This document shows positions 1 to 64,000 of a stretch of 64,000 bases of DNA, piece after piece. How positions within the stretch are numbered: the first letter of the stretch is position 1; every line of letters begins with the position of its first letter. The notes below the pieces were generated by a model, which worked only from the letters and a program-made list of their open reading frames with translations, was not told the origin of the DNA and ran no database searches. This stretch comes from Rhodopila globiformis (lineage in GTDB: Bacteria > Pseudomonadota > Alphaproteobacteria > Acetobacterales > Acetobacteraceae): NCBI RefSeq assembly GCF_002937115.1, contig NZ_NHRY01000269.1, positions 1 through 64,000 of the forward strand, given 5' to 3'. The position numbers and the translations under genes were made by a program.

Positions 1-176
1 CCAATCGCCGCTCGCCGCGGACCTACGACCGCGACCTCTACAAGGCGCGCCATCTGATCGAAAATTTCTTCGCCAGGCTCAAGCAGTTCCGTGCCATCGC
101 AACCCGCTATGACAAGACTGCCCGCAACTTCCTCGCCGCGGTCCACCTCGCCGCCGCCGTCGTTTGGCTTAATTGA
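1..176 (+). mobile_element. IS5-family transposase, C-terminal fragment (cut by window edge)
   Basis: The open frame read from base 3 to the TGA at 174-176 gives about 57 residues ending in AAAVVWLN. It contains the IENFFARLKQFR block typical of the C-terminal part of IS5-type DDE transposases, where the glutamate is the last acidic catalytic residue. The 5' part lies outside the window, so the group and completeness of the element cannot be judged. The right terminal inverted repeat probably lies just after the stop, around 176-190 (ACACGCCCTAG), but without the left end this is inference. The element abuts a PAS-domain gene remnant and may have truncated it. Confidence 0.8.
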
Positions 177-254
177 CGACACGCCCTAGTTGGTCTATGA
201 TAAAAATGACGAAATCGATCAGATAAGGCTTCCTGTGGGCCGGATCATCTGGGA

Positions 255-485
255 TCAGTCAGGCAAGCAGTCACCGTCCGGGCCATACTCGAACTGCCAC
301 CGGGCGTCGTGGTGGTGCAGCCGGCCGGTGGCGAAATCCCGGCGGAACCAGCCGACCCGGCCGACCTTGAGGCAGAGCCGCAGCACGGCCTCGGCCGCAT
401 GGGTTGACGTGACGTCGATGACGACGCCGGTCGAGCCGAGGAACCGTCCGGCCGCGTCGTACTCGTAGCGGGCGCGAGGGGGGCC
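255..485 (-). pseudogene. PAS/PAC-domain protein remnant
   Basis: On the minus strand an open frame ending at the TGA complementary to 255-257 reads RYEYDAAGRFLGSTGVVIDVT, then AEAVLRLCLKVGRVGWFRRDF. The first part matches the PAC end of a PAS domain as found in sensor histidine kinases and diguanylate cyclases, where the next residues are usually ERK-AE-LR. There is no credible start codon, and the frame runs into the downstream serine hydrolase gene. This looks like about 75 residues left from a larger signalling protein after rearrangement next to the IS. Function is lost; the identification rests on motif resemblance only. Confidence 0.5.
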
Positions 486-518
486 GCCGGGCGTGGCCGC
501 GGGGTGGTGATGCCTCGC

Positions 519-1883
519 CTACGGCGCCCCGGCGAGCGGCGGCGTCTCCGCCAGCGCCTGGTAGACCAGCGTGCGCAGGGCGGTCCGCTCGCGGTACCCC
601 TGCCCCGGCGCCTGGGTCATCAGGATCGCCACGAGATCGTCGGCCGGGTCCACCCAGAACGACGTCCCGCCCGCGCCGTCCCAGCGAAACTCCCCGGCAT
701 GCCCCAGCGCGTCCGAGCGGGTGCGGACCGCGACCGTGAAGCCGAAGCCATAACCCGGTCCGAGACCGTTCCCGGGACCGACGGCCACGCCCGGCGGCAA
801 CTGGTTCGACGTCATCAGCGCCACCGACGCCGGCGACAGCAGGCGCACGCCGTTCCGTTCGCCGTGGTTGGCCAGCATCAGGGCGAAGCGCATGGTGTCG
901 GCCGCGGTGGACAGCAGCCCCTCGCCGCCGCCGAGGAAGATGCGCGGCTTCGTCACGTCGGTGAGGTCCGGGATGCGCCCGGTGTCCGGATCGGCGCCGG
1001 GCTGCGCCACGCGGTGCAGCTTGCCGGGCGGAAGGTTGAAGGCCGTGTCGGTCATGCCGAGCGGGCGGAAGATATGGTCGCGCATGAACGCGTCGCCGCG
1101 CTGACCGGAGACGACCTCGACCAGGGCGAGCAGAACGTCGATGGAACGGCCATAGACCCAGCCGGTGCCTGGCTGGAACTTCAGCGGCACCGTGCCGAGC
1201 GCCTGCGCCACCTGCTGGTCGGTCAGGCGCTGCGACAGCGGATGGCCGTCGCCGCGTCCGAGCTGGATGCCGAGCCCGGCCCGGCGCATCGCCTGTTCCG
1301 CCGCTGACTGGCCGACGCCGTAGGTGATGCCCGAAGTGTGGGTCAGCAGGTCCCGGATGGTGATCGCGCGCTCGGCCGGCACCAGAGAAACGATCGGTTG
1401 GCCATTTACATTGGTCGTTTCGACTGCGACGCGCGGATGCGCCAGCGCCGGCAGGTATTTCGATACGGGGTCGGAGAGGTGGATCCGCCCCTGTTCCGCC
1501 AGCATCAGCACGGCCACGCCGGTCATCGGCTTGGTCATCGAGTAGATGCGGAAGATGCTGTCGGTGCGCATCGGCGCGCCGGTGGCGGGGTCCGCGAGGC
1601 CGAACGCCTGGTCATAGATTACCGTGCCGTGGCGGGCGATCGTCACCACAGCGCCGAGGATGCGCCGCCGCTCGGTTTCGTTGCGGAAGTAACTGGTGAT
1701 GCGGTCGAACCCGCGCGGCGCGGCCTGCGCCGCCGGGGCCGGCAGGACGGCGGCGGGCGGCGGCCGAGCGTCGGCGCCCCCGGCGGTGCCGGCCATGGCT
1801 GGCGTGGCCGCGAGGGTGCTGGCGGCGAGGCACAGTAACCGCGCCAGCCGTCTGATGAGTGCGGCTGGTTCGACGTGGTTCAT
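519..1883 (-). CDS. Serine hydrolase of the class C beta-lactamase / penicillin-binding family
   Basis: The product has about 454 residues. The start at 1883 is chosen because it places a signal peptide at the N-terminus (RRLARLLCLAASTLAATPAMA) and the upstream in-frame sequence is uncharacteristic. The SxxK nucleophile motif is SMTK at residues 115-118. A later TSGITYG block carries the tyrosine motif, and a HAGEFRWDGAGGT block lies near the C-terminus in place of KTG/HxG. This combination is typical of esterase-type members of the beta-lactamase family (Pfam Beta-lactamase), which act on small esters or peptides in the periplasm. Actual substrate unknown. The gene stands alone, followed by the PAS remnant. 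Confidence 0.88.
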   Translation of the reverse strand: MNHVEPAALIRRLARLLCLAASTLAATPAMAGTAGGADARPPPAAVLPAPAAQAAPRGFDRITSYFRNETERRRILGAVVTIARHGTVIYDQAFGLADPATGAPMRTDSIFRIYSMTKPMTGVAVLMLAEQGRIHLSDPVSKYLPALAHPRVAVETTNVNGQPIVSLVPAERAITIRDLLTHTSGITYGVGQSAAEQAMRRAGLGIQLGRGDGHPLSQRLTDQQVAQALGTVPLKFQPGTGWVYGRSIDVLLALVEVVSGQRGDAFMRDHIFRPLGMTDTAFNLPPGKLHRVAQPGADPDTGRIPDLTDVTKPRIFLGGGEGLLSTAADTMRFALMLANHGERNGVRLLSPASVALMTSNQLPPGVAVGPGNGLGPGYGFGFTVAVRTRSDALGHAGEFRWDGAGGTSFWVDPADDLVAILMTQAPGQGYRERTALRTLVYQALAETPPLAGAP

Positions 1884-2330
1884 GCCGGGTGATCCATGCC
1901 GGTGCCCGTTTCGTGTGACCGTCCTGTCTGACGAACCGAGGCTAGCGCAGGCTTTCCGTGCCGGCAACAGCGGGGCGAAAGCCTTGTTGGCGTTATGTTC
2001 GCTATATGTCCTCGCTACGATCCGGAGCCGGCGCCACATCAGAGAGGTCTTGTACAGAACAAGAATAAATCACGTATTTACAAGGAACAGCGCCATACCT
2101 TCGAAGCGCCGCCGACGTCTGACCACCAACCTTGATCATCGCTTTCATTTTGTTGCTTTAGAGTTACAAGAACGTCTTATCGTCTGATAGTACGTTACCA
2201 TTTCGCACCAGGTACGTCACTTATCCGTTACATTGTTGCTGAGTAACATATATAGGTACTATTAAGTTACGTGTGATGTTATTATGATGTCGCAATGGAG
2301 GCGTGGTTACGTACGTCACTATTTTGTGCG
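1884..2330. promoter_or_regulatory. AT-rich upstream region with repeated GTTAC/GTAAC motifs
   Basis: From about 2040 to 2330 base composition drops well below that of the GC-rich surroundings. The motif GTTAC or its complement GTAAC recurs at about 2162, 2192, 2228, 2239, 2263 and 2304, with TACGT steps beside it. It may be the promoter and operator region of the leftward serine hydrolase gene or a relic of acquired DNA. No clear -35/-10 pair was assigned. Confidence 0.3.
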
Positions 2331-2511
2331 ACGCGACTGCGCCCACCGCCATGTGGCGAACGGAAATATCAATCGGAGCCAACTTGGACCGAAACAAGAA
2401 CGAACCTTCTCGGGCGCTCGTTGCCCAGCCCGGAACATCGAATAAATCAGGAACAATAAGCGCCCCGCTTCGAAAGCCAGCTTCGAAAGCACGCCTGGGA
2501 AAATTTGGGGC

Positions 2512-2945
2512 TCTTATTGGATTTCGGGGCGGTGAGACGCTTCACCGTCCATCCGGAACCCGGCAAGACCCTTCAAAACCACAACCGAGCGTCCCGGCAA
2601 CAATCGGCGCGCGGCCGACAACACGTTCGGAGGTCCGGTTCACCACCGGCCCATTTGCGTTCATCTGCGTTCATCTGCGTTCATTTGCGGTTCCTGAATC
2701 AGCGTGGCGGCGGGAGGGATGTTCCAACCCGTGCGTGCTGCGCCAAAGCAGAAATGGAACCGCAGATGAACGCAGATGAACGCAGATGCAGCGGGGCTGT
2801 TGCCGCAGCAGGGGCGCACGTCATCCGACAGGGCATTGTCGTGGCCCTTTTCAACACGGTTCTGGTTGGATTTCGCGGCCGTGGAACGCCTCACACGACC
2901 ACCCCGGAACCCGACAAGAGCCAAACCTGGTTGGGCGAGCGTGTT
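2512..2945. repeat. Direct repeat pair flanking a long hairpin
   Basis: The stretch around 2512-2590 (TGGATTTCGGGGCGGTGAG and on through CGGAACCCGGCAAGA) recurs in diverged form at 2866-2945 (TGGATTTCGCGGCCGTGGA and on through CGGAACCCGACAAGA). Between the two lies the hairpin at 2654-2790. The whole looks like a composite non-coding repeat. No protein-coding frame here is convincing. Confidence 0.5.
2654..2790. repeat. Long inverted repeat with 10-nt periodic arms
   Basis: The left arm (2654-2693) is built from the unit TGCGTTCATC repeated three times with small changes. The right arm (2756-2790) is its reverse complement (GAACCGCAGATGAACGCAGA and onward). The spacer is about 60 bases. The RNA or single strand would form a long hairpin. 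It belongs to the same architectural class as 3069-3282, 18106-18279 and 63021-63202. Confidence 0.85.
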
Positions 2946-3068
2946 GGGAAACCCTGCGGGCAGCCAAGCGGGATACCATCCGCATTGGCGTGATTGATCC
3001 GGCCCTCATTGCCTTGAATGCCAAGCTGCGCGTTGCGACAGCAACAGGCCGGCCGCATTCCAGCCGCC

Positions 3069-3282
3069 CTTGCCGCGGGCCGCCCCGATTCCTTTCTCTG
3101 CGTGCTCTGCGCCCCGCTCTGCGCGCTCTGCGTTAAATCGCGGTGGCCGGGGCGCCCCCGGCGTTGCAGGTTGGCCGACTCACCGGCAGCGCCGCTCTTT
3201 GTTGCGGCACCGCATTTTTGCAACGCAGAGATCGCGGAGCGGGGCGCAGAGCACGCAGAGAAGGAATCGGGGCCGCCCGCGG
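3069..3282. repeat. Long inverted repeat with CTCTGCG-type arms
   Basis: The left arm (3069-3133) contains CTCTGCG repeated about every 9-10 nt. The right arm (3221-3282) is a near-perfect reverse complement over about 60 bases. The spacer of about 87 bases holds no gene. This is the second hairpin of this kind within 500 bases. Confidence 0.85.
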
Positions 3283-3944
3283 GGGCGGTGGGTTGATCGC
3301 CGTGCCCGCTTCGTCGTGGCCAAGATAATGTGACGGCCGAATCTGCAGGACCGGCGCACCAGCGACGGACCGCCCTGTCGTCATGGCGGCCACCCGGGAC
3401 AAGCCCGGGCACAGACTCCAAGCCTCTATCCACGCCTTTCCGCCGCTTTGACACCGCCAAACGTGGATGCCCGGCCCTGTGCCCCACTGGCGCTAAAACA
3501 AGGGCACGCGCAGCGCGACTCCTCTGTCATCATGGTCGCCGCAGGGCCACCGTCCACGCCTGCGGTGCCGACGCCAGCATAAGGCGTGAATGCCGGTCCT
3601 GCGCCCGGCATGACGACGTGGCAACGACCACCGCTGTCGCAACGCTCATGCGGTCCGCGCCCGGCATGACGAAATAGCAGCGGCCGCCACTGTTGCATCG
3701 CCAGTGGGGCACCATCCGGGCAACCACGCCGGCCGCCGCCTGCGCAAATCCTGGCGCCGGCACCGGCAAACGGATACACTGGTCTGTGAACGGACAACGG
3801 ATACAGCGTGGCCTCGATGCACATCAACGACGTCCGCACCGCGGACATGGACGCCGCTTTTCCCAGCGGCGCATCAGGCAGGGCCGCGCGCGGCATGCCT
3901 GGCAACCACCCCATTCGGCATCGCCCTACCCGGACCCGGCAGCC
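3283..3944. other. Spacer with degenerate REP-like palindromes
   Basis: No gene is supported. Around 3378-3410 and 3528-3670 there are diverged copies of the CGTCATGG...CCATGACG palindromic repeat, for example the one ending GCCCGGCATGACGA. No cobalamin riboswitch could be recognised upstream of bluB, although one would be plausible there. Confidence 0.5.
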
Positions 3945-4607
3945 ATGACCGCGACGCACCACCCCACCCCGGCGGCGCCGGCGTTCGACGACGCCTTCCG
4001 CTCCCAGCTCCAGACACTGTTCCGCTGGCGCCGCGACGTGCGCCACTTCCGGACCACGCCCATCCCACCCGCCACCGTCGCCGCCCTGTTCGAGACCGCG
4101 TCGCTGGCGCCGTCCGTCGGCCTCTGCCAGCCCTGGCGCTTCGTCATGGTCGACTCGCCCCAGCGCCGCGCCGCCGTCCGGGCCAGCTTCGAACGCTGCA
4201 ACGGCGAAGCCCTGGCCAGCCAGGACCCCGCGCTGGCACCCGCCTATGCTCGCCTGAAACTGGCCGGCTTCGACGCGGCCCCGTGCCAGTTCGCCGTGTT
4301 CGCCGAGTGCGATCCGGCCCAGGGCCACGGCCTCGGGCGCCGGACGATGCCGGAAACGACCGCCTACTCCGCCGTCATGGCGGTGCACACGCTGTGGCTC
4401 GCGGCCCGGGCGCTGGGCATCGGCCTGGGCTGGGTGTCGATCCTTGAACCGGCGATCATGCACGAGATCCTCGACGTGCCGCGCGACTGGCAGTTCATCG
4501 GCTATTTTTGCCTGGGGTACCCGCAGACCGAGGACGACACGCCGGAACTGGAACGCTTCGGTTGGGCGGAACGGCAGCCGACGGCGGCAGCAACGATCCG
4601 CAGGTGA
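3945..4607 (+). CDS. bluB: 5,6-dimethylbenzimidazole synthase BluB
   Basis: The 220-residue product belongs to the nitroreductase fold family. The N-terminal RRDVRHFRTTPIP block, the SLAPSVGLCQPWRF segment and the C-terminal FIGYFCLGYP block are characteristic of BluB. BluB is the oxygen-dependent enzyme that fragments reduced FMN to make 5,6-dimethylbenzimidazole, the lower ligand of vitamin B12. The start at 3945 is chosen because upstream in-frame sequence is unlike any BluB. No cobalamin genes are adjacent, so it is an isolated gene among repeats. A generic nitroreductase is the alternative, but the motif pattern fits BluB better. Confidence 0.88.
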   Translation: MTATHHPTPAAPAFDDAFRSQLQTLFRWRRDVRHFRTTPIPPATVAALFETASLAPSVGLCQPWRFVMVDSPQRRAAVRASFERCNGEALASQDPALAPAYARLKLAGFDAAPCQFAVFAECDPAQGHGLGRRTMPETTAYSAVMAVHTLWLAARALGIGLGWVSILEPAIMHEILDVPRDWQFIGYFCLGYPQTEDDTPELERFGWAERQPTAAATIRR

Positions 4608-4870
4608 TGCCTGGCGTCGCGTTCGTTCGCCGCCATGGACGTCGTCACCAGATGGTGCGCCGGGCGGCCAACGTCTCGGTCGTCACAGACGCCACCAATT
4701 ATCGCGACACTGAACAGCCTTGATTTTGTTGCTATTTATCAATAAAACGTGTCGCCGGGCGCAGCATGAACCCATCCCCCTGCACCACCGACACAAGGTT
4801 CAATCTCCAGTATCTTTTGAAGTGCCATGGTAGGCCTTTGTACAATCGCTACCTCAAAGCCACAATTCAT
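4608..4870. other. Gene-free spacer
   Basis: No gene is seen between bluB and the hairpin cluster. The sequence turns AT-rich around 4720-4860, with no repeat or promoter that I can name. Confidence 0.4.
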
Positions 4871-4881
4871 CAAGTAAGTAT

Positions 4882-4990
4882 CCCCCGGCAAAGCCGGGGG
4901 CTTTATGGTGTTGGCCGCTCAAAGCGGCAAGCGGGTCGCTGACACGACCCCGGGTTCAGTCGGCCACGAAAGTGGCCGGTTAGCGCTAAC
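4882..4990 (+). other. Cluster of five consecutive stem-loops (structured RNA or transposon end)
   Basis: Five perfect hairpins follow each other: CCCCCGGC-aaa-GCCGGGGG (4882-4900), GCCGCT-caa-AGCGGC (4914-4928), GGGTCG/CGACCC (4933-4950), CGGCCAC-gaaa-GTGGCCG with a GNRA-type loop (4961-4978), and GTTAGCGCTAAC (4979-4990). The first is followed by CTTTA and could terminate transcription. Arrays like this occur at the right ends of IS200/IS605-type elements carrying omega-RNA and in structured ncRNAs. No tnpA or tnpB is present, so the identity is open. Confidence 0.5.
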
Positions 4991-5004
4991 AGCCCGTCCA
5001 GGCA

Positions 5005-5180
5005 CTACAGCAGACCGCAGGTTGGTTGAGACACGGCGACGGCGCACCTCACTCGTCATGGCCCGGCTTGTCCGGGCCACCTATTCCAGCACGTGTGCCG
5101 CGACAGGTGGCCCGGACAAGCCGGGCCATGACGATGAAGACAGGCCGTCTGCGTCCCACCTAACCTGCGGTCTGCTGTAA
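5005..5180. repeat. MITE-like element, copy 1, with REP-B core
   Basis: The terminal inverted repeats are CTACAGCAGACCGCAGGT (5005-5022) and its complement ending at about 5179. Inside, at 5054-5133, sits a perfect REP-like palindrome (CGTCATGGCCCGGCTTGTCC and its complement around a loop). It encodes nothing. Three further copies are at 5473, 22736 and 60637. Confidence 0.85.
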
Positions 5181-5472
5181 CATCGTGGGCATGCGGCAGA
5201 GGCTGCGCTGGCATCCGGGCCCGCCCGCTGTTGCCGGGCGGCGCCGGGCTTGGCGCGCCATGCACAATGAAACTGAGAACTGGAGTCTCGCCATCAATCC
5301 TTTGAACAGCCTTTTAGGTTGAGTAGAGCGAATTGAGGGCTTCCGCGGCGCGAAGCCGCCGCAGAAGCACCGTTGACCCAACGCTGTGATGTCGGGTGGT
5401 TGAATGGCCTGGAACCATTGGAATGTGGTAAGAATGGGTGGCATCGCTGAGTCAGCCAGGGAAGTGCGAACG
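5181..5472. other. Spacer between two MITE-like copies
   Basis: About 290 bases without a supported gene. Neither strand gives a recognisable protein. The segment lies between two copies of the same element and could be a remnant of a larger mobile unit. Confidence 0.35.
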
Positions 5473-5850
5473 CTACAGCAGACCGCAGGTCGGTTGGGAC
5501 ACTGCAGCCCCCTGTCCTCATCGTCATGGCCCGGCTGGTCCGCATAGGCGCTAACATAACGAGGCCGGGGCGGGTCCATTGCCTCCCCGTCATGGCCGGG
5601 CGTGTCCCGGCCATCCGCGCTTCAGCGGCGCGGGGTGGATGGCCGGGACACGCCCGGCCATGACGATAAGGAGACGACCACGCCCTGTTCCCGACTATGT
5701 TGGCGCGGATGCGGCTCGTCCGGGCCACCTATCGCGGCACATGTGCTGGAACAGGTGGCCCGGACAAGTGTCCAGTCTAAACAACAAGTCGGGCCATGGC
5801 GATGAGGGAGCGCCGTCGCCCTGTCTCAATTGACCTGCGGTCTGCTGTAG
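5473..5850. repeat. MITE-like element, copy 2, with nested REP-A and REP-B
   Basis: The outer repeats are CTACAGCAGACCGCAGGT (5473-5490) and its complement (5833-5850). The REP-B core (about 5523-5800) is split by a REP-A palindrome at 5588-5666, flanked by short inverted segments (CGCATAGGCGCTAACATA versus TATGTTGGCGCGGATGCG). A 20-base insertion at 5769-5788 interrupts the right REP-B arm and ends in a repeat of ACAAG. This records at least three successive events. Confidence 0.8.
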
Positions 5851-5899
5851 AAGCCGTTGCTTCGCTTCAGGCCCGCTTTACCCTGTCAAGCATGAGACA

Positions 5900-7711
5900 T
5901 CACCCGGCCTCCAGTTCCTCCCGCAGCATCTCCAAAGCCAGCCACTGTTCCTCGGCTCCAGTGAGGGCCGCCTGCGCCGCCTCCAGCGCCTTGGTGACCT
6001 CGGCGAACTTCGCCGGCCGCCGGGTGTAGAGATCACCGTCGGATAGCACACCGTTCAGCCGGCCGATCTCCTTCTCCAACTCGGTGATACGGCCGGGCAG
6101 CGTCTCTAGCGCGTGCTTGTCCTTGAAGCTCATCTTCCGGATGGCCGGCTTCGCGGCCGGTTCCTCCCGCGCCGCCCGAGGCTTCGCCGCCGGGACGGTC
6201 ACTGCCGATCTCACCGCCGGGCCGCGCTGCGCCAGCATGTCGGTATAGCCGCCGGCATACTCGGTCCAGCGCCCGTCGCCCTCGGTTGCGATCACCGACG
6301 TCACGACGCGGTCGAGGAAATCACGGTCGTGGCTGACCAGCAGCACCGTGCCGCTGTATTCCGCCAGCCGCTCCTGCAGCAGTTCCAGCGTCTCCAGGTC
6401 CAGGTCGTTGGTCGGCTCGTCCAGCACCATCAGGTTCGACGGCGTGGCGAAGGCGCGCGCCAGGGTCAGCCGCCCGCGCTCGCCGCCCGACAACACCCCC
6501 ACCGGCGTGTTCGCCTGCTCCGGCGCGAACAGGAAGTCCTTCATGTAGCCGACGACGTGGCGGTTCTGGCCGTTGACGGTCACCGTGTCGCCCGACCCGC
6601 CGGTCAGCGTCTGCGCCAGGGTCAGCGCCGGATCGAGCGTCTCCCGCCGCTGGTCGAGTTCCACCTCGGACAGGTTGGTGCCCAGCTTCAGCTCGCCGCT
6701 GTCCGGCGCCAGCTTGCCCGTCAGCAGGTTCAGCAGCGTCGTCTTCCCCGCGCCGTTGCGCCCGACGATGCCGACACGGTCGCCGCGGATCACCCGCGCC
6801 GAAAAATCCCGCACCACGGCACGGTCGTCATACGCCTTCGATACATTTTCAGCCACCGCGACCAGCCGCCCGGACAGTTCCGCCTCGGCAGCCTCCAGCT
6901 TCACCTTGCCAACCGCCGCCCGCCGCTCCTTGTGCCGCTTGCGCAGCGCGTGCAGGTCGGCCAGCCGCTTCTGGTTGCGCTTGCGCCTTGCGGTGACGCC
7001 GTAGCGCAGCCAGTCCTCCTCCACGACGATCTTGCGGCCCAGCTTGTGCCGCTCAAGTTCCTCCTGCTCCAGCACCTGGTCGCGCCAGCCCTCGAAAGAC
7101 GCGAACCCCTCGTCCAGCACGCGGGTGACGCCACGGTCGAGCCAGACGGTGGCGCGCGAGATCCGCTCCAGCAGCCGCCGATCGTGGCTGATCAGCACGA
7201 TGCCGGAGCGCATGGCGGCGAGTTCCTGCTCCAGCCACTCGATCCCCGGCAAATCGAGGTGGTTGGTCGGCTCGTCCAGCAGCAGGATGTCGGGTTCCGG
7301 CGCCAGCACGCGGGCGAGGGCGGTGCGCCGCGCCTCGCCGCCGGACAGGCGCTGCGGGTCCTCCTGGCCGGTGAGGCCAAGCTGTTCCAGCAGGTAGGCG
7401 GCGCGATACTTGTCCGCGGCGGCGGCGTCGCCGAGGCCGGCTTCGACATAGGTCAGCGTGGTGGAGAAGCCGGCGAAATCCGGCTCCTGCGGCAGGTAGC
7501 GGATGGTGGCGCCGGGCTGGGCGAAACGGCGCCCGGCATCGGGCTGCACCAGCCCGGCGGCGATCCGCAGCAGCGTGGACTTGCCGGATCCGTTGCGGCC
7601 CACGAGGCAGACGCGGTCGCCGGCCGAGACAGACAGGCCGGCGGACGTCAGCAGCGGCGTCGCGCCGAAGGTCAGGGCGATGTCTTGCAGGGTGAGCAGG
7701 GGAGGGGCCAT
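5900..7711 (-). CDS. uup: ABC-F family ATPase Uup
   Basis: The product is 603 residues with two ABC ATPase domains in one chain and no membrane segment, the ABC-F architecture. The Walker A motifs are GRNGSGKST (first domain) and GRNGAGKTT (second). Each domain has an LSGGE-type signature, and DEPTNHLDL/DEPTNDLDLE follow the Walker B strands. The interdomain linker is basic and helical (KRNQKRLADLHALRKRHKER). A C-terminal coiled coil (about residues 540-603) is the extension typical of Uup. Uup is associated with ribosomes and with suppression of precise transposon excision. Monocistronic; the start at 7711 gives MAPPLLTLQDI. Confidence 0.92.
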   Translation of the reverse strand: MAPPLLTLQDIALTFGATPLLTSAGLSVSAGDRVCLVGRNGSGKSTLLRIAAGLVQPDAGRRFAQPGATIRYLPQEPDFAGFSTTLTYVEAGLGDAAAADKYRAAYLLEQLGLTGQEDPQRLSGGEARRTALARVLAPEPDILLLDEPTNHLDLPGIEWLEQELAAMRSGIVLISHDRRLLERISRATVWLDRGVTRVLDEGFASFEGWRDQVLEQEELERHKLGRKIVVEEDWLRYGVTARRKRNQKRLADLHALRKRHKERRAAVGKVKLEAAEAELSGRLVAVAENVSKAYDDRAVVRDFSARVIRGDRVGIVGRNGAGKTTLLNLLTGKLAPDSGELKLGTNLSEVELDQRRETLDPALTLAQTLTGGSGDTVTVNGQNRHVVGYMKDFLFAPEQANTPVGVLSGGERGRLTLARAFATPSNLMVLDEPTNDLDLETLELLQERLAEYSGTVLLVSHDRDFLDRVVTSVIATEGDGRWTEYAGGYTDMLAQRGPAVRSAVTVPAAKPRAAREEPAAKPAIRKMSFKDKHALETLPGRITELEKEIGRLNGVLSDGDLYTRRPAKFAEVTKALEAAQAALTGAEEQWLALEMLREELEAG

Positions 7712-8216
7712 GGCGAGGGTCTACACCACAACCCGGGCAACCGCGAAACCGGTTTTGGAGCCGGTTGGGTTGCCGTGGGCCTGGAGGTCCGCAGCGCTTG
7801 CTGTCCGGCTGGAAACCGGCACCGCAGGGCATTCGTGGATGCGAGAGTACTGGTCCACTTGTTCCGGGACGGCCGCGGTGCGCGATGGTGCCTCCGCGGC
7901 AGGGACGGCGTGGTTGATGGCGTATTTCTGTTCGCACAGAGAAGAAGCCGAGGAGCTTGGAAGGCCCCGGAGAATCAGGGGGGACATCGGGCGGGCTGGT
8001 GCGGATGTTCATCGTAGCAGTCCCCGTGGCGGCGCGGCCACCACGATGGGTGAAAAATGGGTGAGGCCGGTGCCTCCCCGTCATGGTGGGCGGCTTCTGC
8101 TGATACCGGCACCGCAAGGCGTGGATGGCAACCGGGAGCCTCTGCCCGGGCTCGTCCCGGATGGCCACCATGACGCGGAAGGGCTGCTGCGCCGGATCGG
8201 TTATTCCGCCCGGACC
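7712..8216. other. Repeat-bearing spacer
   Basis: No gene is supported. The section 7800-7965 is a diverged copy of 10366-10510 (shared GTGGTTGATGGCGTATTTC and TCGCACAGAGA blocks). A degenerate REP palindrome spans about 8078-8174, with outer arms GTCATGG and CCATGAC. Confidence 0.5.
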
Positions 8217-8816
8217 CTAACCGCCGAGCGGGCCGATGGTGACCCCAAGATCAGTGACCAGCCCGTTGGCCAGCGAATAAACCCAGCCGTGGACGCTGAC
8301 TTCCTGGCCGCGCGCCCAGGCGTCCTGCACGAAGACGTCGGCGGCGACGTTGCGCACCTGGCGGATGACGTTCAGCTCGCACAGCCGGTCCAGCCGGGCC
8401 CGTTCGTCGGTGATCCGGTCCAACTCGTCCCGATGTTCGTTGAACACCTCCCGGATCGGGTGCAGCCAGTGGTCAACCAGGCCACGCCGCCTGCCGTCCA
8501 CCGCCGCGCGGACGCCACCACAGCCGTAGTGGCCGACAACCAGGATGTGCCTGACCTTCAGCACGTCAACGGCGAATTGCAGCACTGACAGGTAATTGGC
8601 ATCCTGTGGTGGCGCCAGGTTGGCCACGTTGCGGTGAACGAACAACTCGCCGGGGTCGAGGCCGACGATTTCGTTCGCCGGCACCCGGCTGTCGGAGCAG
8701 CCGATCCATAAATATTCCGGCGCCTGCTGGCCAACCAAGCGCTTGAAGAATCCGGGATCGCCCGCGACCTTGCGCGCCGCCCATGCCCGGTTGTTGGCTT
8801 TGAGATTGCTCAGCAT
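8217..8816 (-). CDS. can: Beta-class carbonic anhydrase
   Basis: The 199-residue product aligns end to end with the Can/CynT type of beta-carbonic anhydrase, the zinc enzyme that interconverts CO2 and bicarbonate in the cytoplasm. Zinc ligands are Cys40 in CSDSR, His96 and Cys99 in HYGCGG. The Asp42-Arg44 pair that gates the active site is also present. GELFVHRNVANL and HGWVYSLANG are family hallmarks. The ATG at 8816 is preferred; a GTG two codons upstream (8822) is possible, and no clear ribosome-binding site separates them. No operon partner. Confidence 0.93.
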   Translation of the reverse strand: MLSNLKANNRAWAARKVAGDPGFFKRLVGQQAPEYLWIGCSDSRVPANEIVGLDPGELFVHRNVANLAPPQDANYLSVLQFAVDVLKVRHILVVGHYGCGGVRAAVDGRRRGLVDHWLHPIREVFNEHRDELDRITDERARLDRLCELNVIRQVRNVAADVFVQDAWARGQEVSVHGWVYSLANGLVTDLGVTIGPLGG

Positions 8817-9174
8817 GGCCACAACGCAATACGTGAGTCCTATGCCCGGTCAAGTGCCGGCGACGCGCGAAGAGCCGGGCGGTCGTTCGGCGTTCCGGCG
8901 ATCACCAGAATGGTCAGGGCGCTACGCCGGCGGACGCGGATGCCGGCAGGCGCGGCGGGTCTGATCATTCAACGTGCTCCCACGAAAGTCACCAGCGCCT
9001 TCGCGGCCGGACACATGGCGCAAGGGCAACGGTGGCGCAGGAGCCTCACGCCCGTTTGAGATCGTTCTATTCGCAACAACCGAAGATCCGCATCGCGCCG
9101 GTACTGTAGCCGCCGGATAAGGCGGCGGCCGGCGGTGCCCTTGACCCCGCCGCCGCGACCGGCATCCTTCCCGC

Positions 9175-10347
9175 ATGACAGCAAGGACATCGGTCATGGC
9201 CCCGACGCCGTTCACTCTGTCCATCCCCGAGCAAGACGTCGCCGATCTGCGCACCCGCCTGGCATTGACGCGGTTTCCGGACCAGGCGCCCGACGCGCCC
9301 TGGGCCTACGGCACCGACCTGGCGTACATGAAAAACCTCGTGCCGTACTGGCGGAACCAGTTCGACTGGCGGGCGCAGGAGGCGCGGCTGAACGCCTTCC
9401 CGCAGTTCAAGGTGGCACTGCCGGACGTCGATCTGCATTACCTGCACGTGCCGGGGCAGGGGCCGGCGCCGATGCCGCTGCTGCTGATGCATGGCTGGCC
9501 GGGCTCGGTGTTCGAGTTCCTCGACATCATCCCCCGCCTGACCGACCCTGCCCGCTTCGGCGGCGACCCGGCGGACGCTTTCACCGTCGTCGCCCCGTCG
9601 CTGCCGGGCTACGGCCTGTCCTTCAGGCCCGGGCAGAAGCGCTTCAATATCGAGGAGATTGCCGCCCGCTTCGCCACGCTGATGACCGACGTCCTGGGCT
9701 ACAAGCGCTACGGCGCCCAGGGCGGCGACTATGGCGCCTTCACCGCCTCCCGCCTCGGCTACGCCCACGCGGACGCCCTGATCGGCATTCACATCAACCT
9801 GCTGACCATCCAGCGCGACCGCCCGCCGCCGGCGAATCCCACCGAGGAGGAACGCCGATACTTCGCCGACCTGGCCGCCTGGCTGAAGGAGGAAACCGGC
9901 TACCAGTGGATCCAGGGCACCAAGCCGCAGACCCTGGCCTATGGCCTGACCGACTCGCCCGCCGGCCTCGCCGCCTGGATCATCGAGAAGTTCCGCAGCT
10001 GGACCGACTGCAATGGCGACCCGGAGTCCGTCATCAGCCGCGACCACCTGCTCGCCAACGTTTCATTCTACTGGTTCACCGGCGCCATCGGGTCGTCCTT
10101 CTGGCCCTACTACGCCCGGATGCATTTCGGCTGGCCGATTCCGTCGGGCAGCACGATCGCCGTGCCGATGGGCTATTGCGCCTTCCCGAAGGAGATCATC
10201 CGTCCGCCCCGCTCGATCGCCGAAAAGACCTACACCAACATCCAGCGCTGGACCCCGATGCCCCGCGGCGGCCACTTCGCTGCCATGGAGCAACCCGACG
10301 CCCTCGCCGAAGAGATCCGGGCGTTTTTCCGGGTGCTGAGGACGTGA
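9175..10347 (+). CDS. Epoxide hydrolase (EHN + alpha/beta hydrolase)
   Basis: The product is 390 residues. The N-terminal part (about 10-115) is the EHN domain of microsomal-type epoxide hydrolases, with DLRTRLALTRFPD. The alpha/beta hydrolase core follows, with the oxyanion-hole motif HGWPG at 106-110 and the nucleophile Asp185 in GGDYG. The catalytic histidine probably lies in the RGGHFAAMEQPD block near the C-terminus. Such enzymes hydrolyse epoxides to diols through an ester intermediate. The natural substrate is not evident. ATG at 9175 or 9196 could be used. Confidence 0.88.
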   Translation: MTARTSVMAPTPFTLSIPEQDVADLRTRLALTRFPDQAPDAPWAYGTDLAYMKNLVPYWRNQFDWRAQEARLNAFPQFKVALPDVDLHYLHVPGQGPAPMPLLLMHGWPGSVFEFLDIIPRLTDPARFGGDPADAFTVVAPSLPGYGLSFRPGQKRFNIEEIAARFATLMTDVLGYKRYGAQGGDYGAFTASRLGYAHADALIGIHINLLTIQRDRPPPANPTEEERRYFADLAAWLKEETGYQWIQGTKPQTLAYGLTDSPAGLAAWIIEKFRSWTDCNGDPESVISRDHLLANVSFYWFTGAIGSSFWPYYARMHFGWPIPSGSTIAVPMGYCAFPKEIIRPPRSIAEKTYTNIQRWTPMPRGGHFAAMEQPDALAEEIRAFFRVLRT

Positions 10348-10848
10348 GGGTTTGCGCCTGGAAATCGGCATCGGGTTGGCATTTGTGGATGATCGAGTTG
10401 GGGGGTGGTCCGGGCTGGTGCGGTGTTGGGAGGGGTGCCTCCCCGGGTGGGGACAGCGTGGTTGAGGGCGTATTTCCGCTCGCACAGAGATGGAACTGAG
10501 GGTGGCGGAGGGCCGCGGAGGGGCAGGGGGACGGCGCACGGACGGGTGCGGATGGCGCTGTCTTGGCAGGCGGGTTCACCGGTCCGGCCATGCCGCGATT
10601 CCTGGCGCCACATGGGGCGGGTCCGTGCCGCAGCATCGGGTCGCCGGTCACCACGAGGGAACCGCTGGGGCACAGGTTCGTGTTTGTTTGTAACAATATG
10701 AGACAAAAACGACTTGAGGGTTATGGTCCAGGTTGATCAGGTTGCTCGTGGGATACGAGAGGGTCTGATGTATGCATCGTGCCCGGCCGGCTGTCCTCTC
10801 TTCTGCAATCGCTGTCACGATGTCTCAGCGCCACCCGGGATTAGCTGA
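10348..10848. other. Spacer with dispersed repeat
   Basis: No intact gene. Bases 10366-10510 repeat the section at 7800-7965 in diverged form, including GTGGTTGAGGGCGTATTTC and CTCGCACAGAGA. From about 10680 to 10800 the sequence is less GC-rich and could hold the former promoter of the broken gene that follows. Confidence 0.45.
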
Positions 10849-11690
10849 TCGTACGTTGAGTATGCCACGCAGGACCAGGACCGGGAGCTTCCGCATTACG
10901 ACCTGGTTTTCAGTGGAATCGGGGAAGTTGACCTGGCGCCCGCGCTGACACCGCCGGTTGCGCGCGTGTTGGACGAGCCCGGTGCCATCGTGCTCAATCA
11001 TCCGGATCGCGTGGCTTGCACACGGCGCGATAATTTGGCGGATTTACTTGGCGGCATGACAGGCGTGCTCGTTCCGCCCGTGGTCCGTGTGGCCGGCGCG
11101 CCAGCGATCCGTGGGAAACGCTCCGGCGGTCCGGGCTTTCCCTGCCCGTCATCTATCGCCCGCTCGGCGCTCATGGCGGGCAAGGCGTCCGCCGGATCGA
11201 TGATATCGCCGGCTTGCGTTCCTGTGTTACCGATCCGGGCTACGTGACGGCGTTCATCGACTACAGGCCGCCCGACGGGTGGTTCCGCAAGTATCGCTTC
11301 ATCTTTGTCGATGGTTGCCCGTATCCGTATCATCTGGCGATTTCACGCGATTGGCTCGTTCATTACTGGACCGCCGGGATGGCCGGCGACCGTGCACGAC
11401 AGGCCGAGGAGCAGCGGTTCCTCGCCGATCCCGAGGCTGAGCTTGGCACTTCGGGCGTGACCGCCCTGCGGGCGATCGCTGCCCGGATGGCGCTCGATTT
11501 CGGCGGGATCGATTTCGGCATGATGCCGGACGGCAGGATCGTCGTCTTTGAGGCCAATGCCACGATGCTTGTTCATCCCGAGTTGGCGCCGCACTTCGCC
11601 TATCGGAACCACGCGGTGACGGCGATCCAGCAGGCATTTCGGACCATGCTGGCATCCCGTCTCAAGGGCTGGCGGCGGGACCCGGCTTGA
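10849..11690 (+). pseudogene. ATP-grasp-like protein, truncated and frameshifted
   Basis: The first part (from 10849, after a stop in frame) reads HYDLVFSGIGEVDLAPAL, then LNHPDRVACTRRDNLADLL and GVLVPPVVRVAG. At about 11090-11106 the frame shifts, and the protein continues with LPVIYRPLGAHGGQGVRRI, YVTAFIDYRPPDGWFRKYRF and FGMMPDGRIVVFEANATML. The latter blocks resemble the nucleotide- and metal-binding part of ATP-grasp proteins found at the C-terminus of some TPR proteins. There is no start codon, and the N-terminal repeat region is missing. The 3' end overlaps rlmE on the other strand by 29 bases. Confidence 0.65.
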
Positions 11691-12381
11691 GGTCGCCACG
11701 AACAGCCGCCGCCTGGCCGCGGAAGCCGGTGGCGACGACATACAGCTCACTCGATTCCTTCCGGCTGGCCGGCGGCTTGGCATGGCGGACGCTGGCGAAG
11801 TTGCGCTTCAGCAGGTCCAGGATCTGCTTCTCCGAGCCGCCCTGGAACACCTTGGCGACAAAGGCGCCGCCGGGCGCCAGCACCTGCACCGCGAAGTCCA
11901 GCGCCAGCTCGGCCAGGGCGACGATGCGCAGGTGATCGGTCGCGGCATGGCCGGTGGTGTTCGGCGCCATGTCCGACAGCACCACGTCGGCCTCGCCGCC
12001 CAGTGCCTCGCGCAGGCGCTCCGGCATCGCCGGGTCGTTGAAGTCGCCCTGCAGCACGGTGGCGCCGGGGATCGGGTCCATCGGCAGCAGGTCCAGCGCC
12101 AGCACCGACTTCGCACCGCGCTTCACCGCCACCTGCGTCCAGCCGCCCGGCGCCGCGCCCAGGTCCAGCACCCGCACGCCCGGGCGGATCAGGTGGAACT
12201 TCTCGTCCAGCTCCAGCAGCTTGAACGCAGCGCGCGACCGCCACCCCTGCTGGCGCGCCGCCGCGACATAGGGATCGTTGAGTTGGCGGGCCAGCCAGCG
12301 GGTGGAGGCGGAACTGCGGCTCCTGGCGGTCTTCACCGGCACCGCCAACCCGCGCGAAGGCGGGACGACCGGCTTCTTCAT
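11662..12381 (-). CDS. rlmE: 23S rRNA (uridine-2'-O-)-methyltransferase RlmE/FtsJ
   Basis: The 239-residue product carries the FtsJ/RrmJ Rossmann fold. The SAM-binding motif is DLGAAPGGWTQVA, preceded by RSRAAFKLLELDEKF with the catalytic lysine region. SDMAPNTTGHAATDH and GGAFVAKVFQGG supply the acidic and second lysine positions of the K-D-K-E set. RlmE methylates the 2'-O of a conserved uridine in the 23S rRNA A-loop during late 50S assembly. Its ATG overlaps the stop of the upstream exopolyphosphatase gene (ATGA at 12378-12381), so the two are co-transcribed and probably translationally coupled. Confidence 0.95.
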   Translation of the reverse strand: MKKPVVPPSRGLAVPVKTARSRSSASTRWLARQLNDPYVAAARQQGWRSRAAFKLLELDEKFHLIRPGVRVLDLGAAPGGWTQVAVKRGAKSVLALDLLPMDPIPGATVLQGDFNDPAMPERLREALGGEADVVLSDMAPNTTGHAATDHLRIVALAELALDFAVQVLAPGGAFVAKVFQGGSEKQILDLLKRNFASVRHAKPPASRKESSELYVVATGFRGQAAAVRGDLKPGPAASP

Positions 12382-13484
12382 GGGCGGCAGTAATCCCGCC
12401 GTCGCCCGTCATACCGCCCGTCATACCGCCCGTCATACCGCCCCTGGCGCAACCGGTGCGCGCGGATCAGCCGCAGCAGCAAACCCTCACGCAGACCACG
12501 ATCAGCCACGATGACGTGCGGCGCCGGCCACATCCGGGTGATTGCGGCGAACACGGCACACCCCGGCAGCACGAACTCCACCCGATCGGCGCCGACGCAG
12601 GGGTGCTGGATCAGCCCCTCCCGCCCGAGGGCACGCAGGTGCGCCAGCGCGTCGGCGGCCTCACGCGCATTCAGTTCAATCCCGTCCACCGCCGGGCGGC
12701 GGTAGCGGTCGAGGTTCAGCGCCACGCCTGCCAGGGTGGTGACCGTGCCGCTGGTGCCCAGCAGCCGCACCCCGCCGTCGCGGATTTCGTGCGCGATGCA
12801 GTGCACGCGCTCGAACGCCAGCAGGCGCTTCTGCACGTCGGTGACCATCGCCTCGAACCCGTTGGGGTCGAAGCCGGCGTCGCCCCAGCGCTCGGCCAGG
12901 GTCACCACGCCGACGGGCAGCGAGTCGTAGCCAATCAGCTCCGGCCGGCCGTGGGCGAGGCGGATCCAGGCCAGCTCGGTCGAGCCGCCGCCGATGTCGA
13001 ACAGCAGTGCCCGCCGCCCGTCGATGGGCAGCAGAGGGGCGCAGGATTCCAGGGCCAGCTCGGCCTCTTCCCGGCTGGTGATGATGCCGAAGTCGAAGCC
13101 GGTTTCCTGCTTCACCCGGCAGAGGAACTCGGGCCCGTTGGCGGCGCGGCGGCACGCTTCCGTGGCGATGGCGCGCACCTGGCGGACCGGGCGGCGCACC
13201 AGCCGCGCGGCGCAGGCCTGCAACGCGATGATCGCCCGGTCCATCGCGTCGGGGCTGAGGCGGCCGGTGCTGTGCAGCCCCTCGCCCAGGCGGACAATGC
13301 GGGAGAAGCTGTCCACCACCCGGAACCCGCTGCCATGCGGGGTGCCGACGAGCATGCGGCAGTTGTTGGTGCCAAGGTCGAGCGCGGCGAACGCCGGTCC
13401 GGGGATACGGCGCGGCGGACCCAGCCGCGGCTCATTGCACGGCGCGGATGTGTCCGGAAAAGGGGCAGCTTGCACCGGCGTCAT
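12378..13484 (-). CDS. ppx: Ppx/GppA family exopolyphosphatase
   Basis: The product is 368 residues of the actin-like ASKHA ATPase superfamily. AALDLGTNNCRMLV is the phosphate-1 motif, LLFDIGGGSTELAW the phosphate-2 motif, and LLGTSGTVTTLAG the adenosine-type motif. At this short length (no C-terminal HD domain) it matches the Ppx/GppA proteins of alphaproteobacteria that act on polyphosphate or pppGpp. The start at 13484 is chosen because conserved sequence begins shortly after. The C-terminus carries three copies of a GRYD unit, from a 12-base tandem repeat. First gene of a pair with rlmE. Confidence 0.9.
   Translation of the reverse strand: MTPVQAAPFPDTSAPCNEPRLGPPRRIPGPAFAALDLGTNNCRMLVGTPHGSGFRVVDSFSRIVRLGEGLHSTGRLSPDAMDRAIIALQACAARLVRRPVRQVRAIATEACRRAANGPEFLCRVKQETGFDFGIITSREEAELALESCAPLLPIDGRRALLFDIGGGSTELAWIRLAHGRPELIGYDSLPVGVVTLAERWGDAGFDPNGFEAMVTDVQKRLLAFERVHCIAHEIRDGGVRLLGTSGTVTTLAGVALNLDRYRRPAVDGIELNAREAADALAHLRALGREGLIQHPCVGADRVEFVLPGCAVFAAITRMWPAPHVIVADRGLREGLLLRLIRAHRLRQGRYDGRYDGRYDGRRRDYCRP
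12407..12442. repeat. 12-base tandem repeat inside ppx
   Basis: CGTCATACCGCC is repeated about three times without change at the 3' end of ppx and encodes GRYD repeats in the C-terminal tail. Being a multiple of three, copy changes would keep the frame. Confidence 0.9.
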
Positions 13485-13557
13485 CAGGAGATTGTCAACC
13501 GACTGGCAGAGGGGGGCAAGCGCCGAATGCGCGTACCGGGGTGCCCTGTCGAAATTT

Positions 13558-14538
13558 TCACTCCTTGGGTTGGGAACAGCGCGGCTTTGCCGGCAGATGC
13601 GACACCCGCCAGCCGCCACCGCCGATGGCCTTCAGGTCCCGCACCGCAAGCTGCGCCCGGCGCAGCAGGGTGCGGACGTCCTCACCGCTGCCGATGGGGC
13701 GGGAGGCGATGCCGATGGAGAGCGAGGCGCGGTGGCCGTCCGGCAGTTCCTGGAACATCGGCTGCAGGCACAGCGATTCCGCCCGCTCGGCCGCGGTCAG
13801 GTGGTCCATGCCGGTCTGCCACAGGGCGAACTCGTCGACGGCGATGCGGGCCACCACGTCGCCGGGCCGCACCATGGTGCGCAGGTAGCTCGCCAGCCGG
13901 ACCAGGACGCGGTCGACATGCGTGCGTCCCAGGCTGACGGCCAGCCGGGTCAGGTTGTCGATCTCGATCAGGCTGAGGGTCCCCACCGCGCCGTCCCCGT
14001 CCAGCCGCTCGATATGCCGATCGGCCTCGTCGAGGAACCAGCGGCGGTTGGGAACGCCGGTCAGACGGTCGATGCCGACCTGCCCGAGGCCGCTGCAGAG
14101 CAGGACATGCAGCAGCATGGCGACGGTGGCGGCAAGGCTGTGGTCGCCGTCCTCCCAGCGACGGGCGCCGGCCGCCCGCCACAGCGCCAGGCCGCCCGGG
14201 CGGTCGGGCGGCAGCATCCAGGGGCAGGCCAGGATGGCGCGGCCATCCGCGGCGAGCGTATGCGATGGGCGAATCGGGTCGGCGAGCAGCAGGTCGCGCC
14301 CGTGGGTGACGGTGGCATGGCCGCCCGGGCCGAGGGCGAACAGCACCGGCTGCTCGGTGTCCGACAGGTCGAGCAGGGCGAGGCCCTCCACGCCCGCGAT
14401 ATCGCGCAGCCTTTCCAAAACCGCGACGATTGAGCCATCATAATCGCCAGTAAAGGGCACGCCGATTACTCCGCGCCAGGGATGCGCGAGACAATAAACA
14501 TATCTGCGCGGAATAGGGGAATAATTTCTATAGCGCAC
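13558..14538 (-). CDS. Degenerate GGDEF-domain protein
   Basis: The product is up to 326 residues from a GTG at 14538; later starts are possible. The N-terminal half (about 30-150) resembles a GAF-like sensor module. The C-terminal half begins with DRLTGVPNRRWFLDEADRHI, the usual opening of a GGDEF domain, and contains DVVARIAVDEFALW where an active diguanylate cyclase would have the GGDEF loop. AVDEF replaces GGDEF, so GTP condensation is unlikely and a regulatory or c-di-GMP/GTP-sensing role is more probable. It lies 74 bases upstream of ppx on the same strand. Confidence 0.75.
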   Translation of the reverse strand: MRYRNYSPIPRRYVYCLAHPWRGVIGVPFTGDYDGSIVAVLERLRDIAGVEGLALLDLSDTEQPVLFALGPGGHATVTHGRDLLLADPIRPSHTLAADGRAILACPWMLPPDRPGGLALWRAAGARRWEDGDHSLAATVAMLLHVLLCSGLGQVGIDRLTGVPNRRWFLDEADRHIERLDGDGAVGTLSLIEIDNLTRLAVSLGRTHVDRVLVRLASYLRTMVRPGDVVARIAVDEFALWQTGMDHLTAAERAESLCLQPMFQELPDGHRASLSIGIASRPIGSGEDVRTLLRRAQLAVRDLKAIGGGGWRVSHLPAKPRCSQPKE

Positions 14539-14592
14539 CCAGGCGTGGCCGTGCCTGTCCAGAGGCAGCCAGATCCATCAGGGAGAACGACC

Positions 14593-15579
14593 ATGCGCGC
14601 AGTCTGGTACGATCGGCAGGGCGCCGCCAACGACGTCCTGATGACAGGGGAACTGCCAACGCCGGAGCCAGGGCCGGGCCAGGTGCGGGTGCGGCTGGAG
14701 GCGTCCGGCGTCAATCCGTCCGACACCTATCGCCGGCGCGGCGCGGTGCCGGCGGAATACCCGCGCGTGATCCCGAACAGCGACGGCGCCGGGGTGATCG
14801 ACAAGGTGGGCGAGGGCGTGCCGGCGGAGCGCGTCGGCGAGCGGGTCTGGCTGTACAACGGCCAGCGCAACGGCCGCTGGATGGGCACCGCGGCGGAGTA
14901 CGTCGCGCTGGATGCGAACCTGGTGACGGCGCTGCCGGACCATGTGTCCTTCGCCGCGGGGGCGACGCTCGGCATCCCGGCGATGACCGCGCATGGCTGC
15001 GTGTTCGCCGCCGGGCCGGTGCAGGGGCTGCGGGTACTGGTGACCGGCGGCGCCGGGGCGGTCGGGCACTACGCGGTGCAGCTCGCCGCCTGGGCCGGGG
15101 CGGAGGTGATCGCGACGGTGTCCTCGGTGGCGAAGGCCGAGCGGGCGCGGGCGGGCGGCGCGGCGCATGTCATCAACTACCGGACCGAGGATGTCGCGGC
15201 CCGCATCGCCGCGATCACCGGTGGCGCCCTGGTGGACCATGTCGTCGACGTCGACCTGGGCGGCAACCTGGCGGCGACGCTGGCCTCGGTGCGGGAGAAC
15301 GGCAGCATCGCCTATTACGCCACGGCCGGGGCGGTGCGGCCGGCGGTGGACCTGCGGGCGCTGATGATGCGCAACCTGACGCTGCGTGGCTTCGTCCTGC
15401 CGACCAGCCCGGTGGCCCATCGGCGGCGGGCGCAGAGGGACATTGCGGCTTTCGTTGGGAATCCGCACCGCATCCTGTCCGTGGCAGCGGAATTCCCGCT
15501 ATATGAAACCGCGGCTGCGCACATCGCGGTGGAATCGGGTGGCAAGGCCGGCACCGTGGTCGTGGCGTGCGCCCGCTGA
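14593..15579 (+). CDS. Zinc-independent NADPH:quinone oxidoreductase (MDR family)
   Basis: The product is 328 residues. The start at 14593 follows a clear GGGAGAA Shine-Dalgarno sequence. The N-terminal catalytic fold includes ASGVNPSDTYRRRG. The nucleotide-binding Rossmann fold begins with VLVTGGAGAVGHYAVQLA, the AxGxxG-type motif of quinone reductases. The cysteine ligands for structural or catalytic zinc are absent, as in QOR/zeta-crystallin. These enzymes reduce quinones or enones with NADPH. It is followed 17 bases downstream by an SDR gene, so the two probably form a small operon. Confidence 0.88.
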   Translation: MRAVWYDRQGAANDVLMTGELPTPEPGPGQVRVRLEASGVNPSDTYRRRGAVPAEYPRVIPNSDGAGVIDKVGEGVPAERVGERVWLYNGQRNGRWMGTAAEYVALDANLVTALPDHVSFAAGATLGIPAMTAHGCVFAAGPVQGLRVLVTGGAGAVGHYAVQLAAWAGAEVIATVSSVAKAERARAGGAAHVINYRTEDVAARIAAITGGALVDHVVDVDLGGNLAATLASVRENGSIAYYATAGAVRPAVDLRALMMRNLTLRGFVLPTSPVAHRRRAQRDIAAFVGNPHRILSVAAEFPLYETAAAHIAVESGGKAGTVVVACAR

Positions 15580-15596
15580 ATTGAAAGGACTATTCT

Positions 15597-16295
15597 ATGA
15601 CTGACCATCGGCTCGCGCTTGTCGTGGGCGCCAATCGCGGCATCGGCCTTGGGGTCGTGCAGGTGTTTCTCGACCACGGCTGGGATGTGATCGCGACCGC
15701 GCGGCAGCCCGGGAATGCGACGGCCTTGCGGGCGCTGGCGGACAGCCATCCCGGGCGGGTGACGATTGCCGCCCTGGACGTCACCGACACCGCCGCGGTG
15801 GACGGATTTGGCGCGACGCTGAACGGCAGGGTGCTGGACGCGGCGCTGATCAATGCCGGCGTGGCGGGCCCGGGGCATCGCAGCGCCAGCCAGGCGACCA
15901 TGGAGGAAACCGGCGCGCTGATGTTCATCAATGCCGTCGCCCCGGTGCGGCTGGCGCGGGCGCTGGCGGGGCATCTGCGATCCGGCTCCGGTGTGCTGGC
16001 ATTCACCTCGTCGGTGATGGGCAGCGTGGCGATGAACGGCGGCGGGCACGAGTTGTACCGGGCCAGCAAGGCGGCGCTGAACTCGCTGACCCGCGGGCTC
16101 GCGGTGGAACTGCGCGGGAGGAAGCTGACGGTGCTGTCGCTGCATCCGGGTTGGGTGGCGACGGACATGGGCGGCGCGGGCGCGCCGGTGTCGGTGAAGG
16201 AGAGCGCCGAGGGGTTGGTGGCGGTGATCGAGAAGCAGGCGGGCAGCCACGGGCACCGGTTCCTGGATTACACCGGGAAGGAACTGGCCTGGTAG
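15597..16295 (+). CDS. Short-chain dehydrogenase/reductase
   Basis: The 232-residue product is a classical SDR. GANRGIG is the cofactor-binding glycine motif near the N-terminus (in place of TGxxxGIG). INAG replaces NNAG, a serine lies in LAFTSSVMGS, and the catalytic YxxxK is YRASK. The PGWVATDMGG segment after it is typical. The closest architecture is the CsgA/carbonyl reductase-like branch. It probably reduces or oxidises a small carbonyl compound with NAD(P)H; the substrate is unknown. Second gene of the pair with the quinone oxidoreductase. Confidence 0.88.
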   Translation: MTDHRLALVVGANRGIGLGVVQVFLDHGWDVIATARQPGNATALRALADSHPGRVTIAALDVTDTAAVDGFGATLNGRVLDAALINAGVAGPGHRSASQATMEETGALMFINAVAPVRLARALAGHLRSGSGVLAFTSSVMGSVAMNGGGHELYRASKAALNSLTRGLAVELRGRKLTVLSLHPGWVATDMGGAGAPVSVKESAEGLVAVIEKQAGSHGHRFLDYTGKELAW

Positions 16296-16353
16296 CAATC
16301 GTAGTTGGCGAGCTTGGTGAACTTGGCCAAATTGGTCTCGTCAGGAGACGCTG

Positions 16354-17022
16354 ATGGCACGGGCAGCCAAAAACAGGATTGGCTCGCAGCCCCGGCCGGG
16401 GTCGGCCTCCGCCGTGGAAATGCCGGCCCTGGTTTCGCTGCATCAGCTTCCTGACGAGGATATGGCCCGGCTCATGGAGTTGGTGGAGAATGCGGGCATC
16501 CACGGTGTCAGATCAGCGAAGGTGGTGGTAAGCCCGGATGCCGCCGAATGCATCGCGTCCAATCGTCAGGCCATTGTGAAAGCAGTGATTATTGCCGGCG
16601 AGGGACCTGAGGCACCGGAACTCGCCCCGGCTCTCGACGCCGCGAAGAGGCGCGGCGATGCCTTGAAGCGGTCGCTTCTTGCTGCCCCTGACATGCTCAG
16701 TACTGCAGAGATGGCAGAACGCCTGGGCATGTCGGAGGAAGGGGTGCGGCTCAAGCGTAAGCGTCATGAAGTGCTTGGACTGGAACTGGCGAAGCGCGGG
16801 ATCCGCTATCCGTCCTGGCAAGTTCTAAACGACCGGACGTTGCTGCCAGGTCTGCCGCGCCTGTTCCAGATTCTCGGCGACAGCCCGTGGACGATCTATC
16901 GCTTTCTGCTGCAGCACCATGCGGAACTGGGTGGGGTGCGCGGGATTGATGCGCTGCGACAAGGCCGCGTTGAGGACGTCCTGGCGGTGTCGGAGAATAG
17001 TGTTGCCGGTGGATACGCATAG
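16354..17022 (+). CDS. Orphan Xre/MbcA/ParS-type antitoxin-like DNA-binding protein
   Basis: The product is 222 residues. A helix-turn-helix is visible at AEMAERLGMSEEGVRLKRK, followed by a LGLELAKRGIRYPSWQVL block. The C-terminal GGVRGIDALRQGRVEDVL resembles the toxin-binding domain of Xre/MbcA/ParS antitoxins, whose usual form is G-x-P-x-DALR-x-GR. Those antitoxins normally precede a RES-domain NAD-degrading toxin. Here the next gene is on the other strand and is a methyltransferase, so no partner is present. It may be an orphan antitoxin or a regulator of similar fold. Confidence 0.6.
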   Translation: MARAAKNRIGSQPRPGSASAVEMPALVSLHQLPDEDMARLMELVENAGIHGVRSAKVVVSPDAAECIASNRQAIVKAVIIAGEGPEAPELAPALDAAKRRGDALKRSLLAAPDMLSTAEMAERLGMSEEGVRLKRKRHEVLGLELAKRGIRYPSWQVLNDRTLLPGLPRLFQILGDSPWTIYRFLLQHHAELGGVRGIDALRQGRVEDVLAVSENSVAGGYA

Positions 17023-17126
17023 CCGCTCGAACCCCTGACGGTGGGGCTGAGGCTATCCGTATGGCTTGAAGGGTCAGGCTGGCTCAGGACCGCACGGGTG
17101 GCTGGGCGCGACCAGGCTCATTGGCC

Positions 17127-17831
17127 TCAGTCTGCCGACTTTTTCCGCAGGATAACCTGGATCTGCGCGACGGCGGGTCCTCGGGTCTGGTCAATGGGCA
17201 CCTCGAGCCAGCGGTTGAACCTCACCAGCCACGGCCCTGTCCAGCGCGGCCTGGGGCCGGGCCGGTAAAGATCCTTGTTCCATTTACGGAAGCACCAGCG
17301 CAGGGCTTTCTGCCAGTGACGCATCATGCGGTTGCGTGGAAGGTGCAGGTAGGAATGATCGTACCCGCGATCCTGCCGATCGATCTCGACGGTCTCGCAT
17401 CCGGGGAGGGCGCCGACGAGTTGGCCCAGATCATGGGACACCGGGGACCAGGATGACGGTTTGTCCAGCCGGAAGGTCGCCTTGTGGTCGGGGTTGAACA
17501 GCGACGGCCAGTGCCCCTGTTCATAAAGGTCCTCATCGGGAACGACCAGCACCAGGAACCCGCCCGGCTTGACGAGCGCCCACCACTGCATGAGCGCGGC
17601 TTGCGCATTGTGCATGTGCTCCAGGCAGTGGGAGCTATGCACGCAGTCGAACGAGTCCGGGGCCAGATAATCCAGTATCCGGTTGGCATCGCCCTGTTCC
17701 AGGTCGAACGGCATGGCCGCCGGCACCACCGGGTCGGTGCCGCAGCCGATGTCGAGCACATGTCCGCTGAAATACTTCGCCTTGAAGGTCTCGTCGCGGA
17801 GGCGGTTTGTCTTCGCAGCCTCATGCCCCAT
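17127..17831 (-). CDS. Class I SAM-dependent methyltransferase
   Basis: The product is 234 residues with a methyltransf_11-type fold. VLDIGCGTDP is motif I for SAM binding, and DCVHSSHCLEHMHN carries the motif II/III region. KPGGFLVLVVPDED is the post-II strand. The rest is rich in Trp and Arg. Proteins of this kind act on small molecules, lipids or glycans; no substrate is suggested by neighbours. Ends 104 bases from the orphan antitoxin-like gene, convergently. Confidence 0.8.
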   Translation of the reverse strand: MGHEAAKTNRLRDETFKAKYFSGHVLDIGCGTDPVVPAAMPFDLEQGDANRILDYLAPDSFDCVHSSHCLEHMHNAQAALMQWWALVKPGGFLVLVVPDEDLYEQGHWPSLFNPDHKATFRLDKPSSWSPVSHDLGQLVGALPGCETVEIDRQDRGYDHSYLHLPRNRMMRHWQKALRWCFRKWNKDLYRPGPRPRWTGPWLVRFNRWLEVPIDQTRGPAVAQIQVILRKKSAD

Positions 17832-18348
17832 GATGGGGACGTCCTGCCTTGAGCGGTGGTTTGACCTGGCCTGGGCAGGCGCCCGGGGATTCCGTGTGCA
17901 TCTTGTGTTCTGTCATGAAGGGTAGGGCGGTGCGGCCTGTCGTAACCTGGGGAGGGCCGCCGGGCAATCACCGTTGGTCTGCTGGCATCGTCCGGGATAT
18001 GGCGTCAGCCCGCCAGGGGATGTGCCAAGGATGGCCCGTGACCATGGTGCCAGCTTCGGCGCCGGCGCGTTCCGGGAACCGTCCGTGCCCGTTCATCCTT
18101 ACGTAATTTTCAACACGGAGGAAGATGAAGGACCACAAGGGCCACGGAGACCGGACCTTGCTGGCCTGTCGGGACCCGGCCAACGGCATCATCGGGCGGG
18201 ACGGCGTCGTCTCATCGCCTGACTCGTTCACACCCCCTTCGTGGCCCTCCGTGTGTCCTCCGCTTTCTTCGTGTTGAAAGCGGTCGCCAATCCAGGCTGT
18301 GCCGCTGCCTTGTCCCACCCGGGGCGGGGACGCTGCTTGCCAACATAG
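17832..18348. other. Spacer with long hairpin element
   Basis: No gene is supported. The main content is the hairpin element at 18106-18279. The part 17832-18100 shows nothing I can name. Confidence 0.5.
18106..18279. repeat. Long hairpin element with AACACGGAGG-type arms
   Basis: The left arm opens TTTTCAACACGGAGGAAGA and continues through GACCACAAGGGCCACGGAGA. The right arm contains CTTCGTGGCCCTCCGTGTG and ends CTTCGTGTTGAAAG. Copies or half-copies occur at 22587-22640, 22880-22950, 36257-36270 and 36528-36580, and a related form at 63021-63202. Non-coding. Confidence 0.8.
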
Positions 18349-18377
18349 AAAAAGGCCGGCAGGTAATCCCGCCGGCC
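18349..18377 (-). terminator. Rho-independent terminator of clpA
   Basis: Read leftward, GGCCGGC (complement of 371-377) pairs with GCCGGCC (complement of 354-360) around a short loop, followed by a run of five T (complement of 349-353). It lies 29 bases beyond the clpA stop. Confidence 0.85.
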
Positions 18378-18405
18378 TCCTCCAATCCCAACAGCGTCAG
18401 CCGGC

Positions 18406-20760
<2,355 letters not shown>

Positions 20761-20873
20761 GTCCGACGCTCCTGCTCGTTAGATGGCCCCTTGCGGGGCA
20801 GACCATGACCGGACGGTGCCCACGGGCAGGCCGCCAGACCGCAATAAGACCGAAGCTGCGCCGACTCCGCGCA

Positions 20874-21224
20874 TCATTCCTTCTCGATCGTGCACTGCAA
20901 GGGATGCTGGTTCTGGCGTGCCAGGTCCATCACCTGGGTCACCTTGGTCTCGGCGACCTCATAGGTATAGACCCCGCATACGCCGACGCCGCGGCGATGA
21001 ACGTGCAGCATGATCCGGGTCGCTTCCTCGCGGTTCTTCTGGAAGAACCGCTCGAGCACGTGGACAACGAACTCCATCGGCGTGTAGTCGTCGTTCAGCA
21101 TCAACACTTTGTACATCGCGGGTTTGCGGGTCTTTGGACGCGCCTTGACCACGACCCCCGTGTTGGGGCCCTCAGTCGTTCCGCCGCCGCGCTTGTCGTT
21201 GTCGCTCATCGTCTTCGCATCCAT
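20874..21224 (-). CDS. clpS: ATP-dependent Clp protease adaptor ClpS
   Basis: The product is 116 residues from the ATG at 21224; an alternative ATG lies at 21209. The earlier one is preferred because GGGACGG precedes it at good distance. The ClpS core includes [23 protein letters not shown], with the NDDYTPM substrate-pocket signature, and later the conserved [23 protein letters not shown]. ClpS delivers N-degron proteins to ClpA and binds its N-domain. Gene order clpS-clpA with a 113-base gap is standard in alphaproteobacteria. Confidence 0.95.
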
Positions 21225-21534
21225 TCGCCGTCCCGTGGCCACCGCACCACGGTCTGCATCTTTGACCGGACCATTTGCCGGCAACCCTCTCCACCTGTCA
21301 GCCACGCGCCGTCGGGCCACCTTGCAGGGAGTCAGCATATCGGATCGCGACGCTCCGTTGGAAGGGCTTTGCAATCCCTAAAATACAAAGACGATTGCGC
21401 TGACGGGCCTCAACCGCAAGAGGGGACTGTCACGTTATCGCCAAATGGCCCCGGGTTTATCAATTCGCATCTTGGAAGATCCCCTCCCGGCGTCAGCGGC
21501 AGAACGCCAGATGGGCAGTCGCGGCGAAAAAGCA

Positions 21535-21562
21535 AAGGCCCGGACATTTGCCCGGGCCCTTT
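21535..21562 (-). terminator. Terminator downstream of the phasin gene
   Basis: GGCCCGG (21537-21543) pairs with CCGGGCC (21552-21558). Leftward it is followed by TTTGCTTTTT (complement of 526-536 in this line), rightward by CTTTTC, so it could work in both directions. It lies about 85 bases beyond the phasin stop. Confidence 0.8.
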
Positions 21563-21645
21563 TCATCGTCATCGTGGCGCTCCGCGGCCGGGCCGCCGGA
21601 GGATGGGATCCGTCGGCACGCGGTGCGGCGCGGGTCCCGCCGGCA

Positions 21646-22149
21646 TCAGGCCGCCTTGGCGAACTTCTCGACCGCGACCGTCACGCGGGCGGTCAGCGGC
21701 GCCAGCGCCTGCTCGGTCAGCTTGAACGAGGCGTCGGTCAGCTTGCCGGACTCGGCCAGCGTCTTCTCCATCGCCGAACGCGCATACGCGGCCTGGAGGT
21801 CGAACGCGTCCTTCAGCGACTTCGCGGTGCTGATCGCCTTGAAGGTGGCGATGCTCTCGTCCAGCGACTCCTTCGCCGAGGCGACGACGTGCTTGGACAG
21901 GTCCTGCAGGCCCGTGGTCCAGATCTGGCTGGCCTTCACGAACGCTTCGACGTTGCCCTGGCTGAATGCAACAAAGTCTTCGGCGGTCTTCATAGCTTTT
22001 TCCATTCCTTCCTTTACCGTCGCCTGGGTCGCTTCCAACCCGGCCGTCGCTTTCGCCACGTTGCCCTTCAAGGTGGACACGGTGGCCTCAACCCCCTTTG
22101 CAGCAGCCTCGTCCGCCGGCGGGGGAACTTCCGTGATCTTCGCTGCCAT
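21646..22149 (-). CDS. phaP: Phasin family protein
   Basis: The product is 167 residues, almost wholly amphipathic helix without cysteine. The phasin_2 pattern is seen in AEDFVAFSQGNVEAFVKASQIWTTG, with the GNVEA-x-x-KASQI-W-GLQ core, followed by SLDESIATFKAISTAKSLKDAFDLQ. Phasins coat polyhydroxyalkanoate granules. The gene has its own upstream palindromes (see 22243-22319) and terminator, so it is monocistronic. Regulation by PhaR is likely by analogy. Confidence 0.92.
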   Translation of the reverse strand: MAAKITEVPPPADEAAAKGVEATVSTLKGNVAKATAGLEATQATVKEGMEKAMKTAEDFVAFSQGNVEAFVKASQIWTTGLQDLSKHVVASAKESLDESIATFKAISTAKSLKDAFDLQAAYARSAMEKTLAESGKLTDASFKLTEQALAPLTARVTVAVEKFAKAA

Positions 22150-22242
22150 GTCTCGTCCTCTCTGTCTGCGTCCGTGTGGCGCGGTTTCCCGCGGCCGGAC
22201 GGCATTTCACCGGGTGGTTTCATTACGCGGTGCCGGTTGGTT

Positions 22243-22319
22243 TTGCTGCACCGCAACACGAATGCGATATACGAGGTGACAGGTCCGCAATCAAGAGTTT
22301 TTTGTGCAGTGCACAAAAA
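22243..22319. promoter_or_regulatory. Candidate PhaR operators upstream of phasin
   Basis: TTTTTGTGC-agt-GCACAAAAA (22299-22319) is a perfect 9-base inverted repeat, and TTGC-tgcacc-GCAA lies at 22243-22256. TGC/GCA-rich palindromes upstream of phasin genes are bound by the repressor PhaR in other alphaproteobacteria. Both lie 95-170 bases before the phasin start. The assignment to PhaR is inference. Confidence 0.55.
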
Positions 22320-22586
22320 TTTGGGCCGGGCGTTCCGGCGGTCCTGCCCTGTAGCCGCTGACTGACCGGGCGGCACGACGTGGAGAGGCCGCTGCGCCGG
22401 CTTCGGCGGATCGGTTATTCTTCCCCAGGCCCTGCGGCCACCCGCCGGATATCCAGCCCCATTCCCCAACCGCTGCGGAGCCTGGCAGGCTGCAACGCGT
22501 TCCGTCATGGCCCAGTGGGTCGGCATTTCCCGGCGAGCCGCACCGGGTGGGTCGAAGGCGGCGGCGGAGTCTGGATCGCCGACCGA

Positions 22587-22640
22587 TTTTCAACACGGAG
22601 GACGACGGAGGAGCACCAAGGGCCACGAAGGGTGTGAACG
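22587..22640. repeat. Half hairpin element, left arm
   Basis: TTTTCAACACGGAGGACGA and then GCACCAAGGGCCACGAAGG match the left arm at 18106-18152. The partner arm lies at 22880-22950. Confidence 0.75.
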
Positions 22641-22735
22641 GGTCAAACAATGAAGCCGCGCAAGCCGTGCTTCATGCACGCGGCACGGACACATCCGCGC
22701 AGACCCGGGCTGATCGATGCGCTGCACCGCGATCG

Positions 22736-22872
22736 CTGCAGCAAACCGCAGATCGATTGGGAATCGACTGCGGGTGGGACGATCTGCCCCGACCGTCATG
22801 GCGGGCGCAGGGCCGCCATGACGATGAAGGAACGCCCTCGTCCCGTCCCAACCGACCTGCGGTCTGCTGTAG
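22736..22872. repeat. MITE-like element, copy 3
   Basis: The ends are CTGCAGCAAACCGCAGAT (22736-22753) and ACCTGCGGTCTGCTGTAG (22855-22872), diverged but clearly homologous to copies 1 and 2. The core is a short CGTCATGGCGGGCGCAGGGC palindrome. Confidence 0.75.
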
Positions 22873-22879
22873 CCCAATA

Positions 22880-22950
22880 ACGCCTGGCCAGGTCCCGGCA
22901 AGCCAGCAGGGTCCGGTCTTTGTGGTCCTTCGTCCTTCCTCCGTGGTGAG
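22880..22950. repeat. Half hairpin element, right arm
   Basis: The reverse complement reads CACGGAGGAAGGACGAAGGA then CCACAAAGACCGGACC and matches 18113-18165. It pairs in orientation with 22587-22640. Confidence 0.7.
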
Positions 22951-23231
22951 AATCGCAGACGGCCGAGCCAGCACGGGCGGTTCCGAACACCCCTGGTCAG
23001 TACCACCTGCCGCCGATCGAGCCCCCGGCTGCTACCGACCACGGTCAGGGCAACCGCCGGAGAGCCTTCCACCACGTTCATCTGCAGTTCCGCCCCAGGC
23101 CTCCCGGCGCCCCCGGCCCATGCGAGGGTCGGCCCGTAACACCTTAGGTTTTAGGGTTTTTGACAACATTTACGCTAGACACGCGCCGGGGTTGAAACAT
23201 AAGGTTGCGCACTGCTCTGAAAGGGACATGG

Positions 23232-24416
23232 ATGACTCGCTTTGCGTGCCAACCGCGCAAGCACCTGCTGCCCTGCCTTATGGCCGCGGCGGGTTTTATG
23301 TCCTGGGCCAGCGTGCCCCCTGCCCAGGCGCAAATCGGCTCCGCGCGCTACAGTTCCATTGTCGTCGACGCCAACAACGGTGAGGTGCTGGAGGCGGTCA
23401 ACGCCGACCAACTGCGTCATCCGGCCAGCCTGACCAAGATGATGACGCTGTACATGGCGTTCGAGGCGCTGCGCGACCGGCGCATCTCGCTGGACGACCT
23501 GGTGCCGGTCTCCGCCCATGCCGCCAGCATGGAGCCGAGCAAGCTCGGGCTGGTGCCGGGCACCCGCATCACGGTCGAGCAGGCGATCCTGGGTCTGGTC
23601 ACCAAGTCGGCCAACGACGCCGCCTCGGCGCTGGGCGAGATGCTGGGCGGCAGCGAGGACCGATTCGCCCAGATGATGACCCTGCGCGCCCGCGCGCTGG
23701 GCATGAGCCGCACGACGTTTGAGAACGCCTCCGGGCTGCCGGACCCCGACCAGTGGACCACGGCGCGCGACCTGGCCATACTCAGCCGCCACCTGATCAA
23801 CGATTTCCCCGGCTATTACCGGTATTTCTCGACGCCGAGCTTCGTCTGGCACCGGCAGGTGATCCCCAATCACGACAACCTGCTGCGGTCCTATCCAGGC
23901 GCGGACGGGTTGAAGACCGGCTACACCGACGCATCCGGCCACAACCTGGTCAGCAGTGCGGTGCGGGGCGGCGTGCGGCTGGTCGGGGTCGTGCTGGGCG
24001 CGGCCTCCAACAACGAGCGCGACGTGCACATGGCGAGCCTGCTCGATCGCGGATTCGAGCAGATGGACGTGCCGATCGGCCATCCCACGATGGCGCGGGT
24101 GACGCTGGTTTCCAGCGCGCGCGCCGAGGTGGTCCGGCCACCGCCCCCGCCGCCGCGGGTGCCGCATGGCGGCTGGGTGGTCCAGGTCGGCAGCTTCGCC
24201 ACCGAGGCCGCGGCCCGGGCCGCCGCGAATGCGGCCAGGCATGAGGCCGAGGCAGGCGAGGCGCGGGTGGAATCGATCACCGTCCACCACAAGACCACAT
24301 GGCGTGCCCAGGTCGTTGGCCTGACGTCCGAGGATGCGCAGGATGCCTGCTCGGGCCACCGCAAGCGCAACTGCATCGTGATCCGGCCGGTCGCCCGCCA
24401 GATGGCCAGCCGGTAG
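23232..24416 (+). CDS. D-alanyl-D-alanine carboxypeptidase (PBP5/6 type) with SPOR domain
   Basis: The product is 394 residues. The signal peptide spans residues 1-33 (cleavage near AQAQ). The peptidase S11 motifs are all present: SLTK at 66-69, SAN at 126-128 and KTG at 228-230. A proline-rich linker (PPPPPP, about residue 305) leads into a C-terminal SPOR domain (GGWVVQVGSFATEAAARAAA), which binds denuded glycan at the septum. The enzyme trims the terminal D-Ala of peptidoglycan stem peptides in the periplasm. There is no C-terminal amphipathic anchor, as usual for SPOR fusions. The ATG at 23232 is chosen because it starts the signal peptide. Confidence 0.93.
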   Translation: MTRFACQPRKHLLPCLMAAAGFMSWASVPPAQAQIGSARYSSIVVDANNGEVLEAVNADQLRHPASLTKMMTLYMAFEALRDRRISLDDLVPVSAHAASMEPSKLGLVPGTRITVEQAILGLVTKSANDAASALGEMLGGSEDRFAQMMTLRARALGMSRTTFENASGLPDPDQWTTARDLAILSRHLINDFPGYYRYFSTPSFVWHRQVIPNHDNLLRSYPGADGLKTGYTDASGHNLVSSAVRGGVRLVGVVLGAASNNERDVHMASLLDRGFEQMDVPIGHPTMARVTLVSSARAEVVRPPPPPPRVPHGGWVVQVGSFATEAAARAAANAARHEAEAGEARVESITVHHKTTWRAQVVGLTSEDAQDACSGHRKRNCIVIRPVARQMASR

Positions 24417-24600
24417 GCTGGCCCGGCGCAGCTGCGTCTGGGCGAGGTTGTCTCTCTGCGGCGCCAAGTCGCCTCTCTATCGTCATGGCCGGGACTGCCG
24501 CCCGGCCATGACGGTGACGGAGATGACCTTGCTTCGCCGGACGCCCTATCCTGATTCGCATGGGCGACACACCCGGCCATGACGGAGGAGGCGGTGCCGG
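24417..24600. repeat. REP-like palindromes
   Basis: CGTCATGGCCGGGACTG-CCGCCCGGCCATGACG (about 24482-24515) is a short REP-A hairpin. A further half copy ends CACACCCGGCCATGACGG at about 24585. No gene is present. Confidence 0.7.
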
Positions 24601-24680
24601 CTGGCTGATTCGTGGCGGTCGCCGCGGAACCGGGGCCGGTCGCAGCGACGCTGGAGCGACCTGGCCACCGGGCTTCCTCT

Positions 24681-24944
24681 CTACTTCGCCGACGCCGAGC
24701 CTGATCCGGCCTGTGGCTGAGCAGGCTGGCCAGCGCTTCTCGCGTCCTGACGCTGATACTTCTGCGCGTCGCGCTCTCTCTTGAGGTCCATTCGGCCCTT
24801 CTCGGCCTGCCCCGGGCTTTTGCCGCTGGTCGCCTCGGCGGATCCCCGCGGACCAAGTTGAGGCTCGCCGGCGGCATGTACCGGCCACGGTGCCGTCATG
24901 CCGACGCCCAGGACGACCGCGACAGTCAGAGCAGAGGCTTTCAT
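24681..24944 (-). CDS. Small secreted hypothetical protein
   Basis: The product is 87 residues. A signal peptide is evident (KASALTVAVVLGVGMTAP up to VHAAG). The mature part is hydrophilic, rich in Gly, Ala, Gln and Lys, without cysteine. LKRERDAQKYQRQDARS looks helical. I do not recognise a family. Codon use looks normal, and the signal peptide supports a real gene. It lies 157 bases downstream of rpiA on the same strand. Confidence 0.6.
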   Translation of the reverse strand: MKASALTVAVVLGVGMTAPWPVHAAGEPQLGPRGSAEATSGKSPGQAEKGRMDLKRERDAQKYQRQDARSAGQPAQPQAGSGSASAK

Positions 24945-25101
24945 GGCGTTCTCCCTGCCAAAGGCTTGCAGGGCCAGTAACGACCACACCCGGGCGTGGT
25001 TGCCTTTGCCGCGCGGACGCACGAAGCAGCGGCGGCGACTCGGGAATGCCGCGCCGGCAACGCGGGCTGGCCAGCCATGAGGCGCCGGCCCGCGGCAGGG
25101 T

Positions 25102-25791
25102 TTACCGGTCCAGCCGCAGGATGCCGGTCGCCGTCGCCACCAGCGCCGTCGCCGCCATGCCGATGAACAGGCCGGTTTCCACCACGCCGATGACGCCGGA
25201 AATGTCCCGCTCCAATTGCGCCGGATCGGCGATCACGCCGAAATGGCAGTCCAGAATCAGGTTGCCGCCGTCGCTGCGGAACGGCTGGCCGTCCGCCGCC
25301 TGCCGCAGCACCGGATTCGCACCCAGCCTGGCCAGGCGCTTCGCCGTGGTCTCCCAACCGAAGGTGACCACCTCGACCGGAACCGGCACCGTGCCGCCGA
25401 GTCCCGGCACCAGCTTCGGCTCGTCGGCGATGATGACGAGGCGCTGGCTCGCCGCGGCGACGATCTTCTCGCGCAGCAGGGCGCCGCCCAGGCCCTTGAC
25501 CAGGTCGAGCGAGCCGCGGGCGATCTCGTCCGCGCCGTCGATCGTCAGGTCCACCTTCTGATGCTGGGAGAAGTCGGTCAGCTTCAGGCCGCCGGCGCGG
25601 GCCTGCTGCGCGCTGCGCTCGCTGGTGGGGATGCCGACGATCCGGAGCCCGTCGCGGACGCGGGCGATCAGCCCGTCGATGGCGAAGGCGGCGGTCGAGC
25701 CGGTGCCGAGGCCGACCACCATGCCGTCCTGCACCATGGCCACGGCAGCCATGGCGGCTTCGCGCTTCAGCGCGTCGCGGTCCGTCGTCAT
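25102..25791 (-). CDS. rpiA: Ribose-5-phosphate isomerase A
   Basis: The 229-residue product is RpiA, which interconverts ribose 5-phosphate and ribulose 5-phosphate in the pentose phosphate pathway. GLGTGSTAAFAIDGL is the phosphate-binding start, DLTIDGADEIA the DGADE catalytic block, and KGLGGALLREKIVA holds the conserved lysine and glutamate. SDGGNLILDCHFG is the C-terminal signature. The start at 25791 gives MTTDRDALKREAA, the normal N-terminus. The map gene is divergent upstream. Confidence 0.95.
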   Translation of the reverse strand: MTTDRDALKREAAMAAVAMVQDGMVVGLGTGSTAAFAIDGLIARVRDGLRIVGIPTSERSAQQARAGGLKLTDFSQHQKVDLTIDGADEIARGSLDLVKGLGGALLREKIVAAASQRLVIIADEPKLVPGLGGTVPVPVEVVTFGWETTAKRLARLGANPVLRQAADGQPFRSDGGNLILDCHFGVIADPAQLERDISGVIGVVETGLFIGMAATALVATATGILRLDR

Positions 25792-26061
25792 GGCCGGGTC
25801 CCCGGGGTCATGCGTGTCGAATTGCCAAAGTACATGTCTCTTCAACCTCCTGGATCGGCCGCGGTCACGCCGGTGGAGCGGCGGCCGCAACGTCTTGGTG
25901 CCGGCTGGCATGGCCGCGCGGCGGGGATTCGTGTCTGACTTTATACCGCTGTTGGAAAGCAGGTCACCAGGGACCGCAGGTTAGTCTTGCGCCGGACGAG
26001 GCGGTTGCGCATGTTGCAGTCTTGGGAACAGGGCTTGGTGAAAGCCGCGACGGAGCGAGTG

Positions 26062-26868
26062 ATGGACGGCGGAGCAGACTCAAGGCGGATTACCATTCAC
26101 GCACCGGAGGATTTCGCCGGCATGCGGGCCGCAGGACGTCTCGCCGCCGCGACCCTGGACATGATCACGCCGCATGTGAAGCCGGGCGTGTCCACGGGAC
26201 ACCTGGACAAGCTGTGCCACGAGTTCATCGTGGACCATGGCGCGATCCCGGCGCCGCTGAACTACCGCGGCTATCCGAAGTCGATCTGCACCTCGATCAA
26301 CCACGTCGTCTGCCACGGCATTCCAGGGGACCGGAAGCTGGAGAACGGCGACGTGCTGAACATCGACGTGACGGTGATCCTGGACGGCTGGCACGGCGAC
26401 ACGTCGCGCATGTATGCCGCTGGGGCGCCGAACACGCGCGCCCGCAACCTGATGGACGTGACCTACGAGTCGCTGCAGCGCGGCCTGAAGGCGGTCAAGC
26501 CGGGGGCCACGCTCGGCGATGTCGGCCACGCCATCCAGTCCTATGTCGAGAGCAACCGCTTCAGCGTGGTGCGCGATTTCTGCGGCCACGGCATCGGGCG
26601 GCGCTTCCACGAGCCGCCGAACGTGCTGCATTTCGGCCGCCCGGGGACGGGGACGATCCTGCGCGCCGGGATGTTCTTCACCATCGAGCCGATGGTGAAC
26701 GCCGGCCGGCCGGAGGTGAAGATCCTGGAGGACGGCTGGACCGCCGTCACCCGCGACCGCAGCCTGTCCGCCCAGTTCGAGCACATGATCGCCGTCACCG
26801 ATGAGGGTTGTGAAATCTTCACCCTCTCGCCGGCCGGGCTGGACAAGCCGCCGTACGACGTGGACTGA
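26062..26868 (+). CDS. map: Methionine aminopeptidase, type I
   Basis: The product is 268 residues. The metal ligands are recognisable: the two aspartates in DVLNIDVTVILDGWHGDTSRM, the histidine in FCGHGIGRRFHEPP, and the glutamates in FTIEPMVN and SAQFEHM. The HGI/HxGHGIG pattern places it in class I. The enzyme removes the initiator methionine co-translationally. The ATG at 26062 has a GGAG six bases upstream; longer upstream readings lack family similarity. Divergent from rpiA. Confidence 0.95.
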   Translation: MDGGADSRRITIHAPEDFAGMRAAGRLAAATLDMITPHVKPGVSTGHLDKLCHEFIVDHGAIPAPLNYRGYPKSICTSINHVVCHGIPGDRKLENGDVLNIDVTVILDGWHGDTSRMYAAGAPNTRARNLMDVTYESLQRGLKAVKPGATLGDVGHAIQSYVESNRFSVVRDFCGHGIGRRFHEPPNVLHFGRPGTGTILRAGMFFTIEPMVNAGRPEVKILEDGWTAVTRDRSLSAQFEHMIAVTDEGCEIFTLSPAGLDKPPYDVD

Positions 26869-27321
26869 GCGGCGGCGCGGCCGGCCGTTCCCCTTCCGTC
26901 GTGGCCGGGCGTGTCCCCCCTGCGTATCGGGATAGGGTGCCCGGCGGAACCAGGTCGTCTCCCTATCGTCATGGCCGGGCGTGTCCCGGCCATCTGCGCT
27001 TCGACGGGGGGGGGCGGATGGCCGGGACACACCCGGCCATGACGGCGGGGGAACGGACCCGGCCCGAATCCTTCTCCAATCTTCGCCCTGTCCTGATAGC
27101 CATGGGGCGTGTTCCGGCCATCCACGCCTGGCGGTGTGATGGCTCGGAAAGGCGTGGATGGCGGCCCTCCGTCCGCCATGACGATGGGACGGTTCGCCGC
27201 TCCCAGCCATGACAAGAGAGCGACGGCCTGGCGCCGCCAGGACGAAAACAAAGTCCCCCGCGTTAGCGGATTGGCAATAAATCAGGCGTAGTGTCGGCCG
27301 CGACATCTCGCCGCGAACGCC
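26869..27321. repeat. REP-A cluster between map and radC
   Basis: A full REP-A palindrome lies at 26967-27044 (CGTCATGGCCGGGCGTGTCC and complement). A truncated copy precedes it at about 26898-26940, and a degenerate one at about 27100-27185 follows. There is no gene in the interval. Confidence 0.8.
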
Positions 27322-28089
27322 ATGCCGAAGACGCCACCGCCCGCCCGGGGCCATCTTTCCCTGGGTGACTCCTCGTTCCTGCCCGGCCTGTCGCCGCCGG
27401 CGGCCGACGCCGCCAACGCCGTCGGCGCCGAGGGACACCGGCTGCGCATGCGGCAGCGGCTGCTGAAGGCCGGCCCGGAGTCGCTGGCGGACCATGAAAT
27501 GCTGGAGATGATCCTGTTCATCGCGCTGCCGCGGCGGGACACCAAGCCGATTGCCCGGGCGTTGCTGGCGCGCTTCCGCAGCTTCGGCGGCGTCGTCGGC
27601 GCGCCGGTGCAGGAACTGATGGCGGTCGAGGGTGTCGCCGAGGCGGCCGCCGCGGCGCTGAAGCTGGTGCAGGCGGCGGCGCTGCGGATGATGCGGCAGG
27701 AGATCGCCACCGCGCCGGTGCTGTCGAGCTGGGACCGCCTGACCGACTACCTGACCGCCGCCATGCAGCACGAACGCACTGAGCAGTTCCGCATCCTGTT
27801 CCTGGACAACCGCAACCGGCTGATCGCCGACGAGGTGCAGGGACAGGGCACGGTCAACCACGCGCCGGCCTACCCGCGGGAGGTGGCGCGGCGCTGCCTG
27901 GAACTGCACGCCACCGCGGTGATCCTGGCGCACAACCACCCCAGCGGCGAGCCGGCGCCCTCACGCGACGACGTCGCCCTGACCGCCGAGATTGCCCGCG
28001 CGGCGGCGACCATCGGCGTGACCGTGCATGACCATATCGTTGTGGGAAAGTCGCGCTGGCTCAGCTTCCGTGCGGAGAAGCTGCTGTGA
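27322..28089 (+). CDS. radC: RadC family (JAB/MPN) protein
   Basis: The product is 255 residues. The N-terminal helical UPF0758 part includes ESLADHEMLEMILFIALPRRD with a helix-hairpin-helix-like follow-up. The C-terminal JAB domain has EVQGQGTVNHAPAYPRE and the JAMM-type HNHPSGEPAPSRDD metal site. Despite the name, a role in radiation repair was not upheld in E. coli; the biochemical activity is unknown. The start at 27322 directly follows the REP cluster. Monocistronic. Confidence 0.9.
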   Translation: MPKTPPPARGHLSLGDSSFLPGLSPPAADAANAVGAEGHRLRMRQRLLKAGPESLADHEMLEMILFIALPRRDTKPIARALLARFRSFGGVVGAPVQELMAVEGVAEAAAAALKLVQAAALRMMRQEIATAPVLSSWDRLTDYLTAAMQHERTEQFRILFLDNRNRLIADEVQGQGTVNHAPAYPREVARRCLELHATAVILAHNHPSGEPAPSRDDVALTAEIARAAATIGVTVHDHIVVGKSRWLSFRAEKLL

Positions 28090-28157
28090 TAACGCAGACT
28101 TTGCTGTTGCGACGCAGTAGCGCGACGTAACAGTCGCAGCCGCGAACGGAGGGAAGC

Positions 28158-28550
28158 ATGTCACATCGAACCAGAACTTTTGCGTTGAGCGCGGCCGCGC
28201 TGCTCGCGACAGCGGCCGCGCAGGCTGCGCCGGTATCGCGCGACGATTTCGTGCTCGGCACCACGGCCAACCTGGTCACGCTGTGCAGCGCGACGCCAAC
28301 CGATCCGCTTTACACGGCGGCGATGAATTTCTGCCATGGCTTCGCTGTCGGCACCTATCGGGCAGTCGCCGACGAGCAGGCCGCTTCTCGGTCGAAGCAC
28401 AGGATGTTCTGCCCGCCGGCGCAGACGCAGACGCGCGACCAGGCAATCGCCAGCTTCGTGCAGTGGGCCAGCGCGCGGCCGAAGACGCTGGAATCGTCAC
28501 CGACCGACGGGATCGTCGAGTACCTGATTGCTCAATACCCCTGTCGGTGA
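28158..28550 (+). CDS. Rap1a/Tai-type immunity-like secreted protein
   Basis: The product is 130 residues. A signal peptide (ALSAAALLATAAAQA) precedes a mature domain with three or four cysteines: LVTLCSA, MNFCHGFAVGTYRA, MFCPPAQ and YPCR. The spacing and the FCHGF / FCPP / YPC pattern match the Rap1a/Tai family, which includes periplasmic immunity proteins against type VI amidase effectors. No effector gene or T6SS component is near, so a different periplasmic role or an orphan immunity function is possible. GGAGGGA stands before the ATG. Confidence 0.75.
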   Translation: MSHRTRTFALSAAALLATAAAQAAPVSRDDFVLGTTANLVTLCSATPTDPLYTAAMNFCHGFAVGTYRAVADEQAASRSKHRMFCPPAQTQTRDQAIASFVQWASARPKTLESSPTDGIVEYLIAQYPCR

Positions 28551-29309
28551 TCCAAACGGACGTCGCCAGGTGAAGACCATGATCCTGGCGCCGGTGGGCC
28601 GGGTTGCGACCCGGTCGGGAAGAACGAGCCGACCGCATTCGTGCCGGAGGTCCCTGGCGGCCATGCCAGCCCGGGTGCCGATCTTATCGCTGGCCAGATT
28701 AAAAAGAGTAAGCAATCGACGGACCCGACGGGCTGCCACGCCGGACAGCGGCAGGGCCATCGATCCCGGCGAGCCTGGTTCGCGTCGGATCTGCCATTCC
28801 GCGTGATGGCACGTTGTTAAGGGGACGGCCAGCTTGCTTGATGCGGGGCGCCGTGTTTGTGGGAGTTTGGGCAATATGTCCGGACGAACAACAGACAGTC
28901 TGCCGCCTCCCGGGTAAGCTGGCAACAATGGCGCATTAATCCATTACAATATAGTTTCGACATGAGCTGCCAACAGGTGTCTGTGACGACGCTTCGCGCC
29001 ACAGCCGTCTGGTCGCGGTAGTAGCGCCTATTTGAGCATGGTGCCTGCATCGCCGTTAGATGCGGCCCGTTCCACAGGCACCGGTTCGCCGCTGCGGAAT
29101 CCTTCCGGCTTTGGAAAGCGGCTGTGAAGACCCGACCTCCGGCGTCCGGTAGGGAGGCGGATGGGTGCAGAATCCGCCCGACCCTTGTTGCTGGACTGAC
29201 TGCTGCACTTGGTATGTCGGCTGTCACGACTGGTATGGCGACAAATGCCGCAGGCGTTCGCCGCCATGACAGATGGCGTGACATCCGCGCTTCGGAAAGG
29301 AGACCGACT
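28551..29309. other. Long leader region without a recognised gene
   Basis: About 760 bases without a supportable gene on either strand. Composition becomes AT-richer around 28930-28990. Several stop-rich stretches exclude a hidden long gene. It may contain the promoter and 5' region of the transporter gene. Confidence 0.4.
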
Positions 29310-30083
29310 ATGTCGGAAGCTGCACAATTACGAGATGTAAAACTTGGCGTCGTACGAGAGAACTGGACCAACGCCGGTCCGGTGGTGTCGCAAATGCCGG
29401 ATCAGGACCTGAACCTGCTACGCGAACGCGCCGCGGCGACGATTGCCGATCCCAGTGCGCTTGGCTTGTGGGGATTTGCCACCGGCACCTGGATGGCGGC
29501 GACTGTGCTCGGCGGATTTGTCGAGCCTTTGGCCAGTTGGTCGCTGGCCCCGACCGTCATCCTGTTTGCCGGCATCGCCCAGTTCATAGCCGGACTGTAT
29601 GCCTTCCGGCGGACCAATGCCCTGCACGCGACGGCTTTTACCTGCTTTGGCGCCTTCAATACGGTAGCGGGCATTATGCTGACGATCCCGTTCCAGGCGA
29701 CCAGGGGGATGACGCCGGGATACCACTTGATGCTGGGATTCCTGCTTGAATCGTTCGCGTTCATCTCGCTGGCACTGATGGTCGGCGCCTTGCGGCGGAA
29801 CGCCGTGCTGACGCTTTTGCTGGGCGCGCTGTTCATCGGCTACTGCCTGACCGGCATCGGTCAGTTCACGATCGGCAACGCTGCGGCCATCGTGCCGGCC
29901 GCCACTGCGAGCGGAGCCCATGCCGGGGCCGCCGGCGCGGCGGGGAACGGGCCTGGCGTGATCGCCGGCATCGGCGGCGGCTTCCTGTGGCTCTCGGCGA
30001 TATGCGCTTACTACCTGGGCGCAGCACTGCTGGTGAACAGCACCTGGCACCGCCGGGTCCTTCCCATCATGGGCGAGCCGTAA
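29310..30083 (+). CDS. GPR1/FUN34/YaaH (SatP) family acetate/succinate transporter
   Basis: The product is 257 residues, with a strong AAAGGAG eight bases before the ATG. Six transmembrane segments can be seen, starting at ADPSALGLWGFATGTW, a variant of the NPAPLGL signature of this family. FAGIAQFIAGLYAFRR and ATAFTCFGAFNTVAGIML are further hallmarks. Members take up acetate or succinate. A soluble N-terminal tail of about 50 residues and a Gly/Ala-rich loop (GAHAGAAGAAGNG) before the last segment are longer than in SatP. Confidence 0.85.
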   Translation: MSEAAQLRDVKLGVVRENWTNAGPVVSQMPDQDLNLLRERAAATIADPSALGLWGFATGTWMAATVLGGFVEPLASWSLAPTVILFAGIAQFIAGLYAFRRTNALHATAFTCFGAFNTVAGIMLTIPFQATRGMTPGYHLMLGFLLESFAFISLALMVGALRRNAVLTLLLGALFIGYCLTGIGQFTIGNAAAIVPAATASGAHAGAAGAAGNGPGVIAGIGGGFLWLSAICAYYLGAALLVNSTWHRRVLPIMGEP

Positions 30084-30782
30084 TGGGTGCGCTCTCCATG
30101 GCCGAGGCGGCAACGCGCGGCCATGGATGAGAGCCTGTTCCTGTCGGGCTGAGACTGGCTTTGCCTTCCCGGGAAGAAGTGTACCGGGGAGGCATCACCA
30201 CGAGTCCCGCAACAGTGCGAATTCGGCATGATCGCCGGCAAGCCGTGATGCCGGACATTATCTTCATGAACAGCGCGCGCCGGCGCGTTCTCCTATGAAA
30301 ATGCGGTCCCGCAGGTGCCGGTCGTCTCTCCATCGTCATGGCCGGGCGTGTCCCTACGCAATGCACACATCCTGGAAAAGAGTGGGAAATGACCGTAAAA
30401 TCAAGTGCTTGCCTGGGCGCCAAGAGCGTTCCACCATCGTCATGGCCCGGCTTGTCCGGGCCACCTATTCCAGCACTTGTGCCGCGACAGGTGGCCCGGA
30501 CAAGCCGGGCCATGACGAAAGGGAAACGCAGCGGCGGACCGTTTCCGAGATGTGTGCATCCCGTAGGGACACGCCCGGCCATGACGGAGAGGCAAAGGCT
30601 CGCCCAATTTTCGGTCATCGCGGTGCCGGCGCGCCGGCTGGCCAACTCCCATGGGTTGGAAGCCGGCAGACAATTCCGCGGCTGCAGTCCAGGGCGGTGG
30701 CCGCAGGCTGTATCGGCATGATTTCCATGCTTCTGACTAGCCTGCGACGGGACTCCGGCGTCTGCTGGATCGTGCAGTCGGG
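30084..30782. other. Spacer with composite repeat
   Basis: No gene. Contains the composite repeat at 30334-30586, and otherwise nothing I can name. Confidence 0.5.
30334..30586. repeat. Composite repeat: REP-A arms enclosing REP-B
   Basis: The outer arms are CGTCATGGCCGGGCGTGTCC-CTACGCAATGCACAC and its complement ending at 30586. Inside is a complete REP-B palindrome (30439-30517) flanked by AACGCAGCGGCG and GCAAGCACTTGATTT-type stretches. The same unit occurs in opposite orientation at 39260-39558. Confidence 0.85.
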
Positions 30783-32279
30783 TTACCGCCCCGGCGTCGG
30801 CATGGTGAATTCCGGCCCGCGCCGCATGCCGGCGGTCCAGCGCTGGGTGATCGCCTTGTAGCGGGTGTAGAAGCGCACCCCCTCCGGCCCGTAGATGTGG
30901 TGGTCGCCGAACAACGAGTGCTTCCAGCCGCCGAAACTATGGAACGCCATCGGCACCGGGATCGGCACGTTGATGCCGACCATGCCGATCTGGATGGCCT
31001 GGGTGAAGTCGCGGGCGACGCCGCCGTCGTTGGTGAACAGGGCGACGCCGTTGCCGTATTCGTGGCTGTTGACCAGCCGCGTCGCGGTGGCGACGTCGGG
31101 GGCGCGGACCACCGACAGCACCGGGCCGAAGATCTCGTCCTTGTAGATGCGCATGTCGGGCGTGACGTCGTCGAACAGGCAGCCGCCGAGGAAGAAGCCG
31201 TTCTCGTAGCCTTGCAGCTTCAGGTCGCGGCCGTCGACTACCAGCTTCGCGCCCTCCTTCACGCCGAGGTCGACGTAGCCGCGTACCTTGTTCAGGTGCT
31301 CGCGCGTCACCAGCGGACCCATTTCGGCGTCCGGGTCGGTGCCGGGGGCCACCTTCAGCGCCCGCACGCGCGGGGCCAGCTTCGACATCAGGGCGTCGCC
31401 GGCCGAGCCGACGGTCACCGCCACGGACACCGCCATGCAGCGCTCGCCGGCGGCGCCGTAGGCCGAGCCCATCAGCGCATCGACCGCGTCGTCGATGTCG
31501 GCGTCGGGCATCACCACCAGGTGGTTCTTCGCCCCGCCCAGCGCCTGCACGCGCTTTCCGTGCGAGGTGCCGCCGCGGTAGATCGTCTCGGCGATGGCGG
31601 TGGAGCCGACGAAGCTGATGGCGGCGATGCCGGGATGACTGAGGATGGTTTCAACCGCCTCGCGCCCGCCCTGCACGACGTTGAACACGCCGTCGGGCAG
31701 GCCGGCTTCCTTGAGCAGCTCGGCCAGCCGCAGCGAGACGGACGGGTCCTTCTCGGATGGTTTCAGGATGAAGCAGTTGCCGCAGGCCAGCGCCACCGGG
31801 ATCATCCACAGCGGCACCATGATCGGGAAGTTGAACGGGGTGATGCCGGCGACGACGCCCAGGGGCTGGCGGATCGACCAGGCGTCGATGCCGGTGCCGA
31901 CCTGGTCGGTGAATTCGCCTTTCAGCACGTGGGGGATGCCGCAGGCGAATTCGACGACCTCCAGGCCGCGCTGCACCTCGCCGTCGGCGTCGGACAGGAC
32001 CTTGCCGTGCTCGGCGGTGATGATCTCGGCGAGTTCGCGGCGGTTGCGTTCCAGCAGGTCCTTCAGTTTGAACATGACGCGGGCGCGGCGGAGCGGGGGC
32101 GTGGCGGCCCAGGCGGGCCAGGCTTCGGCGGCGGCGGCGACGGCTTTGTCGACTTCAGAGGCGTTGGCCATGGCGACCTTGCCGGTGACCTCGCCGGCGG
32201 CGGGATTGAAGACGTCGCCGTGGTTGCCGCTGGTGCCTTGGACGTGCTGGCCGGCGATGTAGTGGCCGATTTCGCGCAT
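30783..32279 (-). CDS. mmsA: CoA-acylating methylmalonate-semialdehyde dehydrogenase
   Basis: The product is 498 residues of the aldehyde dehydrogenase superfamily. [33 protein letters not shown] and [12 protein letters not shown] with the catalytic cysteine are diagnostic for MmsA/IolA. It oxidises methylmalonate or malonate semialdehyde to propionyl-CoA or acetyl-CoA in valine, beta-alanine and inositol catabolism. The ATG at 32279 gives the usual HYIAGQ N-terminus. No valine-pathway neighbours are in the window. Confidence 0.93.
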
Positions 32280-32346
32280 GGCTGGTTTCCTCCAGAACTT
32301 GTCCGGTGTGGTAGCGCGGTTTCGGCCGGCGTGCCAAGCCGGACGG

Positions 32347-32811
32347 TCAGGGATCAATCGCCTGCCGGAAACGCGCGATCTCCGACGGCAGCAAGGAGGC
32401 CAGCAGCGCGGCGCTTTCGACCGCTCTGGTCGCCTGCGCATAATCGAAGGCATCGTAGGCATGGGCAGCGATGCTCCGGAAGCGGCGGGTTTCGTCGGCC
32501 GCGCGGGCCGCGTCCCCGCCCAGGATGGCCGGCCGCTTGCCGACGGGATGGGCCGCCCGCGCAATCAAATCGGCATGCCAGCGTGACCCTGTCGGGGCTG
32601 CCTCGCCGTACAGGTCGAGGATGCGAAGCAGTGCAGTCTCCAGGGATGTCTGGCCGGACTGCATGGCGTGCATGAAGCCCATCTCGAACCCATACCGGTC
32701 GATGTCAGGCACGATGCCTGGCAGGCGATCGAACAATCCCTTCGCGCCAGTGAAGTGCCGCACTGCCGCGGCGACGGCCTGGTCAATTTCGAACCAACGG
32801 GCGTCGCTCAT
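32347..32811 (-). CDS. hepT: HepT-like HEPN-domain toxin of a HEPN/MNT pair
   Basis: The product is 154 residues, all helical. [15 protein letters not shown] fits the RX4-6H active-site region of HEPN RNases (R-SIAA-H-Y here). Its ATG overlaps the stop of the upstream nucleotidyltransferase gene (ATGA at 32808-32811). In the characterised HepT-MntA system the nucleotidyltransferase AMPylates a tyrosine next to this motif to silence the RNase; a Tyr is present two residues after the His. This protein is longer than typical HepT (about 115-140). Confidence 0.75.
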
Positions 32812-33158
32812 GCGATCTCCCGGAGATCGGGTGCGATATGATCCAGGAAGGTCCTCCGGCACCAGCGATAGGGCATGAGGTCAGGCTCCAATCCACGGTC
32901 CCAGCAGGCTGTTTCGGCGAAGTTCCATGCCTCGCCCAGCGTGGCCTCCGGGAAATCCAACAACAGATCGACGTCGCTGTCATGCTTCATCGTCCCGCGC
33001 GCGGCGGAGCCGTACAGCAGGAACCGGCCGCCATGCGCCTGGGCATAGGCGGCCAGCACCGGCACGAGCGCTGCCACGGCCGCCTGGCGGCGTGCCGCCT
33101 CGATTGCCTTGTGCTCGGCCAGGGTGACGATCTGCTGCATGAGCGGATTATCCTGCAT
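32808..33158 (-). CDS. mntA: MntA-like nucleotidyltransferase antitoxin
   Basis: The product is 116 residues. The minimal nucleotidyltransferase motif is LLYGSAARGTMKHDSDVDLL, the GS-x10-DxD pattern, followed by a third acidic strand region. It lies immediately upstream of and overlaps the HEPN gene, the arrangement of type VII toxin-antitoxin pairs. In that system the antitoxin transfers AMP to the toxin. ATG at 33158; an in-frame ATG six codons later is possible. Confidence 0.85.
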   Translation of the reverse strand: MQDNPLMQQIVTLAEHKAIEAARRQAAVAALVPVLAAYAQAHGGRFLLYGSAARGTMKHDSDVDLLLDFPEATLGEAWNFAETACWDRGLEPDLMPYRWCRRTFLDHIAPDLREIA

Positions 33159-33351
33159 GTCGCGCTGCGAGGGTAGAGCAGTCTGATGCTGGGGGGCAAA
33201 GGCGGCAGGTTGGGAACTTTCCTTGCACGAAGAATTGCGGAAAAGAGACGTCTATGCGAACGTCCCGCCGCGGTTGAGCGGCGGCTTGATTGATCGCCCG
33301 GCCGTCGGCTGAAGCAAACGACCTGCTGCTTTCTCATCGATGGAGCGAATG

Positions 33352-33630
33352 ATGGCGGATCAGCCGCTGGGGCACGACAAGCCGGGCGCGGACGACATGG
33401 GGTCGTTGCAGGTCCAGGCTCATTGGGACGCCGCCGCCGAGGTCTGGTGGGCAGAGAGCGATGACCTGCCCGGTCTTGCGACCGAGGCGCCATCGTTTCC
33501 GGAGTTGATGACTCACATCAAGTCGCTCGCCCCGACGATCATCCGGGAGAACCTGGGGCGCCGGCCGGATGGCCTGTCCGTCCGGGTGGCCGGCAATGCG
33601 TCGGAGGAAACCTTCAAAATCAATGGCTGA
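33352..33630 (+). CDS. DUF1902-type antitoxin
   Basis: The product is 92 residues. VQAHWDAAAEVWWAESDDLPG LATEA-type sequence is the HicB-like partial RNase H fold of DUF1902 (split here for length). It probably pairs with the HicA protein whose gene overlaps its end. The ATG at 33352 is favoured by GGAG at 33342-33345; ATGs at 33340 and 33349 are alternatives. The antitoxin gene comes first, allowing it to be made in excess. Confidence 0.8.
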   Translation: MADQPLGHDKPGADDMGSLQVQAHWDAAAEVWWAESDDLPGLATEAPSFPELMTHIKSLAPTIIRENLGRRPDGLSVRVAGNASEETFKING

Positions 33631-33817
33631 CTTCGACCGCGATCTGCGCAGGATCCTGCGCGATCATGGCTGCGAGTACCGGCGGCCGGCCGATGGCAGT
33701 CATGAATGGTGGTACAGTCCCATCACGAACCGTGGCTTCGCTGTCCCGCTGCATATCAAGAGCCGACACACCGCCAATGCAGTCCTGAAACAGGCCGGCA
33801 TCGAGAAGAAGTTCTGA
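33623..33817 (+). CDS. hicA: HicA-family mRNA interferase toxin
   Basis: The product is 64 residues. The double-stranded RNA-binding-like HicA fold is seen in LRRILRDHGCEYRR, GSHEWWYSP with the catalytic histidine, and RHTANAVLKQAGI. HicA toxins cleave mRNA until bound by the antitoxin. The start overlaps the last eight bases of the DUF1902 gene. The length is typical of HicA. Confidence 0.85.
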   Translation: MADFDRDLRRILRDHGCEYRRPADGSHEWWYSPITNRGFAVPLHIKSRHTANAVLKQAGIEKKF

Positions 33818-33898
33818 TTGCTGAAGCCTGGCAGGCCCGGATGGACGCCTGTGAAATGACCGGACCTGGCTCGGGCGCCGGTGTGGTCATGGCGCGGC

Positions 33899-34953
33899 TT
33901 ACGCTGGATCGAGCAGCGTATCGAGGTGATCGTGCCGCTCGTTCATGCGGGATGCGGCGATCTGTTCGATTTCACCGTCGGTGAGGTCCGCCGTCTGGAG
34001 CCGGCGGCGCATGGCCTTGAGCTTCAGCAGCGCTTCATACTCGTGCGGCGAGACGAAATAGCCGGCGAGGGCGCCGAGCACCGGCTGGTCGCAGGCGATG
34101 ACGCCGGCCATGACGAGGTTCAGCGGGTTGCTGAAGCGCGGCTCCGCCAGCGCCTGGTCGAGCGCGGCATCCTCACCCGCCACCGGCAGCACCGCCGGCT
34201 CGCCCGCCGTGCCGCGCAGTGTCCAGGCCGCCGCCCGCGCCGCCAGCAGCAGGGCGTGCCGCTCGGCCGGGTCGCCCAGGCCCAGCAGCCGGACGGGCGG
34301 GTTCTGCCAGACCACCTCGGCACGGCCCCGGCCGCTGTTCAGGCCGGGGCGGGTCAGTTCCGGCCACCAGCCGAAATCCGCCGGCGCCTCGCGGTCGAGC
34401 AGCAGGAAGCGCAGCTTCTGCGGCTGAAGCGTCGGCACCAGCGCATCCAGCCAGCGCGCCAGCTCCCGCTATGCCGTCGCCGCGTAATCCACCACCAGCA
34501 GCGTCGGCCGATCCCAGGTAAAGGCGCGGGTCGCCAGGGTATCGACGATCGGCCGCAGGTCGGAGGGGTGAACAAAGGCCGCGAGCCAATCGCCCGAGCC
34601 GTCCGGCGGATCAACCAGGCGGCAGAGTTCCAGCGCCAGCCGTGTCTTGCCGCTGCCGGCCTCGCCAATCAGCGCATGGACGGACAGATCGGCCGGGTCG
34701 TCCAGCCAGCCGCGCAATTCCGCCAGCATAGCGGCGCGGCCGAGCAGCGGCAGCACCCCGGCCGTCGGGGCAAACATGTCCAGTTCGCGCGGCAGAGCGC
34801 CCGGGCGCGGCGGCGGTCGGGCACCGGCACCTGGCGGCATTCCAGCGCCAGCCGCACGCCGGTGTCGCCGAACGTCGCGGTGATGCTGTTGCCGTCGCCG
34901 GTGACGACGACGCTGTGCCGGATGTCCCGGGCGTGGACCGACTGATCGCTCAC
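33899..34953 (-). pseudogene. Disrupted STAND-type NTPase
   Basis: Read leftward from a GTG at 34953, the protein begins SDQSVHARDIRHSVVVTGDG and then RLALECRQVPVPDRRR. At about 34815 the frame shifts by one base, continuing with GALPRELDMFAPTAG, LPLLGRAAMLAELRGWLDD, Walker A in GEAGSGKTRLALELC and Walker B in LLVVDYAATA. There an in-frame TAG stops it at about 34469. The remainder, from LARWLDALVPTLQPQKLRF to LDTLLDPA at 33899, stays open. STAND NTPases are signalling or defence ATPases. Frameshift plus nonsense codon indicate decay. No effector domain is recognised. Confidence 0.75.
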
Positions 34954-35084
34954 GGATGCGCCTCCTGGGCACACGATAGCGGTCATTCTTATAATGCAAA
35001 CATATCGCCCCGCCGCGCCGGGCGTGCCGCAATCCAGCCTTGCCCCAGCGCTCGCCGCCTGCCACTCTGCCCCGACTTCCACAG

Positions 35085-35092
35085 TAAAGGAG
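35085..35092 (+). promoter_or_regulatory. Shine-Dalgarno sequence of the selenoprotein gene
   Basis: TAAAGGAG stands nine bases before the ATG at 35102. It is one of the strongest ribosome-binding sites in the window and supports translation from a start that leads straight to the in-frame UGA. Confidence 0.8.
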
Positions 35093-35101
35093 CGGAACCG
35101 C

Positions 35102-35320
35102 ATGCAGGTCGAAATCGAATACTGCGGTATGTGAGGCTACGAACCGCGCGCCCGCCAGGCGCGGGACCTGATCCTGAAGACACACCCCTCGGCCCGGGTC
35201 GACCTGAAACGATCCAGCGGCGGCGTCTTCGAGATCACGGTGGATGGACGACTGGCCTACTCGAAGAAGGCCACCGGCCAGTTCCCGACAGACGAGCAGG
35301 TGCAGAGCACCCTCGGCTGA
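35102..35320 (+). CDS. Selenoprotein W-like Rdx protein with in-frame UGA (CxxU)
   Basis: Read through the TGA at 35132-35134 as selenocysteine, the product is 72 residues: MQVEIEYCGM-Sec-GYEPRARQA, then DLILKTHPSARVDLKRSSGG, FEITVDGRLAYSKKATG and a C-terminal TDEQVQSTLG. This matches the Rdx/SelW thioredoxin-like fold: the YCGxUGY redox motif at the end of strand 1, a helix with RA-x-x-x-x-L, and the GxFEV-V-G-L-SKK block present in animal SelW. The UGA stands exactly where family members have Sec or Cys. A candidate SECIS hairpin follows. Reading stops after 10 residues if UGA is not decoded. selA/selB/selC are not in the window. Function of the family: thiol/selenol redox, poorly defined. 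Confidence 0.82.
35144..35165 (+). promoter_or_regulatory. Candidate bacterial SECIS hairpin
   Basis: CGCGCC (35147-35152) pairs with GGCGCG (35158-35163) around the loop CGCCA. Two more C-G pairs below (35144-35145 with 35164-35165) are separated by a bulged G. The apical G is 20 nt past the UGA, within the distance reported for bacterial SECIS elements. Base pairing is seen; SelB binding is inference. Confidence 0.5.
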
Positions 35321-35613
35321 TCGCTCGTCCGGCGTCGCGCGGCGCCTGCCGCGTGCCGGTGGCAGCCCACGTCCGAACCGTCGCCACAGCCCGGGCCGAC
35401 CCGGGCACGGGTTTCTGCGTCCAAGGGGATTCTCGCCGCATCGGCGGGTCCGGGCGGGCTATTGCCTGTCTGTCCCGCCCCGATGCTGTCGCAGCAACGG
35501 CCCAGCGGAACGATAAGCGGAAAGATACCGGCAGCCACGCCGTGCTGTGGTATCCTCGGCCCGCCGGGCGCGGAACGCCCGAGGGGACAGGTTGGCCGAG
35601 GGAGATGTTGGCC
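35321..35613. other. Spacer
   Basis: About 290 bases. GC-rich short inverted repeats are present, but no gene, terminator or named repeat is recognised. Confidence 0.3.
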
Positions 35614-35820
35614 ATGAGCAAACCGGGGCAGGCAAATCGAGAACAGATGATTAGACAGCTCATTGCGGTGCGCGCGTATGAAATCTGGGAAAGCCAGGGG
35701 CGGCCGCACGGCCATGACGCGGCGCATTGGCGCCAGGCGGAGCAGGACATCATGGCCTGCCTGGCCGACAGCGCGACGGCAGGCGCTGCGCCGCCCGGGC
35801 CGTCCGGCAAGAACCGTTAG
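35614..35820 (+). CDS. DUF2934 domain protein
   Basis: The product is 68 residues. REQMIRQLIAVRAYEIWESQGRP-type sequence with HGHDAAHWRQAEQDI is the DUF2934 core (IRxRAYxIWExxGRPxGxDxxHWxxAE; quoted in parts). Function unknown; members are small cytoplasmic proteins common in alphaproteobacteria, often near stress genes. GAGGGAG is spaced for the ATG at 35614 rather than the one at 35605. It is followed after 13 bases by the zeta-type inhibitor, so the two are probably co-transcribed. Confidence 0.8.
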   Translation: MSKPGQANREQMIRQLIAVRAYEIWESQGRPHGHDAAHWRQAEQDIMACLADSATAGAAPPGPSGKNR

Positions 35821-35833
35821 CGGAGGCTGCACC

Positions 35834-36172
35834 ATGCCGACGACACTGCAGGACCGAGAGCAGGCCTTCGAGGCGAAATTCGCCCACGACGAGGAAGTTC
35901 GTTTCCTCACCCGGGCGCGCCGCGACAAGCTGTTCGCGCACTGGGCGGCCACGGAACTCAGGCTGTCCGAGGCGGACACCAATGCCCTGGTCAAGGCGGT
36001 CATCGCCATTCCCGATGGCCCGGGGCACGAGCAGGCCCTGCTGCGCCATGTCGGCGACCGCCTGCGCGGCCGTTCCGCCGGGTCCGAGGCATCGCTCGCC
36101 GCGGCGCTGGGCCGGTGCATGGAACAGGCGAAGCTGCTTGAGGCGACGGCGGATCGTTCCGGGACGGCGTGA
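35834..36172 (+). CDS. ATPase inhibitor subunit zeta (DUF1476)
   Basis: The product is 112 residues. LQDREQAFEAKFAHDEEVRF and RARRDKLFAHWAATELRLSE are the DUF1476 signature. In Paracoccus this family is the zeta subunit, which inserts its N-terminus into F1 and blocks ATP hydrolysis. The protein aligns along its whole length with that family. It lies 670 bases from a second, N-type F1Fo-ATPase operon in convergent orientation. Whether it inhibits that enzyme, the main ATP synthase or both is open. Confidence 0.85.
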   Translation: MPTTLQDREQAFEAKFAHDEEVRFLTRARRDKLFAHWAATELRLSEADTNALVKAVIAIPDGPGHEQALLRHVGDRLRGRSAGSEASLAAALGRCMEQAKLLEATADRSGTA

Positions 36173-36329
36173 TCGTGGCGGTGATTCGGATCGTGTCGTC
36201 CGGGAAGGGTTACGTGCCGATGGGGACGGGACTGGAAGCGTGTTTGCCTCCGTAGTTTTCAACACGGAGTTAGCCAGCTGGCGGCCCCGGCACCGCGATG
36301 GCTGAAAATGACGGCGGCCGTTGCCTTCC

Positions 36330-36408
36330 CGTCATGGCCGGGCGTGTCCCGGCCATCTACCCCCAGCCGTCGAAGCGCAGATGGCCGGGATACGCCCGGC
36401 CATGACGA
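36330..36408. repeat. REP-A palindrome
   Basis: CGTCATGGCCGGGCGTGTCC and the near-perfect complement ending CCATGACG. The loop holds the variable CTACCCCCAGCCGTCGAAGC. Confidence 0.85.
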
Positions 36409-36527
36409 TAGAGAGACGATCGGCGCCTGCGAGACCGCATTTTCATAGGAGAAAGGTCATGTCGCGCTGCGCGCGAAGCGTATGAAATGCCGGAGGGGCC
36501 AATGGGACGACCCGCGCTGCTGCTCCC

Positions 36528-36580
36528 CTGCAACCTTCGTGGCCCTCCGTGTTCCTTCGTACCCTCCGTGTTGAAATTCG
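36528..36580. repeat. Hairpin-element right arm
   Basis: CCTTCGTGGCCCTCCGTGTT followed by CCTTCGTACCCTCCGTGTTG and AAA matches the right arm at 18230-18279. The left partner arm (TTTTCAACACGGAG at 36257-36270) is cut short, with a REP-A copy lying between. Confidence 0.7.
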
Positions 36581-36845
36581 ACCGGTGCAACAGGCACTGG
36601 CGGAAACCAGGACGTACCAGGATCGATCCCATCCTGGCTGCCTCATCATGCCAGCCGACCCCAAGCCTGGCCGTTGCAGAGTCGTCAGGCACCCGGGCCA
36701 GGCCGGACATGACGCGATGCAAACGACCGTGCCGCTGGCCCCGCCGTCGTCAGTCTCTACTGCTGTAGCGCCGACGTGGCCGCCGCTGGCCGCCAACATT
36801 CATTCTCAGCCGCAAATGGCATATCCCCCGAACCAGCCCCGGCCG

Positions 36846-37694
36846 TCACGCCGATCGGCGGGCGCCCGCGCTGCTGGCGAGTTCGACCACCTCGGCGGTG
36901 ATCTCCTCCTGGCGGATCTGCCGCTCCAGCACCTGCAGGTCCGTCAGCATCGTCTCCAGGTTGCCTTTCGCCCCCAGCATGGTGGCGACCCGGGCTTCGT
37001 TCTCGGCGGCGAACGCGGTCAGCGCCGCCTCGCACAGCTCCGCGAAGACGTATTCCTCGGCCAGCCGCGCCAGCAGCCGGGCCGGGGGCAGGGTGGTCAG
37101 CGGCGCCTGGCCGGAGGCTTTCACGGCGAAGCGGCGGAAATCGAACGGCAGCAGCGACCGCCGCTCGGCCGCCACCCCGCCGGCGGCGGACCAGATGGGC
37201 ACCATGACATCGACGCGCGGTCCAGGCCGATCGGCCAGCCAGGCGTAGAGCGCATCGGCGATGCGGCCGGCCAGCACCGCCACCAGGTTCGCGTGCGGCA
37301 CCATCGGCGCGTGCCAGAACAGGCGCAGGCGCCGCTCGACCGCCAGCCCGCCGCCGCGCGAGCCAATCAGGAACAGGTCCTGCGAGTTCGCGGTCACCCG
37401 CGCCGCCTCCAGCATGCGGTCGCTGAAGGCGCCGGCGAAGCCCTGCTCGGCGCAGAACAGGATCAGCGCCCGCCGCCCGGCGCGGATGGTCGTCGCGTCA
37501 TGGTTGTCCGGCAGCAGCGGCAGCGCCTGGCCGATGGCGCGGCCAATGATTGCCGCATGTGCCCTGACGCCCTGCAGCAACGCATGCGCCTGCTGCACGC
37601 GGCTGGCGGAAATGCCGCGCATCGCCGTCACCACGGCGTCGAGCTGCTGCACGCTGCGGATCCGCCGGGTGGTTTCGGCCAGGCGCTCGGTCAT
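36846..37694 (-). CDS. atpG: N-type F1Fo-ATPase subunit gamma
   Basis: The product is 282 residues. The N-terminal [23 protein letters not shown] and C-terminal [18 protein letters not shown] helices form the antiparallel coiled coil of the rotor shaft. The middle Rossmann-like part is diverged, as in N-ATPases. It is the last gene of the operon; its ATG overlaps the atpA stop (ATGA at 37691-37694). Confidence 0.88.
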
Positions 37695-39244
37695 GCGGCA
37701 TCACCCGCATACCGCTGCGCCAGCGCCCGCACCGCGGCGGCCAGGGCGGCGGTCTGCTCCGCGGTCAGGTCGCCGGTAGCATCCAGCCGTCGCGCGATTG
37801 CGTCGGCGTGCTGGTCCAGCCACGCCGGCAGCGCCGCCCGGAACTCGTTGATCCGGGCGGGCGGCACGGCGTCCAGCATACCCTCGCGCAGCGCCGTCGC
37901 CAGCGCCACCTCGTCGCACAGCCGCAGCGGCCGGTACTGCGGCTGCGACAGCAGCGCGCGCAGCGTGGCGCCGCGGGCGAGCTGCGCCTGCACCCGCGCA
38001 TCCGGCACGCCGCCGAAGCGTGAGAACATCTCCAGCTCCAGGAACTGCGCATAATCCAGCCGCATCGTGCCGGTGGCGGCGCGCAGCGCCGGCGCCTGGG
38101 TCTTGCCGCCGACACGGCTGACGCTGGTGCCGATGTCGATCGCCGGCTTCTGCCCCTCCTGGAACAGCCGCGCGCTCATCACCAGCTGGCCGTCGGTGAT
38201 CGAGATCAGGTTGGTCGGGATATAGGCGCTCAGGTTCCCCGCATCGGTCTCGGCGATCGGCAGCGCGGTCAGCGATCCGCCCCCCTTCTCCGGCGACAGC
38301 TTCGCCGCGCGCTCCAGCAGGCGGGCGTGCAGGTAGAATACGTCGGCGGGGTAAGCCTCGCGGCCCGGCGGCTGGCGGGTCAGCAGGGCGATCTCGCGAT
38401 GCGTCGCGGCGTGCTTGCTCAGGTCGTCGATCACCACCAACGTGTGCCGGCCCTGGTCGCGAAAGTGCTCGGCCAGCGTCATGCCGGCGAACGGGGCGAT
38501 CCATTGCAGCCCCGGCGTGGCGGTGGCGGCGGCCACGACGAAGATGCAGCGCCCGGGCGCGCCGTGCCGGCGGATGGCGTCGATGATCCGTGCCACGGTC
38601 GAGGACTTCTGCCCGACCGCGACATAGACGCAGATGATGTCGGAGCCGCGCTGGTTGATCACGGTATCGACGGCGATGGCGGTTTTGCCGGTGCCGCGGT
38701 CGCCAATGATCAGCTCCCGCTGGCCGCGACCGAGCGCGAACAGCCCGTCGATCGTCAGGATCCCGGTCTGCACCGGCTGCGTCACCAAATCCCGCTCGAC
38801 GATCGCCGGCGCCGGCTGCTCAATCGGCTGGTGCGCCGCGGGGTCAATCGGCGCGCCGCCGTCCAGCGGGCGGCCGAGCGGATCGACCACCCGGCCGAGG
38901 AAGCCCGGCCCGACCGGCACGCGCACCACGTCGCCGGTGCCGTGCACCGTGTCGCCGGCCTCGATCGCCCCGGCATCGTCCAGCAGCACGCAGCCGATGC
39001 GGTCGCGGTCCAGGGTCTGGGCGAAGCCGAGCTGGCCGCGCTGGAACCGCAGCACCTCGTCCAGCCGCGCCGAGGGCAAGCCGGACACCATCGCAATGCC
39101 GTCGCCGAGGCTCTCGACGCGGCCCAGTTCCTCGATCGAGGGGCCCAGCGCCGCCGCCGCTACCCGGCCGGCGGCGCGGTCGAGCCAGGGCGAACCGCCA
39201 CAAATGCCGGAACAGGCCGAGACAGGCGATGGGTCTGGCGCCAC
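37691..39244 (-). CDS. atpA: N-type F1Fo-ATPase subunit alpha
   Basis: The product is about 517 residues. [20 protein letters not shown] is the P-loop region, and [15 protein letters not shown] follows. SITDGQLVM and [16 protein letters not shown] (with the arginine finger region) are alpha-subunit hallmarks. The true start is uncertain because a composite repeat lies immediately upstream. A GTG at 39244 has GGAGAGAG ten bases before it, and that sequence is the flank of the REP repeat; an ATG at 39265 lies inside the palindrome. Alpha-conserved sequence starts at about residue 18 ([10 protein letters not shown]). Confidence 0.9.
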
Positions 39245-39259
39245 GGGGCGTTCTCTCTC

Positions 39260-39558
39260 CGTCATGGCCGGGCGTGTCCCGGCCATCTGCGCTTCGACGG
39301 CGAGGGGTGGATGGCCGGGATACGCCCTACGGGATGCACACATCTCGGAAACGGTCCGCCGCTGCGTTTCCCTTTCGTCATGGCCCGGCTCGTGCGGGCC
39401 ACCTGTCGCGGCACAAGTGCTGGAATAGGAGGCCCGGACAAGCCGGGCCATGACGATGGGGGAACGCAGCGGCGCCCAGGCAAGCACTTGATTTCACGGT
39501 CATTTCCGACTCGTTTCCAGGATGTGTGCATTGCGTAGGGATACGCCCGGCCATGACG
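39260..39558. repeat. Composite repeat within the N-ATPase operon (atpF/atpA junction)
   Basis: A REP-A palindrome is followed by the CTACGGGATGCACAC stretch, a full REP-B palindrome (39376-39454), and GCATTGCGTAGGGATACGCCC ending at 39558. It is the inverted copy of 30334-30586 with an additional REP-A half. It fills most of the 365-base gap between atpF and atpA. Confidence 0.88.
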
Positions 39559-39609
39559 GAGAGAGAACGCCCCTGCGCCACGGGGAGACGACCCTGCGCC
39601 ATCACGGCT

Positions 39610-40374
39610 TTAGCCTGACGCGCATGGGACGAGGCTCTGCTCATCCTTCGCCAGTTCCTCGGCAATGCGGTCCAGATCGGCCCGCCAGGTGTTGCTCAGC
39701 CGCGCGTGCGGCCCGCGCAGTTCGACGCCGGCGATCAGCGCGGGGTCACCCACGAAGCGCAGCCGTAAGCTGTCGCCGAGCCGTCGCCGCAGCATCGCCA
39801 CACAGGACGCCTGCGCCGCCTCGTCGAGCGGTGCCGCCGTCGCCACCTCCAGCGTCTCGCCGGTGCCCGTAAGGTTCCCCAGCGTTGCCGCCGGCAGTGT
39901 CGCCAGCCAGGCATCGAGCATGTCCAACAGCGCGGCGGTGGCGGCCTGCGGCGGCAGACGCGCCAGCAGGCGGGCGGCGATGGTGACGGCCAGTTGCCGT
40001 GCCTCGGCCTCCAGCGCGCGGCGGATCCGGGCGCGTTCCTGGTCCAGCGTCGCTTCCGCCGCCTGTTGCGTCCGGGCGGCTTCCTGCCGGGCCTGCGACA
40101 GCAGTTCCGTCCGTTCCGCCTCGGCCGAGGCGTGGGCGTCGGCCAGGATGTGATCACCCTCCGCCGCCAGCGACTTCCGGCGGCTGGCAACGCCCTCCGC
40201 TTCCGAGCGGGCGGCGGCGCGGGCGGCTTCCGCGTCGGCCAGCAGCGCCTCGGCGGCGCGCTTGCGGGCGGCGATGATCGCCATCACCGGGCGGAACAGG
40301 AAGCGCCGCAGCAGCCAGACCAGCACCAGCAGGTTGACCGTCTGCAGCAGCAGCGTGGTCCAGTCGAAGCGCAT
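39610..40374 (-). CDS. atpF: N-type F1Fo-ATPase subunit b with delta-like C-terminus
   Basis: The product is 254 residues. One N-terminal membrane helix (TLLLQTVNLLVLVWLLRRF) is followed by a long charged coiled coil (about 35-150). The C-terminal 90 residues (LLDMLDAWLATLP to VELRGPHARLSNTW) resemble the delta subunit, including GDPALIAGVELR. A separate atpH is absent from the operon, as in N-ATPases. The start overlaps the atpE stop (TGATG). Confidence 0.88.
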   Translation of the reverse strand: MRFDWTTLLLQTVNLLVLVWLLRRFLFRPVMAIIAARKRAAEALLADAEAARAAARSEAEGVASRRKSLAAEGDHILADAHASAEAERTELLSQARQEAARTQQAAEATLDQERARIRRALEAEARQLAVTIAARLLARLPPQAATAALLDMLDAWLATLPAATLGNLTGTGETLEVATAAPLDEAAQASCVAMLRRRLGDSLRLRFVGDPALIAGVELRGPHARLSNTWRADLDRIAEELAKDEQSLVPCASG

Positions 40375-40619
40375 CAGTGCACGAACGGGTTGGCGAACAG
40401 CAGCAACAGGGCGATCACCAGGCAGTAGATCGCCATGGTCTCGATCATCGCCAGGCCGACGAACAGGGTGCGGGAGATAGTGTTCGCCGCCTCCGGCTGC
40501 CTTGCGATCGCGTCCATGGCGGCGGCGACGGCGCGGCCCTCGCCCAGCGCCGGGCCGATGGCGCCGAACGACACCGCCAGGGCGGCGCCCAGGATGCTGG
40601 CGATCTGCAGGGCATTCAT
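40374..40619 (-). CDS. atpE: N-type F1Fo-ATPase subunit c
   Basis: The 81-residue product is a two-helix hairpin with the polar loop ARQPEA (39-44). The ion-binding glutamate is Glu60 in LAMIETMAIYCL, with Thr61 and Tyr65 nearby. A second carboxylate, Glu27 in PALGEGRA, lies in helix 1. Two carboxylates are a feature of N-type c subunits. Thr and Tyr next to Glu60 recall sodium-binding rings, but the ion used cannot be settled from sequence alone. Confidence 0.93.
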   Translation of the reverse strand: MNALQIASILGAALAVSFGAIGPALGEGRAVAAAMDAIARQPEAANTISRTLFVGLAMIETMAIYCLVIALLLLFANPFVH

Positions 40620-41311
40620 GGCGGTTCGGGCTCCTCGTCCGGTTGTGCCTCGTGGCCGCCGAGGGCGCCGGCGATGAACACCATTGCCAGCACGCTGAAG
40701 ATGTACGCCTGCACCGCGCCGGTGAGCAGGTCCAGCGCCATCAGCGGCACCGGCACCAGCAGGCCGAGCAGCGACAGCACGATGCCGATGACGAACACGC
40801 CGCTCATGACGTTGCCGAACAGCCGCACCACCAGCGAGAAGGTCCGCGTCAGCGTCTCGACGATGTTCAGCGGGATCATGACGATCGTCGGCTCGGCGAA
40901 GGTCGCCAGGTAGCCGCGCACGCCGCGGAAGCGGATGCCGAAGTACGTGACGGCGAAGAACACGATCAGGGCGAGCGCGGCGTCGGTTTCCAGGTGCGCC
41001 GTCGGCGGCTCCACGCCTGGCGCCAGGGACGACCAGTTGGCGGTGAAGGTGAACAGGAACAGCGTGCCGATCAGCGGGAGGAAGGGCTCCGGCTCGACGC
41101 GCATGGTGTCGTGGATCTGCTGCCGGATGGCGTCGACCACCAGTTCCAGCGTCGCCTGCGCCAGCGACGGGCGCAGCGCCAGGTGGCGGGTCGTCAGCCA
41201 GAAGCCGCCGGCCAGCAGCAGCATGATCGCCCAGGTCGTCACCACCGGCGTGGTGACGGCGACGGGGCCGAGGTGGAACGCGACGGACAGGGTCAGCGGC
41301 GACCTCGTCAT
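40616..41311 (-). CDS. atpB: N-type F1Fo-ATPase subunit a
   Basis: The product is 231 residues with about five membrane helices. The essential arginine lies in LVVRLFGNVMSG (family form SLxxRLFGN), and the last helix carries GAVQAYIFSVLAMVFI. It is shorter at the N-terminus than standard a subunits, as expected in N-ATPases. It overlaps atpE by four bases (ATGA). Confidence 0.92.
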   Translation of the reverse strand: MTRSPLTLSVAFHLGPVAVTTPVVTTWAIMLLLAGGFWLTTRHLALRPSLAQATLELVVDAIRQQIHDTMRVEPEPFLPLIGTLFLFTFTANWSSLAPGVEPPTAHLETDAALALIVFFAVTYFGIRFRGVRGYLATFAEPTIVMIPLNIVETLTRTFSLVVRLFGNVMSGVFVIGIVLSLLGLLVPVPLMALDLLTGAVQAYIFSVLAMVFIAGALGGHEAQPDEEPEPP

Positions 41312-41568
41312 GGCGCGGGCGCCATCAGCCGCACCACCACCGGCCGCGCCGCCACCACGCCCAGCGCCGCGAGCAACAGCGGCAGCGCGCCATACGTGGC
41401 GATCACCGCCAGCACGCCGCCCAGCACCGCCAGCCGCAGCAGTTGCAGCGCCACCGCACCGCCGATGCCTCCGGCGCGGCCGTACAGCGCGGCGTTCCAG
41501 CGCAGCAGCGCGAAGTGCAGCGTTCCCGCCGCCAGTCCCGCGGCGAGCCAGGCGACCTCGGCAATCAT
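41308..41568 (-). CDS. atpR: N-ATPase subunit AtpR
   Basis: The product is 86 residues with three hydrophobic segments. LAAGTLHFALLRWNAALY fits the AtpR pattern, in which the first helix carries polar residues proposed to act in Fo assembly with AtpQ. Found only in N-ATPase operons. Start and stop overlap neighbours (ATGA at both ends). Confidence 0.85.
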   Translation of the reverse strand: MIAEVAWLAAGLAAGTLHFALLRWNAALYGRAGGIGGAVALQLLRLAVLGGVLAVIATYGALPLLLAALGVVAARPVVVRLMAPAP

Positions 41569-41840
41569 CGGTCGTGCATCCATTGCCAGGCGGTCCAGCA
41601 GCCGGCGGCGAGCCCCAGCAGCATCAGCGGGCCGGTCCAGAAGATGCCGGTGCCCAGGCTGCGGTCGATCCAGCGCCCCACGAACACGCCCAGCAGCGCC
41701 GGCACCACGATCATCCAGCCCAGCACGCCGACTTGCGCGAGGTAGCGGCCGAGGGTCGGCTCGCCCTGCCGCATCCAGGCGCGGTAGCGCCGCTGCTGGC
41801 GGCGGATGGAGTCGAGCATGCCGTCGGGCTCCGTGCTCAT
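41565..41840 (-). CDS. atpQ: N-ATPase subunit AtpQ (AtpZ/AtpI-like)
   Basis: The product is 91 residues. Two membrane helices are present (YLAQVGVLGWMIVVPALLG and the segment around FWTGPLMLLGLAAGC), joined by GRWIDRSLGTG. The G-RWID pattern is that of the AtpZ/AtpI group, thought to help cation loading or assembly of the c-ring. Confidence 0.85.
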   Translation of the reverse strand: MSTEPDGMLDSIRRQQRRYRAWMRQGEPTLGRYLAQVGVLGWMIVVPALLGVFVGRWIDRSLGTGIFWTGPLMLLGLAAGCWTAWQWMHDR

Positions 41841-42253
41841 GCGCCGATGTCCGTGGGGCCGTTGGCGCGCAGCGCCTCGATGATGCGGCGGATCGCCTGG
41901 GTGTGCAGCCGCATGGCGGCGACGCGGCCGGCGCGTTCGGCTTCGGCCTCGGCGAGGAAGCGGGCCAGCACCTGGGTTTCCAGGGTTTCCAGGTCGTCGC
42001 CGCGCTGCGCGTCACGAGTGGCGATGGCGATTTCCTTCCCGCCCTGGACACTCAGCACGCCGCGGCGGACGGCGCAGTAGCCGGGCTTGCCGTCGGTATG
42101 GCGCCACAGCACCACGGAGGTCGTCAGCACCGTCAGCATGTCGGCGTGGCCGGGCAGGATGCCGAAGCTGCCGGTCTCGTCCTCGGCCCGCAGGCTGGTG
42201 ATGTCGGCGGAATCGACGACGACGGCGGTGGGGTCGGTGATCAGCAGTCTCAT
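41837..42253 (-). CDS. atpC: N-type F1Fo-ATPase subunit epsilon
   Basis: The product is 138 residues. The N-terminal beta-sandwich has EDETGSFGILPGHADMLTVL, the conserved GxFGILPGH block, and the C-terminal half is helical. In most bacteria this subunit couples rotation and limits hydrolysis. The start at 42253 is separated from the atpD stop by 115 bases filled with a REP-B palindrome; all other upstream-downstream contacts in this part are overlaps. Confidence 0.9.
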   Translation of the reverse strand: MRLLITDPTAVVVDSADITSLRAEDETGSFGILPGHADMLTVLTTSVVLWRHTDGKPGYCAVRRGVLSVQGGKEIAIATRDAQRGDDLETLETQVLARFLAEAEAERAGRVAAMRLHTQAIRRIIEALRANGPTDIGA

Positions 42254-42280
42254 GCCGGGTGTCCGGGGACGTTCCTCCAC

Positions 42281-42360
42281 CGTCATGGCCCGGCTCGTCC
42301 GGGCCACCTGTCGCGGCACACGTGCTGGAATAGGTGGCCCGGACGAGCCGGGCCATAACG
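42281..42360. repeat. REP-B palindrome at the atpD/atpC junction
   Basis: CGTCATGGCCCGGCTCGTCC and the complement ending GGGCCATAACG, around a central GTCGCGGCACACGTGCTGGA. It occupies most of the space between the two genes. Confidence 0.9.
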
Positions 42361-42368
42361 GTGAGATA

Positions 42369-43835
<1,467 letters not shown>

Positions 43836-44315
43836 CTATGGCGGCTCGACGACCGCGTCGGGGTTGCGGGCGAAGGCGCGGATCAGGTTGGCGCGGGAGA
43901 CGATGCCGACCAGCCTGCCGTCCTGGACGATCGGCAGCCGCTTGATATGATGCCGGACCAGCATGTCGGCGAGTTGCGGCACCGGCGTGTCGGCGGTGGC
44001 GGTGATGACCGGCTTCACCATCAGGTCGCCGATGCGCCTGTTGCCGATGCCGATGTAATGCACGAAGTCCGAAGCGAGGTCGGTGCCCTCGGCCAGTATG
44101 GTCAGCCACCGGGAGCGCCGTGCGGTGCTTTCGGCGCCGACGGGCGTCAGCAGGTCGCCCTCGCTGACCATGCCGATCACCGCGCCACGGGAGTCGCAGA
44201 CCGGGACGGCGCTGATGTCGTGCTCGCTGAGCAGCCTGGCGACGGCGGCCACGGTATCGTCCGGCTTCGCGGTCAGTACGGACTTCGTCATGATGTCGGC
44301 GGCGGTGAGTGACAT
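43836..44315 (-). CDS. CBS-domain pair protein leading the N-ATPase operon
   Basis: The product is 159 residues made of two CBS domains: MTKSVLTAKPDDTVAAVARL to GMVSEGDLL, and MVKPVITATADTPVPQLADM to GIVSRANLIRAF. CBS pairs bind adenine nucleotides and report energy state. The 15-base gap to atpD makes co-transcription very likely, so it could sense AMP/ATP for the N-ATPase; that link is inference. Confidence 0.9.
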   Translation of the reverse strand: MSLTAADIMTKSVLTAKPDDTVAAVARLLSEHDISAVPVCDSRGAVIGMVSEGDLLTPVGAESTARRSRWLTILAEGTDLASDFVHYIGIGNRRIGDLMVKPVITATADTPVPQLADMLVRHHIKRLPIVQDGRLVGIVSRANLIRAFARNPDAVVEPP

Positions 44316-44455
44316 GCGCGTCTTCCTTCCGGCAGCGATGATGCGCGGCGGCGGGGGACAGGCTGTTGATTTTTCTCAATCGTGCGGTGCGGGGGGAGCC
44401 ACACGGGCGCTGCGCCAGGCCGCAGGCAGGATGGGACGGGAACGACGGCGCGCCT

Positions 44456-45733
44456 TCACCGCCATAACGAAACGGTAACGGCTTCCGGCGCGACCGTCGG
44501 CAGAACGTTCCGGATCTGAGGCAATGTGCTTTCCCGCCGCGCGCACAGCCAGGCCAGGACGAACACGCCGATGGCAACCGCCGGCGGCGCCAGCAGGTAC
44601 GTCGCGGGATCCATGTTAAGCCCAAGTAACGGCCACACGAACAGAACGGCCAGGGCCAGCCGCTGCCACGGCAGGAAGCCGTGGTCGTGGCCCCAGCGCA
44701 CCAGCCAGGCCATGGCGATGCCGGACAGCACCAGGTCATAGACCAGCCCCACCGGGACCGCGACGGGCGTCGCCGCGGCCAGGATCGCCGCGCGGACGGG
44801 AAGCGACAGCCGGCGCCGCCATGTGGTCCGGACCGCGGACGCCGCAATCAGCGTCGCGGCCGATTGCACCACCCCGGATGCCGCAGGCGGCAGCCCCAGG
44901 GACCGGGCGGCCCCGAACGGGCTGATATACGCGGCCAGGTCCAGTGTCCCGGACGCATAGACGGCGTGGGAACCGGCGAACGCCGCCACGTAGGCGTGCC
45001 ACGTCTCCCAGCCGAACAGCGCCAACGACAGCGCGCAGAGCCCAAGCGCCGCCGCGCCGGCCGCGGCGAACGCCCGCCAATGGCCGCCGGCCGCCAGCGC
45101 GATTGGCAGCAGCAGCCCGAAATGCGGCTTGTAGCAGATTGCCCCGAACAGCAGGCCCGCCAGCACCGGCCGGCGGCCGAGCGACAACGTTGCGGTTGCA
45201 AACAGGGCGGCGGTGAGGAACGCGTTCTGGCCCAGTCCCATCGTCCAGAAGGCCGGCGCGAACGCGATCAGCGGCAGCACCGCCAGCCACCGGCGTTCAT
45301 GCAGGATCGCGCGCATGGCCGCCAGCGCCCAGGCCAGGGTCGCTGCCTGGAACGCAACGAACGCCGGCAGGTACGGCAGCCGCGCCAGGACCGCGCAGAC
45401 CAGGACATAGGTCGGCGGATAGTAGAAGTAGATGTAAGGAATTGCGGCGTTGGCGACCTGCCGCTCGGCGGCGCCATGCGCGATCCGGTCATAGACCAGG
45501 GCGGGCGTCCCGCCGTCCGCCAGCCGGCCCGCGGCATAGAAACTGATGAAATCAGTCGTCGTCGGCTCGCCCCGCCCGAACAGGCCATGCGACCCGGCGA
45601 TCACGATCCCCAGCAGCGCGGCCTCGAGCAGCAGAAGAACGGTTGCCGCCGCGAGCAGGCGCCGCCGCGTGAGCCATGCGCCGTCGCCGAGGCTGTGCAG
45701 CGCCCGGCTGACCGCCGGCAGGCGTACCATCAT
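44456..45733 (-). CDS. GT87/DUF2029-type polyprenyl-phosphate glycosyltransferase-like membrane protein
   Basis: The product is 425 residues with about ten membrane helices. TTTDFISFYAAGRL matches the DFxxFYxAAxL catalytic-loop region of the GT87 family. YIYFYYPPTYVLVCA and LFGAICYKPHFGLLLPIAL (family form KP) are further hallmarks. Such proteins add mannose or other sugars from polyprenyl donors at the periplasmic face. The ATG at 45733 has GGAGG seven bases before it. Glycan target unknown. Confidence 0.8.
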   Translation of the reverse strand: MMVRLPAVSRALHSLGDGAWLTRRRLLAAATVLLLLEAALLGIVIAGSHGLFGRGEPTTTDFISFYAAGRLADGGTPALVYDRIAHGAAERQVANAAIPYIYFYYPPTYVLVCAVLARLPYLPAFVAFQAATLAWALAAMRAILHERRWLAVLPLIAFAPAFWTMGLGQNAFLTAALFATATLSLGRRPVLAGLLFGAICYKPHFGLLLPIALAAGGHWRAFAAAGAAALGLCALSLALFGWETWHAYVAAFAGSHAVYASGTLDLAAYISPFGAARSLGLPPAASGVVQSAATLIAASAVRTTWRRRLSLPVRAAILAAATPVAVPVGLVYDLVLSGIAMAWLVRWGHDHGFLPWQRLALAVLFVWPLLGLNMDPATYLLAPPAVAIGVFVLAWLCARRESTLPQIRNVLPTVAPEAVTVSLWR

Positions 45734-45980
45734 CCATAGCCTCCATCCGCAGGCAATGCGCGATCGATCCGAAATTTTCCTTTGCAGAAAAAGAGTCGGA
45801 TATGCAAGAAAACCCCGCACTCGATCGGCGGTGGCTGCACAACATGGCTGATCGCGCCACAGGGACGCCGGCAGTGACAAGGTTTTTCTGATTGTTCCGG
45901 TCGGCGATGATTAGTTTCGTTCTGATTCGTTCGTTTCGACCCGCCCGCGCCGGCGCGGTGCCTCCGGACGGCTGACCCGC

Positions 45981-46787
45981 ATGCCACACCGCCACCGGAT
46001 CGCGATCGCCCTTGCCTGCGCCGTGACGCTTGCCGTGCCGGCGGCGGCCCGGGACATGCCGGACAATCCCCTGCTCGCCTGCGATCGCGCCGCTGCCCGG
46101 GCCGAGGCCGACTGGCACCTGCCGGAGGGGTTGCTGTCGGCCATCGGCATCGTCGAGAGCGGCCGCGGCGACCTGGGCACCGGCCGGCCCGTCCCCTGGC
46201 CGTGGAGCATCAACACCGACGGCCGCGGCTACGTCATGCCCGGCAAGGCCGAGGCCATCGCCGCCATCCGCGCCTTCCAGGACGTGGGACGCAGGGCGAT
46301 CGACGTCGGCTGTTTCCAGGTCGACCTGTTCTACCATCCCGAGGCGTTTCCCAGCCTGGAGGCGGCGCTGGACCCCGACGCCAACGCGCAGGCGGCGGCG
46401 CGGATCCTGACGCTGACCCGGCTGCGGGGCAATTCCTGGGACCTGGCGATCGCGCTGTACCACTCCGCCTCGCCACTGCTCGGCGCGCAGTACCTGCGGC
46501 AGGTGCAGGCGGCCTGGGCCTGGACGCGGGGGCGCGGGCCGGTGGCGCAGGCGGCCGCCTATGCCGTGCTGCTGTCGCCGGCGGCGCGGCAGGTCCAGGT
46601 CATCAGCGTTGCCGACCCGCCGGCGGCGTCCGCCAACCTGCCGCGCGTGCTGGGACCGCAGGGCGCGACCGGGCCGTTGCAGTGGACCGCCATGCCGCAG
46701 GCGGCCCTGCCGATCGTTCTGGTGCCGCGGGCGGGCGGACGGCATGGCGGGAAGGCAACGCGCTTCGTGCCGCGGCCGGCGGGCTGA
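45981..46787 (+). CDS. Secreted lytic transglycosylase-like protein (SLT domain)
   Basis: The product is 268 residues. The signal peptide is AIALACAVTLAVPAAA. The SLT-like domain starts at LPEGLLSAIGIVESGRGD, with the catalytic glutamate in IVESG. RRAIDVGCFQVDLFYHPEAF fits the GxxQ-N block of family members that also occur next to pilus and flagellar loci. It may open peptidoglycan for the Tad machinery encoded 3 kb downstream. Divergent from the GT87 gene. Confidence 0.82.
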   Translation: MPHRHRIAIALACAVTLAVPAAARDMPDNPLLACDRAAARAEADWHLPEGLLSAIGIVESGRGDLGTGRPVPWPWSINTDGRGYVMPGKAEAIAAIRAFQDVGRRAIDVGCFQVDLFYHPEAFPSLEAALDPDANAQAAARILTLTRLRGNSWDLAIALYHSASPLLGAQYLRQVQAAWAWTRGRGPVAQAAAYAVLLSPAARQVQVISVADPPAASANLPRVLGPQGATGPLQWTAMPQAALPIVLVPRAGGRHGGKATRFVPRPAG

Positions 46788-46923
46788 CGCCGGGGACGGC
46801 GCGTGCCGCGGCCGGCTTCCGCACCGGCGAAAGGATGCAGAAACAACTCGCATCGGCGCCGTTCGAGCTGGTATATTATTACTACGAAGCTACAATGCTG
46901 TTCGTTTCAGGATATTGCGCCAA

Positions 46924-47952
46924 ATGCCACCGGCTCCGATCCCGGACAATGAGCAGGAGCGTCTCACGGCCCTCCGTTCGTATGAAATTCTGGATACCTC
47001 CTGTGAAAGCGCGTATGACAACATCGCCAAGCTCGCCGCGCAGATCCTTGGATGCCCGATGGCGACGGTGTCGCTCGTCGACGCCGATCGGCAGTGGTTC
47101 AAGGCCCGGCATGGGTTGCCGGTCACCGAAACCCCGCGCGACCATGCTTTCTGCGCGTACACAATCCTTTCGGACGAGCCATTGATCGTGCCGGATGCGA
47201 TGTGCGATCCGCGGTTCGTCGATTCGCCGCTTGTCACTCTGGATCCCGGCATCCGGTTCTATGCCGGCATTCCGCTGGTGAACCGGGATGGCTTCGCGCT
47301 CGGCGCGCTGTGCGTGCAGGACTGTCAGCCACGGACCATCGACGAAGCGCAGGTCGAGGTGCTCGCGACCCTGACGCAGGCGGTGGTGGCGACCATGGAA
47401 CTGCGCCGGTTGATGCGGCAGGTGGAACTGCTTGCCGTCACCGACACGCTGACCGGCCTCGCCAACCGGTCCGCGTTCCTGAATGCCCTGCAGAAGGCGA
47501 TCGCCGCCCAGCGCCGCTCCGGCGGCAGGCTGGCCATCGCTTTCCTCGACCTCGACGGCCTCAAGCACGTCAACGATACCGAGGGGCACGAGGCCGGCGA
47601 CCGGGTCCTGCGGGAGGTGGCAGCGGTTCTGGTCTCGACCCTGCGGCAGGAAGACGTCGTCGCCCGTCTTGGCGGCGACGAGTTCGCGATGATCTTCGTC
47701 AGCGGCGACGTGCATGACGGCGCCGCGGGCGAGCGCCTGCGGGTGGCGATCCAGAGGCGCATGCGGGCCTGCGGCAAGCCGGTCACGGCGTCGGTTGGCT
47801 CGGCGTGCTTCTTCGCCGCCCCGGCCGACGCCGCCGCCGCCCTGGCCGAGGTGGACAGGCTGATGTACCAGGCCAAGGCGGCCGGGAAGAACAGGATGAT
47901 CCATCGGGATCTGGCGCCGGATGTCGTTTGCGAGGCTGGCGCGGCCACGTAG
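46924..47952 (+). CDS. GAF-GGDEF diguanylate cyclase
   Basis: The product is 342 residues. A GAF domain (about 20-165) contains the typical CPMATVSLVDADRQWFKA and FYAGIPLVNRDGFALGALCV. The GGDEF domain (about 175-330) opens with TDTLTGLANRSAFL and has an intact RLGGDEFAM active site, so it should make c-di-GMP. No RxxD inhibitory site was found at the usual position. GAF domain ligand unknown. An AT-rich stretch (46870-46895) upstream may hold the promoter. Confidence 0.9.
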   Translation: MPPAPIPDNEQERLTALRSYEILDTSCESAYDNIAKLAAQILGCPMATVSLVDADRQWFKARHGLPVTETPRDHAFCAYTILSDEPLIVPDAMCDPRFVDSPLVTLDPGIRFYAGIPLVNRDGFALGALCVQDCQPRTIDEAQVEVLATLTQAVVATMELRRLMRQVELLAVTDTLTGLANRSAFLNALQKAIAAQRRSGGRLAIAFLDLDGLKHVNDTEGHEAGDRVLREVAAVLVSTLRQEDVVARLGGDEFAMIFVSGDVHDGAAGERLRVAIQRRMRACGKPVTASVGSACFFAAPADAAAALAEVDRLMYQAKAAGKNRMIHRDLAPDVVCEAGAAT

Positions 47953-48001
47953 GCCACGCGCTCCGGACCAACACCACACCGGCGACAATCTCCCCGACAC
48001 G

Positions 48002-49426
48002 ATGCAGCAGAGCAAGCACATGCCGATCGCCCTGGCCGCCCTGGCCTATGCCGTTTTCCTGTTCTCGCCGAGCGTCCTGAACGACGGCGACACCTGGCTG
48101 CACATCGCCGTCGGCCGCTGGATTCTTGAACACGGCACCGTCCCGGTGACCGACGCTTTTTCCTACACCTTCGCCGGCGCGCCGTGGCGCGCACAGGAGT
48201 GGCTTTCGGAACTGCTGATGGCTCTCGCCTGGCGGCTGGACGGCGTCGACGGGGTGCTGATCCTGTACGGCGCCGCCGTGGCGCTGACCGTCTGGCTGCT
48301 GGCCAGACATCTTCAGACCTGGTTCCCGCCGCTCCTCGCCGTGATCGTGACGATCTATGCCTCGCTCTGCGGGGCGGGTTCCGCGCTGGCCCGGCCGCAC
48401 CTGCTCGCCGTGCCCGCGCTCGAACTCTGGGTTGCCGGGCTGGCACTGGCACGGACACGCGAGCGCCCGCCCTCGCCCTGGCTGCTGCCGGTGATGACGT
48501 TGTGGGCCAATCTGCACGGCAGCTTCGTGTTCGGCCTGCTGCTGGTGGTGCCCTTTGGGTTGGAGGCGGTGTTCGCGACGAAAACGCCGGACTGGCACGC
48601 GGCACGCAGCTGGGCGTTGTTCCTGGCGGCCGGAATCGCCGCGTCAATGCTGACGCCCTATGGTTGGCACAGCCTGGTCATGCCGTTCCATCTGATGCGG
48701 CTTCAGCACCTGACGGCCATCAGTGAGTGGCAAAGCCCGGATTTCAACATGATCCAGCCGGCGGAAATCGCGCTGTTCGCGCTGCTGTTGGCCTGCTTGC
48801 TGCACGGCCGGCGCATTTCGCTGTTCCGGCTGCTGATCCTGCTCGGCATGCTGCACATGTCGCTGCAACACGTCCGGCATTTTCTTGTGGCGGGCATTGT
48901 CCTGCCGCTTGCCCTGGCCGAGCCGCTTTCCCGCGGAGGGGTGCGGGGGGACGCCTTCGGCGCGCCCGTTGCCATACATGGTGCCGTGGGCCGCAACCGA
49001 CTTCCCGGTCTTGCCGGCCTCGGCTTGCTGGCCCTCGTGACCGTGCTGCGCCTGGGCACCGCGGCCGTGCCGCATGATGGGCCGATGTCGCCGCTGTCAG
49101 CGCTTCAGCATGTACCCGCCGCGCTTCGCACCAAGCCTGTGCTGAACGACTGCATGTTCGGCAGTTTCATGATATATGAGGGTTTCCGCCCGTTCGTCGA
49201 TGGGCGGGCGGAACTTTACCGTGATAAATTCATTGAACTGATCATTGATATCGATCGTCCGGATTCGGCCGTGCTGCAGCGGACACTTGCCAGCCGCGAT
49301 ATTGCCTGGACGATACTGTCCCCGTCCAATCCGGCGAGCGCCGTGATGGATATGGTGCCGGGATGGAAGCGGCTATATGCCGACGAGTATGCCATTATTT
49401 ATGTCCGTGGCACGCCGACATCCTGA
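48002..49426 (+). CDS. Polytopic membrane protein, GT-C-like, function unknown
   Basis: The product is 474 residues with about ten hydrophobic segments. The first loop has LNDGDTWLHIAVGRWILEHG, resembling the acidic first periplasmic loop of GT-C glycosyltransferases. The C-terminal 100 residues are soluble (NDCMFGSFMIYEGFRPFVDG). Proteins of this type are widespread in GC-rich bacteria without an assigned reaction. It lies 49 bases after the GAF-GGDEF gene and may be co-transcribed. Confidence 0.7.
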   Translation: MQQSKHMPIALAALAYAVFLFSPSVLNDGDTWLHIAVGRWILEHGTVPVTDAFSYTFAGAPWRAQEWLSELLMALAWRLDGVDGVLILYGAAVALTVWLLARHLQTWFPPLLAVIVTIYASLCGAGSALARPHLLAVPALELWVAGLALARTRERPPSPWLLPVMTLWANLHGSFVFGLLLVVPFGLEAVFATKTPDWHAARSWALFLAAGIAASMLTPYGWHSLVMPFHLMRLQHLTAISEWQSPDFNMIQPAEIALFALLLACLLHGRRISLFRLLILLGMLHMSLQHVRHFLVAGIVLPLALAEPLSRGGVRGDAFGAPVAIHGAVGRNRLPGLAGLGLLALVTVLRLGTAAVPHDGPMSPLSALQHVPAALRTKPVLNDCMFGSFMIYEGFRPFVDGRAELYRDKFIELIIDIDRPDSAVLQRTLASRDIAWTILSPSNPASAVMDMVPGWKRLYADEYAIIYVRGTPTS

Positions 49427-49512
49427 GGCCGGGGCATCAGTGGAGATGCGGCCCTGATTGATCCGAACCTCAGCCCCGGCATTCTCAGGCATAAATTGGT
49501 CCCTCCAGGGTC

Positions 49513-49944
49513 TCAGGATTCATGACAAAGATGGCCGGCGCTATAATACAGATCGGTGGTGACCGACAGCCCGCCCACCAGGTTGCCCCACCACGGCAGC
49601 ACGGTCGGGAACGTGGTCATCGTGGCGGTGACCGCGATGGTGCCGCCGCTCGGCGTGACAGTAACGGTCGGCGACGCGCCGCCGGCGAACAGGATCGGCG
49701 CGATCGCCCTTTCCTGGGCCGTGGTCAGCGGATTCGCGTTGCATGATGCGGACAGGCTGCCATAGCTGTTGCTGCAACTGATGATGACGGCCCGCGCAAC
49801 CTCGGCAGTCAGGGTGCGAAGCTCGTGCTGCGCCAGCATGTAATGGCCCAGGTCGAAAATCGCGAAGATCAACGCCAGGAAGGGCCACAGCACAAAGGCG
49901 AATTCGAGCACGGCGCTGCCGGACCGGTTCTTGAGGCACATCAC
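49513..49944 (-). CDS. TadE-like pseudopilin
   Basis: The product is 143 residues. The N-terminus has the TadE signature: GSAVLEFAFVLWPFLALIF, a charged stretch then Gly-Ser-Ala with the conserved Glu and a single long hydrophobic helix. Prepilin peptidase would cut before this helix. The rest is periplasmic with a Cys pair (CSNSYGSLSASC). Third gene of a leftward tadE/tadG set. Confidence 0.82.
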   Translation of the reverse strand: MMCLKNRSGSAVLEFAFVLWPFLALIFAIFDLGHYMLAQHELRTLTAEVARAVIISCSNSYGSLSASCNANPLTTAQERAIAPILFAGGASPTVTVTPSGGTIAVTATMTTFPTVLPWWGNLVGGLSVTTDLYYSAGHLCHES

Positions 49945-49950
49945 TGTATC

Positions 49951-51246
49951 CTATTGAACCAACTGCGCGGCCTGCACGAGCGGCAGGACGTTCGGCGGGC
50001 AGGTGCTGAACCTGGCGCTGCTGTAGCTTGCGCTGGCCGCGAACTCGAAGGACTTCGCGATCACCACGCCGCAGGTCAGCCCCGATGTGGGGCTGACATA
50101 GACGTTATATTGTGCGTTCGGTGCGTAAATTGCTCCGTTCATCGTCAACCCGTACACGCCGTTGGTGATCATCGGGAGCAGGCTCGCGCTGGTAAGATCG
50201 ATCAGCACCACGCCGTCCATCACGCCGGCCGGGATGAACGAGGGCAGCTCGCTGCTCTGGACCGGGTTCGGCGCACTGACGTTCAGGGTAGCAGAGCCGT
50301 TCCAGTTTACGCTCGTGTTGGGCAGCAGGATGAAAGTGGCGCTGCCGGTAAGGACGGCGCCGCTCTGGACATTCACCGCGCCCGAAAGAATGTAGGTGCC
50401 GTTATAGGTCCCGGAGGCGAAGGTCGGGTTCTTATTCTGGCAGTTCTGCGTGCCGTAGTCCACGGGCTTGCCCGATGTCGTCAGGCAGGCCGTCAGCGCC
50501 TGCATCTGAATTATCGTGGCGGACGCACCCAGGAGGGCCAGCGGGTCGGAGACTGCCGGCGCATTGGCGGTGGCAACGGCACAGGAGGCCGTTGAGCCGG
50601 AACACGACCCGGGCGTCGTCATCCCGGCCACGCTGGCGCTGCTGCCGGGGTCGAAACTGATTGCATCGCCCGCGGTATCATTCGTGGCCAGGAGGCAGCC
50701 GGGAGCGGACATGCTTACGGAGTCGTCGAAGTCAAGCTGACCCGAAAGGGCCAGCATGCAAACCTCGGGGAGTGTCCGGGCGACGGCGCTGGCCTGGATG
50801 GAGATCGAGCTCTGCCCAAACAAGGCCGCAAAAATGCCTGGCTGTGTCTGGGTGATCACCACCTGCACGGCTGGGTTCCCGGAGCCGGGCGTGTTGGGCG
50901 AGAACGTCCCGCCGCTATAGCTGCCGACCGTCACCGCCACTGTCTGCGGCGACCCCTGGGACATGCAGGACGTCGCGCCGTTGGTGCAGAATCCGTTCTG
51001 ATTGGCGAAGCTGACGGCGCTGGTGCCAGCATTGGCGATCTGGCCTGCACTGATGCCGGCCAATGTCAGAGCGTTGGCCTGGGCCAGTTGCACGGCACCC
51101 GCCAGGGCCGCGGCGTCGGCGGCGTTCTGGGCATCGCGCTTGATGACATACCACGTGCCGACTTCGCTTCCCAGGGCGGCCAGGCCGCAGATTACCACGG
51201 CGAGAAGCGCGAACAGTGTCGCAATCGATCCGCGGCGGCAGCGCAT
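49951..51246 (-). CDS. tadG: TadG-like pilus assembly protein
   Basis: The product is 431 residues. The N-terminus RRGSIATLFALLAVVICGLA followed by GTWYVIKRDAQNAADAAALA is the Flp/TadG signature (TadE-like start with DxxADAAALA). The remainder is a Ser/Thr/Gly-rich periplasmic region with several cysteines and repeated beta-like motifs (GTYNGTYILSGAVNVQSGAV). No von Willebrand domain was recognised, unlike classical TadG. Separated by 6 bases from the following tadE-like gene. Confidence 0.8.
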   Translation of the reverse strand: MRCRRGSIATLFALLAVVICGLAALGSEVGTWYVIKRDAQNAADAAALAGAVQLAQANALTLAGISAGQIANAGTSAVSFANQNGFCTNGATSCMSQGSPQTVAVTVGSYSGGTFSPNTPGSGNPAVQVVITQTQPGIFAALFGQSSISIQASAVARTLPEVCMLALSGQLDFDDSVSMSAPGCLLATNDTAGDAISFDPGSSASVAGMTTPGSCSGSTASCAVATANAPAVSDPLALLGASATIIQMQALTACLTTSGKPVDYGTQNCQNKNPTFASGTYNGTYILSGAVNVQSGAVLTGSATFILLPNTSVNWNGSATLNVSAPNPVQSSELPSFIPAGVMDGVVLIDLTSASLLPMITNGVYGLTMNGAIYAPNAQYNVYVSPTSGLTCGVVIAKSFEFAASASYSSARFSTCPPNVLPLVQAAQLVQ

Positions 51247-51259
51247 GGCTGTTCCCTGT

Positions 51260-51679
51260 CTACTGCAGGCGGCCGGAATAGGTGACGGTGTAGCTGCCGG
51301 CCAGGTATGTCATCAAAGTGGCCGATATCTTGACTGTCTGGGACAGCTGAAACGTCTTCGGGGTCAGGTTGGCGGTGGACGTCGTGCAGGCAGCCCCGGC
51401 GCACTGCAGGCTGACCCTCATGCCCGATGGCGCCTGGGCGGGCAGCCAGCTGCCAATGTTGGTGACGTCCGGCGGCGGATTCTGGAGCAGGTAGGAGGCC
51501 ACGCCGCTCATTGCCTCATAACAGGAAATCAGCCGCATTCCGGCCATGCCGATGTCCAGCAGGGCGAGCAGCAGGGTGATCATGATCGGTGCGATCAGGA
51601 CGAATTCCAGCGCCGCGGCGCCCCGGCGCCCGCAGGCCGCGATGATCCGCAGGATCGCTGTCACCACCGACCGCATCAT
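51260..51679 (-). CDS. tadE: TadE-like pseudopilin
   Basis: The product is 139 residues. RRGAAALEFVLIAPIMITLL is the TadE N-terminal motif with the Glu needed for processing. DIGMAGMRLISCYEAMSG follows. First gene of the leftward set, which faces away from flp. The intergenic region 51680-52082 should hold two divergent promoters. Confidence 0.85.
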   Translation of the reverse strand: MMRSVVTAILRIIAACGRRGAAALEFVLIAPIMITLLLALLDIGMAGMRLISCYEAMSGVASYLLQNPPPDVTNIGSWLPAQAPSGMRVSLQCAGAACTTSTANLTPKTFQLSQTVKISATLMTYLAGSYTVTYSGRLQ

Positions 51680-52082
51680 TTGCTACCGCAAAGAAATGTC
51701 ACGAGCGTTCCGTTGCAGGGCATTTCCGTTCCGCTGCCGATCACGGCCGGCGTGCTGCCCGGGTGCTGCCGGCGCGCCGCCGGTTCGTGCCGCCACGCGG
51801 GAACACCATGGCCAGCAAGCCGTTGGCGGGTCCTGATAACGGCCACCGTCTGCGCCCTTGCGGCACAGCGGCATTTCCGGCGTTTGCCGACAGGCGGGGG
51901 AAGGCGAAGCTGTGCAGCTCATGGCCGCGATAACCCCTTTTGACGAAAACCCAACTTTATGATTGCAAATCTATCATATTATTATTATTACGTCAACGAC
52001 CTTAGATTGAAAAGAGGTTGGTTACGAAACCGGCTTCCTTTCAACCGGCAGGCCGTTACCGGCTTCGTTATTCAGCGATTCC
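51680..52082. promoter_or_regulatory. Divergent promoter region of the Tad locus
   Basis: Bases 51930-52010 are AT-rich and include a run of ATT triplets (51977-51990). TTGACG at 51939 could be part of a -35 for the rightward flp unit, but no matching -10 at 16-18 bases is convincing. No other feature was recognised. Confidence 0.4.
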
Positions 52083-52292
52083 ATGAAGGAAACCTCGACC
52101 GTGATCAGCCTCCTGCCTTCGATGAAGCGTGCCCTGCGCGATCGCAAGGGCGTCAGCACCACCGAATACGTGCTTTTGCTCGTGGGGATTTCTGCCATGG
52201 TCGTCGCCGGAGCGAATGTAATGGGAACCCAACTGTGCGCTGCCCTGAGCACGATCGGCAGCTATGTCAGTCACCAAGCAACCACGATCTGA
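52083..52292 (+). CDS. flp: Flp-type pilin
   Basis: The product is 69 residues. The leader ends RDRKG and the mature pilin starts VSTTEYVLLLVGISAMVV, with the conserved Glu5-Tyr6 of Flp pilins. The prepilin peptidase CpaA encoded downstream would cut after the Gly. A single cysteine (QLC) lies in the C-terminal part. It is the major subunit of the Tad adhesive pilus. Confidence 0.93.
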   Translation: MKETSTVISLLPSMKRALRDRKGVSTTEYVLLLVGISAMVVAGANVMGTQLCAALSTIGSYVSHQATTI

Positions 52293-52798
52293 TCAGCACC
52301 GTTTCTCTGCCCGGCGCGTGATCTGCTGGCCGGTCTGCGTGCCCGGTCCGGGTGACTGACCGCAGCAAGACACGGCGGAAGCGGTCGCGATACCGCAGCC
52401 GGCGTCTCGCTGGAGTCGAGACGGCGGCGCGGTTTATCGACCTCCCTGCGCAGGCCTGCCGCCACCGCAACGGCGTCCGCACGTGTCCGGGTGTTTCCTG
52501 TCGATGACCGGCACGATAATTCCTGCCATCCGCGACGCCGTCGCCACCGGAAGCGCTTTGGCACCCCGCCCGGGTGCAGCGCCCGCGGCCGGGCCGCGAC
52601 GGCGCCGCCTTGCCCGTCGCGTTGCGGGCGCAGCCTGCATTCGCGCCGGCGGCCGGCGCCGATATGGTTACTTTCCGAATTACATGGAAAATCATGTCAG
52701 AATCCGCCTATATGGATAGCTGTATTTTTCCGATTGTGACCTGAAATGACCTTGCGTGTCCGCGGATGCCTGGTATCAACACTGGGGTGGCGTCACAC
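52293..52798. other. Spacer between flp and cpaA
   Basis: About 500 bases without a gene. GC-rich with a short AT-richer stretch at 52665-52745. A terminator for flp was expected, but no stem followed by T residues stands out. Confidence 0.4.
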
Positions 52799-53317
52799 AT
52801 GACTGCAACGTCGCTGCATACCGGTCTTGCCCTGGCCGCCCTGGCGCTGCTTTCGGCCGCGGCCTGTTGCGATATCGTCTGGCGGATCATTCCGGACCGC
52901 ATCAGCCTGGCGCTGGCCACGGCCGGCCTGGTGGGCCGGGGGCTTTCCGGGCCGGGCGCCGTCGCCGCCTCGGCCGCGCTGGCGGCGACGCTGTTTCTCG
53001 TCCTGGCGGTGGTGCACGCCAGGGGCGGCATCGGCGGCGGCGACGTCAAACTGATGTCCGCGGCGGCGCTTGGCCTGCCGGTGGCCGCCGCCTGTCATTT
53101 CCTGCTCGCCACGGCATTCGCCGGTGGCGTCCTCGCCGTCGCGCACCTGCTGGCCCGGCGGCTGCCGCGCCCGGCCTGCTGCCCGGCCACCGCATCCCGC
53201 GGGCGCCGGCTGTGGACCGTGGAACGATGGCGCTGGCGGCGCGAGGGTTGTATCCCTTACGGTATCGCAATAGCCTGCGGCGGCGCCTGGATCATCCTCC
53301 CCGGCCTGGGAACGTGA
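52799..53317 (+). CDS. cpaA: Prepilin peptidase CpaA/TadV
   Basis: The product is 172 residues. The A24 family aspartates lie in CCDIVWRIIPDRIS and GGGDVKLMSA. Several membrane helices surround them, and there is no methyltransferase domain, as usual for TadV. It processes Flp and TadE/F-type pseudopilins. The ATG at 52799 is preferred over one at 52766 because of GGGGTGG upstream. Followed after 3 bases by cpaB. Confidence 0.9.
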   Translation: MTATSLHTGLALAALALLSAAACCDIVWRIIPDRISLALATAGLVGRGLSGPGAVAASAALAATLFLVLAVVHARGGIGGGDVKLMSAAALGLPVAAACHFLLATAFAGGVLAVAHLLARRLPRPACCPATASRGRRLWTVERWRWRREGCIPYGIAIACGGAWIILPGLGT

Positions 53318-53320
53318 GCC

Positions 53321-54154
53321 ATGTCGATACGCATGCTGGTTGTCGGCCTGATGCTGATGGCGGCGCTTGCGCTGGGGCTGATGGCCGTGCAGGTGGCGCG
53401 GGCCCCGCAGCCCGTCGTGCGCTTGTCGGAGTTGCCGCCGGCGCCCTTGACCGTCAGCTACCTCACCGCGGCCCGCGCCCTGCCGATCGGCACCCTGCTG
53501 CGGGACGAGGACCTGTCCGCGATCGCCGTCCCGCCCGGCAAGCTGCCGCCGCAAGCGCTGATCGATGCGCCGCAGCAACGTGCCGCCCTGCGCGGCGCCC
53601 TGGTGCGGCGGTTTGTCGATCCGGGTGCGCCGATCCTGACCGGTGACCTGCTGCGCGTGCGCGAGCGCGGCTTCCTGGCCGCCGTGCTGCAGCCGGGCAC
53701 ACGCGCGGCGTCGATCGGCGTCGACGAAGTCAGCGGCGTGGCCGGCCTGATCTGGCCGGGCGACCGGGTGGACGTGATCCTGACCCAGGCCATGGACCCC
53801 TCCACGCCGGTGGCGCAGCGCGTCGTCAGCGAGCGGATCCTGGCCGACGTGCGCGTCATCGCGATCGACCAGGCCCTGACCCGCAATGACACGTCCACGG
53901 CAGGCCTTACGGGCGGCCATGTCGCCCGCACCGTGACGCTGCAGGTCAGTCCCGAGGACGCGGACCGCCTGGCCGTGGCGCAGCGCCTGGGCCACATCTC
54001 GCTCGTCGTCCGCGCCATGGGCACGGACAAGACCGACGCGTCGCTGCCGGGGTCCGTGTTCAGCCGGGACGTCTCGCCGGCCCTGGACCACCCGATCGGC
54101 GCGACCGTGCGGGTGATCGAGGGCGACAAGCGTAACGATGTGACCTTCCGGTGA
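53321..54154 (+). CDS. cpaB: Pilus assembly protein CpaB/RcpC
   Basis: The product is 277 residues. One N-terminal membrane helix is followed by a SAF-like domain (AARALPIGTLLRDEDLSAI) and the RcpC domain (GVAGLIWPGDRVDVILTQ). It is thought to stabilise the secretin channel in the periplasm. It overlaps the start of cpaC (GTGA). Confidence 0.92.
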   Translation: MSIRMLVVGLMLMAALALGLMAVQVARAPQPVVRLSELPPAPLTVSYLTAARALPIGTLLRDEDLSAIAVPPGKLPPQALIDAPQQRAALRGALVRRFVDPGAPILTGDLLRVRERGFLAAVLQPGTRAASIGVDEVSGVAGLIWPGDRVDVILTQAMDPSTPVAQRVVSERILADVRVIAIDQALTRNDTSTAGLTGGHVARTVTLQVSPEDADRLAVAQRLGHISLVVRAMGTDKTDASLPGSVFSRDVSPALDHPIGATVRVIEGDKRNDVTFR

Positions 54155-55713
54155 GTGGCATGTACCCAGTGCTTCGTGCCTGTGTCCTGATCGGGCTTCT
54201 GCTTCCGGCGGCCGCGGCGGCGGCTCCGGCGGGGCTGGGCCAGTCCCTGTTGCCGCCGGGCGGGACGCTCGATCCGCCGGCCACGGCGTTGCCGCCCGCG
54301 CAGCGCGCCGAGGCCCGGCCGCCGGGCCCCGCGGGCACCATCAGCCAGGCGGTGACCATCCAGGCCGGCACCGGCGTGCTGCTGCGGCTGCCCAGCCCGG
54401 CAGCGACGGTGATGTCGGCTGATCCCTCGGTCGCGCGGGTGCAGCCGGCGTCGCCCACCAGCCTGTTCCTGATGGGCGTCGCGCCGGGACGCACCACGGT
54501 GATCGCCACGTCGGAGACCGGCAGCGCGATCGTGCAGTACGACATCACGGTCTCGCCCGGCGCGCGGGCCGCCGCGCCGGCGCCCACCGGGATCACGGCC
54601 GCGACCGCCATCGCGATCCAGAACGCCATCGCCCAGACGGTCAGCGGCGCGTCCGGCATCCGCGTCCGCGCGGCGGGCAGCGCCGTCGTCCTGACCGGCA
54701 CCATTTCGACGTCGCTGGCGGCGCAGCAGGCCGAGGCGGTCGCGCGCGGCTATGTCGGCGACAAGGCCAACGTGGTCGACAACCTGACGGTGCTGGGCGC
54801 CATCCAGGTGAATGTCCGGGTGCGCATCGCCGAGGTGAACCGGCAGATCACCCGCCAGCTTGGCTTCAACTGGCAGGCGCTGGGCTCCGGCCCCGGCTGG
54901 CGGTTCGGGCTGCTCACCGGCGCCGCCACTGGCGGTGCCATCAGCCCGCTGCTGCCGCTGGGGCTCGCGCCGTTCGCGTCCGCCACGGCGGTGCCGAACC
55001 AGCTTGGCGCCGGGTTCACCTCGGGCAACGGCGCCTGGGACGTCAACGGCATCATCGACGCTCTGGCGGCCGACCAGTTGATCACCATCCTGGCCGAGCC
55101 GAACCTGACGGCCCTGTCGGGCGAGACGGCCAGCTTCCTGGCGGGTGGCGAATTCCCCATCCCGGTGGCGGGCGCGGTGGCCAACGGCGCGGTGCAGATC
55201 ACGGTGGAATTCAAGGAGTACGGCATCAGCCTGGCCTTCGTGCCGACGGTGCTGTCGCCCACCCGGCTGAACCTGCGGGTGCGGCCGGAAGTCAGCCAGC
55301 TGAGCACCCAGGGCGCGGTCAGCGTGCCGCTGGCCACCGGCTCGCTGACCATTCCGGCGCTGACGGTGCGGCGCGCCGAGACGACGATCGAGCTTGGCAG
55401 CGGCCAGAGCTTCGCCATCGCCGGGCTGCTGGAACGGACCAGCATCGATTCGACCAACGCGCTGCCGGGGCTTGGCGAGCTGCCGGTGCTGGGCTCGCTG
55501 TTCAAGTCGAATGACTTCCAGCGCAACGAAAGCGAGCTGGTGATCATCGTCACCCCCTACCTGGTGAAGCCGGCGGACAGCCCGGCCGCGCTGCGCACGC
55601 CGATCGACCATTTCCGGCCGGCAACGGACCTGGACCGGATCCTGTTCGGACGGCAGTTCGCGCCCTCGCGTCCGGGCGCGCCGCCGGTCAATGCCGGGTT
55701 CATCCTGGAATGA
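54151..55713 (+). CDS. cpaC: Outer-membrane secretin CpaC/RcpA
   Basis: The product is 520 residues from a GTG at 54151, or 517 from the ATG at 54160. It has a signal peptide, then an N-terminal BON/pilus domain with DPSVARVQPASPTSLFLMG. The secretin domain ends with ERTSIDSTNALPGLGELPVL and FQRNESELVIIVTPYLV, the conserved secretin C-terminus. It forms the outer-membrane pore for the Flp pilus. Confidence 0.94.
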   Translation: MSGMYPVLRACVLIGLLLPAAAAAAPAGLGQSLLPPGGTLDPPATALPPAQRAEARPPGPAGTISQAVTIQAGTGVLLRLPSPAATVMSADPSVARVQPASPTSLFLMGVAPGRTTVIATSETGSAIVQYDITVSPGARAAAPAPTGITAATAIAIQNAIAQTVSGASGIRVRAAGSAVVLTGTISTSLAAQQAEAVARGYVGDKANVVDNLTVLGAIQVNVRVRIAEVNRQITRQLGFNWQALGSGPGWRFGLLTGAATGGAISPLLPLGLAPFASATAVPNQLGAGFTSGNGAWDVNGIIDALAADQLITILAEPNLTALSGETASFLAGGEFPIPVAGAVANGAVQITVEFKEYGISLAFVPTVLSPTRLNLRVRPEVSQLSTQGAVSVPLATGSLTIPALTVRRAETTIELGSGQSFAIAGLLERTSIDSTNALPGLGELPVLGSLFKSNDFQRNESELVIIVTPYLVKPADSPAALRTPIDHFRPATDLDRILFGRQFAPSRPGAPPVNAGFILE

Positions 55714-56135
55714 GGCCGTTCATGTCCTGTTGGCACCGTTTTCGCAACGTCATGGCGGGAAGCGGCCCGCGCCTGTCCCAGGTGCCGGCCATGACGGGGT
55801 GGGCCGGCCGGTCAACCATTCCGCTTGCCTGGATGATTGCCGCGCTGCTGCTGGCCGGCTGCACGCCGGACTGGCCGATGGACCGCCCCGGCACCTGGTC
55901 ACTGGACCGCGAACCCAGCGCCAACGACGCGAACCTGCGGACCATGATCGTCAACCCGCGCGACCTCGTCGCCGGATCCGGTGACGACACCGGCGTCGGC
56001 GCCGAGGCGGCCCGCCCCGTGCAGCGCCTGTTCACCGGCCATCGCGCGGCGTTGCCGGCGGCGTCCGCATCCAGCGTGTACGGCAGCCCGACGTTCGGCG
56101 GGGCGGGAGGCGACAATGCAAATGGCGGACAGTAA
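55710..56135 (+). CDS. cpaD: CpaD-like pilus lipoprotein
   Basis: The product is 141 residues. The lipobox is LLLAGC at about residues 46-51, preceded by a long N-terminus (start 55710 overlapping the cpaC stop; a later start such as MTGWAG or MIAALL is possible). MDRPGTWSLDREPSANDANL matches the CpaD/pilus-biogenesis lipoprotein pattern (RPGTW-x-NDANLR). Much shorter than Caulobacter CpaD. Confidence 0.7.
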   Translation: MRPFMSCWHRFRNVMAGSGPRLSQVPAMTGWAGRSTIPLAWMIAALLLAGCTPDWPMDRPGTWSLDREPSANDANLRTMIVNPRDLVAGSGDDTGVGAEAARPVQRLFTGHRAALPAASASSVYGSPTFGGAGGDNANGGQ

Positions 56136-57342
56136 GGCGCCGCCATCGCCGGTCGTCCCGGCCGCGGCGCCGCTGGAGGCAGCGGACGACCGGATCGTCG
56201 CGTTCCTGTCCGACGAGGAAAGCCGCGCCGCCGTCCGCTTCGGTCTGCAGCCGCTCGGCGACGCGGTGAAGATCCAGGCTGGCGACATCACCGGCGGGGT
56301 GCATTACCTGCGCCGGACGCCGCTCGACGGCATGCTGATCGTCGACATCGAGGGCATCGACAACCCGCAGATGGCGCTGGACGACCTGGCGCAGGTCTGT
56401 CCGCCGGACGTGCAGGTGGTGGTGATCGGCAACCAGACCGACATCGGCTTCTACCGCCTGCTGGTCAACGAGCTTGGCGTAACGGAATACCTGCCCAAGC
56501 CACTGACCCGCGACAGCGTCCAGCAGTTCATCGCACCGCATCTGTCCGGCCGTTCCATCACCTGGCGCTCGGCCCGCGGCGGGCGTGTGATTACGGTTTC
56601 CGGCGTGCGCGGCGGGGCAGGGGCGACCACTATCGCGGTCAACCTCGCGTGGGAACTGGCGGAAGTGACCGGCGGGCATGTCGCCCTGCTCGACCTGCAC
56701 CTGCGCAACGGCACGACGGCGGTGATGCTGGGCGGACGCCCCGGCCCGGGCCTGCGCATCGCGCTGGAGGATCCCAGCCGGGCGGACGCGCTGTTCCTGG
56801 AGCGGACGGCGATCGAAGCCGGGCCGCGCCTGCGCCTGGTCGCCGCCGAGGAAGGGTTCGAGGCGGTCACCGCCATCACCGAGGCGGGCGTCGCGCGCGT
56901 TATCGAACTGCTGCAGAGCAAGTTCAACTACGTGGTCGTCGATCTGCCGGTGCCGACGCCGCTGCCGATGCTGCCGGTGCTGGGCCAGGCGCGCCACGTC
57001 GTGCTGGTGCTCAGTCCCGACGTCGCCGGCGTGCGCGATGCCAAGGCATACCGCCACTTCGTTATTGCATCGACAGGATCGGATCGCGTGATCACCGTCG
57101 TGAACCGCCATGACATGCCGGGCGGCCTGCCGCTGCCGCTGATCGAGCAGGGACTGGGGGCGAAGCCCGAGGTGACCATTCCGGACCTGGGCCGGCGCAT
57201 GGTCAACGCCCTGAACCTGGGCGTGCCCGCGGTCACGCAGGCGCCAGCGCTGCGCCGGCACCTGGCGCCGATCCTGCGCGAGGTGGCCGGCATCCGCCCG
57301 GGCGCCGCGCCGGGCCTGCTGGCGAGGATGTTCCGCCGATGA
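56116..57342 (+). CDS. cpaE: Pilus localisation ATPase CpaE/TadZ
   Basis: The product is 408 residues. The N-terminal receiver-like domain (28-145) is followed by a ParA/MinD-like ATPase starting at VITVSGVRGGAGATTIAVNL, where the Walker A motif is deviant (GGAGATT). It positions the Tad apparatus at the pole. GGGAGG precedes the ATG at 56116. Overlaps cpaD by 20 bases. Confidence 0.93.
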   Translation: MQMADSKAPPSPVVPAAAPLEAADDRIVAFLSDEESRAAVRFGLQPLGDAVKIQAGDITGGVHYLRRTPLDGMLIVDIEGIDNPQMALDDLAQVCPPDVQVVVIGNQTDIGFYRLLVNELGVTEYLPKPLTRDSVQQFIAPHLSGRSITWRSARGGRVITVSGVRGGAGATTIAVNLAWELAEVTGGHVALLDLHLRNGTTAVMLGGRPGPGLRIALEDPSRADALFLERTAIEAGPRLRLVAAEEGFEAVTAITEAGVARVIELLQSKFNYVVVDLPVPTPLPMLPVLGQARHVVLVLSPDVAGVRDAKAYRHFVIASTGSDRVITVVNRHDMPGGLPLPLIEQGLGAKPEVTIPDLGRRMVNALNLGVPAVTQAPALRRHLAPILREVAGIRPGAAPGLLARMFRR

Positions 57343-58676
57343 AACCAGGCTTTGGCCGCCGCGACATGACCCAGCCGGTCGCGCCGAACCCGTTCGTACT
57401 GCCGGCGGTGGCGGACCCGGCCGTGCTGGAAACCCGCGACCTGCGCGAGCGCGTGCTGAAGGAGATCGATCCCCGCCAGGCGGCGCTGCTGACTCCGCAG
57501 GTGCTGCACCGCGAGATCGAGCGGGTCATCCACCAGATCGCCAACGAGGACCGCCTGGGCCTGTCGGGGCGCGAGCAATCCCGCCTGGCTGAGGAACTGG
57601 TCCAGGACATGACCGGCCTGGGCCCGCTGGAGCCGCTGCTGGCGGACGACAGCATCACCGACATCATGGTGAATGGCCCCGACGCCATCTATGTCGAGCG
57701 CCGGGGCCAGCTGGAGCGGGTCGACGTGCGGTTCCGCGACGCGACCCACATCATGGTCGTGGCGCAGAAGATCGCCGCGCGAATCGGCCGGCGCATTGAC
57801 GAATCGAGCCCGATGGTCGATGCGCGGCTGGTTGACGGCAGCCGCATCAACGCCATCGTGCCGCCGCTGGCGATCGACAGCCCGTGCATCTCGATCCGGA
57901 AATTCCCCAAGCGGCGGCTGGACCTGCAGGCAATGGTCGACAACGGCACGATGACGGCCGGCATCGCCCGGCTGCTGGGCATCGCGGCGGCGGCGCGGCT
58001 GAACATCCTGATCTCCGGCGGCACCGGGTCCGGCAAGACGACGCTGCTGAACGCCATGAGCCAGCTGATTTCGCCGAAGGAGCGAATCATCAGCATTGAG
58101 GACGCGGCGGAACTGCAGTTGCAGCAGCCGCACGTCATCCGCCTGGAAACCCGTCCGCCGAGCCTGGAAGGCGGCGGCCAGGTCACCCAGAACGACCTGC
58201 TGCGCAACGCCCTGCGCATGCGCCCCGACCGGATCATCCTGGGCGAGGTGCGCGGCGCCGAAGCGTTCGACATGCTGCAGGCGATGAACACCGGCCATGA
58301 CGGCTCGATCTCCACCATCCACGCCAACAGCACGCGCGATGCGCTGGTGCGGGTGGAGAACATGGTGCTGATGGGCCATTTCAACCTGCCCGTGCGCGCC
58401 ATCCGCTCGCAGATCGTCGGCGCGCTGGACCTGATCATCCAGATCGAGCGCATGCGCGACGGCGTGCGGCGGATCGTGCAGGTCTCCGAAGTGTGCGGCC
58501 TGGAGGGCGACATCATCACCACCAACGACCACGCGACGTTCGAGTACCAGCAGGAGGACGCGAACGGCGGCATCGCCGGCCGCTACGATTCGGCACGGAT
58601 CAGGCCGGGCTTCATGCCCCGGCTGGAACTGTATGGCCAGGACCGCGCCTGGCTCGCGGCGATGCGGGAGGTCTGA
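57339..58676 (+). CDS. cpaF: Pilus secretion ATPase CpaF/TadA
   Basis: The product is 445 residues of the type II/IV secretion ATPase family. ISGGTGSGKTTLLNAM is Walker A, IISIEDAAELQLQ the Asp box, RMRPDRIILGEVRGAEAFDM the Walker B region, and GHDGSISTIHANS the His box. It powers pilus polymerisation in the cytoplasm. It overlaps cpaE by four bases (ATGA). Confidence 0.95.
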   Translation: MKPGFGRRDMTQPVAPNPFVLPAVADPAVLETRDLRERVLKEIDPRQAALLTPQVLHREIERVIHQIANEDRLGLSGREQSRLAEELVQDMTGLGPLEPLLADDSITDIMVNGPDAIYVERRGQLERVDVRFRDATHIMVVAQKIAARIGRRIDESSPMVDARLVDGSRINAIVPPLAIDSPCISIRKFPKRRLDLQAMVDNGTMTAGIARLLGIAAAARLNILISGGTGSGKTTLLNAMSQLISPKERIISIEDAAELQLQQPHVIRLETRPPSLEGGGQVTQNDLLRNALRMRPDRIILGEVRGAEAFDMLQAMNTGHDGSISTIHANSTRDALVRVENMVLMGHFNLPVRAIRSQIVGALDLIIQIERMRDGVRRIVQVSEVCGLEGDIITTNDHATFEYQQEDANGGIAGRYDSARIRPGFMPRLELYGQDRAWLAAMREV

Positions 58677-58678
58677 CG

Positions 58679-59638
58679 GTGCCGGGCGGCCTGTTCCTGC
58701 CGGCCATCCTGCTGCTGCTGGTGTTTGCCGGCGCCCTGCTGACGTGGCGCCTGGACGCGCGGCAGCGGGCGCTGGCGAGCCGGGTTTCCTCGGTTGCCGC
58801 CGCCGAGCGCATGGGCGCGGCCGAACCGGAGGAAACCCGCGGCATCCGTGTCGCCGCGCCATCAGGTGGCCGCCTCGCCGAGGTGTTCCGGCGGTTGACC
58901 GCCATGCCGGTCGATCTCGACAATGCGCATGTCGTGCCGGTCTGGGCGGTGCATACGGCGGGCGCGGCCGGCTGCGCGGCGGGCTACCTGATCGCGCGTC
59001 TCGGCCTCTCCCGCCAGGCCGCGCTGGCCGTCGGCGCCGGCTGCGGCATTGTCCTGGTGCGCGGCGTGTTCCGCTGGGAAGTCCGCCGCTACGCCGGGAG
59101 CCTGACGAAACAACTGCCGGATATGATCGAGCTGATGGCCAGCACGGTCATGGCCGGCCTGCCGCCGATCGAAGCGCTGCGCATCGCGGCCAGGGACATG
59201 GCGTCGCCAAGCCGCGAGGAATTCGAACGGGTCGTGCAGGAAGTCGGCGTCGGGACTCCGGTCGACGTGGCGCTGATGAACCTGCACCGGCGCACCGGCG
59301 TGCTGGAATATTCGATCATGGCGATGACCCTTGGCGCGCAGATTCGCCGCGGCGGCCGCCTGGTCGAAACGATCCAAATTCTTGGCGAAACGACCCGGCA
59401 ACGGCTGGCGGTGATCGCCCGCGGCCAGGCGCTCGCGGCCGAGGCGCGGATGTCCGCCTATGTCATTGCCTCGATGCCCGTGGTCGGCGGCCTGCTGATG
59501 TCGCTGGTCAAGCCCGGCTACATGGCGCCGCTGTTCCATGATCCGCGGGGCAACACGATGCTGCTGATTGGTTTCGCGCTGCTGGGACTGGGGTTCCAGA
59601 TCATGCGCTGGATGATCCGGGGAGCGATGAGCGATTGA
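58679..59638 (+). CDS. tadB: Tad inner-membrane platform protein TadB
   Basis: The product is 319 residues from a GTG two bases after the cpaF stop. The T2SSF domain is seen in LTKQLPDMIELMASTVMAGL and RRGGRLVETIQILGETTRQR. Three to four membrane helices are present. It works with TadC as the inner-membrane platform. Confidence 0.92.
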   Translation: MPGGLFLPAILLLLVFAGALLTWRLDARQRALASRVSSVAAAERMGAAEPEETRGIRVAAPSGGRLAEVFRRLTAMPVDLDNAHVVPVWAVHTAGAAGCAAGYLIARLGLSRQAALAVGAGCGIVLVRGVFRWEVRRYAGSLTKQLPDMIELMASTVMAGLPPIEALRIAARDMASPSREEFERVVQEVGVGTPVDVALMNLHRRTGVLEYSIMAMTLGAQIRRGGRLVETIQILGETTRQRLAVIARGQALAAEARMSAYVIASMPVVGGLLMSLVKPGYMAPLFHDPRGNTMLLIGFALLGLGFQIMRWMIRGAMSD

Positions 59639-60588
59639 CCCGCCAGCAAGCCGTCCTGTTCTGGGGCCTGCTCGCCGTCGCGATGCTTCTGGCCGCCGCC
59701 GCGGTCGCCGTGCTCGCCCGGGAAGCGTCGCTGCAGACCCTGCGGGTCCGGGTCCGTTCCGTCACCGGCCCGCGCGCCGACGGCGAGGCCGTTGCCGACG
59801 GCTGGCGGCCACGCAAGGCCGTGTCGCTCGTGACCGGCATCGGCGAGTGGCTGCGCCAATCGGCGTGGCTGTACTCGGCCAGGGACATCGACGTGCTGGA
59901 GAACGTCATCGCCGCGAGCGGCCTCAACGTCCGCCGGGCCCTGCCGGCGGTGCTGGGCGGCAAGCTGCTGTTCCTGGTCGCGATCCTGGCTGCCGTCATC
60001 GGCCTGGGCATTGCCCGGCAGGTGACCGTGACCGCATGGATGAGCCTGCTGGCGATGGCGCTGCCGGCCGGGGTCGTCCTGCCGGAAACCGCCCTGCGCC
60101 TGGTTCAGCGCGCGCACATGAAGGCGGTGGAACGCGGCATTCCGGATATCCTGGACATGCTGGTCGCGTGCACCGAGGCGGGCCTGGGCCTGGAAAGCGC
60201 GCTGGAACAGGCCGCCGCCGAAATCCGCGCCACCAATCCCGCGATGGCGGTGACCATGGCCAACTTCCTGGATGAGCTGAAGATCCTGCCGGATCGGCGG
60301 GAAGCCTTCACCAACCTTGGCAAGCGCTCGGGCGTGGAAGGGTTGCGGCGGATGGGGACCATGCTGCTGCAGACGTTGCAGCTCGGCACGCCGCTGGGGC
60401 ACTCCCTGCGGGCGATGGCGGCCGAACTGCGGCGGGAACGCATGCTCCGGCTGGAGGAAAAGGCGGTGAAGCTACCGACTCTGCTGGTTTTCCCGCTGAT
60501 TTTCTGCATTCTTCCGGTCCTGCTGATCACGCTGGTCGGGCCGAGCTTCCTGACATTGATGGACTTGATGAAAAGCATTCACCTGTAG
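59635..60588 (+). CDS. tadC: Tad inner-membrane platform protein TadC
   Basis: The product is 317 residues from a TTG overlapping the tadB stop (TTGA at 59635-59638). The T2SSF domain includes IPDILDMLVACTEAGLGLES and KRSGVEGLRRMGTMLLQTLQ. Four hydrophobic segments. An ATG at about 59683 is an alternative but would cut the first helix. Confidence 0.9.
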   Translation: MTRQQAVLFWGLLAVAMLLAAAAVAVLAREASLQTLRVRVRSVTGPRADGEAVADGWRPRKAVSLVTGIGEWLRQSAWLYSARDIDVLENVIAASGLNVRRALPAVLGGKLLFLVAILAAVIGLGIARQVTVTAWMSLLAMALPAGVVLPETALRLVQRAHMKAVERGIPDILDMLVACTEAGLGLESALEQAAAEIRATNPAMAVTMANFLDELKILPDRREAFTNLGKRSGVEGLRRMGTMLLQTLQLGTPLGHSLRAMAAELRRERMLRLEEKAVKLPTLLVFPLIFCILPVLLITLVGPSFLTLMDLMKSIHL

Positions 60589-60636
60589 AGTGGGCATCAG
60601 ACGTGCGATCTTCATTTCCCGGCTGTTTGCTGAGAG

Positions 60637-60831
60637 CTGCAGCATACCGCAGGTTCGTTCAGACAAAACGACGGCGCTCCTTCATCGTCATGGCGGGCGC
60701 AGGCCCGCCATCCACGCTCTTGGGCGACCTCAGCACCGCAAGCCGTGGATGGCGGGCCTGCGCCCGCCATGACGACCGGGGCAGATCGCCCCGCTCGAAG
60801 CCGGGTCTCAACCTGCCTGTGGTTTGCTGTA
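60637..60831. repeat. MITE-like element, copy 4, at the 5' end of tadD
   Basis: The ends CTGCAGCATACCGCAGGT (60637-60654) and ACCTGCCTGTGGTTTGCTGTA (60811-60831) match the terminal repeats of copies 1-3. The core is a CGTCATGGCGGGCGCAGGCC palindrome with complement ending CCATGACG at about 60776. It ends two bases before the first usable ATG of tadD. Confidence 0.8.
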
Positions 60832-60833
60832 TC

Positions 60834-61556
60834 ATGCTGGGCAGCCTGGCGGCGGGCTGCGCCGGCCCAAGGGCGCCGGAACTGAGCACGGGCGCGCAAC
60901 TGCAACTGGCGGAGACGGCCGATGCGCAGGGGGCTTCGGATATCGCTTTGACCATGTACCGGGCCGCGGCGGCTCGCGCGGACGGCGACGTTTCGGCGCA
61001 GTTGCGCTATGCCGACGCGCTGGCCCGCGCCGGGCGGGTGAAACAGGCGCAGCAGATCCTGACGCAACAGCTTCAGCGCCACCCGGAGCAGCGCGACCTT
61101 GCGCGCGCCTCGGCCATCGTGGACATCATCTCCGGCGACGCGGCCGGGGCAGTCAGCAAGCTGGATCGTTTGCTGGCCGACGCGCCGCATGATGAGAAGT
61201 TGCTCGCGGACAAGGGAGTCGCGCTGGACCTGCTGGGGCGCCATGCCGACGCGCAGGCGCTGTACCGCGCCGCGCTGGCGGTTTCCCCGGATGATGTTTC
61301 GGTCAAGAACGACATGGCGCTGTCGCTGATGCTGCAGGGGCGGCGGCAGGAGGCGCAGGCGGTGTTCGAGACAATCGGCGAGGCGGATGATGCGCCGGCT
61401 CGGGTGAGAACCAATCTTGGCGTGCTGTATGCGGCCGATGGCGATGCGGCCCGGGCGCAGGCGGTCACCAACGGCCAGGTCAGTCAGGACGACCTGATGG
61501 CCCTTGCGAAGGGGTTGCGCACGGCGCCGTCCGGCGTACCTGACGGAAGTCGTTAG
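60834..61556 (+). CDS. tadD: Tad lipoprotein TadD (TPR protein) with altered 5' end
   Basis: The product is 240 residues from the ATG at 60834. The lipobox LAAGC sits only nine residues from this start, too close for a normal signal peptide. TPR-like repeats follow (RYADALARAGRVKQAQQILT; DKGVALDLLGRHADAQALYR; DVSVKNDMALSLMLQGRRQEA). TadD is the outer-membrane pilotin-like lipoprotein of the Tad system. The in-frame upstream sequence back to 60603 is MITE-derived. Just before the MITE, a GTG at 60590 opens GIRRAIFISRLFA, which looks like the lost start of the signal peptide. Export is therefore doubtful. Confidence 0.82.
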   Translation: MLGSLAAGCAGPRAPELSTGAQLQLAETADAQGASDIALTMYRAAAARADGDVSAQLRYADALARAGRVKQAQQILTQQLQRHPEQRDLARASAIVDIISGDAAGAVSKLDRLLADAPHDEKLLADKGVALDLLGRHADAQALYRAALAVSPDDVSVKNDMALSLMLQGRRQEAQAVFETIGEADDAPARVRTNLGVLYAADGDAARAQAVTNGQVSQDDLMALAKGLRTAPSGVPDGSR

Positions 61557-61841
61557 TTTATTGGAACGATACGCGGCGATACGGGGATAGCGCTGTCGCT
61601 TACGGCCTCGTTATGGTTGGCGCAGGCTGCCGCACGGCGTTGAACCGGCCGCCGACGATCAGGCGGCTGCCGGGGGGCGGTTGCGTGATGACCAAGCGGT
61701 TTTCCACCGGCGTTTCCCTTTCAGGCATTGTTGCCCCCTGGAGGCCTGTTTGGTATCTGGATAAAACAGCGTTCCGACGTGCGGGCGATTCCGGTTGCCC
61801 GGCCGGGACTGGCGGGCTCCCCGGTATTGGAACGAAGACAC
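61557..61841. other. Spacer between Tad and aromatic genes
   Basis: 285 bases without a gene. Short repeats GCGATACGG/GATACGCGG at 61573-61588. No terminator or operator recognised. Confidence 0.35.
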
Positions 61842-62312
61842 ATGCAGACAGCGCCTGGCGTGAGCGCCCTCGACGGCATACGCATCCGCCCGGCCACGGC
61901 GGCGGACACCGGCCGGATCGTTGCCCTGGACCAGGCGGTCACCGGCCTGCCGAAGCCTGACTACTGGCAGGACATGGTCGCGCGCTGCCAACCACCGCAG
62001 GATCGGCGGCGGTTCTTCCTGGTGGCCGAGGATGGCGACGCGATCGACGGCTTCATCGCCGGCGAGATCCGCAGCTGGGAGTTCGGCTCGCCGCCCGTTG
62101 GCTGGATCTTCGCGGTGCAGGTGCGTCCGGCGCGGCGCGTGCGGGGCCTCGGCACGCGGCTGTTCGAGGCCGTCTGCGACTGTTTCCGCGACGCCGGTGT
62201 GCATCACGTCCGCACCATGGTGGCGCGCGACAACACGATGATCCACGCCTTCTTCCGCAGCCAGGGCATGACCGCGGGCCCGTTCCTGGAACTGGAGATG
62301 CGCCTTGACTGA
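61842..62312 (+). CDS. badL: BadL-like GNAT N-acetyltransferase
   Basis: The product is 156 residues. The GNAT acetyl-CoA site is VQVRPARRVRGLGTRLFEA, the Q/RxxGxG/A motif A. In Rhodopseudomonas palustris BadL acetylates aminobenzoates and the products relieve repression by the Rrf2-type regulator BadM. Here it is followed 15 bases later by an Rrf2-type gene and then an aromatic-CoA hydratase, which supports that assignment. A generic GNAT is possible. Confidence 0.72.
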   Translation: MQTAPGVSALDGIRIRPATAADTGRIVALDQAVTGLPKPDYWQDMVARCQPPQDRRRFFLVAEDGDAIDGFIAGEIRSWEFGSPPVGWIFAVQVRPARRVRGLGTRLFEAVCDCFRDAGVHHVRTMVARDNTMIHAFFRSQGMTAGPFLELEMRLD

Positions 62313-62327
62313 CCGCCGCTTGCCGGC

Positions 62328-62756
62328 ATGAGGTTGCAGAAAGCCACGGTGTTCGGCCTGTACGCGGTGCTGGAGCTTGCCGCCGCGCCGGACCGCCAGC
62401 TGACGGTGACCGAGATCGCCGACAAGTACGGCATTTCGGCGCACCACCTTGCCAAGGTGCTGCGTGACCTGGGACGGGCGGGCCTGGTCGATTCGGTGCG
62501 CGGCGCCGGCGGCGGCTACCGGTTCGTCGGGGATGCAAGGCGGCTGACCCTGATGGACGTCATCCGCCTGTTCGAGGACGTCGAGGCCGATGCCGACGAC
62601 CAGCCGCAGGCCGGGCCCGGCATTGCCGAGGGGCTGCGCTTCGTGCTGGCCGAGGTGGATTCGCATACCGTGCCGACGCTGCAGTCGATCAGCCTGGCCA
62701 CCATGCTGAAGCTGGTGGCACGGCGGCCTTGGGTGAACGGCTCGTCGGGGCGGTGA
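62328..62756 (+). CDS. badM: BadM-like Rrf2-family transcriptional regulator
   Basis: The product is 142 residues. The winged helix has LTVTEIADKYGISAHHLAKVLRDL (split in family form IA-x-x-x-x-IS-x-x-HL-x-K-L) and the wing VRGAGGGYRF. The three cysteines that bind an Fe-S cluster in IscR or NsrR are absent, as in BadM. BadM represses benzoyl-CoA pathway genes in R. palustris. Located between badL and the hydratase gene, with which it probably forms a regulatory unit. Confidence 0.75.
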   Translation: MRLQKATVFGLYAVLELAAAPDRQLTVTEIADKYGISAHHLAKVLRDLGRAGLVDSVRGAGGGYRFVGDARRLTLMDVIRLFEDVEADADDQPQAGPGIAEGLRFVLAEVDSHTVPTLQSISLATMLKLVARRPWVNGSSGR

Positions 62757-62829
62757 GGCGGCGCGGCTGGGGCCGACGTATCCGGGCAAGAGATCCGGCG
62801 GAGCAAGCAGGGCAAGGTCGTCGCCTTAT

Positions 62830-63305
62830 CGTCATGGCCGGGCGTGTCCCGGCCATCTACCCCGCGCCGTCGAAGCGCGGATGGCCGGGACACGCCCTAC
62901 GGCATGCACGCATCTCGGAAGCAACCGCCGGGCCGCGTCGCGGTGGCGTGCCCCCCGCGCACACATCTGGCGTGGGGCGTCGTGCCGACCGGGATGGGGC
63001 GGGGGCGGGTCTGCCACCGCAATCAAGCGAACACGGCGTTGCACGGTGTTTGCACGGAGTTCCGCAGAGAAGGTCGATCATGCGCGTCGCGCGAAGCGCG
63101 TCAAATCACCGGACGCCGTCAAGGAGGCGATCATGCTGCGGCCGCCCCGGAAGACTCTGCGCAACTCCGTGCGAACACCGTGCAACGCCGTGTTCGCTTG
63201 ATTGCGGCTGGTGAAACCAGCACCGGCCATGACGGTATTGAGCCACGGCCGCAGCGGATCGTTTCCGGAGTCTGTGCATCCGGTAGGGACACGCCCGGCC
63301 ATGAA
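62830..63305. repeat. Composite REP-A unit with enclosed hairpin element
   Basis: The outer left part is a REP-A palindrome and the CTACGGCATGCACGCATCTC stretch. The outer right part is CGTTTCCGGAGTCTGTGCAT, CCGGTAGGGACACGCCCGGC, then CATGA. These are the same outer segments as at 30334-30586 and 39260-39558, but here the enclosed element is a hairpin element instead of REP-B. Confidence 0.75.
63021..63202. repeat. Long hairpin element, variant with AACACGGCGTTGCACGG arms
   Basis: The left arm (63021-63069, from AATCAAGCGAACACGGCG to GGAGTTCCGCAGAG) and right arm (63154-63202) pair over about 48 bases with two mismatches. The spacer contains ATCATGCGCGTCGCGCGAAG, related to 36456-36476. Confidence 0.88.
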
Positions 63306-63490
63306 TGTGAGGGAGAAGCCCTTGCTTCGCCAATTCGCGTATCCTGATACGTATGGGGACACGTCCGGCCATGACGAGAGGCAATGGACTGGGCCGTCGC
63401 GGATGGTGCGTTGTGAATCGCCGCCGGACGAACGGCAGTAGAGGTGGCGCCCATACTGAATAAGAGGAAGATGTACCATTCTTCCATTAT

Positions 63491-63647
63491 TTAAGCAGGC
63501 CGCTGTCGCGGCGCTTTCACAGAGAAAATCCGCTCGCTTTGATCCAGATCAAAGCAGCCACCGCACGGACGGGCAAATCATCACCTGACCCATAATCGGT
63601 ATTCAAGTACCGGAATGTAGGAATCAGCATCGCCAAGGGAAGCGGCC
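63491..63647 (+). promoter_or_regulatory. Promoter region with FNR box and candidate operator
   Basis: TTGATCCAGATCAA (63539-63552) is a perfect FNR/Anr/FixK-type site (TTGAT-N4-ATCAA). CGGTA-TTCAAG-TACCG (63597-63612) is a 5-base inverted repeat that could bind a dimeric repressor such as BadM. CATAAT at 63591 is a possible -10. AAGGGA at 63636-63641 is the ribosome-binding site of the leader ORF. Confidence 0.75.
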
Positions 63648-63689
63648 ATGATCCCAACAGCCACCCACCGGACCGCGGTGCCGGCATGA
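63648..63689 (+). CDS. Short leader ORF coupled to the hydratase gene
   Basis: ATG at 63648, seven bases after AAGGGA, encodes the 13-residue MIPTATHRTAVPA. Its TGA (63687-63689) overlaps the ATG of the next gene (ATGA). The hydratase start itself has no Shine-Dalgarno sequence, so translation is probably coupled. It could be only an upstream start codon relic. Confidence 0.5.
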   Translation: MIPTATHRTAVPA

Positions 63690-64000
63690 CCGCGCCGGCA
63701 CCGCCCGTCCGGGCCTGGATCGAGCAGGAGGGCGCCCTGCTGCGCCTGCACCTGGCGCGGCCGAAGGCCAACGTGCTGGACGCCGCCATGATCGCCGCGC
63801 TGGACGCGGCGCTGACCGCCGAACTCGGGCGGCCCGGCCTGCGCGGCGTGCTGATCGATGCCGAGGGGCCGCATTTCAGCTTCGGCGCCAGCGTCGAGGA
63901 ACACCTGCCGGACGCCTGCGCCGCCATGCTGCGGGATTTCCACGCGCTGCTGCTGCGCCTGCTGGCCCCGCCGCTGCCGGTGCTGGTCGCGGTGCGCGGC
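63686..64000 (+). CDS. dch: Enoyl-CoA hydratase family, cyclohexa-1,5-dienecarbonyl-CoA hydratase-like (cut by window edge)
   Basis: The first 105 residues are visible. LARPKANVLDAAMIAALDAA and DAEGPHFSFGASVEEHLP are crotonase-fold features: the first CoA-binding part, and the FSFGASVEEH oxyanion-loop variant typical of dienoyl-CoA hydratases of the anaerobic benzoyl-CoA pathway. These hydrate cyclohexa-1,5-diene-1-carbonyl-CoA. The FNR box upstream fits anaerobic expression. Other enoyl-CoA hydratases remain possible until the rest is seen. Confidence 0.72.
   Translation, partial: MTAPAPPVRAWIEQEGALLRLHLARPKANVLDAAMIAALDAALTAELGRPGLRGVLIDAEGPHFSFGASVEEHLPDACAAMLRDFHALLLRLLAPPLPVLVAVRG

Follow-up and report, generated by a model that had tools for sequence, protein, structure and literature searches.

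A probable SelW-like selenoprotein gene with an in-frame UGA in Rhodopila globiformis

Does a short open frame of Rhodopila globiformis, interrupted at its eleventh codon by a TGA, encode a selenoprotein, or is it the remnant of a broken gene? The question arose in a 64,000-nucleotide stretch of contig NZ_NHRY01000269.1 (the window), where a sequence-only reading had proposed an overlooked SelW-like selenoprotein gene. The elements on which that proposal was built, namely the frame at 35102-35320, its ribosome site, the TGA at the second redox position, and a stem with an apical G 20 nt after it, are all present in the sequence and are laid out as follows:

35102..35320, plus strand: SelW-like selenoprotein gene of 72 codons and a closing stop, with selenocysteine (Sec) predicted at codon 11.
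35085..35092, plus strand: Shine-Dalgarno-like TAAAGGAG, 9 nt before the ATG, read from the sequence.
35132..35134, plus strand: in-frame TGA, predicted Sec at the second CxxU position, based on homologue codons and on selA, selB, selC, and selD in the genome.
35144..35165, plus strand: predicted bacterial SECIS stem-loop, intragenic, with the apical loop CGCCA at 35153-35157 and G at 35154; moderately supported.

The codon-11 TGA, in the motif C-G-M-U (CGM-UGA-GY), is the sole internal stop of the frame; the closing stop is likewise a TGA, there a true stop. Reading the internal TGA as Sec gives the product MQVEIEYCGMUGYEPRARQARDLILKTHPSARVDLKRSSGGVFEITVDGRLAYSKKATGQFPTDEQVQSTLG. The Rdx domain spans the full length of this product, which matches Pfam Rdx PF10262 over residues 2-69 (72.5 bits, 3.2e-20, cut-off 22.6), TIGR02174 (61.6 bits, cut-off 34.2), and NCBIfam CXXU_selWTH (6.3e-17, above cut-off), and the CxxU/CxxC redox motif lies N-terminally with the UGA at its second position.

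One scan of genome contigs yielded 79 homologous loci, 78 of which, read from the match start, cross the Sec site (L055 begins past the site and was left out). A TGA stands at exactly the codon-11 position, in a frame that is otherwise open, in 73 of the 78, while the remaining five, all distant (L068, L074, L075, L079, and L080), carry Cys. Among the TGA carriers are, going by their record titles, Acetobacteraceae, Rhodopila, other Alphaproteobacteria, Desulfobulbaceae, Verrucomicrobia, SAR324, Poribacteria, Planctomycetota, and Bacillota. When 30 sequences were aligned, the first Cys (C8), the Sec/Cys site (position 11), and the GVFE..VD block showed little or no variation. The homologue comparison recommended by the sequence-only reading thus shows a site that keeps either TGA or Cys, and random stops downstream are absent.

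These data bear directly on whether a Cys-form selW was inactivated here by a nonsense mutation (TGC or TGT to TGA). Codon 11 is, after all, a stop in the standard code, and decay occurs nearby, the upstream neighbor being a frame-broken ATPase gene. Against this, homologues from dozens of species carry a TGA at this exact codon, and the codons downstream of it are under purifying selection, with a pN/pS of 0.27-0.41 over codons 12-68 when compared with eight close relatives. The shared TGA and the conserved downstream frame in homologues therefore rule out a chance nonsense mutation, to which we assign a negligible probability.

A selenoprotein gene calls attention to the Sec machinery, and we searched the R. 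globiformis genome (7.25 Mb, 98.6% complete) for it. All four genes named for this check by the sequence-only reading were found over cut-off: selA (549 bits), selB (420 bits), selD (290 bits), and selC, the tRNA-Sec, which adjoins selA (73 bits; anticodon TCA according to ARAGORN). The selD match (L098, G000:C31:21111-21989) is the C-terminal part of one 752-codon open frame, whose N-terminal extension reads as a pyridine-nucleotide oxidoreductase-like domain, apparently a fusion. The genome also holds a formate dehydrogenase alpha subunit (L108, G000:C76:33857-34600) with one in-frame TGA (...ENQARIUHSASV...), which is a candidate second selenoprotein.

In a sample of 200 Acetobacteraceae genomes, 23 carry the TGA form of selW; in a further 23, all that matches is a form lacking the TGA, mostly at an identity of 29-40%. 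The selA gene exceeds the cut-off in 21 of the 23 TGA-form genomes, in none of the 23 with only the no-TGA form, and in 42 of the 154 with neither (TGA form versus all others, Fisher p 3e-10, with kinship among genomes ignored). The two TGA-form genomes that lack selA are both incomplete, at 72% and 82%. No-TGA homologues in the sampled family thus sit in genomes without selA, unlike the TGA form. That the TGA form tracks selA also speaks against the UGA being read as another amino acid, such as Trp or Cys, as does the Cys found at this site in distant homologues, the residue for which Sec usually stands in; we consider such a decoding extremely improbable.

The stem-loop after the UGA consists of 2+6 pairs (35144-35145 with 35164-35165, and 35147-35152 with 35158-35163) closed by a five-base loop. 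It begins 9 bases past the UGA, and the apical G is the 20th base past it. Taken alone, the R. globiformis sequence does not fold better than dinucleotide shuffles (z -1.0). Across 27 Acetobacteraceae-type sequences, a mean of 5.22 of the six inner pairs form, versus 4.60 +/- 0.15 in synonymous-codon shuffles, and the observed values were matched in 0 of 200 shuffles for pairing and 0 of 100 for energy, the mean energy of the real sequences being the lower; these shuffles ignore the relatedness of the 27 sequences, so the excess is overstated. When 67 TGA sequences were tested together, the same stem register was not favored and energy still was, which would fit a stem geometry that shifts between lineages. 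A G occupies the apical-loop place in 19 of the 27 sequences and is missing in eight; the loop has GC in R. globiformis versus GU in most relatives, with CGUGC or a variant in many Acetobacteraceae. An Rfam search, at the gathering score and also at E up to 10, returned no SECIS match. Bacterial SECIS elements are poorly covered in Rfam. Judged from these sequence comparisons, a SECIS stem after the selW UGA is probable.

Taken together, the Rdx and CXXU_selWTH matches, the TGA in 73 of 78 loci, the full set of Sec genes, the co-occurrence with selA, the purifying selection, and the excess stem pairing identify 35102-35320 as selW. We estimate a probability of about 0.95 that this is a functional gene for a 72-residue, Sec-containing SelW-like protein of the Rdx family, with the codon-11 UGA specifying Sec. 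The sequence-only reading is thereby supported, and neither a genome devoid of Sec machinery nor homologues without a redox residue at the site, the two outcomes it had set against itself, were encountered.

From these data, we infer the following route in vivo. SelA would make Sec-tRNA(UCA) using selenophosphate supplied by SelD; SelB would deliver the charged tRNA, recruited by the stem-loop that lies just past the UGA within the coding sequence; and the ribosome would decode the codon-11 UGA as Sec. The product would carry C-G-M-U near the N-terminus of a thioredoxin-like fold and is probably a small thiol/selenol oxidoreductase. Its fold is already given by solved relatives, as the Rdx structures of Atu0228 (2fa8), C17orf37 (2ljk), and Selenoprotein W (2npb) have the same domain and can be aligned over nearly the whole length, although in Atu0228 a Cys takes the place of the Sec, unlike the Sec form described here.

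The genomic setting is less ordinary. SelW stands as a single gene, and its surroundings, which also include a DUF2934 gene, comprise:

32347-33158, minus strand, and 33340-33817, plus strand: HepT-like/nucleotidyltransferase pair and DUF1902/HicA pair.
33899-34953, minus strand: the upstream divergent gene, which reads as an AAA/STAND-type ATPase split over several frames.
35834-36172, plus strand: F1-ATPase inhibitor subunit zeta, PF07345.
36846-41311, minus strand: apparent F-ATPase operon (gamma, alpha, B, c, a), beside the zeta inhibitor.

The toxin-antitoxin-type pairs claimed as neighbors are real, and the broken ATPase gene reads as a pseudogene or an assembly error. The zeta inhibitor named in the sequence-only reading belongs to the F1-ATPase, as its inhibitor subunit zeta, and is not the antitoxin of a zeta toxin. 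Dispersed intergenic repeats lie at 30067-30861, 36321-36722, 38327-39665, and 42250-42358 and recur in many stretches; their translations include VMARLVRAT.

No neighbors in common were found between the homologous loci and the window, and when the retrieved loci were compared with the selA region by blastn, L023 was the one locus with selA close to selW. The tblastn matches of the upstream minus-strand frame were discarded, as they fall on selW antisense and are meaningless. The manC neighborhood was tested separately, the clustering of neighboring frames having mixed in shadow frames. Of the 30 closest relatives (L002-L031), 20 have a manC-type gene just upstream of selW on the other strand, and a congeneric genome (L104) likewise has manC beside selW. 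In R. globiformis, manC is on a different contig from selW, no selW was found in the stretch flanking it (L113), and the genome has only one selW copy. Since most close relatives keep the manC adjacency, selW has probably been relocated in this genome, and the claim of an unusual setting holds to the extent that this adjacency is missing. A more tentative proposal, which we hold to be possible and somewhat doubtful, is that within Acetobacteraceae the Sec form relocated by itself, leaving the side of manC for the toxin-antitoxin-rich region seen here. Its displacement from the usual site could also suggest a former selenoprotein gene that kept its frame and fell silent after relocation; given the good ribosome site, the intact frame, the low pN/pS, and the complete Sec machinery, we find this very unlikely and continue to favor a functional gene.

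SelW-like CxxU selenoproteins of bacteria were already reported between 2005 and 2008, and in marine samples they rank with the most abundant selenoproteins (PMC1794560; the Sargasso Sea survey PMC1088965 and the GOS survey PMC2398784); a 2022 review includes Rdx CxxU (PMC9312934). The gene described here shares with them the N-terminal CxxU, the Rdx domain, the UGA-encoded Sec, and the accompanying Sec trait, and differs in lineage and genomic place only. In C. jejuni, an unannotated selW is translated through its UGA, as seen by Ribo-seq and peptides (PMC11955535). Campylobacter SelW (CJnc60; NF041051 SelTWH_Campy) is of similar length and its model gives the best NCBIfam score, but it belongs to a different phylum, and our protein stays below the cut-off of this equivalog model (79.4 versus 88 bits). 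The family has thus been known in bacteria since the mid-2000s, and 35102-35320 is a correct, not an unusual, find; "overlooked" applies insofar as default gene callers stop at the UGA.

A 2006 survey credited the Sec users among Alphaproteobacteria with FdhA and no other selenoprotein (PMC1794560). SelW occurs here in many Acetobacteraceae and in other Alphaproteobacteria, a distribution that exceeds the picture of that survey, in a comparison that took in part of the later ones. Our analysis points to three implications:

(i) Standard gene calling would cut short or miss a selenoprotein gene such as this one, which a reading of the raw sequence is able to recover.

(ii) Sec-form SelW extends to many Acetobacteraceae and, in the sampled genomes, occurs almost only alongside selA.

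(iii) If the single-gene move is true, selW with its internal SECIS would spread without the Sec machinery moving along, between genomes already equipped with that machinery.

Follow-up and report, generated by a model that had tools for sequence, protein, structure and literature searches.

An IS630-type MITE in the putative leader region of the Tad pilus lipoprotein gene tadD of Rhodopila globiformis

Known repeat elements in reading frames and the tadC–tadD junction

According to the accounts cited here, MITE-built signal peptides and in-frame palindromic insertions are already known. The RU-2 MITE of Yersinia forms part of the signal peptide of YPO1552; this protein is putatively exported, its signal is predicted to span 41 residues, and the element makes up its very N-terminus, residues 1 to 30 (Delihas 2007, PMC2759123, PMC2229807). 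Rickettsia palindromic elements (RPEs) lie in coding genes (Ogata 2000/2002, via PMC10969869), and the RUP element of Streptococcus pneumoniae, whose presumed mobiliser is IS630-Spn1, is described as intergenic (PMC2229807). A further class, the CGTC REPs, is described as a CGTC tag followed by an 8- to 9-bp stem starting with AT, a loop of 4 to 5 nt and a CCA tail; the sections of that report bearing on mobility and distribution give these REPs no dedicated transposase and list them as absent from Acetobacteraceae (Di Nocera 2013, PMC3733652). In the same source, MITEs are elements of 70 to 300 bp with terminal inverted repeats of 15 to 30 bp and no transposase.

The element described here shares features with each of these systems. 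Unlike that of YPO1552, it stands after the probable start and before the lipobox, within the leader of a pilus lipoprotein that is conserved. It can be likened to RUP by description only, as both are small, have ends matching an IS630 element and are inserted at TA. As with the RPEs, a palindromic element stands in frame within genes; RPEs, however, are described as having a peptide frame that is conserved (PMC10969869), whereas frames through the present element are open no more often than its composition gives. Its core corresponds to the published CGTC REPs in tag, AT-starting 9-bp stem, 4-nt loop, CCA tail and pairing, but here IS630-type terminal repeats enclose the pair, which occurs in Acetobacteraceae. 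A literature search on signal-peptide MITEs returned, in the passages retrieved, none in a Tad lipoprotein.

The sequence analyzed is from Rhodopila globiformis (GCF_002937115.1, NZ_NHRY01000269.1, positions 1 to 64,000, forward strand), and this whole 64,000-nt stretch is referred to as the window. It carries a tad operon of eight frames, from a prepilin peptidase-like frame through tadD (Table 1). The tadC product is 28 to 55% identical to those of relatives over the matched part, and tadD, which encodes a TPR protein directly 3′ of tadC within the operon, is 42% identical to its best-scoring relative. A pattern scan of genome contigs for close tadD orthologues yielded 57 stretches and no relatives among them.

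The initial annotation had placed a MITE-like insertion in the signal-peptide region of tadD, and this reading is borne out. As read from the sequence, a MITE is inserted in that region, between tadC and the lipobox. We examined 29 tadC loci of relatives, finding a downstream lipoprotein frame in 20 and none in nine. At those 20 loci, the distance from the tadC stop to the lipobox Cys codon is 37 to 179 nt (median 93.5). The corresponding distance here is 269 nt, which falls to 77 nt when 192 bp are subtracted, as an insertion predicts. Homologues with the short N-terminus that follows the element were not encountered, leaders of ordinary length being present at the same 20 of 29 loci.

Table 1. 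Features of the tad operon and of the element at the tadC–tadD junction, in window coordinates.
Feature	Position	Strand	Basis
Prepilin peptidase-like frame	52766	+	Open frame
cpaB/rcpC	53321	+	Open frame with domain
Secretin	54151	+	Open frame with domain
tadZ/cpaE-like frame	55981	+	Open frame with domain
tadA	57339	+	Open frame with domain
tadB	Between tadA and tadC	+	Open frame with domain
tadC, TTG start, T2SSF domain, stop TAG 60586–60588	59635–60588	+	PF00482, E 7.9e-16
GTG frame noted in the initial annotation, 60 aa, out of tadD frame	60590–60772	+	Open-frame list, stop at 60770–60772
tadD (TPR lipoprotein), open frame of 317 aa that begins at GTG 60603 and crosses the element to the stop	60603–61556	+	TPR_19, E 5.2e-16
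Left target-duplication copy, TG, probably altered from TA	60638–60639	+	Copy alignment, empty-site pattern
Left terminal inverted repeat, 28 nt including TG	60638–60665	+	8/28 mismatches to right repeat
IS630-type MITE unit of 190 bp, 192 bp or 64 codons when one TA is counted	60640–60829	+	Alignment with genomic copies
Core, two opposed CGTC-tagged REP units, arms 60685–60716 and 60744–60775	60685–60775	+	Inverted-repeat match
Right terminal inverted repeat, 28 nt including TA	60804–60831	+	Repeat pattern search, copy alignment
Codons for LNLPVVCC from right terminal repeat, tadD frame	60807–60830	+	Translation
Right target-duplication copy, TA	60830–60831	+	Copy alignment
First in-frame ATG 3′ of the element	60834–60836	+	Sequence, open frames
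Lipobox LAAGC, Cys codon 60858–60860	60846–60860	+	Sequence and translation

Structure and family of the element

A comparison of nucleotides 60590 to 60860 with the whole genome gave 100 matches, the longest of which (positions 47 to 242 of the query) passes the core and reaches the outer terminal repeats. The full element spans approximately 60638 to 60831, with its outer repeats seen by aligning 10 of 30 fetched genomic copies. When a 23-nt terminal-repeat pattern was searched with up to three mismatches, 166 sites were found in the R. globiformis genome and none with the reversed control pattern; with up to two mismatches, the pattern had 43 sites here, whereas the 32 congeners searched had none. 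The fetched loci include 24 complete terminal-repeat pairs. Exact TA dinucleotides stand at both outer ends in 15 of these, and the other nine, including the tadD copy, have one or two changed bases at one or both ends.

Sites without the element are also present. The pattern TAGGCGC-NN-ACTTAGG occurs 16 times in element-free form, with TA in the middle nine times, TG five times, and AA and a single T once each, and two MITE copies (L046 and L051) have the same TAGGCGC and ACTTAGG flanks with TA on each side. In addition, two of 13 DDE_3 (IS630-type) matches, at L100 and L104, end in the MITE terminal repeat followed by TA; at both loci the repeat lies on the side where the transposase frame finishes, the opposite ends being indistinct, and in L100 the frame is interrupted by a stop. 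Because of the TA ends, the empty sites and the DDE_3 frames with a common terminal repeat, we class the element, on sequence grounds, as a non-autonomous, TA-duplicating IS630-type MITE. Its 190-bp unit, terminal repeats of about 28 nt, multiple copies and lack of a transposase agree with the MITE description, and the TA target duplication typical of IS630 is also represented by a TA at an element-free orthologous site in a PCu(A)C gene, discussed below.

The element shows signs of both old and recent origin. Its outer repeats differ at eight of 28 positions and identity to the best other match is only 79%, which would indicate age, whereas the core arms are complementary at 32 of 32 positions (31 of 31 in the comparison that also covered the outer repeats), a mismatch-free state suggesting youth. 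A search for RNA families over the element gave sub-threshold matches only, mostly to miRNAs and arising from the palindrome, and these we judged to be chance hairpins.

Each arm of the core is a CGTC REP. The unit beginning at 60686 reads CGTC-ATGGCGGGC-GCAG-GCCCGCCAT-CCA and fits the published description, although a stem of 9 bp together with a loop of 4 nt does not appear among the family combinations given there (PMC3733652). The units form an inverted pair in 22 of the 24 complete copies, and in most of these the pair begins 48 nt in from the left end. The same MITE build is found at positions 101 to 284 of a contig from an Acetobacteraceae MAG (L152, JAFAHH010000375.1), the only match of one exact 26-nt pattern among the genome contigs searched. 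Eight loci were also retrieved with the core as the only query; terminal repeats flank the core on both sides at one of them and on a single side at two, so most of these units are not within a MITE that can be recognised. The element links CGTC REPs, which have no dedicated transposase in the published account, to IS630-type ends.

The tadD leader and its start site

We think it reasonably likely, from the arrangement of the sequence, that a MITE entered a TA site in the tadD leader with the frame kept, and that the long leader read from GTG 60603 still works. The ancestral leader would have run MRSSFPGCLLRA(I/V)MLGSLAAGC, and a non-autonomous IS630-type MITE would have inserted upstream of the lipobox and downstream of the start, for which GTG 60603 is the most likely codon. 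The unit plus the duplicated TA amounts to 192 bp and thus to 64 codons, none of them a stop, so the reading frame was preserved. Translation from GTG 60603 would then read through the element to give a long leader that Sec and signal peptidase II would still accept, leaving TadD lipidated and the Tad pilus working.

The frame from GTG 60603 is open across the whole element to the tadD stop, and removing 192 bp gives VRSSFPGCLLRAIMLGSLAAGC in frame, the first V being the start Met. The present leader ends RSPRSKPGLNLPVVCCIMLGSLAAGC, comprising a basic stretch, a hydrophobic core and the old lipobox. Half of this core is built by the right terminal repeat, whose LNLPVVCC yields LNLPVVCCIMLGSLAAGC with a hydrophobicity on par with the signals of relatives: the best ten-residue hydropathy (KD10) of the present leader is 2.62, compared with 2.03 to 3.22 in 16 relatives. 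Downstream, the TPR body is intact, with 231 residues past the lipobox Cys that are free of stops and frameshifts. The open frame, the leader hydropathy and the intact TPR body together favour read-through from GTG 60603. The leader was thus probably split yet patched in frame, the repeat-encoded residues are probably now part of the export signal, and TadD is probably still exported and lipidated. Of the two outcomes that the initial annotation had offered, a disabled pilus or a repeat-encoded extension serving as leader, the second is better supported; pilus loss is not indicated by an insertion of 192 bp that is in frame and stop-free.

Several observations sit less easily with this reading. 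The left copy of the target duplication has TG in place of TA. Counted from GTG 60603, the lipobox Cys is residue 86, which is an unusual position. Cleavage of Pseudomonas aeruginosa TadD occurs after residue 16 (PMC10499894), and lipidation involves a Cys after a short signal peptide; here LAAGC is kept and the preceding stretch is long. Furthermore, the reconstructed empty-site leader has a KD10 of 1.78, below all 16 relatives (minimum 2.03), which counts against the leader reconstruction; it may be incomplete, or the flanks may have changed.

We also considered the open frame through the element as a sign of coding selection and rejected this. Over the 24 complete copies, 55 of 144 frames are open, so stop-free passage through the element is ordinary. 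Nine long frames running through other complete copies were scanned for Pfam domains, which were present in three (carboxyl transferase/AccD-like, CHRD and short-chain dehydrogenase) and absent from six.

The initial annotation had the terminal repeat ending two bases before the first ATG of tadD. The spacing is correct, as the repeat ends with TA at 60831 and is followed by TC and then ATG 60834, but that codon is the first in-frame ATG only of the stretch after the element; GTG 60603 and ATG 60690 lie in frame upstream. The Shine–Dalgarno-like energy before GTG 60603 (−5.2 kcal/mol) is the best of seven candidates and is close to the 25th percentile of random places (−5.3), so the start signals are weak. 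In a predicted RNA fold, the two terminal repeats are paired (z −8.7), with GTG 60819 buried and GTG 60603 unpaired. The read-through frame also contains KRRRSFIVMAG (window 60660 to 60700), which we take to be like a twin-arginine motif; the likeness is taken as chance in an Arg-rich frame.

An unlikely alternative is that the leader has been destroyed, with translation beginning at ATG 60834 or at no useful start, so that TadD is unexported and the pilus is lost or reliant on another TadD. From ATG 60834 to the Cys codon at 60858 there are, as had been annotated, only nine residues, and these carry no charge and have a KD10 of 1.44. Elsewhere in the genome, another TadD-like lipoprotein, whose leader MKLHTLASLCIAAALAACASP is ordinary, is encoded beside a secretin-like frame (L167, G000:C60:28500-32804) and is a possible backup. 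Against loss of function, tadD has kept its TPR scores as well as its uninterrupted body, the frame from GTG 60603 is open, and cpaB, secretin, tadZ-like, tadA, tadB and tadC genes upstream are all open frames with their domains. If read-through from GTG 60603 is correct, annotating 60834 as the start would leave the leader out.

It is quite improbable that translation begins instead at GTG 60819, within the terminal repeat, so that the element itself would supply a minimal leader, MVCCIMLGSLAAGC. This codon is in the tadD frame and would provide a hydrophobic core (KD10 2.39), but no basic residue precedes the core, the Shine–Dalgarno energy is weak (−3.7), and the codon sits in the paired right repeat, which would hide it unless ribosomes arrive from upstream.

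Least probable is an ancestral leader in the frame of GTG 60590 (MGIRRAIFISRLFA...), coupled to the tadC stop and with its link to tadD hidden by a later change of 1 to 2 nt: this GTG, one base past the tadC stop, does open a basic and then hydrophobic stretch, VGIRRAIFISRLFAES, that ends at the element, as initially noted, but the suggestion that this is the lost half of the leader fails, since the frame differs from that of tadD, stops at 60770–60772, and still enters the tadD body out of frame without the TA-bounded unit, so that an extra indel would be required, and its core contains a Glu. GTG 60590 as the ancestral start was ruled out on frame.

In-frame copies at leaders and the wider distribution of the element

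A second MITE copy (L042, G000:C264:27280-27476, minus strand) is in frame within the leader of a gene that sits behind ctaG and encodes a PCu(A)C copper chaperone. A congener (G020) has an element-free PCu(A)C that is 75% identical, with TA at the matching place. In local alignment with this orthologue the element-free join scores 64.5 and the filled sequence 67.0, so the score alone does not discriminate; we take the orthologue as evidence because its frame is continuous and carries the TA. Enrichment of the MITE at leaders is not significant (two of 48 ends, compared with 27 of 3000 random places; approximately 0.4 expected, Poisson P ~0.07). A second in-frame leader case in the same genome makes the tadD event worth testing.

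If the tadD leader works, a conserved lipoprotein signal absorbs a 64-residue palindromic insertion and residues from a transposon end serve as its hydrophobic core, which would be a route for mobile repeats to reshape export signals. A broader and speculative proposal, which we hold only tentatively, is that, in this lineage, CGTC REPs are spread by IS630-type MITEs carrying pairs of them and that these MITEs give rise to new leaders time and again. The NLPxVCC of the repeat would offer a ready-made core, and in-frame landings in leaders, such as those of TadD and PCu(A)C, would be tolerated as n-regions accept extra residues.

Further observations concern the element itself. The occurrence of CGTC REP pairs inside IS630-type terminal repeats may explain the mobility of CGTC REPs. 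The first bases of the PCu(A)C copy supply the stop codon of ctaG. Finally, at a looser threshold, more terminal-repeat matches appear in the window at 5008 to 5847 and 22739 to 22869.
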